Of a DNA stretch of 42,972 nucleotides, positions 1 through 42,972 are shown piece after piece (the first letter of the stretch is position 1; the number at the start of each line of letters is the position of its first letter). The notes beneath the pieces are model-generated. The model searched no databases and was not told the DNA's origin. It saw nothing but the letters and a program-made list of their open reading frames with translations. This DNA comes from a virus. A program made the translations under genes and the position numbers. The stretch covers positions 1 through 42,972 of the IMG/VR virus record IMGVR_UViG_3300020215_000085; one strand, given 5' to 3'.

Positions 1-1
1 C

Positions 2-658
2 CAGCCGTTTCGCATTCCCTCAGGGTGGCGGCGGTTTCGTTCCGGTGACTGGGGCTACAAGGAAGAGTGCGTAATTCTCTGGTGGGCGGTCTCTCCCGAG
101 GGTGACCTCATCTGCTATCGCGAGCTGACGCTCAATGGGCGCAAGGCAAAGCGCCGGTTCGACGCTGTCGAGGTGGCCGAGAAAATCAAAGAGATCGAGC
201 TTGCGGCCGGGGAGTGGAACCGCATCCGCAACTGCTCCCGCCTCACGGGCTGGATGGACACGCAGCTATGGGAGGAGCGAGGCCACCGGGGACCGACGAT
301 GGCCGACGACATGGCCCGCGCGGGCGTCTACTGGCAGAAGGCCACCAAGGGGCGCAAGCAGGCCGCGCAGCAGTTCATCAAGCGGCTCCGCGAGCACGGC
401 ATCAACGACCAGCCCGGAGTCATGTTCTTCGATACGTGCCGGGGCTGCGTCACCACCATCCCCTCTCTCGGCACTGACGAGCTGGACAGCGAGAAGCCAG
501 CGGACGGCGGCCCTGACCACTGGTGGGCGGCGGTCTCTTACGCCATGGCCGCGAACCCGCTGCCGAGCGGGCGCGAAGACCGCACGTACGCGAACGACTG
601 GGACGACGAGGCCGAAGCGGATCGCCCTCGATACGGCTACGGCTCGCGCAAGAACTGA
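2..658 (+). CDS. terL: Terminase large subunit, C-terminal part (partial, cut by left edge)
   Basis: This is the nuclease half of the DNA-packaging motor, which cuts concatemeric phage DNA and feeds it through the portal. The reading frame is open from base 2 to the TGA at 656-658, so the ATPase half lies outside the window. The RNase H-like nuclease signature is visible: FRSGDWGY near the start with the first acidic residue, FFDTCRG with the second, and DHWWAAVSYAMA near the end with the third. This spacing and the trailing basic tail fit terminase large subunits. It lies 8 bases before the portal gene, the usual order. The nuclease assignment is firm; the packaging type (headful or cos) cannot be told. 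Confidence 0.92.
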   Translation, partial: QPFRIPSGWRRFRSGDWGYKEECVILWWAVSPEGDLICYRELTLNGRKAKRRFDAVEVAEKIKEIELAAGEWNRIRNCSRLTGWMDTQLWEERGHRGPTMADDMARAGVYWQKATKGRKQAAQQFIKRLREHGINDQPGVMFFDTCRGCVTTIPSLGTDELDSEKPADGGPDHWWAAVSYAMAANPLPSGREDRTYANDWDDEAEADRPRYGYGSRKN

Positions 659-666
659 GGAACTAA

Positions 667-2931
667 ATGGACTCCTACGACAACAAGCCAGACCCAAACC
701 AGAAGACCCAGGCAGACAAGGAGCTGGAAGAGGAGCCCAAAGACCTCGCCGCTTCCTGGCAAGCGGAAGCCCAGGTGCTGCAGGACGCGCCCAACATCGT
801 CGATTGGTTCATGCAGTTTGCGACCGACGACGTCGGTCCGAAGTGGCTGGGCCAGCTCGCCAAACAGGTTTGCGACCATTTCGAGATGGGGCGCGAGTCG
901 ATGGAGCCCTACCGCGAGAAGCGCAAGCGCAGCTTTGAAATGCTGACGGGCTACCTGCCTCCGCGAGACAGCATCGTGGAGAACGGCTCGAATGCGCATA
1001 CGCCTCTCATGCTCGAGCGGTTCTTACGCCTCACCTCCAACGTCTACGTCGAGGTTCTTGCCGACCGTGAGGCCATCTTCCGCGTCGAGCCCACTGGCCC
1101 CGACGATTTCGAGGATTCGGAGCTACTGACCATTCACGGAAACTGGCAGCTCAAAAACGAGATGCCGGATTTCATGCGCCAGCGCGAGCGGGACATCAAC
1201 GAGTTCTTCGGCGCGGGCTCTGCCTTCTGCAAGAGCTACCGCGACGAGATCCGGAACCGCAACCGCCACGACACGCTCTCTCCCGAGGACTTCGTTTTCC
1301 CCTACATCCACACCACGGTTGAAGTGGACATGTCGGATGTGCCCTGGAAGGCGCACGTCATCCGGAAGTACCGCGCGGAAGTTGAAGACCTCCGAGATGC
1401 GGGCAAGTGGTCGAACGCCGACAAGGTGCTAGCGAAGGATCCTCCCGCCTGGGACATCCTCGAGACCAAGGCGAGGGACGCGGGGGCGAAGCAAGAGGGC
1501 ATCGTGGCACCGGAGCGCGACAAGAACGCGCCATACGTCTTCATCGAGTACCACGGATTTACCCGCTTCCCCGGCGACAAGAACCAGCGCGCCGTCAAGG
1601 TGACCGTCGATCGCGAGTCGAAGACGGTCGTTCACCTGATGGTGAACGAGGAGGAGGACTGGAGGGACCGCGAGCGGTTCGACCAGCAGAGCCAGGAGCT
1701 AGAGCAGTACAACGGGGACCTACAGGCGTTCAACCAGTCGCAGATGCAGACGCAGCAACTTGAGATGCGCCTGCAGATGCCGGATATCGCCCCCGAGGAG
1801 CGTGACGAAATCACGTCGGCGCTGGGTGCAGAACCGCTCGAGCCCCCGCAGTTGCCCCAGTGGGCGCAGCCGAAGGCCGAGAAGGGCGAGCCGGTAGCGC
1901 CCGACCCGGTGAAGCGCGTCCCCGTGCAGATGTTCTCGCACGGCGTCTGCATCGAAAACCCGTTCGGTGCCCTCGGAATCGCCCCCGGTCACGTCCTGGC
2001 CGACCTCAACCGGCTGGCGGACGACGCGTACAACGCGGTTTACGACCAGGCGAGCCTCGGCAATGCATCGTTCTTCATTACCATCGGCGACGTCGACTTC
2101 GGTTCGTCGCAGGTGCCCATTGGATCGGGGAAGATCCTGCGCCTCAAGAACGTGAGCGCCGACGGCATTGACAAGGTGCTCAAGGAAATCAAGCCGAGCC
2201 CCGCCAACCCGCAGCTCATGGACATCGTGCGGCTCGCAAAAGAGGACGGGGACGCCTCAGTTGCGGCCCCCGGCGTGCTTTCGGGTGAGCCGGGGAAGTC
2301 GGGCGAGACGTTCCGGGGCTTGGCTACGCGGCATGAGGCGGCGAAGCGCCAGCTTTCCAAGGCGGCAATGAAGTACCTGGACTACTTCGCGAACATCCTC
2401 AAAAACAACGCGCGCCTCAACTACCACTTCATGCCCGATGAAGAGGCGATCCAGGTACTGGACCATTTCAGCGAAATCCGGAGCGCCACGCTCGACGAAA
2501 ACGGCATGCCCCGGCCGGTGGTTCACATCGGCCGAGAGCTCTACCGCCGCAACTACAAGGTCAGCTTCACCGCCGACGTCAGCTTTGCGCCCCAGGCGCA
2601 GCGAATCAGCGAGGCAGACGAGCTGGTAGCGATGGGTCAGACCCCGGCGCTTGCCGGGAACATCCCGTTCAACTACCACGCCTACGCGAACGCGCTCAAA
2701 GCACGCCGAAAGCACGACATGCTTCCCTTCCTGGGGCCACCTCCCCCGCCGCCAGAGACGCCGCTTGGAATCCCGCCGCCTCCCCCGCCGGGGATGGTGG
2801 GGCCAGACGGGGTGCCCATGGATCCGGCGATGGGCGGCATGCCCCCCGAGGCTGGCGGGCCGCCTCCGGGGGTACAGATGCCAGCGGCGGCGCCGGGGCC
2901 AATCCAGGGGCCGCGCGCGGAGGGTGAATGA
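667..2931 (+). CDS. Portal protein
   Basis: The 754-residue protein follows the terminase directly, and its length and order fit a podovirus portal, the dodecameric ring at the capsid vertex through which DNA enters and leaves. The N-terminal third has the helical, acidic and aromatic look of portal wings. Residues of about 440-600 hold the stem/crown-like part with the GEPGKSGETFRGLATRHEAA segment, typical of portals from P22-like and related phages. The last about 70 residues are a proline/glycine-rich low-complexity tail with two six-proline runs, probably disordered. ATG 667 has a short GAGGAA ribosome-binding site. The end overlaps the next gene as ATGA. Assignment rests on size, order and pattern, not on a single catalytic motif. 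Confidence 0.85.
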   Translation: MDSYDNKPDPNQKTQADKELEEEPKDLAASWQAEAQVLQDAPNIVDWFMQFATDDVGPKWLGQLAKQVCDHFEMGRESMEPYREKRKRSFEMLTGYLPPRDSIVENGSNAHTPLMLERFLRLTSNVYVEVLADREAIFRVEPTGPDDFEDSELLTIHGNWQLKNEMPDFMRQRERDINEFFGAGSAFCKSYRDEIRNRNRHDTLSPEDFVFPYIHTTVEVDMSDVPWKAHVIRKYRAEVEDLRDAGKWSNADKVLAKDPPAWDILETKARDAGAKQEGIVAPERDKNAPYVFIEYHGFTRFPGDKNQRAVKVTVDRESKTVVHLMVNEEEDWRDRERFDQQSQELEQYNGDLQAFNQSQMQTQQLEMRLQMPDIAPEERDEITSALGAEPLEPPQLPQWAQPKAEKGEPVAPDPVKRVPVQMFSHGVCIENPFGALGIAPGHVLADLNRLADDAYNAVYDQASLGNASFFITIGDVDFGSSQVPIGSGKILRLKNVSADGIDKVLKEIKPSPANPQLMDIVRLAKEDGDASVAAPGVLSGEPGKSGETFRGLATRHEAAKRQLSKAAMKYLDYFANILKNNARLNYHFMPDEEAIQVLDHFSEIRSATLDENGMPRPVVHIGRELYRRNYKVSFTADVSFAPQAQRISEADELVAMGQTPALAGNIPFNYHAYANALKARRKHDMLPFLGPPPPPPETPLGIPPPPPPGMVGPDGVPMDPAMGGMPPEAGGPPPGVQMPAAAPGPIQGPRAEGE

Positions 2932-3155
2932 CCGCCTTCGGCATCTCCTCGGACCTCGTTGACGAGGGGAGAACGCATCCCTTCACGGAGATGGTGGTGA
3001 AGCTGGTCCACAAGCGCCAGCGAGAGCTTGAAATTGCGCTCGCCAAAGAGGCCCTCCACGCCACGGAGGGCAAATTGCGAGTCATGGCGGGTCAGGTGAG
3101 TGAGTTGGGCTGGGTTTTAAGGCTGATTGCCGACGCAAAGGGGACTGACGAATGA
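2928..3155 (+). CDS. Small helical protein between portal and GroES-like gene
   Basis: A 75-residue protein, coupled to both neighbours by ATGA overlaps (start inside the portal stop, end inside the next start). The middle (about residues 20-65) is helical and charged (KRQRELEIALAKEALHATEG), with no membrane segment or cysteines. I do not recognise a family. Its place in the head-assembly operon suggests a role in head assembly or as a small structural accessory; that is inference only. Confidence 0.75.
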   Translation: MTAFGISSDLVDEGRTHPFTEMVVKLVHKRQRELEIALAKEALHATEGKLRVMAGQVSELGWVLRLIADAKGTDE

Positions 3156-3634
3156 GCGAAGAAAAAAACCTGCTGGTCGACCGCCTGAAAGAGCACGGGA
3201 TCCCGCTCCCTATCTGCCAGCCCGCTTTTGATCGCATCTACGTGGCGGAAATCAGCGCCCCCGAGCGTTTGCCGGGGTCGGAAATCTACGTCCCCGTCGA
3301 TGCGAAGATGAACGCCTCTCGCGGCATCATCATTGCCGCTGGACTGGGCGCCCTGGACCACATGTACGCCCATGGCGTCGCCCTGGGCCATGTCATCTGG
3401 TACGCGCGCCTCTCTCCGTGGGTGCGGCACTACCAGGGAACCGACTTGCGCTCTGGAAAGGGCGCAATCGGCAAGGCCGTGATTCTCCGATCGTCGGAAA
3501 TAGTCGGCTCCGAGGACACCATGGCGGCTCTGCAGTCAGGGGCCATGGAAATCCTCGGCCCCGACGCCGACGGACGCCACAGCTACACCGACAGGTCACG
3601 CAACGACCCGCCCGAGAACGACGAAGGGATTTAA
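3152..3634 (+). CDS. GroES-like (co-chaperonin fold) protein
   Basis: A 160-residue protein whose core (about residues 25-125) follows the co-chaperonin layout. RIYVAEI is followed by a GSEIYVPVD element (like the GGIILP mobile-loop exit of GroES), then a RGIIIAAGLG strand (the GEVVAVGPG position). GVALGHVIWYARLS (VKVGDRVLY position) and KAVILRSSEIVGSED (LLILRESDILA position) complete it. Phage co-chaperonins such as T4 gp31 work with host GroEL to fold the capsid protein. The gene sits between portal and scaffold, which fits that role. It is longer than a plain GroES (about 100 residues), with an extra N-terminal helix and an acidic C-terminal tail. A small structural protein with a similar beta-barrel is the alternative. 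Start ATG 3152 overlaps the previous stop. Confidence 0.6.
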   Translation: MSEEKNLLVDRLKEHGIPLPICQPAFDRIYVAEISAPERLPGSEIYVPVDAKMNASRGIIIAAGLGALDHMYAHGVALGHVIWYARLSPWVRHYQGTDLRSGKGAIGKAVILRSSEIVGSEDTMAALQSGAMEILGPDADGRHSYTDRSRNDPPENDEGI

Positions 3635-3645
3635 GAGGAGCAACC

Positions 3646-4527
3646 ATGCCGCAGGCACAGGAAAACGAGGAGCTAGAGCAGGAAATCGAGACTCCGACGG
3701 GCGCGGAGGAGCCAACGGGCGCCGTTTCGGCCGCCGATGACGATGACGACGACGACTCCGGCTCAGACGACAAGCCGAGCCGAAAAGAGCGTCGCGCAGC
3801 CAAGTACCAGGAGGCGCTGAAAGAGGCTCGCGAGGCAAAGGAACGCCTCGCCACCTACGAGCGCGAGCTTGCGGAGCTGCGTGGGCATGTCCAGGGCCTT
3901 CGCAGCGTCTCCCAGCAGCAGCCCGCCAATCAGGCACCCCCGGAAGAGGCCCAGATCGAACAACTCTGGGAGCAGCAGCAGACGCTTCTCCTGCAGTCGA
4001 AGAACCCCGACATTTCCGACGATGACCGCAAGCGCGTGATCGCCCAGTACCGCCGCCTTGACCGCGAGCGGCGGAAACTAGAGCTCAAGGTCGATTCCCG
4101 CGACGTGCTCCCCCAGCAGGAGGGGCCGAACGAGTACGACATTGGCGCCCAGGTGCTCCGCAGTGAGTTCCCGAAGATCCTCGGCGACTACGCCCTCAAT
4201 CTCGAGGCCCAAGCCGAAACGGCGAAGCTGGAGCGCAAGTACCGCCGCAAGGTGGACCTGGAAATGGCCCGGGAGGCGTGCCGCATCGTCGCCCAGCGAA
4301 ACGGGCTCATGCGGACGCCTACGGCCCCGAACCCCGCCGCCCAGGCGCGCTATTCGGGCGTCCCTGGTCAGGCCGGGGCCGCCAGCGGCGGAAATGCCGG
4401 GGCAAAGCCCAGCAAGCTGCTTTGGAATAACGCAATGGCGTATTCCGCGCATCTTCCCAATCTCACCGATGACCAGAAATGGAAGCGGTGGGTTAAGGAA
4501 GTTGGCAAACCGGAGGGCCACGTTTAG
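3646..4527 (+). CDS. Scaffolding protein
   Basis: A 293-residue, highly charged helical protein placed between the portal and the capsid genes, as scaffolds are. The N-terminal 50 residues are acidic with a run of seven aspartates. Residues of about 50-90 form a likely coiled coil (KERRAAKYQEALKEAREAK), then Q-rich and K/R-rich helical parts. The C-terminal 30 residues are basic and aromatic (DDQKWKRWVKEVGKP), like the capsid-binding helix-loop-helix of P22-type scaffolds. The chosen ATG has AGAGGAG five bases upstream. Scaffolds direct coat assembly and leave before DNA packaging. No protease motif is seen, so self-cleavage is not suggested. Confidence 0.8.
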   Translation: MPQAQENEELEQEIETPTGAEEPTGAVSAADDDDDDDSGSDDKPSRKERRAAKYQEALKEAREAKERLATYERELAELRGHVQGLRSVSQQQPANQAPPEEAQIEQLWEQQQTLLLQSKNPDISDDDRKRVIAQYRRLDRERRKLELKVDSRDVLPQQEGPNEYDIGAQVLRSEFPKILGDYALNLEAQAETAKLERKYRRKVDLEMAREACRIVAQRNGLMRTPTAPNPAAQARYSGVPGQAGAASGGNAGAKPSKLLWNNAMAYSAHLPNLTDDQKWKRWVKEVGKPEGHV

Positions 4528-4687
4528 TCGCCTATTGACAACTGACTACGCTTCTGTTGCCGTAAAGATACCGCCCGCGCTCTAACCAAGCGGTCCGGGT
4601 GAACCCATCGGTTGCCTCGTTGCCCTCGCGCGTACGCCTCGCGCGGTACGGGAGTGAGGCCGGTCAGGCGGACCAAATGGAGTTCAC

Positions 4688-5128
4688 ATGGCCGCGCGTA
4701 AGCGCATTGATCCAACGTCACGGCCCGCCGATGGTTTCCGGCCGATCGACGTCCTGAGGAACGCGGACCCGAATCGTCACTACGTCTTCGCGAATCCGAA
4801 CGACGACTTTACCGGCGTCGAATACTACTCGAACCTCGGTTACGAAGTCGAGAAGAAGCGCCAGGACGGCCCCAAGCCTGCCATCGGAAAGACGGTTGGC
4901 GACGGTGAGGCGATCACGGTCCACGGACAGATCCTGATGTCCTGCCCACTGGAGCTGTTTAACGACAGGTTCGGGGCGGGCCAGGACATTGCGGCGGCGC
5001 TCGAAAAGCGCATTCGCAAGCCCGACAAGGACGTTGCTGGACGCCACGGCGTCCCCGGTGCCTGGGGTGCGGTCGTTGGCGTGGATCCTCGCGCGAACGG
5101 CGAGGCCTACGTCGAAAAGGAAGCGTAA
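4688..5128 (+). CDS. Putative capsid-associated protein (unknown family)
   Basis: A 146-residue soluble protein with a basic N terminus (MAARKRIDP), an aromatic segment with HYVFANPND and EYYSNLGYEVE, and a C-terminal half with LFNDRFGAGQD. It starts the cluster that ends in the major capsid protein and follows a 160-base non-coding gap, so it probably begins a separately expressed capsid unit. I cannot name a function. Position suggests a head-assembly or minor capsid protein. ATG 4688 has GGAG 6 bases upstream. Confidence 0.7.
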   Translation: MAARKRIDPTSRPADGFRPIDVLRNADPNRHYVFANPNDDFTGVEYYSNLGYEVEKKRQDGPKPAIGKTVGDGEAITVHGQILMSCPLELFNDRFGAGQDIAAALEKRIRKPDKDVAGRHGVPGAWGAVVGVDPRANGEAYVEKEA

Positions 5129-5131
5129 ACC

Positions 5132-5734
5132 ATGGCAAATCTCAGCCGTGGCGGTTTCCGGTGGGTCAAGAACGAGTCCGCTCCGACTTCCACCACGCCG
5201 CCCATTGTGTACATGAAGGTCGCCGACGACTACGGCACCGCCCTTAACATCGGAGACCCGGTCAAGCGCGTATCGGACGGCACTATTGCCGCCTGCTCCG
5301 CGGGCGACCGCATCTTCGGCATCTACGACGGCGCTGCTCAGTACTACGACGGCAGCGTGATCCGCAGCGGCCCGACGCTCCCCGCGTCGACCAGCTACGA
5401 CACCAATCTCGAGCGTATGTCCATTGCCCGGGTGATTCCGGCGCAGGGGCAGATTTTCGAGTTGGACGCCGACGACGGCACCACCGCCACCACGCAGGCC
5501 GCTCACGAAGCTTTCGTTAACGAGAACTGCGAGTGGGTTGCCGGGACCGCGGTCAACGGCCAGTCGGGCGCCGCGCTGGACATCAGCACGCACGCCACCA
5601 CCAACACCCTTTCTCTCAACATCGTTGAGATTCCTTCCAAGTCCCTCCAGGACTTCGCCGCTTCGCGCGTGAAGTACTGGGTCAAAGTCAACCTGCTGGA
5701 TGTCGCCGGTGCTGGCGTCATTTTGGGGGTCTAA
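5132..5734 (+). CDS. Putative head decoration / capsid-stabilising protein
   Basis: A 200-residue protein of mostly beta-strand character, rich in Gly, Ala, Thr and Ser with few charges. It is 3 bases after the previous gene and 3 bases before the major capsid gene. Small beta-rich proteins directly before or after the coat gene are commonly capsid decoration or stabilisation proteins. Segments such as NIGDPVKRVSDGTIAAC and RIFGIYDGA resemble the barrel repeats of such proteins (the DGTI/GD pattern is like virion-surface DUF2190-type proteins). The exact family is inference. Confidence 0.6.
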   Translation: MANLSRGGFRWVKNESAPTSTTPPIVYMKVADDYGTALNIGDPVKRVSDGTIAACSAGDRIFGIYDGAAQYYDGSVIRSGPTLPASTSYDTNLERMSIARVIPAQGQIFELDADDGTTATTQAAHEAFVNENCEWVAGTAVNGQSGAALDISTHATTNTLSLNIVEIPSKSLQDFAASRVKYWVKVNLLDVAGAGVILGV

Positions 5735-5737
5735 GCC

Positions 5738-6643
5738 ATGTCGCTCACTACTTCAGCCGCATTCAAGACCCTCAAGAGCACGCTCGACAAGATCGTCACG
5801 GACAAGACGGACGGTGTTGAAGACGGGCTCGTTTACAAGAAGTTCTGCAAGGTCGAGACGATGTCTGACAACTACGTCGACGACCTGGAGAATGGTGGCC
5901 CTGGTCTCGCCGAGGAAGTCGGCGAGGGCGTGGCTCTGCCCTCCAAGCAGCTCTACGAGGGACCGCAGACCCGGTACACCGCCCGCAAGTTCGGCCTCAT
6001 CATGTCGATGACGGAGGAATTGGACGAGGACGGCAAGTACAACGACCAGTACGCGAACCTCGCTCGCCGCATGAAGCGGGCGTTGTTCAAGACGATGGAC
6101 GTTGATGCTGCCAACATCCTCAACCGCGCCTTCAACTCGGCGTATGTGGGCGGCGATGGGCAGTCGCTGGCGAGCGCTTCGCACACCCTCCCGGGTGGCG
6201 GGACGTTCTCCAACACGCTCTCGACGGCGTTCTCTCCTTCGCGCGCGGCGCTCATCGTCGTTCGACAGAACGTGATGCTGCTCCCCGGGCACGACGGCGT
6301 GACCGAGGGCTACATGGTCAAGAAGATCGTGTGCCCCGTCCAGCAGTTGGGCGCCTGGGAGGGGATCATCGGCTCGGACAAGGTTCCGGAGTCCGGCAAC
6401 AACGAGAAGAACATCGTTGCTGACTGGAAGCTCGAGCTTGTCCCGGTGCCCTTCTGGTCGGCCTCCAGTACCAACTGGGGCGTCATCACCAACGCGGACA
6501 ACGGCATCAAGTTCAAGATGCGGCGCAAGCCGCGCGCTAGGACTTGGTACGACGAGCCGACGGAGGTCATCAACCACGGCGTCAGCGCTCGTTGGGCTCG
6601 CGGGTGGACCGACCCGCGCGGCTTCTACGGGTCGAACGCGTAA
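5738..6643 (+). CDS. Major capsid protein (HK97-fold)
   Basis: A 301-residue protein in the major-capsid position, after scaffold and decoration candidates. The N-terminal helix is charged. Residues 60-110 hold LYEGPQTRYTARKFGLIMSM and TEELDEDGKYND, the E-loop/P-domain pattern of HK97-type coats of this size class. Later parts include a strand-rich A-domain with PGHDGVTEGYMVKKIVCP and a conserved C-terminal MRRKPRARTWYDEPTEV. The GC-rich codon use and closely packed neighbours fit high late expression. The start ATG follows the previous stop by 3 bases. No N-terminal protease-cleaved delta domain is evident, which agrees with a separate scaffold gene. Confidence 0.88.
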   Translation: MSLTTSAAFKTLKSTLDKIVTDKTDGVEDGLVYKKFCKVETMSDNYVDDLENGGPGLAEEVGEGVALPSKQLYEGPQTRYTARKFGLIMSMTEELDEDGKYNDQYANLARRMKRALFKTMDVDAANILNRAFNSAYVGGDGQSLASASHTLPGGGTFSNTLSTAFSPSRAALIVVRQNVMLLPGHDGVTEGYMVKKIVCPVQQLGAWEGIIGSDKVPESGNNEKNIVADWKLELVPVPFWSASSTNWGVITNADNGIKFKMRRKPRARTWYDEPTEVINHGVSARWARGWTDPRGFYGSNA

Positions 6644-6655
6644 AGGGGGAGCGCC

Positions 6656-7621
6656 ATGTACGGCACTTACAACTACCCCCACCTCCCGCATCAGGCATTC
6701 CCCGTCGGGGTTCGCCTGGGGCCGCTCACCGTCGTGGCCGGCGGGTCAAACGTTCACTTCGTCCGCTCGACGGGCGCGGCGGACTACGACCCGCCGGAGC
6801 TCGCTGGCCGTATCCACACCACGATCAACTCTGCCCTTGGGCAGTGCCGGTCGGGGCGTGGAGATACGGTCATCGTGCTCGAGGGGCATACGGAGACGCT
6901 AACGTCTGGTGACTCGTGGTCCAACCTCCTCGCCGGGACGCAAATCATCGGCCGAGGTTGGGGGACCATGCGCCCCACCATCACGTTCAACCACGCCGAT
7001 GCTCAGATTGACATCGACGTTGCCAACGTACGCATCGAAAACTGCATCTTCAAGGCGGCCGGCCCGGCAGGGTCGACGGCTTTGACGGTGGCCAACCCCT
7101 TCAACGTCACGGCGGCTGGGTTCCAGTTCGTCGCGAACGAGGCCGAGGTTGGCATTGATGCGGATCAGCTCTGCACGGACTTCATCAAGTTCGCGGCGGG
7201 CGGTGATGACGCGGTGGTGGCGGGCAACTACATCTACGGCGCTCTGGCGGCTCCGATCACTTCGGTGATTACGACCACCGGCGCCGTGGACAGGTTGCTG
7301 ATTGCCGTCAACCGCATCGATGCGGCGGTGGCGACTGCGGCGACGGGGATCCTTCTGGACCTCGACAACGCAGCCATCATCGAAAACGACATCATCGGCA
7401 ACCACCTGTGCAACAAGACGGCTTCGTCGAAGTTCGTCATTGACCCGCACGCCACGTCCACGGGCTTCGTGGACGGCAACCGCTACTACGTCAACGACGG
7501 CGCTACCGGCCCGGCTTCGCTTGGCTGGTCGACGTTCACGACGACGTATCGGTTCGGCCTCAACTACTGCGTCACGGCGGATTCGGCCTCGGCCATCCTC
7601 TGCCCTGCTGCGGACTCGTAA
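6656..7621 (+). CDS. Right-handed beta-helix virion protein (paralogue 1)
   Basis: A 321-residue protein. After residue 70 it shows repeated short strands and turns typical of a parallel beta-helix: NVRIENCIFKAAG, AAGFQFVANEAE, AVVAGNYIYGAL, AAIIENDIIGNHLC. The N-terminal part holds HFVRSTGAADYDPPELAGRI and a DTVIVLEGHTETLTSG segment that is mirrored in the following gene. Beta-helix proteins in phages are usually carbohydrate-binding or -cleaving spikes, yet this one sits directly after the coat gene, which suggests a capsid-surface fibre or decoration. A strong SD (AGGGGGAG) precedes the ATG. Catalytic residues cannot be identified. Confidence 0.75.
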   Translation: MYGTYNYPHLPHQAFPVGVRLGPLTVVAGGSNVHFVRSTGAADYDPPELAGRIHTTINSALGQCRSGRGDTVIVLEGHTETLTSGDSWSNLLAGTQIIGRGWGTMRPTITFNHADAQIDIDVANVRIENCIFKAAGPAGSTALTVANPFNVTAAGFQFVANEAEVGIDADQLCTDFIKFAAGGDDAVVAGNYIYGALAAPITSVITTTGAVDRLLIAVNRIDAAVATAATGILLDLDNAAIIENDIIGNHLCNKTASSKFVIDPHATSTGFVDGNRYYVNDGATGPASLGWSTFTTTYRFGLNYCVTADSASAILCPAADS

Positions 7622-7631
7622 CAGCTACTCT

Positions 7632-7676
7632 AGCCCCGGGGTCGGGGCTCCCTCGCGGGGATCCCGGCCCCGGGCT
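7632..7676 (+). terminator. GC-rich stem-loop between the two beta-helix genes
   Basis: Just after the first beta-helix stop, AGCCCCGGGGTCGGG (7632-7646) can pair with CCCGGCCCCGGGCT (7663-7676), with one bulged C, one G-T pair and a 16-base loop. No T-run follows, so it is a weak candidate for an intrinsic terminator. It may instead dampen transcription or protect mRNA between the capsid block and the tail block. It ends 17 bases before the next start codon. Confidence 0.4.
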
Positions 7677-7693
7677 CGTATCTGGAGACCAGA

Positions 7694-8494
7694 TTGGCGA
7701 GCCCGAATATCTACCCGAACGGCGCAGGCGGAGCGAGCGGCGACAGGTTCGCCACCGATGCTCCCCTGTATTCGTCCGGGCTGGTCTACTACCTGCATTC
7801 TGGCACCGGCTCTGACTCCAACTCTGGGCTCGAGCGTGAAAAGCCGCTCGCCACGATTGGCCAAGCCATAACGAACACGTCCGCGGGCGATATCATTATT
7901 GCGCTGTCGGGGCACTCGGAGTCACTCGCGGCGCAGGTTCCGTTTGCCAAGGCGTTGACCGTGGCTGGAGAGGGCACGGGGTCGTCGAGGCCGAAGTTCA
8001 CCTGCAACGGCTCCGGAATCGACATGTTCAATGTCACCGCCGCAGGGGTCAGGTTCCGCAATCTCTATTTCCCGGCGTCCACGGCAGCCGGATACCGCGT
8101 CACCATCGGCGCTGCTGGCGCGGAGGTGGACGGGTGCTACTTCGAGCACGGCGCAACGGACAGCCCGCAGGCGGTTTACATCGCCACCAACGGCAACAAC
8201 GCACGCATCGCTAATACGACCTTTGTTGTGACGTCGACGACGACGCGCCCAGGCGGCGCGATCCGGGTTGCCAATGCAATCAGCGACTTGACGCTCGATA
8301 CCGTCGTAATTGACGGCGGGACCGTCGGCTGGGACAACCCGTTCGCCTTCCTTGGCGGTGCGGCCATTACCAGGCTAGCGGCCCTTGACATTGACCTGCT
8401 GCGCGGATCGGACATCAGTCTCGCGACAGGCACGACGGGCCACGTCACCATCCGCAACAAGACTGGTTCCTCTCGGATCGTGTGGGCTGCATGA
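7694..8494 (+). CDS. Right-handed beta-helix virion protein (paralogue 2)
   Basis: A 266-residue beta-helix protein with a TTG start, supported by GGAG six bases upstream. The N-terminal part LVYYLHSGTGSDSNSGLE, then ATIGQAIT and GDIIIALSGHSESL matches the same positions of the preceding gene (HFVRSTG..., TVIVLEGHTETL), so the two are probably duplicated paralogues. The middle shows beta-helix turns (GVRFRNLYFPAS, EVDGCYFEHGA, NARIANTTFVV). The short Gly/Ser/Thr-rich head may anchor it to the particle. No catalytic acid pair can be assigned. Confidence 0.72.
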   Translation: MASPNIYPNGAGGASGDRFATDAPLYSSGLVYYLHSGTGSDSNSGLEREKPLATIGQAITNTSAGDIIIALSGHSESLAAQVPFAKALTVAGEGTGSSRPKFTCNGSGIDMFNVTAAGVRFRNLYFPASTAAGYRVTIGAAGAEVDGCYFEHGATDSPQAVYIATNGNNARIANTTFVVTSTTTRPGGAIRVANAISDLTLDTVVIDGGTVGWDNPFAFLGGAAITRLAALDIDLLRGSDISLATGTTGHVTIRNKTGSSRIVWAA

Positions 8495-8730
8495 GCCTGA
8501 GCATCCCGAGGAAGTACCCGCACTACGGCGCCCGAGGCGAGTACCAGGCGCTCTGCGATTACTGCGGGCTCAAGTACTACCGCCGCCTTGGCCGCATGAA
8601 GCGTGACGCGGCGGGGTTCCTAGCTTGCGAAGAGTGCGCCGAGGGACGTGATTCGGTCACCCTCGACAGGCTCAACGCTGCAGGCGCCGTCACGTCCCGC
8701 GTCCCGCGTCCTGGCGAGGAGGGCCGCTAA
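8491..8730 (+). CDS. Small zinc-ribbon-like protein in the structural operon
   Basis: 79 residues starting at an ATG that overlaps the previous stop (ATGA). CDYC at about residue 23 and CEEC at about residue 46 make a four-cysteine set expected to bind one zinc. Between them lies a basic, aromatic stretch (LKYYRRLGRMKRDAAG). Such small CxxC proteins occur in head-tail regions of podovirus-like phages, but the role is unknown; head-completion accessory or DNA-binding are both possible. It is followed without a gap by the GTG of the adaptor gene. Confidence 0.72.
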   Translation: MSLSIPRKYPHYGARGEYQALCDYCGLKYYRRLGRMKRDAAGFLACEECAEGRDSVTLDRLNAAGAVTSRVPRPGEEGR

Positions 8731-9420
8731 GTGGCAATCGCCGCCACGTATAGCTTTGCGCTCACGGTGGACCAGCTCATCCGCCGCTCCATGCAGGTTG
8801 CGGGGCTTCTCTCGTCCGCGCATACGCCCGAGGACGAAGACCTGTCCCTAGCGCGGGACCTCCTGGCGATGGAGCTCGACGCCCAGCAGACCGAGGGCGT
8901 CAGTCAGCGGAACATCGAGCGCGATACCAAGACGCTGGTCTCTGGCACAGCTGAGTACACGCTCGACGACGATACCGTTGACGTCATCGTCGGCCCCGGG
9001 AACATCGCCGGGACCATTATCCCGTCTTCTGGCTCCGAAACACACGTACGGGCCATCTCCCGGCACGAGTACCAGAGCATCACCAACAAGGACGCCGACG
9101 GGACGCCGTCGCTGGTGTTCGTCGAGAAGGCGTCCAGCGTGAAGGCGGTCTTCTGGCCCGTCCCTGACGCTACGGCAACGTTTCGTTACAGCAAGCTACG
9201 CCTCCCGCGCGACTCGTCCGGATCGAGTAATACCGACGTCGATCGCAGGCGGCAAAAGGCGATGGTCTGGGCGCTGGCCCACGACTTGGCCGTGTCCAAG
9301 GGGCTCTCGGAGTCGCGCGTGAAGATGCTCCGCGATGAGCGGGATCGCCTCAAGGCCTACGCCCGTGTCAACGACATGGAGCAGGTCCACGCGCAGTTCT
9401 ACGTCTCGAGGGGGCGGTAA
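8731..9420 (+). CDS. P22 gp4-like head-tail adaptor / DNA-stabilisation protein
   Basis: 229 residues from a GTG that touches the previous stop. The N terminus TVDQLIRRSMQVAGLL followed by EDLSLARDLLAMELDAQQTEG is the characteristic start of P22 gp4-type adaptors, which dock under the portal after packaging. A beta-rich middle (TLVSGTAEYTLDDDT, VKAVFWPVPDATATFRYS) and a helical C terminus (KAMVWALAHDLAVSKGL) follow, as in the family. Its place between the capsid block and tailspike/gp10-like genes agrees. The P22 muramidase activity of gp4 is not implied. Confidence 0.75.
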   Translation: MAIAATYSFALTVDQLIRRSMQVAGLLSSAHTPEDEDLSLARDLLAMELDAQQTEGVSQRNIERDTKTLVSGTAEYTLDDDTVDVIVGPGNIAGTIIPSSGSETHVRAISRHEYQSITNKDADGTPSLVFVEKASSVKAVFWPVPDATATFRYSKLRLPRDSSGSSNTDVDRRRQKAMVWALAHDLAVSKGLSESRVKMLRDERDRLKAYARVNDMEQVHAQFYVSRGR

Positions 9421-11006
9421 TGGCCGGGTCGCTCATTTCCCCCCTCGCGGCCGGAGTGAACGGCTGCGCCTCGGGTGCCGCCGAAATCTTCGACCAGGGC
9501 ACGAGCAACGCCGCCGAGGCGTTCAGTGACTGGCGCTGTACCGCGCAGGAGACGACGCACGCTCTCGACGCCAACGGCGGGGTCATCCGCTACGTTCGCG
9601 GCCCAGTCGACGTCGTTTGTAAGGACTCGTCTGGCAACGCCGTCCGCACCTTCACCTGGACGGATTCGGGCGCGGCGGTGGCCCTCGAGAACGCCTTTGT
9701 CACCGGGACCAGCTCGGCGGGACAGAGCGGGACGGGAACGGGGTACCGCAGCTATCTGAACACGCTGCTTACCAGCTTCTTTGAATCATTCGGCGCCCCC
9801 GACGGGAAGGTTCTGGTCAACAACGTTGCCCAGGATCTGCAGGACGTAATTGGGTCGACGACCGGCGTGTTTTTCAACGTCGTTTCCGGCTACGACGCCG
9901 TAGGGGATGACTCCAACAACGACACCACGCCCATTCAGAACGCCATCACGGCGGCGCAGGCCGCTGGCGGCGGGATCGTCTACTTCCCTCCCGGGACCTA
10001 CAAAATCAACGGCACGCTAGCCGTGTCGAATAGCAAGGTCATGCTCTGGGCGCCAACCCCTGGCACGGTCATCAAGCAGTACGGAGCTTCTTCTAACTGG
10101 GTCTCGATCACCGCAGACAACGTTGTCGTGAGCGGCCTGGGGTTCACGGCGTCCGCCACCGGGCACACAGGGACGTGCATTGCCGTCGGGGCGTCCACGA
10201 CGAACGTCCGCATCAACAACTGCAACTTCAACGGCCACAACGGGGCGGCAATCTCCGGCGGCATTGGCGCTGGATCGATTGTCGCGGGCGTGTTTGTGGA
10301 TGACTGCTATTTCAAGCTGCCCGAGGGGTCGGGGACGGTTGCATCCACGTCTGGGGCCATCGCGTTCGACAACTGCATAGTTCAGGCGACCGTCGCTGTT
10401 GCAACGATATTTTCCCAGGCGGCGTACAGCATCCAGCACTGCCGCATCACTCTCGACAGCGGCTCTACAACGATAATCCACACCATCACGTCTGGCGCTC
10501 AGATTACCCACGCGGGCAACACCATCTACAACGCTGGCGCTGGCGATGTGTTTCTGTTCAGCGGCTTCTCCGGCGCAGCGCAGACGATATCCGAGGCCGG
10601 GACCGTGGCCCGCATGGGCGCCGGATCATTTCGCCTCGTCAACGGTGGCACATTCGCGGGGACGATGTTTCGCTCCCAGTGGCGCGCTGGCAGCAAGGTC
10701 GCGACTAGTGGCGTGGCGACCACCTATACCCCTGACACGAATTTCGAGATACACGAGGTCGTGTCGTCGGGGGCGTCAATGGGATTTCAGAACGCCTCGC
10801 CAGCGGTTACCTACCCCGGAGCCCGCCTAATCTTCTGGTACAAGAACACGTCAGGCGGCGCGATTACGCCGACGTTTGGCACCGATTACCGTGGCACTGG
10901 CGTATCAACCGCCAACAACCAGGCCACCTGTTACGAGTTCGTTTACAACGGCACGCTAAGCAAGTGGGTAATGGTCGGATCGTCCGTGTCGTACTCAGCA
11001 ACGTAA
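9420..11006 (+). CDS. Tailspike / tail fibre with pectate-lyase-like beta-helix
   Basis: 528 residues; the ATG shares its A with the previous stop (TAATG). Residues 1-150 form a virion-binding head. From about residue 160 a pectate_lyase_3-type start is clear: YDAVGDDSNNDTTPIQNAI, then AGGGIVYFPPGTYKINGTL. A long beta-helix of NVRINNCNFNGHN-type turns follows. The last about 100 residues look like a separate C-terminal cap or receptor domain (FEIHEVVSSGASMGF, GTDYRGTG). Such spikes bind and often cleave host surface polysaccharide. The order gp4-like, spike, gp10-like is unusual but compatible with a P22-like tail. Confidence 0.8.
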   Translation: MAGSLISPLAAGVNGCASGAAEIFDQGTSNAAEAFSDWRCTAQETTHALDANGGVIRYVRGPVDVVCKDSSGNAVRTFTWTDSGAAVALENAFVTGTSSAGQSGTGTGYRSYLNTLLTSFFESFGAPDGKVLVNNVAQDLQDVIGSTTGVFFNVVSGYDAVGDDSNNDTTPIQNAITAAQAAGGGIVYFPPGTYKINGTLAVSNSKVMLWAPTPGTVIKQYGASSNWVSITADNVVVSGLGFTASATGHTGTCIAVGASTTNVRINNCNFNGHNGAAISGGIGAGSIVAGVFVDDCYFKLPEGSGTVASTSGAIAFDNCIVQATVAVATIFSQAAYSIQHCRITLDSGSTTIIHTITSGAQITHAGNTIYNAGAGDVFLFSGFSGAAQTISEAGTVARMGAGSFRLVNGGTFAGTMFRSQWRAGSKVATSGVATTYTPDTNFEIHEVVSSGASMGFQNASPAVTYPGARLIFWYKNTSGGAITPTFGTDYRGTGVSTANNQATCYEFVYNGTLSKWVMVGSSVSYSAT

Positions 11007-11008
11007 TC

Positions 11009-12418
11009 ATGCCCGAGGCGCCCATCATGTTCGGCAACATACAGGAGAGCGGCAATGCAGAGCTTGCCGGGGCGTCTCCGCTTGCCATCAACGTGCTGGT
11101 AGACGGCCGTGGGTCCGTCCGCAGGCGGCCCGGCCTGTCGACGTGGAGCGGGTTCCCTGAGGCGATCCCGGACGCCACGCAGATCGACGGGATCCATGCT
11201 TTCGACGGAGATATTTACTACGTCACCGATACGCGTCGGATTCACAAGATTTCCGGCGGCGCGCACAGCGCGATGACCGATGGGACGTTCAACAGCTACC
11301 TGGCCGGGACACAGCGGCCCGTGTTCGCTGACACCCCGTGGCGCCTCGTAATCGCTGGCGGCGGCGCTCTGGAAAAGGTGGACGACGGAGACGTCATTGC
11401 GGAGCGCCTTGGCGGCTCCCCGCCTAACTGCAACAGCGTTTGCGCCATCGCAAACCGCCTGTTCATCGACGACAACACATCGAACAGTACCATCGGCCAC
11501 ATTCGCGCCTCCGGCCTCGGGACCACGGGTAACGAGAGTTTCGATGCGCTGGACTACGTGGTCGCTGACGCGCGCACGGATGACATCGTGGCGCTCCGCG
11601 AGAACACGAACGAGGTGTTCGCCTTCGGCGCCACGTCGCTGCAGGTCTTCTCTCCGGACTCCATCAGCATCCTGGCTCCGGGGCGGACCCGCAACATCGG
11701 CTGCGCGGCGGCTCATTCGGTGGTCCGCATCGACGACGCCTTTGCCTGGCTCGACAACCAGCGGCAATTCCGGCTGTCCGATGGCCGCGGGGATGAAGTC
11801 ATCAGCGATCCGATCGCGGAGACGCTGGACGGCATCGCGACGGTTTCCGACTGCTATGGATTCCGCATCAACACGGGGCAGTTTGACTGCGTTGTGTGGG
11901 TATTCCCGACCGATGGGCGATCGTTCTGTTGGGAGCGCAACGGCGGCTGGTCGCAGTGGCACGGCTGGAGCGGCGGGTTTCACTCGCTCCTGCCCATCAA
12001 GGCGCATTTCTACGACGAGACGAACAACCTGCACTTGGCGGGACTCGCCACCGGGCAGATCGTCAAGGTGGACACGGAGGCCAACACGGATCTCGGGGAT
12101 ACCGTGAAGGCCGAGGTCTTGACGGGCTTCATCTCGCGGGAGACGGACGCCGTCAAGCAGTGCCACGCCATCCGCTTCACGGTGAAGAGAGGGCAGGCGA
12201 GCACGGAACCGGTGCTGCGGCTTTCGTGGAGGGATGACCTCGGCCGCTTCTGCCAACCGCTCAACATCCGCCTCGGAACGAGCGGGGACTATCTCGCCAC
12301 CGTCGAGAAGCGTGGGCTGGGAGCCTACCGCCGCAGGCAATGGAAGCTCGAGTTTGACGCCAACGCCGAGCTGCTAGTGGCCGGTGTGACCGAAGTCTTT
12401 AGCGTGGGGTCCAACTGA
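11009..12418 (+). CDS. P22 gp10-like packaged-DNA stabilisation protein
   Basis: About 469 residues. The N-terminal pattern EAPIMFGNIQESGNAELAG, followed by a GRGSVRRRPGLSTW segment, is a known feature of P22 gp10 relatives, whose ring of propeller-like repeats closes the head under gp4. Beta-propeller blades are visible (AFDGDIYYVTDTRRIHKI, EVFAFGATSLQVF, FCWERNGGWSQWHGW). The ATG at 11009 is 3 bases after the spike stop and has no clear SD. ATG 11027, with GAGG eight bases upstream, is an alternative start (463 residues). The reading frame stays open upstream to 10964, but that part overlaps the spike. Confidence 0.78.
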   Translation: MPEAPIMFGNIQESGNAELAGASPLAINVLVDGRGSVRRRPGLSTWSGFPEAIPDATQIDGIHAFDGDIYYVTDTRRIHKISGGAHSAMTDGTFNSYLAGTQRPVFADTPWRLVIAGGGALEKVDDGDVIAERLGGSPPNCNSVCAIANRLFIDDNTSNSTIGHIRASGLGTTGNESFDALDYVVADARTDDIVALRENTNEVFAFGATSLQVFSPDSISILAPGRTRNIGCAAAHSVVRIDDAFAWLDNQRQFRLSDGRGDEVISDPIAETLDGIATVSDCYGFRINTGQFDCVVWVFPTDGRSFCWERNGGWSQWHGWSGGFHSLLPIKAHFYDETNNLHLAGLATGQIVKVDTEANTDLGDTVKAEVLTGFISRETDAVKQCHAIRFTVKRGQASTEPVLRLSWRDDLGRFCQPLNIRLGTSGDYLATVEKRGLGAYRRRQWKLEFDANAELLVAGVTEVFSVGSN

Positions 12419-12750
12419 TGGCATACGACGAGGAATTCAAAGGCACTCTCGGCGGGGCCACGACGGGCGCCATGACAGGCGCCGCGGTGGGCTCCATCAT
12501 CCCCGGCGTTGGGACGGGGATCGGAGCCGCTGTCGGCGGCGGTCTCGGCGGCATCTCCGGGTTCTTCCGGGGACGCGCCAACAAGGCGAAGAAGAAGGGC
12601 GCCCAGCAGGCGGTTCGGCAGATGGCCGAATTGAAGCGCCAGCAGTACGCCCAGCGCCAGGCGGATCTAGCCAAGGCAATGAGCTTCTTCGGCCCTGCAG
12701 ACGCTGCGCTGGCGAAGCTCTACGGCACGCCGGAGGGCGAGGAGTTCTAA
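12418..12750 (+). CDS. Glycine-zipper protein, putative ejection/internal protein
   Basis: 110 residues, start overlapping the preceding stop (TGATG). Residues 10-50 are packed with GxxxG-type repeats (GGATTGAMTGAAVGSI, GTGIGAAVGGGLGG), a glycine-zipper that can cross or pore membranes. A basic, Q-rich helix follows (KRQQYAQRQADLAKAM). It is followed by three long internal-protein genes, so a role in DNA ejection across the envelope, like the P22 gp7/gp16/gp20 set, is plausible but unproven. Confidence 0.65.
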   Translation: MAYDEEFKGTLGGATTGAMTGAAVGSIIPGVGTGIGAAVGGGLGGISGFFRGRANKAKKKGAQQAVRQMAELKRQQYAQRQADLAKAMSFFGPADAALAKLYGTPEGEEF

Positions 12751-12751
12751 G

Positions 12752-14722
12752 GTGACATCAGGGAGCCAGTACTACCTTTACCAGCGGGAAGCGCGGCGCC
12801 GTGCCGAGGCCGAGCGGAGAAGGCGCATGATGTCTTCTCCCGCTGGCATGGCCGAGCGTGGCTCCACGAGCGGCATGGGTGCGTTCGGCGCGTCGCCCTA
12901 CTACGCCCCTCCCCCGTCGTCTCCTTACTCCAAGCCCCCGTCTACGACGACGTCGCGGACTGGACTCCTCTCCGGCCCAGGAACGGCTGAGCAGTGGTGG
13001 AAAGACAACCAGAACCGTTTTCGCACGCCATCGCAAATCAGCGAGTACTGGAAGGGAGTGCAGGGTCGGTTTACGGGCGGCAGGGTGGCTCCGACGAACA
13101 CGCGCGAGGCGTGGTCCACCATCAGCCCGCAGCTTCAGAGCCCAGGGGCAGGCGTTACCGGCGCGCGCGACATATCGTCCTACTTCCGCAGCGGGCCGAC
13201 CGCTGGCGAGCGGACGATCGGCGAGGCCGCGAACATGTACCGCGCCCCCGGTACCGGGGAGCAGTGGGCGCAGCAGCACGGCAACTACTTCACCACGGGC
13301 GGGGCATTCGAGGACTTGGCGAGCGAGGCTCGTTACAACCTGCGCCAGCGGGGGGCCGGTGAGACGAACGCCTACGACGTCTCGAGACAGCTGCAGCAGT
13401 CGGGCGTCGCAGAAGGAAACTACGACAACGCCAGGCGCGCGCTGTCCGGCATCAAGTACGGCGACCAGGGCATCAAAGCCGCTTACGACGGCACGCAGAG
13501 GGCCGGGAATACCGCGCAGTTCTTCGGGACGAACATCGCGCCGATGGCGAAGTCGAACCCCATCGCCGATGAGCGCAATTTCTTCGCCCAGGGGCTGCGG
13601 GACAAGAGCTACAGCGAGCAGGCCTATGAATCGGGTGCGGGCGGGCTCATCGACCCCTACGCCCGCACGCAGGAGAAGCAAGCCCGCGCGATGAACAACG
13701 AGCTCGCCGCGCGCGGCATGTACAACAGCGGCGCTGCTCTTCGCTCCCACGCCGAGCTAGGCGCCGACGTTGCTGCTGCAGAGGCAAGGGATCGTATCGC
13801 CCTCGCCGGTCAGGCCGACCAGGCGCGCCTCGGTCGCACCGGAGCCGCTCTCGACTTCGTGGGCGCCGAGGAAGCCGCAGGACGCGCCCGCAGCGAGTTG
13901 GGTCTACGTGGGGCCATGAGCGCCGACGAGGGGCACAGGGCCAATGCGGGGCTGATGCTGGGGGCCTATGGGCAGGCGTCCGGCGAGGCGCTGCAGAAGG
14001 TGGGCCTCGAAACGAACGCCGCGAACATCGCCCAGCAGAACCAGATCCAGCGGCTCCTGGGCAGTTCGAGCACGGGCCTCGCCGCTGACAGCGCGGGTCG
14101 CGACCGTCTCAGCCTGTCGGCGGACATCAGCGAGCGCGCCGATCGCTTTGGCCTGGACCGCATGTCCCAGGGGTGGAACGTCGCCCAGGGCTCTCAGAAC
14201 CTAGCCGCCGCTCGTGCGGCCGGTCTCGCCAGCAGCGGCAATATGCTGGCGAACACGGAGATCCAGCGCCTGCTGGGGGCGGGCAATCTTGGGCTGAGCG
14301 CTGACCAGTCTGACCTCGCACGCCTGCAGCAGCTCTTTAGCGGCGCACAGGGGCTCGACAATCTGGAACTGCAGTCGCAGGCCGCTGACCTCAACTGGCT
14401 TACCCAGGGCGGCAATCTCGCCAGCCAGGTCGACCAGACCGACTGGGGTCGCTTTATGGATGAGTTCGGTGCGGCGGGCGAGGTGCAGAACTTCTTCGAG
14501 AACAGGGTCGGCGGCGAGTTCGAGCGCACTGCGGGCCTTGCCGCGCAGAAGGTGGAGACGGTGGCGCGGGCGCTGGGCATCGCAACCGACGAGATCGGAA
14601 ACCTGAGCCAGCGGGAAATCGCGGCCCGCCTCGTCGCCTCCGGCATGGATGCCGCAGAGGCCGAGAAGATGGCCGAGGAAGCCCTGGCGGGGGCGGCAAC
14701 CATCATCAGGACGCGTCGGTAA
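12752..14722 (+). CDS. Large internal virion protein with two kinds of repeats
   Basis: 656 residues from GTG 12752, with the purine-rich GGAGGGCGAGGAG upstream. The N-terminal 60 residues are basic, then Pro/Ser-rich. Residues about 70-230 hold four degenerate units of about 30-35 residues with a tryptophan or tyrosine and a later phenylalanine or leucine (TAEQWWKDNQNRF, TREAWSTISPQL, TGEQWAQQHGNYF, TNAYDVSRQL). The second half is alanine/glycine-rich helix; IQRLLGSSSTGLAADSAGRD and IQRLLGAGNLGLSADQSDLA are clear copies of one motif. No enzyme signature is seen. Position and build fit podovirus internal/ejection proteins. Confidence 0.72.
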   Translation: MTSGSQYYLYQREARRRAEAERRRRMMSSPAGMAERGSTSGMGAFGASPYYAPPPSSPYSKPPSTTTSRTGLLSGPGTAEQWWKDNQNRFRTPSQISEYWKGVQGRFTGGRVAPTNTREAWSTISPQLQSPGAGVTGARDISSYFRSGPTAGERTIGEAANMYRAPGTGEQWAQQHGNYFTTGGAFEDLASEARYNLRQRGAGETNAYDVSRQLQQSGVAEGNYDNARRALSGIKYGDQGIKAAYDGTQRAGNTAQFFGTNIAPMAKSNPIADERNFFAQGLRDKSYSEQAYESGAGGLIDPYARTQEKQARAMNNELAARGMYNSGAALRSHAELGADVAAAEARDRIALAGQADQARLGRTGAALDFVGAEEAAGRARSELGLRGAMSADEGHRANAGLMLGAYGQASGEALQKVGLETNAANIAQQNQIQRLLGSSSTGLAADSAGRDRLSLSADISERADRFGLDRMSQGWNVAQGSQNLAAARAAGLASSGNMLANTEIQRLLGAGNLGLSADQSDLARLQQLFSGAQGLDNLELQSQAADLNWLTQGGNLASQVDQTDWGRFMDEFGAAGEVQNFFENRVGGEFERTAGLAAQKVETVARALGIATDEIGNLSQREIAARLVASGMDAAEAEKMAEEALAGAATIIRTRR

Positions 14723-16152
14723 TGCCCAACGAGCTGCTAGACGCCATGCTCTCCCTCGGACGGCCAACGCCGCAGAGCGGAGTCACGCGCGGGCTGAACA
14801 CGCTAGGTGATGCCCTGGAGGGCGTTGCGCAGCGCCGTCAGCAGCGGGCGCTAGAGCGAGCGCGGTTGCAGCAACAGGCGGAAGAGGCCGCTTACGCCAA
14901 CCAACGCGCACGGGACATCGCGGAAGCCAACGAGCAAAACGAGATGGCGCGCCATCGCGAGAACATCGCGATCCAGCGCCAGACGCAGCAGCGCCAGGAC
15001 CGCAAGGACGCCGCAGGCCATCTCGAAAAGACACTCCCCCTACTGCAAGGCACTGCCCCGCAGGTGTCGCGCTTCAACGCGCTCAGCGGCCCATATGGCT
15101 TGCAGGCCCGCCAGCGGGAAGCCCCGCCCATGCCGGAGAGGCCCCAGGGACCAGCGCCCATCGACCTGATGGACATGCTCATGATGCGGCCCACGCAGCA
15201 GGGCATCCAGAATATCAACCAGGCCGAGAAGGCAGCAGGCGCCTACCAGCAAGAGGCCGCGAAGGTCGAGGAGACGAAGCGTAACCCCATCGTCGATATC
15301 GACATGGCGGGTGAGCTCTACGCCTCCGTCCACGGCAACGAGCTGCAGGAAGCGCGGCGAGCGCAGGCCGCGCAGGCAGTGGAGCCGTTCACCGAGCTAT
15401 CGGCGTCCGACATCGAGCGCAAGGCCGACGCTGCGACCAAGGCGGCGCTGGACGGCGGAACGCTCAAGCTCGAAGGTGCGGCGCAGTTCCGCCAGGGCAT
15501 CATCGAAGCGGAAAAGAACCGTCTTGCGCGCGCGCGCAGGGGCGGTGGGCGCGGAGACAAGCCGATGACTCCCGGAGAAAAGGTCGACAACGAGCGCGCC
15601 GCCGTGACTGGCTTTAGCGGCGAATACGACAAGTGGGAAAAGCATACGAACGTCGACAAACTCACCGACCAGTACGACCTGTTCGGCGGGATGTCGGCAT
15701 CCGCGAAGGCTTATCGCGACAAGGGCGACATCATCAACCAGCGTAAGGCGCTCTACGAAGCCGCTCGCTTCATTACCGGCCCCGGCATTCTGCGCCAGGA
15801 AGAGTACGACAACACGGTTCGCAAGACGGCCGGTTGGTCAGAAACGCTCGCCACCAAGATTCAGCAGAACTTGCAGGGCGACATTTCGGAAGCCGAGTGG
15901 GCAGCGATGGAAAAGTTCGTCGCCAGCGCCGAGGGCACCATCAAGCAAAAGGCGATCCGCGCGGTCAAGAACTTCGACAAGAAGTTCAATGACAAGAACT
16001 TCTACCGAAGGAACGTCCCCGACGACGTCGCGGGCTCACGCGCCGCCCTGATGGAGCGCTTCGGGCTCACTGATGAGGACGTCGCGGGTGGCGACGCAAA
16101 GAAAGCGGGCACGCCCGAGGACGACGCAAAGCTCAGGGAGCTTGGCTTCTAA
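14722..16152 (+). CDS. Internal virion protein, coiled-coil rich
   Basis: 476 residues, start sharing a base with the previous stop (TAATG). Residues 30-110 are strongly coiled-coil (RRQQRALERARLQQQAEEAA, then ENIAIQRQTQQRQDRKDAAG). A Pro-rich stretch around 130-150 is followed by more Ala-rich helix and a charged C-terminal third (AVKNFDKKFNDKNFYRRN). No catalytic motif for a lytic transglycosylase is recognised. As one of three consecutive long helical proteins after the head-tail genes, it is probably an ejection protein. Confidence 0.7.
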   Translation: MPNELLDAMLSLGRPTPQSGVTRGLNTLGDALEGVAQRRQQRALERARLQQQAEEAAYANQRARDIAEANEQNEMARHRENIAIQRQTQQRQDRKDAAGHLEKTLPLLQGTAPQVSRFNALSGPYGLQARQREAPPMPERPQGPAPIDLMDMLMMRPTQQGIQNINQAEKAAGAYQQEAAKVEETKRNPIVDIDMAGELYASVHGNELQEARRAQAAQAVEPFTELSASDIERKADAATKAALDGGTLKLEGAAQFRQGIIEAEKNRLARARRGGGRGDKPMTPGEKVDNERAAVTGFSGEYDKWEKHTNVDKLTDQYDLFGGMSASAKAYRDKGDIINQRKALYEAARFITGPGILRQEEYDNTVRKTAGWSETLATKIQQNLQGDISEAEWAAMEKFVASAEGTIKQKAIRAVKNFDKKFNDKNFYRRNVPDDVAGSRAALMERFGLTDEDVAGGDAKKAGTPEDDAKLRELGF

Positions 16153-16160
16153 ATGCGCGC

Positions 16161-16379
16161 TCAGAACAGCGGGTTGTTCCAGAGCCAGCGCACGGCGCTG
16201 ATAGCCGCCCAGAGCGCGCCGACGGCGGCCACCGCGCAGACAGCAAACAGCGCGATCCCCCCCACGGGGCCGATGCTCTCAGGCTTTCGGCTGAACGTCG
16301 CGCGGTACGCCTCGCTGTTGGGCATGTGCTCGCGCCTGAACGCCTCGTCCATCTCCTTCACAAACGCGTCCGTCCCCAT
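16161..16379 (-). CDS. Small single-pass membrane protein on the opposite strand
   Basis: 72 residues on the minus strand inside a 313-base gap of the plus-strand structural operon, where no plus-strand gene fits. The first 35 residues are charged and helical (KEMDEAFRREHMPN). Residues 36-67 form a clear transmembrane segment ending in aromatic residues (VRWLWNNPLF). The ATG at 16379 is chosen; a TTG at 16439 would add 20 basic residues. A possible SD (GGAG) is about 15 bases away and weak. Function unknown; a superinfection-exclusion-like or lysis-control membrane protein is possible, but nothing shows it. Confidence 0.5.
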   Translation of the reverse strand: MGTDAFVKEMDEAFRREHMPNSEAYRATFSRKPESIGPVGGIALFAVCAVAAVGALWAAISAVRWLWNNPLF

Positions 16380-16465
16380 GAGTGCCAGTCTTCTACTCCG
16401 CGCGCCAACCGTCAACTTGCGCGGGCGTTCAGGTAGCAATCCGTTCCGTTACGCGAGGTTGCCCA

Positions 16466-18604
16466 ATGGCTGACATTCGGGAGCGCCTTGCGCGAGCCGC
16501 CAGAGAGGCCAAGGACCCCGCTGGCAGGGCGTGGGCGGCGAAACGCTTGGCCGAGCTCGACGCGCAGGCAGCGCCAGCCGCGCCATCGAAGCCGCCGCCG
16601 CCCGTGGCTCTTGAAGAGGATCTGTTCACTCGAGCCAAGAACTTCGGGACGAAGACGGCGGAGACCGTCGGAGCCGTCGCCAGCGATGTGCTTGATACGG
16701 TCAGCGGCGGGCTGTACCGCCGAGCGCGCGATTTTGTCGGCGACAAGATAGCCCCGAACGCCATGGCGGCAACGCGCGCGGCAGAGCGCCGCGCGAAAGC
16801 CACGACTGTGCTTGACCTGCCCAATGTCATTGCACCGATCCCCTTCACGGATAAAAAGGTCAACCTAGGTGGCCCGGTCACCGTCGGTGACTTTAGCGAG
16901 AAGGCGGGCTACTTCTCTCCGGTTGGTCTTCCTGGCGTAGCCAACAAGGCGGGCCAGGCTGTGGTCAAGAAGCTGCCGCAGGCACTGGGCAAGTCCGCTC
17001 CGGGACGCGTCGCACAGCAGGGCGTGGCGGGCGGCGTGGCGGGCGGCGTACAGGGCGGCGCCGAAGCCGCTGTTCAGGGTGCCGACGGAGGCGACTTTGT
17101 CGACTGGGCGACGAAGACCGGCGTTGCCGCCGCGCTGGGCCTTGGGTTCGGGACGGTCGCTGGCGGGGCTGCTGAATCAGGCGGAACCGTCGCGAGGACG
17201 ATTCGCAACTCCAAGGGGAAGACGGGCGAGGACATCCGACTCCTTGAGAGTCACGGGGCAGAGCCCTCGCCGGTCCCATTTCGCGCGGTCAAGAACGCTC
17301 CGTCCGAGCGCCTGGGCGTCAACGCCACGTCTGAGGGTCGCGGCGAGCTTGGCGAGCGGGCTGGGCGCGCACTGACCGACGAAGTCGGGGCGCAGGCGCG
17401 GGCCAATAGCAGCCGCTTCAGAAGCGAGATGGACGCGGCAACTGGGCGTCAGGGCGAGCGCAGCATCAGCGTAGAGGAGCTTATCCGGCGCGTTGATGAG
17501 CGCTTGGCCGACCCCAGAATTGACCTGCAGGCGGGACTGAGGGCGAAGCTCGAGAACACCAAGAAGATCCTCGAGGGCCAAGTAGAGCCGACAATGGATA
17601 TCTACACGTCGCGCCCAAGCGAAGCGCGCGGGCGTGCGGATGTCGTCGAAGAGACGCTAGAGCGTCCGGTGGAAATCTACACAGGGACGCCCGAAGAGGT
17701 GGGGACCGGCGACGCATCTGTATTCATTCGCAGGAAGGGAACGCCGGAAGTCACCTACGACGCCACGGGCAAGCGCATCGTCGACAACCCGGAGATCGTT
17801 GCCCCGCGCTCGAGATTTCTCTCTGAAGATGGCAGGGACAGCGTTGTACGTGGTCGGGCGGTGACGTTCGATCCGGGCGAGCCGACCGTCATCCGCTCCA
17901 CGGAGCGGCCGGGATTTGAATCGCGGGCGACCCAGGTAGACGCCCCCGACGAGCCACTGCGCGTGCCCACCGGAGACGTACGACGCCGCAGCGGAGACAG
18001 CCCCAACCGCGTGATGGACGCAGGCAAGCTTAACCAACTGCGCGACCTGTTGGACGAGTTGGCAGGCGTTGAATCCAGAGAGACTGGCATCGCCAAGAAC
18101 AATCTCCCCATCTACGCGCTGGCGAATGAGATTCGCGGCATCATTAAGCAAGAAGCGCCAGCAATGGCGCTCGCTAACCGGCGCTACTCCGACCGGGCTA
18201 AGAAGCTGGAGCGCACACAGGAACGGATGAAGACCGAGGACGAGGAAACCCTCGGGATGCATATCGCGGGACTTGGCGAAGAAGGAAGTAAGCAGGCGGG
18301 GACGCGAAAGGTGCGACTCGAAGAGTTGCGGGAGCAGTTCCCCACGTCCGACCACCTTACAGAGCGCCAAGTGGGTGAGCTGTTCGACAACCCGCGCCTT
18401 CTGCTGGCCGAAGAGCGGCTGAAGCTGAAGAAGATCCCGCGCATCAGCAGCGGCGGCGACGACGTGTGGAACTTGCTAGAGCCGTTCCTGGGCCGCTTGT
18501 TGTACCCCGGAGCCAATGCCGCGTCTTACCTGCGAGGAACGCCGCCCGTCCTGCCTATGGCGTTAGAGGACGAGCTTTACGCACCTGCACCACGGAGAAA
18601 ATGA
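16466..18604 (+). CDS. Large internal virion / ejection-type protein
   Basis: 712 residues. The ATG at 16466 is the first that gives a normal start (MADIRERLARAAREAKDPAG); the upstream open frame reads through non-coding-looking sequence. Residues 60-130 contain an amphipathic helix. Residues about 150-260 hold hydrophobic glycine-rich segments (GVAGGVAGGVQGGAEAA, AALGLGFGTVAGGAAE) that could insert in membranes. The rest is charged helix with Arg/Glu-rich repeats. The C terminus (FLGRLLYPGANAASYLRGTP) is hydrophobic. This build matches podovirus ejection proteins that line the DNA conduit. Family name uncertain. Confidence 0.7.
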   Translation: MADIRERLARAAREAKDPAGRAWAAKRLAELDAQAAPAAPSKPPPPVALEEDLFTRAKNFGTKTAETVGAVASDVLDTVSGGLYRRARDFVGDKIAPNAMAATRAAERRAKATTVLDLPNVIAPIPFTDKKVNLGGPVTVGDFSEKAGYFSPVGLPGVANKAGQAVVKKLPQALGKSAPGRVAQQGVAGGVAGGVQGGAEAAVQGADGGDFVDWATKTGVAAALGLGFGTVAGGAAESGGTVARTIRNSKGKTGEDIRLLESHGAEPSPVPFRAVKNAPSERLGVNATSEGRGELGERAGRALTDEVGAQARANSSRFRSEMDAATGRQGERSISVEELIRRVDERLADPRIDLQAGLRAKLENTKKILEGQVEPTMDIYTSRPSEARGRADVVEETLERPVEIYTGTPEEVGTGDASVFIRRKGTPEVTYDATGKRIVDNPEIVAPRSRFLSEDGRDSVVRGRAVTFDPGEPTVIRSTERPGFESRATQVDAPDEPLRVPTGDVRRRSGDSPNRVMDAGKLNQLRDLLDELAGVESRETGIAKNNLPIYALANEIRGIIKQEAPAMALANRRYSDRAKKLERTQERMKTEDEETLGMHIAGLGEEGSKQAGTRKVRLEELREQFPTSDHLTERQVGELFDNPRLLLAEERLKLKKIPRISSGGDDVWNLLEPFLGRLLYPGANAASYLRGTPPVLPMALEDELYAPAPRRK

Positions 18605-18607
18605 CCA

Positions 18608-19000
18608 ATGAGTTTCGCAAATCCCGAAACCGTCCACGTCAAAATGTCGACTACGTTGCCAACCGGCAGCGGGACTACGACACTTATTGACACGACGACC
18701 GCCTTTGGCCTCGGCGTCTTTCGCACGCTGAGCTTCAACCGCCTCCAGTTCGCCGTCGAAAACAGCCACTCAGGCACGTTGAAGCTATATCGCTCGACGG
18801 ACCACGGCACGACGTGGGACCAGGTTGGCGGCGACGAAGCGGTAGCCGCCGCAGCCGCCACGGACATCAGCGGGCCGTATGACTACCCAGTAGACGGCCA
18901 CCTCGACGTAAAGCTCGAGTGGGTGAACGGCGGCACGGATCAGACCACCTGGCGCCCTGAGATGTCCCTCATCCGCGGCCTGCGGAGCAAGGCGGAGTAA
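18608..19000 (+). CDS. Small beta-rich virion protein
   Basis: 130 residues, 3 bases after the previous stop. The sequence is strand-rich and polar (LKLYRSTDHGTTWDQVGGDE), and the STDHGTTW pattern recalls BNR/sialidase-type Asp-box turns (SxDxGxTW), here a single copy. That motif is structural, not catalytic. The protein probably belongs to the tail or surface-fibre set with the next two genes. Function not assigned. Confidence 0.65.
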   Translation: MSFANPETVHVKMSTTLPTGSGTTTLIDTTTAFGLGVFRTLSFNRLQFAVENSHSGTLKLYRSTDHGTTWDQVGGDEAVAAAAATDISGPYDYPVDGHLDVKLEWVNGGTDQTTWRPEMSLIRGLRSKAE

Positions 19001-19002
19001 CC

Positions 19003-19758
19003 ATGGCCTACCAGGCGATGCCGCTTCCGAGGCTGCCCTTTCGAGACCGGATGCGCCGGATCGCAGAGCGGCGCCTCGGCACCAGGGACTTGATCGAAGT
19101 GAATTCGCCGTTCTTGCCTGTGGTCGCGACCGAGGGCAACACGTCGACGCCGAATCTACACGACGAGATCGAGGAATACGGCACCTCGACGGCGCGGGTA
19201 ACGACCACCCTCGGGTCGATTATCCGCTTTGCCGGCAACAACAGCGGCCCGGCGGTGCTCCAGGGGCGCGGCACGGGCGCTGGCAGCATCAAGGGCAACC
19301 CGATCGTCAACATGCAGTCGTCCAAGGTGCTCATGGGCGCGCGCGTGCGGACGCCGTCTCCCGGCACGTTCGTCACCGATACGATGATTCAGTTCGGCCT
19401 GAGCGACATTTCGGGCAGCTCCAAGAACATGGGGCTTGGCTGCCGCGGAGCCGCCGCAGGCGGCACAACGCATTGGTCGATGTGGTTGCCGAACGGCGGG
19501 GCCTTCACGGTCGCGCAGTCGATCGCCTCATCCAAGGCGTTCACGTCGACACAGGAATTTGTTGACGCGTATTTCTACCTCAATTCATCCATTCGCTTCT
19601 CTGTGGACGGCGAGGCTGAGGTAACTGCGCCGTTTACGCAATCAGACCTCGTGAACGCGGCGGGTACCTGGAAAATCCAGGTCAACCGCCTCGGTGGCGC
19701 CGGGACTGACATCATGGAAGTGGACGACTACGTGGTTTACGTGGCGCCCGTGGCGTAA
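19003..19758 (+). CDS. Putative tail/adhesin protein, lectin-like
   Basis: 251 residues; ATG two bases after the previous stop. A basic head (PRLPFRDRMRRIAERRLG) is followed by a beta-rich body of jelly-roll look (SKVLMGARVRTPS, TMIQFGLSDISGSSKNMG, EFVDAYFYLNSSIRFSVDGE). It lies directly before the alpha/beta hydrolase gene, and both are probably tail-tip or surface components. No family is recognised with certainty. Confidence 0.6.
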   Translation: MAYQAMPLPRLPFRDRMRRIAERRLGTRDLIEVNSPFLPVVATEGNTSTPNLHDEIEEYGTSTARVTTTLGSIIRFAGNNSGPAVLQGRGTGAGSIKGNPIVNMQSSKVLMGARVRTPSPGTFVTDTMIQFGLSDISGSSKNMGLGCRGAAAGGTTHWSMWLPNGGAFTVAQSIASSKAFTSTQEFVDAYFYLNSSIRFSVDGEAEVTAPFTQSDLVNAAGTWKIQVNRLGGAGTDIMEVDDYVVYVAPVA

Positions 19759-19760
19759 CG

Positions 19761-20723
19761 ATGATGGCAAGCCTGCTGGAAGCGGCGACCGCACGCTTTA
19801 CCGAGATGAACCAGCGGGTTTATGGGAGCACGACTGTGTCTCTGCCGTCGACACTGCCCACCCTCATCGAGACGGGATGGAACGGCGTGAGCGGCGTAAC
19901 CGGACTCTCCACCACAGATCGCTGGACGGTCGTAGATGCTACGGGGCAATCAAAACACCTTTGGCTGATGAACCCCGCAACGCCGAGCGGCCCTGTTGTG
20001 ATTTTTCACTGCGGCCACGTCGGCGACGATCCCAAGGACGTCGGCACGAAGTCCATAAACATGGTGGAGGACTTACTGGCCGCCAACAGGCGCGTTCTCG
20101 CCATTTCGATGCCCGGGATTCTCCTTTCAGGGGCCGGCACGAGCTACGAAGTCACCGTAGGCGGCACGACATATACCGTCGGAGAGGATCACAACTCGCT
20201 CGAGTCGTGCCAGGACCCGGCGCTGCTGCGCCTCTTCATCGACCCGGTATTCATCGCCATAAACCAGGCGAAGGCGCTGTTCCCGAGCTCGGCGATTCAC
20301 ATGTGCGGTATCAGCGGCGGCGGATGGACTGCGACCATGTGCGCGGCATTCGATTCGCGCATTGAGCGCTCATACTCCGTTTCTGGATGTCTGCCCGATG
20401 AGTGGATGCGTGTGTGCGGCGGCAACGGAGATCTGGAGCAGTGGCCCGGCGCTCCATGGCGTCGCGGGCTGCATCTCGACTACCACCACCTCTGGGCTCT
20501 CGCCGTGTCTACCGCGGGGCGACGTCAGCGCGTTCTCTACAACGACCAGGATCCCGAGTATTCCGTTGGCGAGCTGGGAAGCTATTTCTTCCCGAACCTC
20601 CAATTGACGCTGGACGCCCTGCCCGGCACCTGGAACTACACCATCAACACCGGGACGGACAGGGACACGCATTCGTACAGCGCCACGATTCGCACGGCAA
20701 TCCTCGACGATATGGCGGCGTGA
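19761..20723 (+). CDS. Alpha/beta hydrolase, probable virion-associated esterase
   Basis: 320 residues with an alpha/beta-hydrolase core. VVIFHCGHVGDD (about residues 79-90) is an early strand and oxyanion-type turn. CGISGGGW carries the nucleophile serine, Ser185, in a GxSGGG elbow. NDQDPEYS (Asp262 or Asp264) and RDTHSYS (His304) are at the right distance for the acid and the histidine. It starts 2 bases after an adhesin-like gene and ends before the lysis cassette. This suggests a tail-associated esterase or deacetylase acting on host surface glycan or lipid. The substrate is unknown, and a cytoplasmic hydrolase cannot be excluded. Confidence 0.75.
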   Translation: MMASLLEAATARFTEMNQRVYGSTTVSLPSTLPTLIETGWNGVSGVTGLSTTDRWTVVDATGQSKHLWLMNPATPSGPVVIFHCGHVGDDPKDVGTKSINMVEDLLAANRRVLAISMPGILLSGAGTSYEVTVGGTTYTVGEDHNSLESCQDPALLRLFIDPVFIAINQAKALFPSSAIHMCGISGGGWTATMCAAFDSRIERSYSVSGCLPDEWMRVCGGNGDLEQWPGAPWRRGLHLDYHHLWALAVSTAGRRQRVLYNDQDPEYSVGELGSYFFPNLQLTLDALPGTWNYTINTGTDRDTHSYSATIRTAILDDMAA

Positions 20724-20727
20724 AGCC

Positions 20728-21081
20728 ATGGATGAGCAGCACCCACGCCGCGCGACCGTCGGATTCGAGACGGAGGTGCTTGCGCCCGAGCGGACGCGGG
20801 TTGCGCTCAACTGGCCGTCCCTCGTTGCCCTGGTCGTGGTCGTGGCGGGTGCTGCCGCAACCTACGTGAAGCTCGATAGCCGGGTGGAGAATTCCGCGAC
20901 CAAGCAGGACGTGGAGCGCATCAGCCGCCAGATAGAGCGGCTGGAAAGCCTGACCATCTACCAGGCGGTCGACTCGCGCCTGAAGACGTATTTCGACGAC
21001 AAGAAGCTACTCGTCAACTGTCCCAGGGAAGTGTTGCGCGGAAAGGGGGACGTCATCTGTCCCGCCGTGCCCAAACCGTAG
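20728..21081 (+). CDS. Membrane-anchored coiled-coil protein of the lysis region
   Basis: 117 residues: a basic 25-residue N terminus, one transmembrane helix at about residues 28-47 (WPSLVALVVVVAGAAATYV), then a coiled coil (SATKQDVERISRQIERLES). The C-terminal tail contains two cysteines (LVNCPREV, DVICPAVP). A short N-in anchored protein with a periplasmic coiled coil, upstream of an endolysin, fits an inner-membrane spanin or holin-like role. No overlapping outer-membrane spanin gene is seen. Function inferred from topology and place. Confidence 0.62.
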   Translation: MDEQHPRRATVGFETEVLAPERTRVALNWPSLVALVVVVAGAAATYVKLDSRVENSATKQDVERISRQIERLESLTIYQAVDSRLKTYFDDKKLLVNCPREVLRGKGDVICPAVPKP

Positions 21082-21090
21082 GTCGGAGTT

Positions 21091-21348
21091 ATGCAAGATG
21101 AAGACGAAGACACCCAGCCAAGAGCTGCCCGAGCCCCAACCGCCGCAGAATCGGTCCTCGGAGACCTTGCTTTGGCACTGTCGGCAGTTGCGCAACATTG
21201 CGCAGAGGCTTCGAGACTCATCGGTTCTGTGGAGGGTGCACAACGAGCAATGTATCTCCTCGACCTCGAGCAAAGACTCGCCCAGCTCGGCGACCTGGCT
21301 CATGAAGCTAGACGGGTCATTCGCTCAATGAGGGAGACGCTGGCGTGA
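21091..21348 (+). CDS. Small helical protein of the lysis region
   Basis: 85 residues; GGAG lies 3 bases before the ATG, rather close. The N terminus is acidic (MQDEDEDTQ). Residues 25-80 are alpha-helical and amphipathic (VLGDLALALSAVAQHCAEA, LEQRLAQLGDLAHEARRV), without a clean membrane span. It is coupled to the next tiny gene by overlap. I do not recognise it; a regulatory or antiholin-type protein is one idea, with no direct support. Confidence 0.55.
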   Translation: MQDEDEDTQPRAARAPTAAESVLGDLALALSAVAQHCAEASRLIGSVEGAQRAMYLLDLEQRLAQLGDLAHEARRVIRSMRETLA

Positions 21349-21425
21349 AGAGGCTGCTAATCCTCGCGGGTGTTTTGTTCTACGTGGCGCTTTCGTTGGC
21401 GCTGTTTGGCAACACGAAGGGGTGA
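21345..21425 (+). CDS. 26-residue single-span membrane peptide
   Basis: A GTG start overlaps the TGA of the preceding gene (GTGA), and the frame runs 26 codons to TGA at 21423-21425. The peptide is two basic residues, then a hydrophobic run (LLILAGVLFYVALSLALF), then a short polar tail, so a single transmembrane helix. It fills the only gap in a tightly packed lysis cassette, which favours a real gene. Candidate small lysis or membrane-control peptide. Confidence 0.45.
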   Translation: MKRLLILAGVLFYVALSLALFGNTKG

Positions 21426-21427
21426 CC

Positions 21428-21640
21428 ATGACGAAGTTCACGCGGCAGTGGAAAGGGCCGAACTGGAAAGCCGTCTGGGACTGGACGAAGAAGGTTGGCG
21501 GCGTGGTTATAACGGCGGTTATAACGCCGTACGTGGCTGAGAAGTATGGTCCCGGCTGGGGCGCTGTCGTAGGGACGATTGGCGGCGCCACGGTTCACCA
21601 GGCGCGGCGTTTCGGGGACGGCAAGAAGAAGTCCGAGTAG
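21428..21640 (+). CDS. Putative holin
   Basis: 70 residues from ATG 21428 (GTG 21422 would add two). An N-terminal Trp/Lys-rich amphipathic part (RQWKGPNWKAVWDWTKK) precedes a hydrophobic stretch at about 25-56 that can form one or two membrane segments (VGGVVITAVITPYV, GWGAVVGTIGGATV). A basic C-terminal tail (GDGKKKSE) follows. Size, charged tail and the position 3 bases before the endolysin gene fit a small holin, the protein that opens the inner membrane at lysis. No holin family is named. Confidence 0.55.
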   Translation: MTKFTRQWKGPNWKAVWDWTKKVGGVVITAVITPYVAEKYGPGWGAVVGTIGGATVHQARRFGDGKKKSE

Positions 21641-21643
21641 CCC

Positions 21644-22084
21644 ATGAGCGAGCGGTACGCGCTTTCGGCCAATCTGTACCTCGACGAACTGGACTGCCAC
21701 GACGGGACGCCGGTGCCCGTGTCGAAGATTGGCCAGTGCGAGGAGTTCGCACGGGGAACGTGGCAGCCCATCCGCGACAAGTGGAAGGCGCCCATCCTCC
21801 AGACGAGCGGCTACCGCACGCTGACATGGAATCGCGCCGTCGGCGGGGCGAAGTCGTCCACCCATCTGTTTGAAGGTGACGACGTGGGCCTCGACATTCG
21901 CCCCGTCTATCTCTCGGACGTCACGCGACTGGCCCAACTCATCCTGGCCATGTGGAAGGGCAAGGAGCTGCCCGCCCTCGGGGGCGTGGGCATCTATCGC
22001 GGCTGGATTCACATCGACAACCGCAAGGCGCCCGACGGGCATCTACGCCGCTGGAACGGGCGCGGCATTGGGGGCGAGCAATGA
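21644..22084 (+). CDS. Endolysin, peptidase M15-type (D-Ala-D-Ala/L,D-peptidase fold)
   Basis: 146 residues with the M15 zinc-peptidase pattern: SGYRTLTWNRAVGGAKSSTH (His74), a following aspartate (Asp84 in GDDVGLDIRP), and GWIHID with His123. The His-to-Asp spacing is three residues longer than in the common SxHxxGxAxD form. These enzymes cut peptidoglycan stem peptides and serve as endolysins. It directly follows the holin candidate. There is no signal peptide, so release through the holin is expected. The stop overlaps the next start (ATGA). Confidence 0.85.
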   Translation: MSERYALSANLYLDELDCHDGTPVPVSKIGQCEEFARGTWQPIRDKWKAPILQTSGYRTLTWNRAVGGAKSSTHLFEGDDVGLDIRPVYLSDVTRLAQLILAMWKGKELPALGGVGIYRGWIHIDNRKAPDGHLRRWNGRGIGGEQ

Positions 22085-22275
22085 GCGACCGGGTCAAGCG
22101 CGTGCGTGAAATCGACGCCGAGCGGGCCGAAATTGCCACCCGCCTGCGCCAGTTGGAATTCGAGCGCTGGCAGATTTGGAACACCCTCAGCACCGCCGAG
22201 GAGCGCGAGGCCATAGGCCTCACCTTCGAGAGCGATCCGCATGAGGATGTGACGGCGGTGGTCCAGCAGCCGTGA
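22081..22275 (+). CDS. Small coiled-coil protein after the endolysin
   Basis: 64 residues, ATG overlapping the endolysin stop. The first 50 residues are one charged helix (EIDAERAEIATRLRQLEF), followed by an acidic tail. It ends in an overlap with the endonuclease VII gene (GTGA). No membrane part or cysteine. Function unknown. Confidence 0.65.
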   Translation: MSDRVKRVREIDAERAEIATRLRQLEFERWQIWNTLSTAEEREAIGLTFESDPHEDVTAVVQQP

Positions 22276-22601
22276 CCATCGCGCCCCCCAAGCCCGCGAC
22301 GCTTGCCAAGTACGGCCTCACCGAAGAGGAGTGGCGGGAGATTCTGAAGCGTCAGGGAGGCGTGTGCGCCGTCTGTAAGTTGGCGCCGAAGACCGGCCGC
22401 TACAACGTCGACCACGAGCACGTCAAAGGCTGGTCGAAAATGCCCGCCGAGAAGCGAAAGGTTTTTGTACGCGGAGTTGTGTGCTGGTGGTGCAACAAGC
22501 AGTACATGAGCCGCGCAATCACCATTGAGAAGGCTCGCAACGTGGTCAAGTACCTCGAAGACTACGCCGCCCGGTGGGTCAATGATTGGATCCCTCGGTG
22601 A
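22272..22601 (+). CDS. Endonuclease VII-like Holliday-junction resolvase
   Basis: 109 residues from a GTG overlapping the previous stop. The endonuclease VII core is clear: YGLTEEEWREIL, then GGVCAVCKLAP (Cys32, Cys35), NVDHEH (Asp47-His48-Glu49-His50, the His-Me finger active site) and VRGVVCWWCN (Cys71, Cys74, second half of the zinc knuckle). Such enzymes, first known from T4 gp49, resolve branched DNA before or during packaging. Its late-region place between the endolysin and the sigma factor suits this. Length matches small members. Confidence 0.88.
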   Translation: MTIAPPKPATLAKYGLTEEEWREILKRQGGVCAVCKLAPKTGRYNVDHEHVKGWSKMPAEKRKVFVRGVVCWWCNKQYMSRAITIEKARNVVKYLEDYAARWVNDWIPR

Positions 22602-22604
22602 TGC

Positions 22605-23195
22605 ATGGGCCGCAAGCCCAGCGCCGATGACTGGCGCCATGTTCGGCTCGTTGTAGACGAGATACGCCGCCGATTGCCACCCTTTGTTGAGGCCGCTGAG
22701 CTCTACGGAGTTGCTGGGGTAGCTCTTTGCGAGGCTGCTCTCAGCTACCGGGAGGGGACGGGGGCGAGCTTCAAGACGTGGGTTGCCTGCAAGGCCAGGG
22801 GCGCCGTGCTGGACTACCTTCGCCGCGAGGATCGGGAAGTGGGGCGGGCAGTGCGAGAGCGGCTGAAAGCGGGCATGCCGGTGGACCCCCAGTACTTGTG
22901 GTGCAAGCCAGCCCTACGCGGCCCCGCCGCCGATTCTGCCATGAGCGCCATCTCCACCCCACCCGCCCAGCACGACGGTGTCGTCCTTAAGCAGCTCCGC
23001 GAGGCGGTTTCAGCGGCGATGCGGGGAATGACCTCTCAGGAGCGGATCGTGCTGTCGGCTCGCTTCTGGGACGACGCCACCTTGGCGCAAGCAGGGAAGC
23101 TCATCGGCAAGACAGAGGTGCGAGCCCTCCAGGTGCAGCGGAAGGCGCTGGGGAAGCTGTCGGAGTGCTTGCGGGAGTTCTTGGATGCGGCCTGA
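22605..23195 (+). CDS. Sigma-70 family (FliA/WhiG-like) RNA polymerase sigma factor
   Basis: 196 residues. Residues 33-75 read like sigma region 2: YGVAGVALCEAALSYREGTG, then ASFKTWVACKARGAVLDYL followed by RRED, close to the GxxGLxxAxxxYxxxxGxxFxTYAxxRIRGAxxDxxRxxD form of alternative sigmas. Residues 137-187 (MTSQERIVLSARFWDD, ALQVQRKALGKL) occupy the region 4 position. The middle (about 85-135) is variable and Pro/Ala-rich. It would redirect host RNA polymerase, probably to late phage promoters; the target promoter is not identified. ATG 22605 lies 3 bases after the resolvase stop. Confidence 0.75.
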   Translation: MGRKPSADDWRHVRLVVDEIRRRLPPFVEAAELYGVAGVALCEAALSYREGTGASFKTWVACKARGAVLDYLRREDREVGRAVRERLKAGMPVDPQYLWCKPALRGPAADSAMSAISTPPAQHDGVVLKQLREAVSAAMRGMTSQERIVLSARFWDDATLAQAGKLIGKTEVRALQVQRKALGKLSECLREFLDAA

Positions 23196-23430
23196 CGACT
23201 GCTTCAACGAAGCGGCCGACATGGCGCTTTACGAGGCCGAGCACGCTGCCAGCGCCGATGCGCGAGACATCGCCAGGCGTCTTGCCAAGCTCTACAGACG
23301 GCGTGCGATGAACCTGGCCGCCCTGCATCCCAGGGAGTCCATAAGCGAAGCTACGGGCCGCTACGTGGCCCTGGATACGCAGCGGGGAACATGGGTGAAG
23401 GCGCCGTGGTGGCGAAGGTTTTGGGGCTAG
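23185..23430 (+). CDS. Small basic helical protein overlapping the sigma gene end
   Basis: 81 residues; the ATG lies 11 bases inside the sigma-factor end. Ala-rich helix in the first half (DMALYEAEHAASADARDIAR) is followed by RRLAKLYRRRAMNL and a Trp-rich basic end (KAPWWRRFWG). The end meets the minus-strand gene tail to tail. No recognised family. A regulator of the sigma factor would fit the position, but that is speculation. Confidence 0.55.
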   Translation: MRPDDCFNEAADMALYEAEHAASADARDIARRLAKLYRRRAMNLAALHPRESISEATGRYVALDTQRGTWVKAPWWRRFWG

Positions 23431-23645
23431 CGGCCGAGAAGCTTCTCAACCTCTAGAATGAACTTCTGGAGTCGCACATGTATCGGGGCACCCTCTGTCG
23501 GCAAGTCGTGAGCAACGATGCTGTCGTCGAAGGCGCTCAGCCATTCAACGGCGTCGTCGAGCTTCGCGCGATACTGCCGCGCCAACTCTCGGTACATGAC
23601 CGTGTCGGGCGAGTCGCCCGGGAGATACTCAGGCTCGCTGGGCAT
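23427..23645 (-). CDS. Small acidic protein, convergent with the late operon
   Basis: 72 residues on the minus strand, in a stretch with no plus-strand gene. A Pro/Asp/Glu-rich start (MPSEPEYLPGDSPD) is followed by helices (YRELARQYRAKLDDAVEWL; FILEVEKLLG). ATG 23645 is chosen; a GTG five codons upstream is possible. Neither has a good SD. It is divergent from the HTH regulator gene 60 bases away, so both may be controlled from one intergenic region. Function unknown. Confidence 0.55.
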   Translation of the reverse strand: MPSEPEYLPGDSPDTVMYRELARQYRAKLDDAVEWLSAFDDSIVAHDLPTEGAPIHVRLQKFILEVEKLLGR

Positions 23646-23705
23646 GCCCGAGCCTAGCACGCCCGTTCAGTAGCCGCCCCCTGACGCATTCGGTAGAACC
23701 GGGGC

Positions 23706-24158
23706 GTGACCCCAGCCGACAAGCTCCGTGCCCGCGCAGAGGCTCTAGAGGCCGAAGGAAAGCGACTCAAAGAGCAAGGGAAGTACGAAGAAGCAGCCAC
23801 GCGCCTCGTGCTTGCTCTCGACATACGAGCGGCGGCGGATGAGGTAGAGGGGTTGCAGCGGTCATCTGGTCACGCTAAGGTGGTCACAGACAAGATGCTG
23901 TCCCCGGCGGTCCGTAAGCGGAAGAACCTCAACATCAGCGAGACGCAGGCGCCAGAAGACCCCTTCGCCGTCGCATGCCGGGAGGCTGGCTACAGCATCC
24001 GCAGCCTGGCAAAGAAGCTGGGATTCAAGTCCCACGGCACCCTTTTCAACTACCTCGCTGGCGAGCGGGCCGTGCCCCGCCTCGTGACCAAGCGGATCGA
24101 AAAGCTCATCGGGTGGGCCGACACCGACGAGCACTGGCCCCGCCGGGAACCGGAGTAG
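23706..24158 (+). CDS. XRE-like helix-turn-helix regulator (candidate repressor)
   Basis: 150 residues from GTG 23706. The N-terminal 45 residues are a coiled coil (LRARAEALEAEGKRLKEQG) that could dimerise. The C-terminal part holds a helix-turn-helix (FAVACREAGYSIRSLAKKLG, then SHGTLFNYLAGERAVPRLV) of XRE type. It stands directly upstream of a promoter with inverted GTGACCACT/AGTGGTCAC sites, as expected for a phage regulator. Two further TGGTCAC sites lie inside its own coding sequence. Which lytic or lysogenic role it has is inference; no peptidase (LexA/CI-type) domain is present. Confidence 0.65.
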   Translation: MTPADKLRARAEALEAEGKRLKEQGKYEEAATRLVLALDIRAAADEVEGLQRSSGHAKVVTDKMLSPAVRKRKNLNISETQAPEDPFAVACREAGYSIRSLAKKLGFKSHGTLFNYLAGERAVPRLVTKRIEKLIGWADTDEHWPRREPE

Positions 24159-24179
24159 CGCGGCGTGTCGGTCGTTTTC

Positions 24180-24227
24180 GTGACCACTCTTCGTTGACAA
24201 CTGTGACCGGTTAGGTAAAGTGGTCAC
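24180..24227 (+). promoter_or_regulatory. Early promoter with three operator half-sites
   Basis: TTGACA (24194-24199) and TAAAGT (24216-24221) are separated by 16 bases, a near-consensus sigma70 promoter in a GC-rich genome. GTGACCACT (24180-24188) and AGTGGTCAC (24219-24227) are perfect inverted copies flanking it, and GTGACC (24203-24208) lies in the spacer. The right copy overlaps the -10 box and expected start point, so binding there would block transcription. The HTH protein just upstream is the obvious candidate binder. The promoter reads into the long early gene chain. Confidence 0.72.
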
Positions 24228-24230
24228 ACA

Positions 24231-24392
24231 ATGATTCACATCAAGGAAAACGACAGCGCCGGGTGGATGCCCCCCGTGAGGGAGAGGGACACGGACAACG
24301 ACTACGTGGGGCCGATCGGGGAGGTGCCGTCGCGGGATGACTCGCAGGCACACGAGGCCTTCGACCCCCGTAGCTGGGATGGTGGGCTGTGA
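24231..24392 (+). CDS. First gene of the early transcript (53 residues)
   Basis: 53 acidic, polar residues (MIHIKENDSAGWMPPV start, FDPRSWDGGL end). The ATG lies 10 bases after the -10 box, so the message would begin within about three bases of the start codon and be essentially leaderless; no SD is present. The stop overlaps the next GTG. No family recognised. Confidence 0.6.
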   Translation: MIHIKENDSAGWMPPVRERDTDNDYVGPIGEVPSRDDSQAHEAFDPRSWDGGL

Positions 24393-24568
24393 TTGTCGAG
24401 CGCTTCCCGACGTGCGTGAACTGCCGAGAGCCCTTCGACCCCGAAGAGATCCCGTACGCGTACAGCCTGGGGAAGCTGCGACCGTCGAAGTTTTGCTCCA
24501 CGGCATGCCGCAACGAGTGGCGCGAGGGGATGCGGGAGCACGCCGCCTATCTCGGGAGCGACCGATGA
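24389..24568 (+). CDS. Small zinc-finger-like protein
   Basis: 59 residues from a GTG overlapping the previous stop (GTGA). CVNC near the start and FCSTACRNEW near residue 38 form a CxxC...CxxxC set of the treble-clef/MYM-like kind, expected to bind zinc. It is coupled to the next gene by ATGA. Function unknown; small early zinc proteins often bind DNA or host proteins. Confidence 0.65.
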   Translation: MIVERFPTCVNCREPFDPEEIPYAYSLGKLRPSKFCSTACRNEWREGMREHAAYLGSDR

Positions 24569-24825
24569 GCGGCGAACTGCTGGCGAAAATCGCCAACGGT
24601 CGGACCTTCGCCGCGATGGTTCGCGCGGGGTGGGAAGTCCCCGTCGGAGTGGCTACGGCGCTTGGTGTCGGCTGGCCCGTGTTCCTGGAGGAATTGGCCG
24701 CCTACGACCTGCGCGCTGAGTTTGCCCTTGACGTGTGGGTCATCCGCGAGGGCAAGGCGAAGCCCGTGACGCTGGCCGAGGTACCCGGGGCGCCCAACTG
24801 GGATGACCCGCTGATTAACGGCTGA
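24565..24825 (+). CDS. Early protein of unknown function (86 residues)
   Basis: The ATG overlaps the preceding stop. The protein is neutral, helical in the first half (ELLAKIANGRTFAAMVRAGW, VGVATALGVGWPVF) and ends in a strand-like part (LDVWVIREGKAKPVTLAEV). No motif recognised. Confidence 0.6.
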   Translation: MSGELLAKIANGRTFAAMVRAGWEVPVGVATALGVGWPVFLEELAAYDLRAEFALDVWVIREGKAKPVTLAEVPGAPNWDDPLING

Positions 24826-24843
24826 TTGATGGGAGGTGTAACG

Positions 24844-25098
24844 GTGACTGAGAAAATCCGAGTTGAGGTTACGGAAGAGGACATTGCGAAGGGCATTCGC
24901 GAAAACTGTCGACTCTGCCCGATCGCGAGGGCCATCAAGCGACTCGGCCACGAGGAAGTTGCCGTGATGGGCGACTCCATCGAAATCGGGACGGTCGACT
25001 TCGAGGCGCCGCCTGAGGTGGATGCGTTCGTGGAAGCATTCGACGCGTTCCGCCCGGTGCAGCCCTTCGCCTTCGACCTGGAGATCCCCCGTGGCTGA
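24844..25098 (+). CDS. Early acidic protein of unknown function (84 residues)
   Basis: GTG 24844 is preferred over ATG 24829, because GGGAGGT (24831-24837) is at the right distance, 6-7 bases upstream. The protein is acidic with a strand start (TEKIRVEVTEEDIAKGI), a CRLCPIARAI cysteine pair and an Asp/Glu-rich rest. The end overlaps the RecT start by eight bases. Not recognised. Confidence 0.65.
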   Translation: MTEKIRVEVTEEDIAKGIRENCRLCPIARAIKRLGHEEVAVMGDSIEIGTVDFEAPPEVDAFVEAFDAFRPVQPFAFDLEIPRG

Positions 25099-26059
25099 CT
25101 CAGCAGCGCTCGCCGTGCGCAACGGCAATGGGCAGCCCGAGGCGGGCTCACTGGTCCCGTCGAGCATGGAGCAGGCCATGCGGCTGGCCGAGGTGATGTG
25201 CAAAGGGAAGCTGGTCCCGCAGCACCTCCAGGGGAGCCCCGCCGATTGCCTCCTGGTGATTGAGCAGGCGTCGCGGTGGGGGCTCTCCCCCTTCGCCGTC
25301 GCCCAGTCGACCAGCGTGATCCAGGGGAAGCTGATGTACGAGGGGAAGCTGGTTGCCGCCGTCATCAACGCGCGGGGCGACCTGGCCGACAAGCTGCGAT
25401 ACGAGTACAGCGGCACGGGGGACAAGCGCACGATTCGCGTCGTCGGCCGCCTCCGGGGCGAGGACGAGCCTCGAGACGTAACCGTGGAGTTGAAGGACGC
25501 GCGAACCAACAACCGCGTCTGGCAAACGCAGCCTGACCAGCAGCTCATGTACCACGGCGTGCGGGTGTGGGCGCGGCGACACACGCCGGAGCTCATGCTG
25601 GGGGTCTGGAGCCCCGACGAGTTCGACGCCTCGCCGCAGCCCACCGCCGTTGTCGTCAGCACCACAGGAGCCACCCGCGATGGCCGCTTCGCAGTGGAGG
25701 AAGACGAAGTCACGCCGGTTGACGATGGCTCGCTCGAGAAGGTCCCGATCTACAACGTCGAGACTGGCGAACAGACGGGGTGGGAGGCGAAGGCCAGCGA
25801 CGCGCAGATTGCCGAGCTGAACCGTTTGCAAGGCGTGCTGCGAAACAACCTCGCGCCCGCAACGATGCGCAAGCGCCTCATCAAGACGTTCTCCAAGGAG
25901 TCGGTCGACCTGCTTTCCACGCGGGAGGCGGCGAAAGTCATCGAATCGCTGCTCAAGGCAGAGGCGAAGCAGCAGGCACGATTAGAGACCGCTGGCGAAG
26001 GGACGCAGCCAACGGCGCCTGAGTCGGAGCGCGTGCCGGGAAGCGACGACGACAAGTGA
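25091..26059 (+). CDS. recT: RecT-family single-strand annealing protein
   Basis: 322 residues from GTG 25091. The RecT core is visible: MRLAEVMCKGKLVP, then ADCLLVIEQASRWGLSPFAV, STSVIQGKLMYEGKLVAAVI, then LMYHGVRVWARRHTPELMLG with DEFD (about residue 175). These are the conserved segments of the RecT/Red-beta-type annealing proteins that pair single-stranded DNA in phage recombination. The C-terminal 100 residues are charged and variable. An exonuclease partner (RecE or Red-alpha type) is not found next to it. Confidence 0.82.
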   Translation: MADSAALAVRNGNGQPEAGSLVPSSMEQAMRLAEVMCKGKLVPQHLQGSPADCLLVIEQASRWGLSPFAVAQSTSVIQGKLMYEGKLVAAVINARGDLADKLRYEYSGTGDKRTIRVVGRLRGEDEPRDVTVELKDARTNNRVWQTQPDQQLMYHGVRVWARRHTPELMLGVWSPDEFDASPQPTAVVVSTTGATRDGRFAVEEDEVTPVDDGSLEKVPIYNVETGEQTGWEAKASDAQIAELNRLQGVLRNNLAPATMRKRLIKTFSKESVDLLSTREAAKVIESLLKAEAKQQARLETAGEGTQPTAPESERVPGSDDDK

Positions 26060-26457
26060 TCCGCCAGCGTCGCCCATTGTCGCGCAAGACGCCCTTGCGC
26101 CGCACCTCCAAGCTGCGCCCCAGGAGCAAGACGAAGAAGCGGAAGCCGCGGGACATGGCGTACATGGCCTGGATCAAGACCCTTCGCTGCATGGGGGCGA
26201 TGCCGCACAAGTGCGAGGGTGCTTCCGAGGCTCACCACGCTGGCGTTCGTGGGCTCGGGCAGAAGGCGCCAGATCGCACCTGCATCCCTCTTTGCCCGCC
26301 TGCACATCGCGCGTGGCACGACGGGGGAGATGCCTTCAAGGGGATGGGGCGGGTGTCGAAGCGGGCCTTTGCGGACACCATCATCAAGAGCCTGAACGCG
26401 CTCTATGAGAGCGGGTACGTCCAGCAGCCCAAGCCTTCCTCTGAAGGAGGGAGGTAA
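26056..26457 (+). CDS. HNH-type nuclease (Ref/DUF968-like)
   Basis: 133 residues, GTG overlapping the RecT stop. A very basic N terminus (PLSRKTPLRRTSKLRPRSK) precedes a zinc/HNH core: TLRCMGAMPHKCEG, then EAHHAGVRGLGQKAPD and CIPLCPPAHRAWHDGG. The HH...G.G.KA.D...IPLC...H...H order is typical of phage recombination nucleases of the DUF968/Ref kind. Next to RecT, a role in recombination or branch processing is likely. Exact substrate unknown. Confidence 0.7.
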   Translation: MIRQRRPLSRKTPLRRTSKLRPRSKTKKRKPRDMAYMAWIKTLRCMGAMPHKCEGASEAHHAGVRGLGQKAPDRTCIPLCPPAHRAWHDGGDAFKGMGRVSKRAFADTIIKSLNALYESGYVQQPKPSSEGGR

Positions 26458-26459
26458 CC

Positions 26460-26741
26460 GTGGGGTTCCGAGCGGGCGACGTAATCCACCACGCGCCGTC
26501 GGGCGAGGAGTGGCTCCTGGCCTGCGACGAGGAGCGCGGCGAGGTCATCTGCTGTGGGTGGCCTGAGACGATCGCGAAGGCGACCGACTGCACGCTGGTG
26601 ACGGCTGCTACCGACGAGGAGCGCGCGGCACTGTTGGCGCGCGTGGCGAAGTCGTGCGCGGGCCAGCTTCGCGGGAGTCGCGCTGCCCAGCAGCCCGCCC
26701 CATCCCCTAGCGGCAAGGGGGGCGCCGATGACGCTCGCTGA
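26460..26741 (+). CDS. Early protein of unknown function (93 residues)
   Basis: GTG 26460 has a strong SD (GGAGGGAGG, 26446-26454) at correct distance. The first 60 residues are compact and beta-like (FRAGDVIHHAPSGEEWLLAC, GEVICCGWPETIAKATD). The tail is Ala/Arg/Pro-rich. The beta part resembles SH3-like small phage modules. Not assigned. Confidence 0.6.
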   Translation: MGFRAGDVIHHAPSGEEWLLACDEERGEVICCGWPETIAKATDCTLVTAATDEERAALLARVAKSCAGQLRGSRAAQQPAPSPSGKGGADDAR

Positions 26742-26982
26742 GGCGGTGCGCGAGTCGATGGAGACGGGGCGCGGCTTCCGACGGCCAGGCGATGAGGAGA
26801 CGTGCCTGATGTTCGTGCGGAACCGCGACATCAAGCTGATTTGGCGCGACGGCGTGGTCACCGACCCGCAGCTCACCATCGACGACGTCGTGGCGACGGA
26901 CTGGGAACTGGGCGACAGGCTATCGGGCCAGCAGCCACCCAGCGGCGGCACGCCGGGGAAGGCGGGAGGCGACCGTGGGTGA
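26728..26982 (+). CDS. Small protein with DUF2829/Tad2-like pattern
   Basis: 84 residues, starting 14 bases inside the previous gene. The layout TLAEAVRESMETGRGFRRPG, a hydrophobic strand CLMFVRNRDIKLIW, then LTIDDVVATDWEL resembles the DUF2829 pattern (FxxALxxLKxGxxVxRxxW ... DxxAxDWE). That family includes Tad2, which sequesters Thoeris defence signals. Differences are clear: no R-x-x-W tryptophan after the arginines. The call is a pattern match only. The tail from residue 65 is a Gly/Pro linker. Confidence 0.4.
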   Translation: MTLAEAVRESMETGRGFRRPGDEETCLMFVRNRDIKLIWRDGVVTDPQLTIDDVVATDWELGDRLSGQQPPSGGTPGKAGGDRG

Positions 26983-27397
26983 CGGCATCGACTTCGCGTT
27001 CCTGCTGTCGTGGGAGCGGTACTTGCGGGGCGAAATCACCTACGAAGAGGTCCAGCGAACCGTTCCGCCTGCGGCGCTTGAGGAGATTGCGACGAAGTAC
27101 GACCGTGCTCCCGTCGCGCCGCCGCCCCCTGGCGACGATGACGACGGTCCCGACGACGACGATAGCAAGGCTGGCTTTCTCGCTGGGGCCGAGCGGCGAC
27201 GGCTGCGCGAGAAGAGCCCCGCCCCCACGCCAGCAGCAAGCGCCACGCCCGAGGAGGTGGCCCTGCTGCGGGAACTGGAGCGCAAGGTCGCTCGCTGGTT
27301 CGACGACGACAACTACGACGCGAGGACATTCAGTGAAGACTGCTACGCGGTTCGCGAAAAGCTGTCCGCCCTACGTGCGCCGGGAGGTGGGAAGTGA
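26975..27397 (+). CDS. Acidic early protein of unknown function (140 residues)
   Basis: GTG 26975 follows a GGGAGG SD. Residues 1-40 are a folded-looking helix pair (FLLSWERYLRGEITYEEVQR). Residues 45-65 form a proline run followed by an Asp-rich stretch (GDDDDGPDDDDSK). The C-terminal third is helical and acidic (EVALLRELERKVARWFDDD). Probably two small modules joined by a disordered linker. No function recognised. Confidence 0.6.
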   Translation: MGDGIDFAFLLSWERYLRGEITYEEVQRTVPPAALEEIATKYDRAPVAPPPPGDDDDGPDDDDSKAGFLAGAERRRLREKSPAPTPAASATPEEVALLRELERKVARWFDDDNYDARTFSEDCYAVREKLSALRAPGGGK

Positions 27398-29001
27398 GAT
27401 TCGCGTGTTCGTGTGCGTGTCACGGACTCACCGGCAAGCAGCCGCCGTGCCGGATGTGCGCGTGCAATCAAGCCGCCCCCACCCCCGAGGCCACCGCTGC
27501 GGAACCGAAGGAGGCGCAGTGTCAGTGCCGCTGCCACGCGGTGCTTACGCCGGGGAGCAAGGACGTGTGCGGGTCTTGTCCGTGTGGCGACGCCCGCACC
27601 GACGCCGAACGCAATGCCGAGCAGGAAGCCCGCGCTCAAGTGCGCGAGTTGATGGCACGCATACAAGAAAAGGAAGCGCGCGTCGCTGCGAGAGCAGACT
27701 CCGAGCAGTCCCCGCGAGAGCGAGAGCTGGCGCCGGGAGAGGCGCGGTTCGTCTGTCACTCGTGCGGACAGCCGAACGACACCGAGGCCGCGCACCTTTC
27801 GCACAGGTGCAATCCCGTCGCCGCTGCAGCACTGAAGGCCTACCGCGCGGTCACCGGATACCACTGCCGCGCTGCCGCTTCCGCCCCGTCGGTCGCTCCA
27901 GGCCCCACCCCCGACCCCGTGAGTGCTCCTGGGGGTGAGCCGTGGGCCGACCAAGCCACCCGCCTCCTGCGCACCCCATCGACGGCTCCCACGGGGGAGC
28001 GGGGGGAGGCTGAGCGCTGCAAGAGAAGCCCCGCGCCCACGGGCGGCCACGTCTTCAATCCCCACGACCCCGAGCCGCGTCGGTGCATCTGGTGCGGGTT
28101 CGTCCAGTCCGCCGCCCCGGTAGCCGCTCCCGGCGCGGAGCGGGCGCAGCGGATAGAGCGCCTGCTACGCGCAAAACTGTCATTCGTCCATGGCGACGGC
28201 GCCACCTCTCCGCCCGTAGCAGCCGCAGATGGGAGGGAGGGGGGCGCGGCCCTCGGTCCTAAAGCCGAGTCAGCCGCGTCCCCCGTTGGTGGGCTGGACC
28301 TGGACGCGCTCATGCGTGAGGGGAAGGAAGCGGCGAAGGAATTCGAACGGCGCACGAAGGGCATGTCAGCGTGGGGCGCGGAGCCGCCCGGCCCAGCAGC
28401 CACCCCCGTAGCTGCTCCCATGGGTGCGCTGGACGAAGCGGTGCGGGCGTGCGAGCGGCTCCGCGATTCGTGGCGCTACGGCAGCGATGGGCGGCTCGCC
28501 GCAAACGAAATCATAGAGGCCCTCCGCGCCTCTCAACGGAATTCCATAGCCGAGCCCCGAGGCGACGCGGCAACGATGGCAGCCGCCGCGTTCGTCGATG
28601 ACGGGTGTAAGGGAAGCGGGGCGACGCCGCTTGGATCGGGGGACGCACGGCCGCAGACGTGCGCATCGGCCTCCCCGGTCACAGTCGCACTGCCGCGTGC
28701 GATTACGCCGGGCGTGGAGAGCGCACTGGCCACCGTCGGACGCGGCTACCCGCAAGAAGCGCACGTACTGCGCGCCGCTCTCAACGCTTCCTACAGCCGC
28801 GGCGCAGCTCGTGAGCGCGCGGCGGCGGTGGAACATCTCAGATGGGTTTCCGCAGGCCACGGCCGCGTCACGGTGGCCCGCAGCGAGGACAACGATCCGG
28901 TGGGCGCTAGGGTCAGCCACGTCTTGCAGGTGCAAGTCGGGTTCTTGGCCGACCACATCGAAGCCGGTCGCCACACCCCGGAAGGAGAGAGCGAAGGATG
29001 A
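27394..29001 (+). CDS. Large mosaic protein with several Cys clusters and linker repeats
   Basis: 535 residues from GTG 27394 with GGGAGG six bases upstream. The N-terminal 150 residues carry repeated metal-binding-like clusters: CSCACHG and CRMCAC, CQCRCH and CGSCPCG, then FVCHSCGQPND with a later HRCN. A further CIWCGF cluster is near residue 230. The modules are joined by Ala/Pro/Gly linkers (VSAPGGE, STAPTGE, PVAAPGAE, PVAAADG, PVAAPMG). One of the later modules, from about residue 347, begins MGALDEAVRACERLRDSW like a free gene start. The C-terminal 100 residues (VLRAALNASYSRGAARERAA) look like a separate helical domain. I do not recognise the whole. It looks like several small early genes fused in frame. 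Confidence 0.65.
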   Translation: MRFACSCACHGLTGKQPPCRMCACNQAAPTPEATAAEPKEAQCQCRCHAVLTPGSKDVCGSCPCGDARTDAERNAEQEARAQVRELMARIQEKEARVAARADSEQSPRERELAPGEARFVCHSCGQPNDTEAAHLSHRCNPVAAAALKAYRAVTGYHCRAAASAPSVAPGPTPDPVSAPGGEPWADQATRLLRTPSTAPTGERGEAERCKRSPAPTGGHVFNPHDPEPRRCIWCGFVQSAAPVAAPGAERAQRIERLLRAKLSFVHGDGATSPPVAAADGREGGAALGPKAESAASPVGGLDLDALMREGKEAAKEFERRTKGMSAWGAEPPGPAATPVAAPMGALDEAVRACERLRDSWRYGSDGRLAANEIIEALRASQRNSIAEPRGDAATMAAAAFVDDGCKGSGATPLGSGDARPQTCASASPVTVALPRAITPGVESALATVGRGYPQEAHVLRAALNASYSRGAARERAAAVEHLRWVSAGHGRVTVARSEDNDPVGARVSHVLQVQVGFLADHIEAGRHTPEGESEG

Positions 29002-29312
29002 TCGACGAGGAATATCTGGCGGACATCCGGGGGGCAGCCGGGTTTGACGGCGCCACGTTCAACGCGAAGGCCGTGCGCTTCCTCCTCCGTTTACTGGACG
29101 AGGCGCGGGCCGAGGCAGACTTCGTGCGGCGTCTCATGGCGGCCGACATGACGAAGGTGGTCGCCGAGCGCGACGCCGAACGCCAGCGGGCGGATCGTCT
29201 GGCCGAAACACTAGAGTCCGTGCGCGACTGCAAGAAGGACCGCTGCAAGCAGTGCCAGGTGCTCATCCACCACGCCCTCGCCCACCCCGGGAAAGGGGAG
29301 CCGCAGGGATGA
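28998..29312 (+). CDS. Early helical protein with CxxxC-xxC end (104 residues)
   Basis: The ATG overlaps the preceding stop (ATGA). The protein is largely one charged helix (RFLLRLLDEARAEADFVRRL, ERDAERQRADRLAETLE), ending with a short DCKKDRCKQCQVLIHHAL cluster of cysteines and histidines that could bind zinc. Function unknown. Confidence 0.65.
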   Translation: MIDEEYLADIRGAAGFDGATFNAKAVRFLLRLLDEARAEADFVRRLMAADMTKVVAERDAERQRADRLAETLESVRDCKKDRCKQCQVLIHHALAHPGKGEPQG

Positions 29313-29542
29313 CGATACGGGAGGATGTGCTCTCGGCGGTGAGCGACTGGTGCCGCTGCGACTGGCCCGGTTCATCTGCGGGGACGCCGCCCCCCCAGCG
29401 CTGCGAATGCGACGACAGGGCCGACGCCGCATGCGCCGTGTTCCGCAAGGCGCTGAAAGAGGCGTGCCCCTACGGCTACTGGGACCTCCAAAGCCTCGAC
29501 CGCCTCCTCGCCTCCCTCGAAACCAAGGGGCGGCAGCCGTGA
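29309..29542 (+). CDS. Early Cys-rich protein (77 residues)
   Basis: ATG overlaps the previous stop. Cysteines are clustered in the first half (DWCRCDWPG, RCECDD, AACAVF), and the second half is helical (FRKALKEACPYGYW). Possibly a small metal-binding protein. Not recognised. Confidence 0.6.
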   Translation: MTIREDVLSAVSDWCRCDWPGSSAGTPPPQRCECDDRADAACAVFRKALKEACPYGYWDLQSLDRLLASLETKGRQP

Positions 29543-29712
29543 TTGACGTCGACGACGCCGACGGGTTCAGCATCGAATGCATCGAGTGCGGGGTGCGCAC
29601 CGTCCGCATGTGCGGCGGCTGCGATGAGCGCGTCTGTCGCGCCTGCATCCACGCGCACGTAGATGACGAGCACGGCGGCAAGCCCGCCGCCACCCCAGAG
29701 GGAAGGCGTTGA
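29539..29712 (+). CDS. Small B-box/RING-like zinc-finger protein
   Basis: 57 residues from GTG 29539, overlapping the previous stop. The spacing CIECG ... RMCGGCDERVCRACIHAH with a following H gives CxxC-x8-CxxC-x4-CxxC plus histidines, similar to B-box or RING-type zinc folds. The tail is Gly/Pro-rich. It would be a protein- or nucleic-acid-binding adaptor; nothing more is shown. Confidence 0.6.
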   Translation: MIDVDDADGFSIECIECGVRTVRMCGGCDERVCRACIHAHVDDEHGGKPAATPEGRR

Positions 29713-29714
29713 CC

Positions 29715-29984
29715 GTGGGGGCGCTGCGGGTGTTCGAGATTGGGCCGGACAAGGTTGTCGCGCACGACGAGGCGGACGCGTGGGCGGTGTGGTGCGCGCA
29801 CACGGGCGAGAGCCGCGACGACTACGAGGGCGAAGAGGCGCGCGAGCTGCCCGGCGACGAGCCGATCCGAATCCTCGTCGACGAGAAGGGGCGCATCAGC
29901 GACAGCGGCGCGCTCGTCATCATGCGTGCCGAGAAGTGGGCGGCGCAAGAAGGGAGGGGCTTCCTGTGCAGCAGCGAATACTAA
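29715..29984 (+). CDS. Early acidic protein of unknown function (89 residues)
   Basis: GTG 29715 is favoured by GGAAGG upstream (a TTG at 29709 overlaps the previous stop). It starts as a small alpha/beta unit (LRVFEIGPDKVVAHDEADAW) and is rich in Asp and Glu. The frame ends inside the next small gene. No family identified. Confidence 0.6.
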   Translation: MGALRVFEIGPDKVVAHDEADAWAVWCAHTGESRDDYEGEEARELPGDEPIRILVDEKGRISDSGALVIMRAEKWAAQEGRGFLCSSEY

Positions 29985-30136
29985 ACGACAAGGGCCGCCA
30001 GGGCTCCAACGGACGCCGCAAGTTGAGGCGCAAGTGGGGGAGGGCTGCTGGCGTCCCTATTCCCTGGACAACGCCGACTGGGAGGCTGTTGGGGTCGGTC
30101 CCCATTGAGAAGCATCGACGAAGGGAGGGGCGATGA
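29966..30136 (+). CDS. Small very basic protein (56 residues)
   Basis: GTG 29966 has GGGAGGGG six bases upstream. The protein is strongly basic with Arg/Lys clusters (GRRKLRRKWGRAAG and EKHRRREGR) and one Pro/Trp part (PIPWTTPTG), so nucleic acid binding is likely. It overlaps its neighbours at both ends (ATGA at the stop). Unknown function. Confidence 0.55.
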   Translation: MQQRILNDKGRQGSNGRRKLRRKWGRAAGVPIPWTTPTGRLLGSVPIEKHRRREGR

Positions 30137-30465
30137 ACGTGGGTTGGTTCCTGACGGGGCTCGTTGGCGTGCCGTTCGCGTGGGCGCTGCTGTACGGATT
30201 CGTAGCTCTGCGACGGCGCGGCGTGGGCGACCCGCGCGAATGCGGCCATTGGAACGAGAGGACGCGCAGGCAGTTGGTCTTGCGCACCGTCACGCCGCAC
30301 GGCTCGCGATGGGACCGCCTTTTGTGCCGCCTGTTCACCCATCAACTCGCCTGCTGCCCGAATCACGCAACGTTCATCTACACGCCCGACGGCAGTCTGA
30401 GCGGGATGATGTGCGAGCGCTGCGGCGGTCTCAATGGGCAGCCGAACCCCAAGGAGGGGCGCTAG
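30133..30465 (+). CDS. N-terminally anchored membrane protein with Cys/His tail
   Basis: 110 residues. One transmembrane helix at about residues 4-27 (WFLTGLVGVPFAWALLYGFV) is followed by RRR, suggesting the C-terminal part is cytoplasmic. That part has CGHWNERTRRQL, HQLACCPNHATF and MMCERCGG, enough ligands for a zinc site. An early membrane-bound zinc protein could act against superinfection or host processes; not shown. Confidence 0.62.
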   Translation: MNVGWFLTGLVGVPFAWALLYGFVALRRRGVGDPRECGHWNERTRRQLVLRTVTPHGSRWDRLLCRLFTHQLACCPNHATFIYTPDGSLSGMMCERCGGLNGQPNPKEGR

Positions 30466-30813
30466 GTGTCCGCGCAACTCTTGCCGTGGTGCCCGACGTG
30501 CGACGGCTACACGACGAGCTGGTTCGTGTCGGGCTCCGAAGTGCGCTGCCAGATTTGCAACGCCGAGGTGCAGACGGTCGCCACGCTTCGCGCCGAACTG
30601 GACCGCGTGCGCAATGTCGGTCTCGACCTCATCGACCAGCGCGAAGAGGCGAAGGACCGCGCCAGCAACGCTGTCGTCGCGCTGGCCCAATACCAGGAGC
30701 GCATCCGCCGTTACCAAGCCCGGCTCCAATCCCTCGTGGATACAGGCTCAGCAGAGGCGGCGGTACATGCGGAGAGGGCGCTGGGGATGCTGGGGGAGGA
30801 GCTTCGCAAGTGA
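30466..30813 (+). CDS. Zinc-ribbon plus coiled-coil protein (115 residues)
   Basis: GTG 30466 directly after the previous stop, with AAGGAGGGG upstream. WCPTCDGYTTSWF and RCQICNAEV form a classic two-knuckle zinc ribbon in the first 40 residues. A long coiled coil follows (TLRAELDRVRNVGLDLI, QYQERIRRYQARLQSL). Such proteins often dimerise and bind nucleic acid or polymerase. Role unknown. Confidence 0.68.
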   Translation: MSAQLLPWCPTCDGYTTSWFVSGSEVRCQICNAEVQTVATLRAELDRVRNVGLDLIDQREEAKDRASNAVVALAQYQERIRRYQARLQSLVDTGSAEAAVHAERALGMLGEELRK

Positions 30814-31184
30814 GCCGCTCCCCCCCTGATGGCTCCGGTGGGGGTGTCGCCGTGAGTAAAAAGCAGCGGCGTAACTTCGAAGCGCAAGGGCGGCAGGAGG
30901 ACGGGAAAATGAGCATGGCTGTGGAGTATCCGCCCTGGGGTTGCACGGCGCGCGCCCGTTGCGTTGCGTGTCCGAAGTTCCGCTGTCGTCGCTGCGGCAA
31001 GCAGCGCCCATGGTGCCTCGGCGCCGACGGTCCCCACCCCGAGTGGTGCGACATCTGCTGGTACGCGCGCCATCGCAAGAGCAAGCCGCCGTGCCGCACC
31101 TGCGCCGCCTACGAGCGTCGACGCCAGCGCAAGCGCCAGGACGGGCGCTCGATGGCGCTGGAAGAGGAGATGGGGCGTGGCTGA
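30810..31184 (+). CDS. Basic multi-cysteine zinc-finger-like protein
   Basis: 124 residues from GTG 30810 overlapping the preceding stop (GTG 30852 is an alternative and would remove a disordered Ser/Gly start). Eight cysteines are paired (CVACPKFRCRRCGKQRPWC, then WCDICWY and CRTCAAY), enough for two zinc sites, followed by an Arg/Lys-rich tail (YERRRQRKRQDGR). DNA or RNA binding is likely. The family is not recognised. Confidence 0.62.
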   Translation: MSRSPPDGSGGGVAVSKKQRRNFEAQGRQEDGKMSMAVEYPPWGCTARARCVACPKFRCRRCGKQRPWCLGADGPHPEWCDICWYARHRKSKPPCRTCAAYERRRQRKRQDGRSMALEEEMGRG

Positions 31185-31248
31185 GACGCCGCGCTGACCA
31201 CGGAGCGCCAGGGGGGAAGCCCCATAACGAACGAGAGGAGAGAGAGCC

Positions 31249-31467
31249 ATGAACGAAAGTACCGACGAGAAGCCAGCTCCAGACCACATCATGCAGTTTT
31301 TCGCCTACGTCCACTTGCCGGAGTATCTGCGCGCGGTCTCGGCGCCGTTCTGCAACCTTGCGGTGGAAATCGCTGCGAGGCTGCCCCGCAACCCCGAGCG
31401 CACCGTAGCACTGCGGAAGCTCCTAGAGGCGAAGGACGCAGCGGTACGCGCCGCGCTCGCCGAGTAG
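31249..31467 (+). CDS. Acb2/Tad1 hairpin-domain-like protein, candidate anti-CBASS/anti-Thoeris factor
   Basis: 72 residues; ATG with GAGGAGAGAG upstream. FFAYVHLPEYLRAVSAPF, then LARx-like helix AVEIAARLP, then NPERTVA and LRKLLEAKDAAVRAALAE form the two-helix pattern seen in small phage proteins of the Acb2/Tad1 hairpin group (Y-H-x-P near the start, LP-x-x-x-ER, AL-x-KL-x-EA in the second helix). Acb2 proteins sequester cyclic-nucleotide signals of bacterial CBASS and related defences. The pattern match is good but made by eye; activity is inference. Confidence 0.6.
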   Translation: MNESTDEKPAPDHIMQFFAYVHLPEYLRAVSAPFCNLAVEIAARLPRNPERTVALRKLLEAKDAAVRAALAE

Positions 31468-31519
31468 CACCCCGCCGCCGCTCCTACAGCAGGACATCCC
31501 GGAGCGAGACCGGGCGGCG

Positions 31520-31537
31520 GCACCCCCAGAGAAGCAC
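31520..31537 (+). repeat. 18-bp direct repeat, copy 1 (start-associated)
   Basis: GCACCCCCAGAGAAGCAC ends one base before ATG 31539. An exact second copy lies at 31755-31772, just upstream of the next gene. The AGAGAAG part may serve as a weak ribosome-binding site. Confidence 0.8.
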
Positions 31538-31538
31538 C

Positions 31539-31754
31539 ATGAAGCACCACACGGTCACGCACCTTTACATCAACGGCCCGCGCGGCCCCGAAACGATCGT
31601 TCGCATCGCTCAGGGCAGCGGGGCGAAGGCAACACTCACCTGCGATGTCTGCGGCGCGACGACGGTGGTGAAGCTCCCCGGCGGTCGCGTCGACCTGCAA
31701 GGGCTCGCGCGGCTCGAGGCGGGCGTGCAGCGACTCCACCAAGGCGACGCCTGA
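31539..31754 (+). CDS. Small protein with one CxxC knuckle (71 residues)
   Basis: The ATG follows the 18-bp repeat. A strand-rich protein (TVTHLYINGPRGPETIVRI) with a CDVCG knuckle near residue 35 and a helical end (LQGLARLEAGVQRLH). A single knuckle would need a partner to bind zinc. Unknown function. Confidence 0.62.
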   Translation: MKHHTVTHLYINGPRGPETIVRIAQGSGAKATLTCDVCGATTVVKLPGGRVDLQGLARLEAGVQRLHQGDA

Positions 31755-31772
31755 GCACCCCCAGAGAAGCAC
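31755..31772 (+). repeat. 18-bp direct repeat, copy 2 (start-associated)
   Basis: Identical to 31520-31537. It lies one base after a TGA stop and six bases before ATG 31779, so each copy marks the boundary in front of a small gene. Confidence 0.8.
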
Positions 31773-31778
31773 AGAAGC

Positions 31779-31961
31779 ATGGCAAAGCGACTACGACCGA
31801 CACACCCCGAGGTGAAGTTTTCGCGGCCGGAGATACGGACGCTGATGGAGGCGGTCCAAACCGCGATGGTCGCGTGGGAAGACGCGAGCGGGGTGGTCGA
31901 GCACGCCCGCCTCAGCCGCCTTCACCAGAAGCTCAACGCCCTCCTGCACAAGCCACGGTGA
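31779..31961 (+). CDS. Small helical protein (60 residues)
   Basis: Basic N terminus (MAKRLRPTHPEVKF) followed by a helical hairpin (LMEAVQTAMVAWEDA, HARLSRLHQKLNALL). It follows the second 18-bp repeat. No known family. Confidence 0.58.
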   Translation: MAKRLRPTHPEVKFSRPEIRTLMEAVQTAMVAWEDASGVVEHARLSRLHQKLNALLHKPR

Positions 31962-31969
31962 GGGAAAGG

Positions 31970-32194
31970 ATGCCGCGACAGCGACTCTCCGAGAAGGTGG
32001 CCGAACTCGAGACGCGCTTGTGGGGCGTGGAGCAGGTCCAGCAGGAGCACATGCAACACATCCCCGACCTGGCGCTCACCCTGGCCGAAATCCGCACTCG
32101 TCTCGCGCAATGCGAAAGCTCCATTACCGGAATGCAGCAAGTAGTGGACGCCTTGGTAAGAACCCTACGCGCGTCTACGACCAACGGAGCCTGA
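31970..32194 (+). CDS. Small coiled-coil protein before the integrase
   Basis: 74 residues, start ATG 31970 with a GAGGG upstream (GTG 31958, overlapping the previous stop, is possible). Nearly all one amphipathic coiled coil (LSEKVAELETRLWGVEQVQ, LAEIRTRLAQCESSI). It ends the early chain. Function unknown. Confidence 0.58.
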   Translation: MPRQRLSEKVAELETRLWGVEQVQQEHMQHIPDLALTLAEIRTRLAQCESSITGMQQVVDALVRTLRASTTNGA

Positions 32195-32348
32195 ACAAGT
32201 GATCTCCGTTACCGGTAACTTGCACCGAAACCGCTCGTGCGTTCAGGCATTTAGACAGCGTCAATCCCATGACGGTGGTCGTATTTCGACTACGATGCGC
32301 CGGGGTTGAAATGAGGGGTTCTGTGTATAGCGGCGCTGGGTAGACGGT
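32195..32348 (+). promoter_or_regulatory. Intergenic region before the integrase with palindromes
   Basis: 154 bases without a gene. It holds the perfect 12-base palindrome GTTACCGGTAAC (32208-32219) and the inverted pair TCGTA (32279-32283) / TACGA (32291-32295). TACGAT at 32291-32296 could be a -10 box, but no good -35 box is at the right distance. Candidate binding or recombination-accessory sites for integrase control; nothing is proven. Confidence 0.35.
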
Positions 32349-33425
32349 TTGCGCGTCGAAATCGACGGGATGGTGCTGGAAGGCCCTCCCGAGGAGGTGT
32401 TGCCGATGGTGCGCGCCCTGCGGGGCGAGGCGCCAGCGCTGACCGCGAGGCCCGTGTATGCGGCCCCCGCCAAGACCGTGCGCGAGCTCTGGAAGGACTA
32501 CGCAGTCTACGCCGAGTCGCGGATCAAGAGCTTCAAGCACCACCGAAAGCAGGTCGAGGGGAGCGTGGTGGCGTGGTTCGGGGACAAGGCGTGGAACACG
32601 ATCGACCAGGCGATGGTGGACGCGTACATCGCGAAGCGGGCCGAGGATCCGGGGCAGCGAGAGGGGCAGAAGACGTCGCCCAGTACCCGAAGGCGTGAGC
32701 TGACGTGGCTCGCTTCGATGTTCACATGGGCCTTGCGCCGCAAGCTCATCGACCGGCACCCCACGCGAGGGCTCGAGCGGGAGAGCATCAAGGACTGCAA
32801 GCGCAAGTGCTACCTGGATGAGCCGACCTTCGAGCGGCTGGTCGCTGCGGCTCCGTGCGAGATAGCCGCCGACATGTTCCGGGTCTGGTTCTGGGAGGGG
32901 TGCAGGCGCGACGAGATCCGCTTGCTCCGAAAGTCCGAGGTGAACCACGAAGCGAAGATGCTCTTGCTACACGGCAGCCGCATCAAGAACGGCCAGGACA
33001 AGGTGATACCCCTGGCGGACGTGTCGTACGAGATCATCCGTCGCTGGTCGGAGGTGTCGCGGGGTGACTACGTCTTCGGGAATCCGAGGAACCACACCGT
33101 CCCGGTGCCGCCGACGACGCTCGGCTACTGGTTCCGCCGGGCGCGCAGCAAGAGCGGGGTGAAGGGGCTCGGCGGGCGTCCCGAGGAAGTCATCGTGCTG
33201 CACGGCCTTCGCCGCTCGTTCGCTACCGGCATGGCCGCAGTCTCGGCGCCGCTGCAACTAGTCCAGCAGGGCGGCGGCTGGAACGATCCCGAGATGGCGA
33301 AGCAATACACCCAACTCCACGGCGAGACGCTAGAGACCCTGCGCGACTTCAAGAACCTGCGCGTAGGTGCGAAGAAGGCGCGCGAAGAGAACGTATCGGC
33401 GCGCACGAAATCTCGACGCGTGTAG
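32349..33425 (+). CDS. int: Tyrosine-type site-specific integrase
   Basis: Up to 358 residues. The catalytic set is present: Arg186 in EGCRRDEIRLL, Lys213 in SRIKNGQDK, His285-x-x-Arg288 in VLHGLRRSFATGM, Trp311 (in place of the second His) in GGGWNDPEM, and nucleophile Tyr320 in AKQYTQL. An N-terminal SAM-like core-binding domain is at about residues 42-140. The enzyme inserts and excises the phage genome at attachment sites, showing a temperate origin. The start is uncertain: TTG 32349 gives the full length, ATG 32370 is 7 codons later; neither has a good SD. Confidence 0.9.
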   Translation: MRVEIDGMVLEGPPEEVLPMVRALRGEAPALTARPVYAAPAKTVRELWKDYAVYAESRIKSFKHHRKQVEGSVVAWFGDKAWNTIDQAMVDAYIAKRAEDPGQREGQKTSPSTRRRELTWLASMFTWALRRKLIDRHPTRGLERESIKDCKRKCYLDEPTFERLVAAAPCEIAADMFRVWFWEGCRRDEIRLLRKSEVNHEAKMLLLHGSRIKNGQDKVIPLADVSYEIIRRWSEVSRGDYVFGNPRNHTVPVPPTTLGYWFRRARSKSGVKGLGGRPEEVIVLHGLRRSFATGMAAVSAPLQLVQQGGGWNDPEMAKQYTQLHGETLETLRDFKNLRVGAKKAREENVSARTKSRRV

Positions 33426-33482
33426 GCACGGCGCCCACCACAACTTTTTCTTCGATGCAAGTGGAAAAAGATTGCGCCGTGC
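33426..33482 (+). terminator. Long imperfect stem-loop right after the integrase stop
   Basis: GCACGGCGC (33426-33434) is the exact inverted partner of GCGCCGTGC (33474-33482). Inside it CTTTTTC (33444-33450) pairs with GAAAAAG (33464-33470). Together they give a two-part stem starting at the base after the integrase TAG. With T- and A-runs in the arms it could work as a terminator for either strand, or be part of the attachment region. Confidence 0.55.
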
Positions 33483-33506
33483 GCTCAGGGTCCTTACAGT
33501 CACAGC

Positions 33507-33632
33507 GCTGGCTATGAGGTCGACCCCGCATTTCTCACCTGGAAGGGCGCCCCGCCGCTCCCGTTTCCTCGGGGTCTCTCGCCATAGCCAGCACTACGTC
33601 GAGCCGCTGCGGGGTTCCCTTCGAGGTGAGAA
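33507..33632. ncRNA. Interleaved inverted repeats, candidate structured RNA or attP-type DNA
   Basis: Arm A: GCTGGCTATG (33507-33516) pairs with CATAGCCAGC (33583-33592), continued inward by ACCCCG (33523-33528) and CGGGGT (33570-33575). Arm B: 24 bases at 33532-33555 (beginning TTCTCACCT) pair with 33609-33632 (ending AGGTGAGAA) with three mismatches. The order A-B-A'-B' is that of a pseudoknot. No convincing protein is coded here. It could be a structured RNA, a protein-binding DNA cluster, or the phage attachment site. All three are inference; the repeats themselves are plain in the sequence. Confidence 0.45.
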
Positions 33633-33653
33633 GTCGCGCAGGAGAAACGCTCC

Positions 33654-34037
33654 ATGAGCAGCATTCGCCGTACTCCCAGGAGTTCGCGCGAACCTCGCTC
33701 CACACCTTGCGTGTCGCCCAATCCTGGGCACACGCACATCGGGTGTGGCGAAGTTCGCCGAAACGAGAGTTCAGCCCCGTCCCGGGGTCACCGTAGCAGA
33801 AGCGCCGACAGGTCGGTAACTGCCCACCCGTTCATCGGGACCTTCACGGTATCTATCCCGTCTGATGGGGTGGATCTCCCCGGCCTGCTGCGGGGGGTGG
33901 AGGGGGTGCTCATCGCTGAGGCGCTGGCGCGCACCGATGGCAACCGGACCCACGCGGCCCGCCTGCTGGGGCTCAAGCGCACGGCGCTGATCGAGAAGCT
34001 GAAGCGCCATCCCCGGCTCGCTGAGGTGCAGTCGTGA
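33654..34037 (+). CDS. Fis-type helix-turn-helix regulator
   Basis: 127 residues; GGAG lies 9 bases before the ATG. The first 60 residues are Arg/Ser-rich and look disordered. The C-terminal 55 hold VDLPGLLRGVEGVLIAEALA and NRTHAARLLGLKRTALIEK, the four-helix Fis/NtrC C-terminal DNA-binding unit. Fis domains bend DNA and assist recombination and transcription control. Placement next to the integrase and the structured region suggests a role in one or the other. The N-terminal half may not be translated. Confidence 0.72.
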   Translation: MSSIRRTPRSSREPRSTPCVSPNPGHTHIGCGEVRRNESSAPSRGHRSRSADRSVTAHPFIGTFTVSIPSDGVDLPGLLRGVEGVLIAEALARTDGNRTHAARLLGLKRTALIEKLKRHPRLAEVQS

Positions 34038-34228
34038 GGCTCGCCGCCAAGCCCGCGAGCCGCAAGCGCGGCCCAAGACCCAATCCAATGGCCCTTGCGC
34101 TGGCGAAGGCCTTCTTCGCAGTAGAGCGCAGGCGGAAGCTGTTCGTCGCCACGCTGGTGAGCCAGGGGTTCACCGAGGCGCGGGCGATTGAACTGTGGTC
34201 GAGGGTTGAGGACAGGGGGCGGGCGTGA
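34034..34228 (+). CDS. Small basic protein (64 residues)
   Basis: GTG overlaps the preceding stop. A basic N terminus (KPASRKRGPRPNP) and two helices (LALAKAFFAVERRRKLFV, GFTEARAIELWSRVE). The second could be a small HTH-like unit, but that is not clear. Unknown function. Confidence 0.55.
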   Translation: MRLAAKPASRKRGPRPNPMALALAKAFFAVERRRKLFVATLVSQGFTEARAIELWSRVEDRGRA

Positions 34229-34569
34229 TGCGCGCGTCGGAGATTCTGATGCGGGCGCGGGCGCGGATCGAGACTCCGGCCCAATGGGCAAAGGGCTGGT
34301 TCGCGTGGACGCGTAACGGCGACCGGGTCACGTCGTCAGACCCGCGCGCCGTCTCCTGGTGCGCCGTCGGGGCAATGCACACCGTGGGAGATCGCCCCGA
34401 GGTTCGCGCCAGCGACTACCTCCCCGCGCGCAGCCTTCTCGACGACGCCGCAGACGCCCTGGCTGGCGTCGACATCGTCGAATTGAACGACGCCGCCGAC
34501 CACGCGACGGTGCTGGAGGCCTACGACATCGCCGCTTCGATGGCCCTCTCCGACGAGGCCGCGGAATGA
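34228..34569 (+). CDS. DUF6197-like protein
   Basis: 113 residues from ATG 34228 (GTG 34225 adds one). The layout fits the DUF6197 pattern common in phages and actinobacteria: a helical start, WAKGWFAWTRNGDRV, SSDPRAVSWCAVGAMHT with the central W-C-A-x-G-A, and a helical DAADHATVLEAYDIAA end. The family's role is unknown. It is coupled to both neighbours. Confidence 0.6.
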   Translation: MRASEILMRARARIETPAQWAKGWFAWTRNGDRVTSSDPRAVSWCAVGAMHTVGDRPEVRASDYLPARSLLDDAADALAGVDIVELNDAADHATVLEAYDIAASMALSDEAAE

Positions 34570-34721
34570 CCCCCGACTCCTTCGCTGACCGCCAGGTGCG
34601 CCTGGCTGTGGCGATGACCTTCAACTACTGGAAGCGCAAGTGGCGGCCCACCAAGGAAGCGCGCTTGGGCAAAATCCGCGCTGTACACGAGGCCAAGAAG
34701 CGGCGGGAGGCGGGCAAGTGA
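34566..34721 (+). CDS. Small basic protein (51 residues)
   Basis: ATG overlaps the previous stop. Helical and basic (RQVRLAVAMTFNYWKRKWR, IRAVHEAKKRREAGK), so nucleic acid binding is possible. Not recognised. Confidence 0.5.
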   Translation: MTPDSFADRQVRLAVAMTFNYWKRKWRPTKEARLGKIRAVHEAKKRREAGK

Positions 34722-34924
34722 CCTTCCCCGGCCGCTGGCAAACCCTCCTCGAGCACGAGGACAGCGAGGGGATGAAAGTGAAGGTCTACGCCTTCCCCGA
34801 CGGGATGGCGCTCATCTCCCTGGAGTGGACGCAGGAGTACGTGAACGCGGATTCCCAGTGCTTCATCAAGTCCACGCTGGTGCCCCTGGAGAAGCTGAGG
34901 GAAGCGGTGGGGGTGAAGCCGTGA
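34718..34924 (+). CDS. Small beta-rich protein (68 residues)
   Basis: GTG overlapping the preceding stop (GTGA). Strands predominate (GMKVKVYAFPDGMALISLEW), and it ends in KSTLVPLEKLREAVG. It is coupled to the HTH gene that follows. Unknown. Confidence 0.55.
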   Translation: MTFPGRWQTLLEHEDSEGMKVKVYAFPDGMALISLEWTQEYVNADSQCFIKSTLVPLEKLREAVGVKP

Positions 34925-35226
34925 GCGCCCCGCTGACGCTGGACCAGGCCGCCTCGGTCGTTGAGCTTGCCAACCAAGGCAAGACCTCGACGGAGATAGC
35001 CGAGCTACTGGGAGTCACTCGGTGGACGGTAATGGGGCGCCTCAAGATGGCGAGGCGCGTGGGGCTCATCGTGGCAGAGCGGCGCAAGGGACGCCCGCCG
35101 GAGTCCATGGAGTACGCCGAGGTTGAGGGAGCACCCCTGCCTCGTTGTAAGTGCGGACTGCTGCTGCCCTGTGAAGGGTGTTTGCCGGATGTCTCGTGGT
35201 TTGCCTCCAGAAGGCACGGGGAGTAG
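34921..35226 (+). CDS. Small helix-turn-helix protein with C-terminal Cys pair
   Basis: 101 residues from GTG 34921. LDQAASVVELANQGKTSTEI and AELLGVTRWTVMGRLKMAR form a sigma-region-4/Trp-repressor-like HTH. The end has RCKCGLLLPCEGC, a CxC...CxxC set that may bind zinc. Probably a transcription regulator of this small-gene chain. Confidence 0.65.
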   Translation: MSAPLTLDQAASVVELANQGKTSTEIAELLGVTRWTVMGRLKMARRVGLIVAERRKGRPPESMEYAEVEGAPLPRCKCGLLLPCEGCLPDVSWFASRRHGE

Positions 35227-35230
35227 TCGC

Positions 35231-35857
35231 ATGCCAACGCCTCGACGCCACAACCTCCACGGCCTCTGCGCCTTTTGCGGCAAGGCCTTTTCTCGCTACG
35301 TAAACGCCGCCCGGAGAGAGCGCGAGCCCTGCCGGTTCTGCTCCGTCAGGTGCGGCGCGCGGGCAAGGTACCACGCGCGAATGGGCGGTCTGTCCGTCAC
35401 GCACCCGACGGAGTTTCAGGTTTGGCATCACATGCATGCTCGGTGTCGCGCTACCAGCGGCAAGGAGTACAAGTATTGGGCCTCGCGTGGGATCCGCGTA
35501 TGTGAGCGGTGGGCGTCGTTGGCGAATTTCATTGCCGACATGGGGCGACGCCCGCCCGGTACGTCGATCGACCGCATTGACCCGAACGGCAATTACGAGC
35601 CGGGTAACTGCCGATGGGCGACGCACAGGGAACAGTCCCTAAACCTGCGATCGACCACCAAGATACGGCTGAGCGGCGTAACGATGTCTCTGCACGAAGC
35701 GTGCGCTGCGCTCAGGGTCAGCTACGCCGGAGCGCGGTCGCGGCTGAGACGTGGTTTTGGCATTTACGCGCTGTACGCGGCGCCGGGGAAGGCGGGCGCT
35801 CTCCGGCGAAACCCCATCGAGTATTACGCCCGCCGGCAATCCAGGGACGCGGAGTAG
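35231..35857 (+). CDS. HNH endonuclease with N-terminal zinc finger
   Basis: 208 residues; ATG 35231 is 4 bases after the preceding stop. CAFCGKAF and CRFCSVRC form a zinc finger. Then YKYWASRGIRVCERWASLAN, FIADMGRRPPGT and SIDRIDPNGNYEPGNCRW are the phage-type HNH nuclease core (SIDRID with the active-site residues). A C-terminal LHEACAALRVSYAGARSRLR looks like a DNA-binding helix-turn-helix. This order is typical of free-standing homing endonucleases carried by phages. Its removal would not be expected to break the surrounding operon. Confidence 0.82.
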   Translation: MPTPRRHNLHGLCAFCGKAFSRYVNAARREREPCRFCSVRCGARARYHARMGGLSVTHPTEFQVWHHMHARCRATSGKEYKYWASRGIRVCERWASLANFIADMGRRPPGTSIDRIDPNGNYEPGNCRWATHREQSLNLRSTTKIRLSGVTMSLHEACAALRVSYAGARSRLRRGFGIYALYAAPGKAGALRRNPIEYYARRQSRDAE

Positions 35858-35862
35858 CGGGG

Positions 35863-36189
35863 ATGAAGCACGAAGAGAAGTTGGAATTGGTGCGCGCGGA
35901 GTCGGAGCTGCGGCCGGGGATGATTGTGGTGGTGAAGCCGTGCCTCGACTGCGCGCAAACCCATCGGGCAATGCTGCTCAGCCGTCGGACGAAGAAGACC
36001 GTCACCAAGAACACGGGCACGGTGTCTTTTGTGTCGTGGAAGTGCGCTCCGCGCCCGCAGTGCGAGGACCGCGATTACTACTGGGCGTTCGACGTAACCA
36101 TCGACCAGGGCCGCCTCTACCGCGTAATCGATGGCCTGGAGAGGGGCGCGGAGACCACGAAGGACCGGGAGATGGAGAGGGTGAGGTAA
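35863..36189 (+). CDS. Protein of unknown function (108 residues)
   Basis: ATG 35863 with GGGG upstream. Acidic helical start (MKHEEKLELVRAESEL), then a strand-rich middle with CLDCAQTHRAMLL, SFVSWKCAPRPQCED and YYWAFDVTIDQGRLYRV; four cysteines could bind a metal. Family not recognised. Confidence 0.55.
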   Translation: MKHEEKLELVRAESELRPGMIVVVKPCLDCAQTHRAMLLSRRTKKTVTKNTGTVSFVSWKCAPRPQCEDRDYYWAFDVTIDQGRLYRVIDGLERGAETTKDREMERVR

Positions 36190-36407
36190 TGCCCGGTCAA
36201 CGCACCAAGCAGCCAAGGCTCGCCCTCAGCCTCACCCACGCAGAGGCACGAGACCTTCGCGCCTACGCAGCGGGCATCGAGCGGACGACGTCGTGGGTGA
36301 TCCGCAGACTGCTGCGGGACGCGGGAATTACAGCCGCCCCTGGGGGTAAAGCTTCCTCCCAGAAGACGCCGGGGGCGGCGCTTTTGACGAAGCACGGGGA
36401 CGCGTAA
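36189..36407 (+). CDS. Ribbon-helix-helix-like DNA-binding protein
   Basis: 72 residues, start overlapping the previous stop (TAATG). A strand LALSLTHAEARDLRAYA followed by TSWVIRRLLRDAGI has the strand-helix-helix form of small CopG-type repressors, after a basic start (MPGQRTKQPR). Likely DNA-binding; target unknown. Confidence 0.55.
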   Translation: MPGQRTKQPRLALSLTHAEARDLRAYAAGIERTTSWVIRRLLRDAGITAAPGGKASSQKTPGAALLTKHGDA

Positions 36408-36409
36408 GC

Positions 36410-37324
36410 GTGGCTGGCGAAGTCTCCGCGTACATGAACTTCTACCCGCGTGACTACCTCGCGGGCGTTGCGCACATGGGGCCAGAGGACAGGGGCAATT
36501 ACTCCACGCTGCTATTTGCGATGTGGGACCGGGGCGGTTGGCTGGTGCTCGACGCCGACGCATTGGCTCGCCTTTGCGGCACTTCACGTAAGGCGTTTGA
36601 CGCCAGTTGGCAACGCATCAAAGAGAAGTTTCGCGTAAATCCGGACGTCGGAACGTTCACTCATGATCGCTTGCAAGAGGAGTGGCGGAAGGCCACTGAG
36701 CGCAGGCGCAGGGCGACCGACAACGGCACCCGCGGCGGTCGGCCAAAGTCTCCAAAGCCGCAGGAACAAGCCAACTTGGATAACCTACAGGTTATTTCTG
36801 GGTTACCCAAACAGGAACCCAAACGAAAGCTAGACATACAGGTCCCTGGGTTCAGTTTGGCTAACCCAGGGGAAAGCTCTTCATCTGCCATCTGCCAAGG
36901 TCAGAGGTCAGATTCCGGTAGCTTCGCTACCGGCGCGAAGCCTTCGCGCACGAAGCCCCCGCAGGACAAGCGGGTGGGTGAGATTTACGGCCTGTTCCGC
37001 CCGCGGTGGCGCGCGATGTACGGCGACGGATGGGCGCCTGAGCCGGGACTGTCCAACAACGTGACCCAAATGCTCGCGGCGTTGGACCAAGCATCCCCCG
37101 TCGAAACTGCGGAAATCGACGAATGGCTGGCGCGCTTCTTCGCCGACAGCGACCAGTTTCTCGTCGACGCGCGGCATTCGCTGCGCCTCTTTTGCGCGAG
37201 TTTCAACAAGTGGCGAGTAGAGCCCGGGGCCATCGTTCGGCGCGGTGGCGGACTGAGCGAGAGAGACAAGCGCAATGCCGAGGCGCTGGCGGCATTCGGC
37301 CGATCACTGGGGGTGGCAAAGTGA
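36410..37324 (+). CDS. DUF1376-type replication initiator
   Basis: 304 residues from GTG 36410. The N-terminal 70 residues match the DUF1376 winged-helix pattern (MNFYPRDYLAGVAHM, GNYSTLLFAMWDRGGWL, DADALARLCGTSRKAFD). A variable, low-complexity linker (about residues 105-185) is encoded by DNA full of palindromes, and a folded C-terminal part follows (GEIYGLFRPRWRAMYGDGW). As in lambda O, such proteins bind an origin inside their own gene and recruit the replication machinery. A P-like gene follows with overlapping stop/start. Its role as initiator is well supported by family and place. Confidence 0.72.
   Translation: MAGEVSAYMNFYPRDYLAGVAHMGPEDRGNYSTLLFAMWDRGGWLVLDADALARLCGTSRKAFDASWQRIKEKFRVNPDVGTFTHDRLQEEWRKATERRRRATDNGTRGGRPKSPKPQEQANLDNLQVISGLPKQEPKRKLDIQVPGFSLANPGESSSSAICQGQRSDSGSFATGAKPSRTKPPQDKRVGEIYGLFRPRWRAMYGDGWAPEPGLSNNVTQMLAALDQASPVETAEIDEWLARFFADSDQFLVDARHSLRLFCASFNKWRVEPGAIVRRGGGLSERDKRNAEALAAFGRSLGVAK
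36780..36949 (+). other. Candidate replication origin inside the initiator gene
   Basis: Within the linker-coding part lie ATAACCTACAGGTTAT (36780-36795), the palindrome TGGGTTACCCA (36799-36809), an AACCCA (36816-36821), and CCCTGGGTT (36844-36852) facing AACCCAGGG (36863-36871). Two back-to-back stem-loops follow: CCGGTAGC-TTC-GCTACCGG (36915-36933) and GCGCGAAG-C-CTTCGCGC (36933-36949). The shared core TGGGTT/AACCCA looks iteron-like, and 36775-36865 is visibly richer in A and T than the surroundings. Confidence 0.55.
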
Positions 37325-37971
37325 ACGAGACGACGGACTACGGAAGATTTGCGATGGCGCTTGGCACGATGGCGGCGCTGTTCAGGTTTGACGTCGGCGC
37401 GGCAGTCCCTGCGTACATGCAGGGGTGCCGCAGCTTGACCATCGACGAATTCGAGGCCGCCTGCGCATTAGCCACCGAGAAGCTCGAGCACATGCCCGTC
37501 CCCGCGCAGCTCTTGAAACTCGCCCGTGACGCCCGCGCCAAGGCCGATGGGAGAATCCAGATCGGCCAGGGCGAATGGGTGGCGGACCCCTGGAAGCAAA
37601 GGCCTCGCGCGCAGCTCCCCGGCAACGTCGCCAAACGCATGGCGCCCCCGGTCCCGACCTACGCCGAGTGCATCGGCTCGTGCCAACAGAACATCGACGA
37701 AGCGACGGAGCGAGCGAGGAACGCGCCCGACACCGACGACGGGCGCATGGTCCGCCGCGAAGCCCTCAACGCCATGAAGCACTGGAGGGAGATGCGGGTG
37801 TGGTACGAGGGGCAGGCCAAGGCGGGCCGTGGCGAGGAGAGAATCGCCATTGGCAGCTTCGTACCACCCGAGGCGCAAACGCCTCCCCAGCAGCCTCCCG
37901 TTGCGCCTGAGCCCCATTGGAGCGAGGGGCGAGAGGTGGGGGCTGACGATCTCGAGGAAGCACCGTTTTAG
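37321..37971 (+). CDS. Putative helicase loader / replication protein (lambda P-like position)
   Basis: 216 residues, GTG overlapping the initiator stop. Helical N-terminal half (MALGTMAALFRFDVGAAVP, ITIDEF-like LTIDEFEAACALATEKLE, MPVPAQLLKLARDA) of the kind found in phage replication P proteins, then a basic middle, and an acidic tail DDLEEAPF that resembles the hydrophobic-acidic tip of SSB proteins. Position after a DUF1376 initiator suggests a helicase loader. Sequence support is moderate. Confidence 0.55.
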   Translation: MNETTDYGRFAMALGTMAALFRFDVGAAVPAYMQGCRSLTIDEFEAACALATEKLEHMPVPAQLLKLARDARAKADGRIQIGQGEWVADPWKQRPRAQLPGNVAKRMAPPVPTYAECIGSCQQNIDEATERARNAPDTDDGRMVRREALNAMKHWREMRVWYEGQAKAGRGEERIAIGSFVPPEAQTPPQQPPVAPEPHWSEGREVGADDLEEAPF

Positions 37972-37985
37972 CGAAAGGGAGACCA

Positions 37986-38312
37986 ATGCTCAGAGGCGAC
38001 GTAAAGGGCGAAGTGATCAGCAGCGAGACCAACCCCAAGGGCAACGCCCATATCGTGGTGCTAAAGGAGGACAAGGGGCGATACGTGAACCACTTGGCGG
38101 TGGAATTCTTCGGGAAGACGCTGGAGGCGGGACAGACGATCCAGGTCGGCGACGTCGTGAGGGTGTCGGGGTTTGTGGCGTCGAGGGAGTGGCAGGGGCG
38201 CTGGTTCACGGCCTTCAAGGCGATGAGCGCGACCGTTGTGGGCGGCAAGGTGAAGCACACGAAGCCCGCCCCCAGTGAGAGCGACGACCCTGCGGATGAT
38301 GTGGAGTTTTAA
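37986..38312 (+). CDS. Single-strand DNA-binding (OB-fold, DUF3127-like) protein
   Basis: 108 residues; GGGAGA upstream. The beta-barrel layout GDVKGEVISSETNPKGNAHI, NHLAVEFFGKTLE, VGDVVRVSGFVASREWQGRW, FTAFKAMSATVV resembles the DUF3127/OB-fold group of phage SSB proteins. The C terminus DDPADDVEF has the acidic, Phe-ended form of SSB tips that recruit partners. It would protect single-stranded DNA during replication and may work with the RecT protein. Fits the replication block. Confidence 0.72.
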   Translation: MLRGDVKGEVISSETNPKGNAHIVVLKEDKGRYVNHLAVEFFGKTLEAGQTIQVGDVVRVSGFVASREWQGRWFTAFKAMSATVVGGKVKHTKPAPSESDDPADDVEF

Positions 38313-38381
38313 GCGGTGTACGGCGACGACTGGGACCTAGCGAGGCTCGAGGTAGCAGCACAGCAGCAGGAGGCGACGAGC

Positions 38382-38588
38382 ATGACGGACAGGGAGCGAT
38401 CGGAGTTGCAGGGGGCGAGCAACGGCATTAAGCCTCGCCGCGAAACCATCGACGACGCGATTGCACGGCTAGAGAACGCCGTCTACAAGCTCTGCTCCTA
38501 TGAACGGGAGTCAGCGGCCAGGCTGGAAGAGTTGCGCATGGTGGTAGCGGCGGCCCGCCAAGAGCTGGAAGCGCTGGTGCTGCGGTGA
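38382..38588 (+). CDS. Small coiled-coil protein (68 residues)
   Basis: ATG 38382 is preferred because AGGAGG (38368-38373) lies 8 bases upstream. GTG 38316, 22 codons earlier, also stays in frame and follows the SSB stop. Charged helix throughout (DDAIARLENAVYKLC, RLEELRMVVAAARQELEA). Function unknown. Confidence 0.58.
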   Translation: MTDRERSELQGASNGIKPRRETIDDAIARLENAVYKLCSYERESAARLEELRMVVAAARQELEALVLR

Positions 38589-38761
38589 GGGCGGTGCTCA
38601 AGCGGATTTGGGGCGACTCGTATCTGTTGCTGCTGACCGTGCTTGTGGCGTGGAGCTTCCTGACTGCTGTCGTGCTCATCGCGTGGGGAGAGATTCGCCA
38701 GCACGACGTCAAGGTCATCAGCGTCGGGCAGGCGTTCAAGTGCGAGCCGGTGAAGCCATGA
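38585..38761 (+). CDS. Small membrane protein (58 residues)
   Basis: GTG overlaps the preceding stop. One transmembrane helix (LLLLTVLVAWSFLTAVVLIA) between a basic start (VRAVLKRIW) and a polar tail with one cysteine (FKCEPVKP). The stop overlaps the next ATG. Unknown role. Confidence 0.55.
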   Translation: MRAVLKRIWGDSYLLLLTVLVAWSFLTAVVLIAWGEIRQHDVKVISVGQAFKCEPVKP

Positions 38762-39093
38762 GCAACGAGGCTGATTACCTTCGCGCTGAGTTGCGCAGCC
38801 TTGAGACGAAGGCGAAGGTGCTCCACGACGCGCTCTCCGAGGCGGCGTGCATGCTGGAGGGGTTGGTCGCGAATAAGCACCGAGTCGTGCCGCTGCACTG
38901 GCAGAACGCGCGCGAGACAACGGTGCGGGTGTTCGCTCTGCTCCACGGCCCCTGTATGCGGTCTGAGTTGACGCCACACGATTGGCCGGGGGTAAGCCGG
39001 GGGCCATCGGCCACGGCCACTGAGCGCGCGGCGAACATGCGCGACATGACCAAGGGAGCCGCTGTACTTGGCACGACGGAGTCTCAACCATGA
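38758..39093 (+). CDS. Helical protein of unknown function (111 residues)
   Basis: ATG overlaps the membrane-protein stop. Helical N terminus (EADYLRAELRSLETKAKVL), then a hydrophobic/aromatic middle (VFALLHGPCMRSELTPHDW) and an Ala/Arg/Met end. Unrecognised. Confidence 0.52.
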   Translation: MSNEADYLRAELRSLETKAKVLHDALSEAACMLEGLVANKHRVVPLHWQNARETTVRVFALLHGPCMRSELTPHDWPGVSRGPSATATERAANMRDMTKGAAVLGTTESQP

Positions 39094-39203
39094 GCATCCT
39101 ATCCGGCCCATTCCGTCCCCCCAGCGCCCGCCTCTCCCCCTGGGACGCTGTTCTCTTTGCTGCTGCTGTTGTGGGGGTGATTTGGGCGCTGAGGGCGTGG
39201 TGA
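39090..39203 (+). CDS. 37-residue membrane peptide
   Basis: ATG overlaps the previous stop. Polar N terminus, then one hydrophobic span (WDAVLFAAAVVGVIWALRAW) to the end. One of three consecutive tiny membrane proteins in this stretch. Confidence 0.45.
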   Translation: MSILSGPFRPPSARLSPWDAVLFAAAVVGVIWALRAW

Positions 39204-39207
39204 CGCT

Positions 39208-39375
39208 GTGAGCTTCTGGGAAGTATTAGCGCTGGTCGTGTCATGGCCTCTGTGGCTGCCCCTGCTGCTTCTGCTGGGCGTGTTGGTGGGGGCGTGCGTG
39301 CTGACTGTCGCTGGCGTGGTGTCGAACGGCATGGTCAGACTGCGCACCTGGCTCTATCGGAGGCGCAGCAAATGA
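39208..39375 (+). CDS. 55-residue membrane protein
   Basis: GTG 39208. Very hydrophobic (LVVSWPLWLPLLLLLGVLVG), probably one to two spans, ending basic (RLRTWLYRRRSK), so the C terminus should be cytoplasmic. The stop overlaps the next ATG. Unknown. Confidence 0.48.
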   Translation: MSFWEVLALVVSWPLWLPLLLLLGVLVGACVLTVAGVVSNGMVRLRTWLYRRRSK

Positions 39376-39611
39376 ACGAGCCGCCCATCCGCGCCGTGAA
39401 CCCCGGCGATGAGTGGATCGAAGCCGTGCAAGGTGGCGTGATTCGGCGTCGCGCCACGGAGCGAGGGTTTGTGATAGCTGGCCCCGACGGTGACCGCTTC
39501 ATCCCCTTTGAGGAAGTCGTTAGCGTGGTACAGGAAGCTGCGCGGTCCCGCAGTCAGCAGCGAAGGCTTGATGTGCAGAAGAAGGGAGACGCAGATGGCA
39601 ACGGAGAGTGA
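39372..39611 (+). CDS. Small protein of unknown function (79 residues)
   Basis: ATG overlaps the preceding stop. Beta-like first half (VNPGDEWIEAVQGGVIRRRA, GDRFIPFEEVVSVV) and a basic helical end. The end overlaps the next gene by 17 bases. Not recognised. Confidence 0.55.
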   Translation: MNEPPIRAVNPGDEWIEAVQGGVIRRRATERGFVIAGPDGDRFIPFEEVVSVVQEAARSRSQQRRLDVQKKGDADGNGE

Positions 39612-40578
39612 CGTGGTTGTGGGGTCGAAGTGGCGATTCAAGTCGGGCGTGTGGGAGGTGACGCGCGTCCATGAACACCAAGCGCACATGAGGTGCCTGG
39701 AGCCCGTTGACGGCCAATATTCCGCCCTCGGCATGACAGGGACGTGGTTCCTCGCCGACGCCAAGGCATTCGACAACGTCACCCGCATCGACCAGCCCCC
39801 TGAGAAGGCTGGGGAGGATGTGCCGGTGGGGTCGCGGTGGAGGTGGGACGGAATCGATGGGCTCCTGGTTCGCGGCGACGTGGTCATTGTGCAGTCCGAC
39901 GGCGCGACGATGTGCGAACGCACGGGCGAGTTGGTCTGGCCCACGCGCGACCATTTGACCGATGGCACCATGCTCTTCACCCGCCTAGACACCCCCCAGG
40001 AGGCTGCGCCTACTGAGCGCATGGCCGTTGCTGGCGAGCGGTTCGAGTGGCTGATGAAGACACCCGGCTTCTTTGAGACGGGTGACATTGCGGTCATCGT
40101 CCGCCCAGTGCCCATGACCACGGGCCTTTTCGACATACGCAACGAGCGCACCGGGAAAGTGGCGGCGGTCCCGTTCATGAATCCGCACGCGTCGCCTGCA
40201 TGCTGGCGCTTCGTCGGCGTCGCCGCCCCCCTCCAGCAAGGCGGGGTCACCAGCGAGAAGAACATGCGCTCTCTCATCAACTCATTCCGCAAGGGTGAGG
40301 GCTTGAAGGAGGTGTGCCTTACGAGCTGCGGGCCTGCGACGCCGTGCCTTGCCAGTGACATGTGTAGGGCGAGGGATGAGCGAGAGCGGCGGGCTCACAA
40401 GAACACCCTCAAGGCGGACCGCGAACTGCGCGACATGAAGGCAGGGCGTGTCCCCCACGTTCGCTACGTGCCCGAGTACTCATACCGCTACGCCCCACCC
40501 GAGCCCAACCCCGTTGGCTACGGGGCGCTCACAGGCGTGTACCGTGTGAGTGTGGAGCGGCATAAGAGGGCGCGGTAG
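39595..40578 (+). CDS. Protein with three repeated SH3-like modules
   Basis: 327 residues from ATG 39595. Three copies of a module start with VVVGSKWRFKSGVWEVTRV (residue about 7), VPVGSRWRWDGIDGLLVRGD (about 76) and AVAGERFEWLMKTPGFFETG (about 143), each with a strand-turn pattern of small beta barrels. Pro/Glu linkers separate them. A Cys-containing stretch (EVCLTSCGPATPCLASDMC) and a basic C-terminal tail follow. The three-fold repetition suggests in-frame duplication or fusion of small genes. Function unknown. Confidence 0.6.
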   Translation: MATESDVVVGSKWRFKSGVWEVTRVHEHQAHMRCLEPVDGQYSALGMTGTWFLADAKAFDNVTRIDQPPEKAGEDVPVGSRWRWDGIDGLLVRGDVVIVQSDGATMCERTGELVWPTRDHLTDGTMLFTRLDTPQEAAPTERMAVAGERFEWLMKTPGFFETGDIAVIVRPVPMTTGLFDIRNERTGKVAAVPFMNPHASPACWRFVGVAAPLQQGGVTSEKNMRSLINSFRKGEGLKEVCLTSCGPATPCLASDMCRARDERERRAHKNTLKADRELRDMKAGRVPHVRYVPEYSYRYAPPEPNPVGYGALTGVYRVSVERHKRAR

Positions 40579-40592
40579 GTGCTGACCATTGA

Positions 40593-40721
40593 GTGGCCGA
40601 GCGGATCGGGGCGGCCGTCAGGGTTGATTTCAACGGGCTGACAATTCTCGCCCACCCCGGCGATACGGCGCACGAGGCGCTGCGCCTCTACCGCATGCAG
40701 GAAAAGGCGTCGAAGCCATGA
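40593..40721 (+). CDS. Small protein (42 residues)
   Basis: GTG 40593 runs to TGA 40719-40721 and overlaps the next ATG. Residues RVDFNGLTILAHPGDTAHEA form a compact alpha/beta-like unit; no motif known. Supported mainly by tight coupling. Confidence 0.4.
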   Translation: MAERIGAAVRVDFNGLTILAHPGDTAHEALRLYRMQEKASKP

Positions 40722-40849
40722 CCCCCTCCCAGAAGGCCCACCACACGCAGCAGGAAGCCCCAGGAGAGGCGATTGAGCAGGAGAGCACCCCGAGGGCCAA
40801 GCCAGACTCCAAGCCATCTGGCGCGCGCTCATGCAGCGTATTGAGATAA
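40718..40849 (+). CDS. Small polar protein (43 residues)
   Basis: ATG overlaps the previous stop. Glu/Gln/Pro-rich and probably unstructured (HHTQQEAPGEAIEQEST). It overlaps the next reading frame at 40831. Weak; coding status rests on context. Confidence 0.33.
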   Translation: MTPSQKAHHTQQEAPGEAIEQESTPRAKPDSKPSGARSCSVLR

Positions 40850-40962
40850 GCGGCGGCTACTCGATTGCGGCCCTGGCGCGAATGGGGTTCGCTGGCCGTG
40901 GCGTTCGTTGGGCGCTGACCTGCCCGGAGCCGGAGCTTGGTGGGAAGGGGAGGAAGCGGTGA
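40831..40962 (+). CDS. Small protein (43 residues)
   Basis: ATG 40831, 19 bases inside the previous reading frame; ends in an overlap with GTG 40959. Compact (MQRIEISGGYSIAALARMGF) with a basic tail (GGKGRKR). Weak support. Confidence 0.38.
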   Translation: MQRIEISGGYSIAALARMGFAGRGVRWALTCPEPELGGKGRKR

Positions 40963-41345
40963 GCGAGAGGCGCCGCGTGGAGCGATGGCTCAAGGAGTTG
41001 GACTACTACGCCGTTGCCGAGGTCGAAGAGGAAGGCGAGTACGTGTATTACGTGGAGTTCAAGGTGTACGCGATTGAGGGGATTTCGCACCCCGAGGGCA
41101 AGCCGCTGTTCCATGAAGCGGGCGCGACGTCATCACCGAGCCCGGTTGAGGCGCTGGCCGAGGCCGAGACGTACCTACACGGAAGCGTGAAGTGGGACGG
41201 CTGCTCTAACTGGAGCATCGACGAGAACAAGCGGGTGATGCTGCACTTCTGCGACTCGAAGTCAGCGGGCAACCTCGGCCGCGTCCTGGAAGCCTGCTAC
41301 GACATTGCCGAGGAACTAATGCCGCAGCTCGCGGAGTACCGCTAG
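40959..41345 (+). CDS. Protein of unknown function (128 residues)
   Basis: GTG overlaps the previous stop and GGGAGGAAG lies upstream. Acidic, strand-rich middle (EEGEYVYYVEFKVYAIEG), a Trp/Cys part (KWDGCSNWSIDENKRVMLHF) and a helical end (EACYDIAEELMPQLAEYR). Last gene of the rightward chain. I do not recognise the family. Confidence 0.62.
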   Translation: MSERRRVERWLKELDYYAVAEVEEEGEYVYYVEFKVYAIEGISHPEGKPLFHEAGATSSPSPVEALAEAETYLHGSVKWDGCSNWSIDENKRVMLHFCDSKSAGNLGRVLEACYDIAEELMPQLAEYR

Positions 41346-41714
41346 CTGGATATAACCAGTCACCGTAAACGCGCCTCCCGTCGACAAATGCTGTCACCGG
41401 CCGGAGCGCATCCGAAGGGAAGCCACGAACACTCCCTCTCTCCCCTAAGCGCACCCATCTCTCCCAGTACCTATCCGGGATGATGGTGTGGGGTGCTATT
41501 CGTTCGCTCGTTACCGGCAGCCGCTAAGCGGGGGCCAAGCGCGGTGCGGAGCTATACACCAGAAGGCCACGTAGCCCGGCAAGCTGCCCTTCGTCCCCGG
41601 TGACAGAGGACTTCCCAGCGCTCTCGGTACGTGAATTCATCGCCATCCTGAGAGGCAGATGGTGTCAAGCCAGCGTCACGGGTTGCAACCGCGACACGCG
41701 TGACGGCGGCGGCT
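41346..41714. other. Non-coding stretch at the right end of the chain
   Basis: No convincing gene in 369 bases. It contains the distant inverted pair CTGTCACCGG (41391-41400) / CCGGTGACAG (41597-41606) and the palindrome GGTTGCAACC (41681-41690), flanked by GTCACG (41675-41680) and CGTGAC (41699-41704). A GTG frame 41600-41755 (51 codons) exists but is weak. No promoter, tRNA or terminator is recognised with certainty. Possible regulatory or attachment region. Confidence 0.4.
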
Positions 41715-42011
41715 TCACTCGCCCCGCATACGAAAGCCAGGCGGTACTCGCGTAACCGGCTTACCGCGCCAGGTGGTGAGGAAGCGCAAGAGGTCGTCTC
41801 GGTACACCCGCCAAGCGCCCTGGCGCGTCTTCCTGGGCCTGTCGTCGGTGTAGTGGCGCGACTGGACCTGAGTAGCCTTCAAGGCGCCGCGGAGTATCCA
41901 GGCGCGCACTGTCTTGCGCGTAACGCCGACAACCGCTGCGATGGCTGGCACCGTTGTCCACTGTTGGTGTGTCACTGTGCTGACCACGATAACAGATGCG
42001 CGTGGGGACAT
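41715..42011 (-). CDS. Excisionase/MerR-like helix-turn-helix protein
   Basis: 98 residues from ATG 42011 on the minus strand (a GTG at 41975 would give 86). WTTVPAIAAVVGVTRKTVRA is a helix-turn-helix, followed by a basic KTRQGAWRVYRDDLLRFL of the HTH_17/excisionase type (the wing then RxxxDLxxFL). Such proteins serve as phage excisionases or small regulators. It is divergent from the next gene, and AATCCAGGGG repeats lie around both starts. The excisionase role is inference, since the integrase is 8 kb away. Confidence 0.65.
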   Translation of the reverse strand: MSPRASVIVVSTVTHQQWTTVPAIAAVVGVTRKTVRAWILRGALKATQVQSRHYTDDRPRKTRQGAWRVYRDDLLRFLTTWRGKPVTRVPPGFRMRGE

Positions 42012-42012
42012 A

Positions 42013-42173
42013 AATCCAGGGGACGCCCCTCTCGGCGCGCCAATGGCCATTGCGAGAGAGCGGCGAATAATAGCGCAGATAATAGGCCCCACGTCGCCGC
42101 GTCGACAAACCCCCACGCCTTCGTTACCCTGGAGAGGTGAAATCCAGGGGTACCCCCAGCGAGAATCCAGGGG
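42013..42173. promoter_or_regulatory. Three AATCCAGGGG repeats between divergent genes
   Basis: AATCCAGGGG occurs at 42013-42022, 42141-42150 and 42164-42173, with an inverted CCCTGGA at 42127-42133. The last two are 23 bases apart (two helical turns). They flank the starts of the minus-strand HTH gene and of the next rightward gene. Candidate operators for that HTH protein. Confidence 0.5.
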
Positions 42174-42853
42174 TGGCTAGCAGCAACAGCGGTCAATACG
42201 ACAACCTGGACAGTGTTGTTGCAGTACCTTGCGAGAGTACGGCAGCTGGTACTGATGAGTTACGCGCAGTTAGCAACGACGCGCCAACGGATACTCGGTC
42301 CGTTGCTGTCGAGCTGGCCGACGCACGCAGCGACGATGACGGTCCAGCGCGTCTCGAGGGGGTAGGCATGGGTGGGGGGAGCCGGGGGGACGCCCCCGCT
42401 TTGTCGCGATTGCCTATTCCCGCCACAAAATCCCCCGCCGAGACGAATTTGGTACAGCGCAGCGAGAAGAAGCTGACGCCACGGCAACAAGCGGCCATTG
42501 ACGTGGTCAAGCGGGCTGATGAGAAGGTGAAGCGGCGCGCGGAGAGGGTCATCAACGCGGCATTCAAGGCGTCGCAGATTGACGATGACGGGATGCTGGT
42601 GCGGGAGGATGACCCGCTAAAGCCGAAGGGGTGGACGGCGACGGAGTGGAACATCGCCAAGGACGCCAGGAAGCCGGATAAGCAGCGGCCGGGGTACCTG
42701 GGGATGTACCAGCGGGTGTGGGAGAGCTACCGGCGAGCTGACGCGGAGAACAAGCCCGCCCCGGTGCTCAACGCGGACATCAAGTTCTACGTACACAACG
42801 AGGTGCGGCAGTATGTGGTGCGGGACGTGACTGACGTGGAGGTGGATGAGTGA
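42137..42853 (+). CDS. Putative terminase small subunit
   Basis: Up to 238 residues from GTG 42137 (GTG 42173 is possible; neither has a well-placed SD, and two of the operator-like repeats fall in this start zone). The first 100 residues are low-complexity. Then a charged helical block (LTPRQQAAIDVVKRADEKVK, RRAERVINAAFKASQ), GWTATEWNIAKDARK, and a C-terminal VLNADIKFYVHNEVRQYVV with RDVTDVEVDE, of the kind that ends small terminase subunits. Location just before the packaging genes, if the genome is circular, supports this. Moderate confidence only. Confidence 0.5.
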   Translation: MKSRGTPSENPGVASSNSGQYDNLDSVVAVPCESTAAGTDELRAVSNDAPTDTRSVAVELADARSDDDGPARLEGVGMGGGSRGDAPALSRLPIPATKSPAETNLVQRSEKKLTPRQQAAIDVVKRADEKVKRRAERVINAAFKASQIDDDGMLVREDDPLKPKGWTATEWNIAKDARKPDKQRPGYLGMYQRVWESYRRADAENKPAPVLNADIKFYVHNEVRQYVVRDVTDVEVDE

Positions 42854-42972
42854 AGTATTTGCAACGCAGCTTCTCGAGCCCGCCCGCTTCTGACGCGTAC
42901 CGGGACAACCACGCCGCTACGTTTGGGGAGCAGCGTAAGGTGTGTGGGTGGTGCCAGGACACGGGCCTCGTG
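42850..42972 (+). CDS. Partial gene cut by the right edge
   Basis: GTG 42850 overlaps the previous stop (GTGA) and the frame is open to the window end, 41 codons. Polar start (VKYLQRSFSSPPASDAYRDN) and a CGWC knuckle near residue 33. If the genome is circularly permuted, this would lie just upstream of terL. Product unknown. Confidence 0.55.
   Translation, partial: MKYLQRSFSSPPASDAYRDNHAATFGEQRKVCGWCQDTGLV

Follow-up and report, generated by a model that had tools for sequence, protein, structure and literature searches.

Positions 36780-36949 of the viral DNA analysed here (IMG/VR record IMGVR_UViG_3300020215_000085; the whole stretch of 42,972 nucleotides is called the window) are probably a phage replication origin that lies inside the gene coding for the phage's own initiator, a reading to which we give, on the strength of the sequence, a probability of about 0.85. 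The proposed initiator carries a DUF1376 domain, and the window shows origin-type features at this gene: an iteron cluster inside it and, adjacent to it, the region of lowest GC. The preliminary description had already proposed an origin here. Its DUF1376 assignment, DNA-binding wing and linker are supported, and the first check that it suggested is borne out by an element conserved among relatives; the P-like nature of the following gene and the suggested skew check find no support. In the literature searched we came across no experiment placing an origin in a DUF1376 linker, nor any paper about origins of this kind; the domain is seldom mentioned. The gene, its parts and the two genes that follow it are:

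36410-37324, plus strand: DUF1376 gene, proposed replication initiator of 304 amino acids (Pfam PF07120 and PHROG)
36431-36682, plus strand: DUF1376 domain, predicted winged helix (Pfam residues 8-91)
36734-36748, plus strand: GGRPK basic tail, of the class that goes with TGGGTT/AACCCA iterons
37321-37971, plus strand: next gene, which overlaps the stop codon of the initiator gene; its position alone makes it a helicase-loader candidate
37986-38312, plus strand: SSB-like OB-fold protein (DUF3127; Pfam E 2.7e-10, PHROG single-strand binding E 7.8e-7)

The family assignment is borne out by Pfam (PF07120, E 1.7e-14, 54.4 bits against a curated cut-off of 30.1), and the PHROG match of the protein is to "primosomal protein" (E 1.9e-20). 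An AlphaFold model built with 40 relatives agrees with the DNA-binding wing proposed earlier: the N-domain (approximately residues 10-110, with pLDDT above 90 for most of them) is predicted to be a winged helix and terminates in a long helix. Foldseek returns weak similarity for this domain (best E 0.012), its leading matches being winged-helix domains of the CRP, MarR and ZBP1 (Zalpha) kinds. The linker is likewise visible in the model as a low-confidence segment (residues 124-186 or so), predicted to be disordered and coded by roughly 36770-36970; because it is disordered, such a linker would tolerate a DNA signal in its coding sequence.

For the product of the downstream gene, no relative turned up in Pfam or PHROGs, or among phages and viral contigs, and its single-sequence structure model is poor, so the label "P-like" that it had received comes down to position. 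In sequenced phages, the gene next to DUF1376 frequently encodes DnaB or a helicase loader, or is annotated as "replication protein P". A tyrosine integrase gene (32349-33425) lies upstream of the replication genes in the window.

The repeat cluster consists of the following features:

36774-36883, no strand: 110-bp stretch with the lowest GC in the window (47%)
36780-36795, no strand: palindrome ATAACCTACAGGTTAT
36790-36804, plus strand: 15-mer word GGTTATTTCTGGGTT, kept in DUF1376 linkers in several frames and both orientations
36794-36804, minus strand: iteron 1, AACCCAGAAAT, the same 11-mer as in the array of locus L215
36799-36809: TGGGTTACCCA, a string quoted in the preliminary description and present
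36816-36826, plus strand: iteron 2, AACCCAAACGA
36842-36852, minus strand: iteron 3, AACCCAGGGAC
36844 and 36863: facing pair CCCTGGGTT / AACCCAGGG
36844-36871: dyad made by iterons 3 and 4
36863-36873, plus strand: iteron 4, AACCCAGGGGA, which pairs with iteron 3
36882-36897, no strand: 7-nt tandem repeat CATCTGCCATCTGCCA
36898-36912, no strand: 7-nt tandem repeat AGGTCAGAGGTCAGA
36915-36933, minus strand: first hairpin, CCGGTAGCTTCGCTACCGG, with an 8-bp stem and the bottom-strand loop c(GAA)g; contains GCGAAGC
36933-36949, no strand: second hairpin, GCGCGAAGCCTTCGCGC, adjoining the first

The order of modules runs from the palindrome and iterons (36780-36873) through the 7-nt repeats (36882-36912) to the hairpins (36915-36949). 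All of the strings quoted in the preliminary description are found in the sequence, and the core TGGGTT/AACCCA, said to recur at least four times, has exactly four copies in 36799-36868, compared with 10 in the remaining 43 kb and at most one in any other 90-bp stretch of the window (Poisson P about 8e-9, calculated post hoc). The dyad score of 36780-36949 is 343; shuffles of synonymous codons average 36, none of 2000 scoring as high. The score is the highest among the 170-bp stretches of the 43-kb window. Coverage by recurrent 8-mers also ranks the cluster first in the window; the same metric ranks the lambda ori first in lambda. Two of the three period-7 exact tandem runs of the entire window fall in the cluster, a feature overlooked earlier. 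The part described as richer in A and T (36774-36883) is indeed the GC minimum of the window over 110 bp, though still 47% GC, and the two adjacent perfect stem-loops (36915-36933 and 36933-36949) are confirmed. The palindrome cluster is real, but it is not a single class of site: it is composed of iteron dyads and a separate hairpin module, with the tandem repeats between them. DnaA boxes are absent from the 43-kb window. Cumulative GC skew, which had been suggested as a check, has its minimum near 11 kb, away from the cluster; as the global minimum in lambda also lies off its ori, this test is without force.

Close relatives of the window protein are missing from the viral and genome contigs scanned, and the nearest phage proteins share 28-33% identity or thereabouts over the N-domain. 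Distant DUF1376 families were therefore compared instead, and the evidence for conservation is theirs. The comparison set comprised 106 non-redundant DUF1376 loci (representatives below 75% identity, distant from the window protein), aligned at the start of the DUF1376 domain and profiled in 150-bp windows; all family counts given here are of sequences and not of independent events, the tree-based switches excepted. At +300 and +350 from the domain start the dyad score reaches 84 and 80, against 10-33 off the peak; recurrent 8-mers cover at least 30 bp in 75-79% of the loci, against 3-18% off the peak; and GC falls 6-7 points under the locus mean. Relative to synonymous shuffles, dyads are 3.3-fold in the linker, 1.6-fold in the domain and 0.9-fold in the C-terminal part. 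Repeat arrays are present in 72 of the 106 linkers. Their period is 6 or 12 in 48 of the 72, the others including 5, 7, 8, 11, 14, 19 and 22 nt, that is, periods that are not multiples of 3. In many relatives, 6-nt arrays give the linker a simple peptide, for instance (TD)n or (DK)n. The iteron core is of 7 bp, often at 11-bp spacing, and the three-part signal occurs at the equivalent position in far more than a hundred other phages. The check proposed earlier, whether linker DNA keeps its repeats while the protein linker varies, comes out in favor of an origin-like element retained in linker-coding DNA. At the level of sequence, these results show that DUF1376 genes conserve a three-part DNA element (iterons, 6-7-nt tandem repeats and a hairpin) in the DNA that encodes the linker. 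As to the strand of the arrays, four linkers (L162, L164, L170 and L171) have arrays of CTTCAT, which resemble the complement of the purine-rich arrays (AAAGAT) seen in other members, and the choice of strand seems to depend on the group.

A single word of the window illustrates this conservation. We scanned 2.9 million viral contigs for GGTTATTTCTGGGTT and obtained at least 119 stretches with the word. DUF1376 is near at least 84 of the 119 listed, and the 35 listed stretches lacking DUF1376 nearby correspond to the background level. In linkers, the word is read in forward frames as VISGL (at least 48) and GLFLG (at least 2), and in reverse frames as NPEIT (at least 32) and PRNNP (at least 3). 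Its use in both orientations and four frames argues that the DNA is conserved and not the peptide. In L215, the 11-mer of iteron 1 forms a tandem array of AACCCAG-N4. In L242 (positions 2180-2350 of IMGVR_UViG_3300036652_001674), a complete element, with TGGGTT repeats, three copies of CCACTACT and two adjacent hairpins, is found directly 5' of the start codon of the DUF1376 gene; the linker of the protein is short, plain and free of repeats. By its content, this is a natural relocation of the origin-like element, a single case, which indicates that the DNA element can leave the linker. Two further candidates for relocation, L225 and L250, were rejected, as the word lies within the domain by chance.

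Three kinds of basic tail directly follow the DUF1376 domain, and each goes with its own iteron: GGRP (the window) with TGGGTT/AACCCA, AGKxSA with GTTCAAC, and AxxRW with ATGCGnnnGCAT (ATGCG). The iteron class of the window agrees with its tail class. The pairing showed no crossing in the first set and one exception among the assigned members of an independent set. On a tree of 115 leaves, built from the domain core with the tail left out, tail and iteron match in 114 of 115 (the sole mismatch is L365), with the tail class changing about 12 times and the iteron class about 11 times; the counts of the GGRP set are biased, since part of it was gathered through the TGGGTT word, and the window, L007, L008, L010 and the independent validation set are free of this bias. 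In the sequences thus compared, the basic tail beside the winged helix and the iteron vary together, which can reflect recognition through the tail, co-transfer of neighboring DNA, or both. In some K-tail linkers (L017, L032, L071 and L018), GTTCAAC iterons stand 11 bp apart in both orientations, and some of these K-tail iterons are contained in long palindromes, with arms of 13 bp in L017.

The third module is a hairpin. Many relatives have, at about +400 to +445, a perfect stem of 7-10 bp whose sequence differs from phage to phage. The loop on the top strand is mostly TNNC closed by C-G, which is c(GNNA)g on the bottom strand; DNA loops of the c(GNA)g and c(GNNA)g types are unusually stable. 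Stems of at least 8 bp with loops of 3-5 occur in the hairpin segment of 21 of 101 loci (shuffles: mean 3.0, maximum 5). Among the 17 unique tetraloop stems of at least 8 bp, 12 have the GNNA loop on the bottom strand and none has it in the reverse orientation. When sites were selected by the hexamer CTNNCG alone, 17 of 35 in the linker and 1 of 2066 elsewhere were flanked by arms able to form a stem of 6 or more bp; in a validation set gathered later by protein similarity, independently of this rule, the figures are 5 of 42 and 1 of 968 (p 6e-7). The first hairpin of the window has the bottom-strand loop c(GAA)g and that of L242 has c(GCA)g. This triloop form, c(GNA)g, was seen only in these two, which also share the arrangement of two adjacent hairpins. 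A triloop rule, CTNCG, was discarded after finding 0 of 36 in the independent validation set. ViennaRNA with DNA parameters gives the first window hairpin equal stability on both strands, so the program shows no loop effect. The requirements of the phage N4 promoter hairpins are a C-G pair closing the loop and a loop with 5'G and 3'A, and these hairpins extrude at physiological supercoiling (PMC4496689). A composite hairpin, TCACTTCGTTC, with variable outer stems, was spotted by eye in linkers such as L006, L103, L107 and L123. Its 11-nt center TCACT[TA]CGTTC is present in these four and in L124, L129, L133, L134, L234 and L257; the outer stems differ but pair, and the apical loop on the bottom strand is c(GAA)g or c(GTA)g.

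The hairpin lies within a transcribed gene, and it might act as RNA, in the mRNA, where it would adjust how the replication operon is translated or attenuated or how stable its message is; among the top-strand loops, UAAC and UGAC would suit the UNAC class of RNA as well. We regard this as unlikely. The top-strand loops TAGC, TACC and TATC are not UNAC, while all the loops named here suit the bottom-strand form c(GNNA)g; the hairpin is not followed by a run of T; and the hairpins of L242 are situated just upstream of the gene, together with the remainder of the element.

The iterons and the matching tail have the character of a binding site, which does not tell the outcome of binding. DUF1376 protein could bind there for another use, the element being an intragenic autoregulatory operator, a partition site or an incompatibility-type handcuffing site; a peak of binding sites is equally expected for an operator or other site bound by the initiator, and some DUF1376 genes are near cro/cI-like regulators. 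An operator would be unusual, however, 300-450 nt inside a gene and accompanied by tandem repeats of 6-7 nt, a drop in GC and a hairpin specific to one strand. The module order fits known origins (PMC7466680, PMC6316719), and the neighboring genes are those of DnaB, loaders and SSB, not partition genes, which leaves this explanation improbable.

The pair of adjoining stem-loops at the cluster's edge, in a linker of a kind that tolerates insertions, could also be a mobile palindromic insertion (REP/RPE-like), and this we consider very improbable: a nucleotide search of phages gave no convincing dispersed copies of the hairpins, and many relatives have a hairpin of different stem at the equivalent relative place. 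Lastly, the derivation of the repeats from a low-complexity disordered linker, by microsatellite slippage or amino-acid preference, accords with the (TD)n and (DK)n peptides of 6-nt arrays and with the 48 of 72 arrays of period 6 or 12, but is already contradicted, and hardly credible, given dyads well above synonymous shuffles, many array periods not divisible by 3, a single 15-mer read in both orientations and in four frames, hairpin stems that vary with pairing retained, and an L242 element outside the gene with a plain linker.

How the origin would work can be outlined. Dimers of the DUF1376 protein would bind the iterons through the winged helix and the basic tail, and the nucleoprotein complex would melt the A+T-richer repeat region. 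The hairpin might then be exposed on the single strand, or be extruded under negative supercoiling, and could mark the place of the helicase or primase, or of an RNA polymerase making the primer. The C-terminal part, with the neighboring loader or DnaB, would recruit the helicase. We see an even chance that the DUF1376 phages have an undescribed class of origin, which combines a tail/iteron code with a conserved strand-specific hairpin, c(GNNA)g or c(GNA)g on its bottom strand, positioning priming or helicase loading at the melted origin; in that class, as part of the same even-odds reading, the basic tail would switch together with iterons lying some 40-150 bp further along the gene. If the origin reading is true, a domain labeled as of unknown function acquires a function and a precise DNA target, and the origins of hundreds of phages and prophages could be predicted to the base. 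The results suggest that a simple code relates the origin repeat to a short tail of the protein. They also make a DNA hairpin specific to one strand a possible component of the origin, which would link phage replication to the work on hairpin extrusion in N4.

Origins within initiator genes have precedents. In the Bacillus phage SPP1, according to the available text of the source, oriL in gene 38 has direct repeats and an A+T-rich unwinding element in the gene of the origin-binding protein, and genes for a loader and a DnaB-type helicase lie alongside (gp38/gp39/gp40), as in the DUF1376 phages; gp38 is of another initiator family, and that text describes neither tail/iteron classes nor a loop-restricted hairpin (PMC6316719). 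The repABC plasmids have oriV within the repC coding sequence near an A+T-rich region (PMC3155836). They resemble the DUF1376 element in having the origin inside the initiator coding sequence; RepC belongs to a different, plasmid family, and its origin is in a large A+T region of repC.

The Rac prophage has an active, normally repressed origin, oriJ (PMC3945230). Its ydaU (L174:6120-6977, E. coli K-12; 1421119-1421976 of MG1655) is a DUF1376 gene with an AGKAS-type tail, and the linker has TGTTCAAAC-type repeats in both orientations, AAAGATACAGATAAAGAT and GC down to 36%; unlike the window, its iterons are of the K type and not TGGGTT. By its sequence, the ydaU linker is a candidate site of oriJ, and we found no source that places oriJ in ydaU. 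The phage N4 promoters for the virion RNA polymerase have the c(GNA)g loop, as does the bottom strand of the window with c(GAA)g, and their hairpins are extruded by negative supercoiling (PMC4496689). The N4 hairpins, however, are promoters for an unusual RNA polymerase and not part of an origin, and the common loop of the DUF1376 family is the tetraloop c(GNNA)g.

In lambda, the origin is in the middle of gene O. The iterons there, to which O binds, are each an imperfect inverted repeat of 19 bp, and an A+T-rich tract comes after them (PMC7466680, PMC5043065). The window initiator matches DUF1376 and primosomal families only, with no O-family match in Pfam or PHROGs, and is unrelated to O by sequence; the DUF1376 protein would work like O yet is not an O. 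The DUF1376 element also differs from the lambda origin in its 7-bp iteron core, often at 11-bp spacing, in the tandem 6-7-nt repeats that replace a plain A+T tract, and in the strand-specific, loop-restricted hairpin at its far end. The likeness is in the plan: the proposed origin lies between the DNA-binding and the partner-binding parts of the initiator, the gene of a helicase partner, in the window a candidate, comes next, and the order of iterons, easily melted repeats and inverted repeat resembles that of lambda. The lambda plan with an unrelated initiator family, as the preliminary description had it, is apparently what the DUF1376 phages have.
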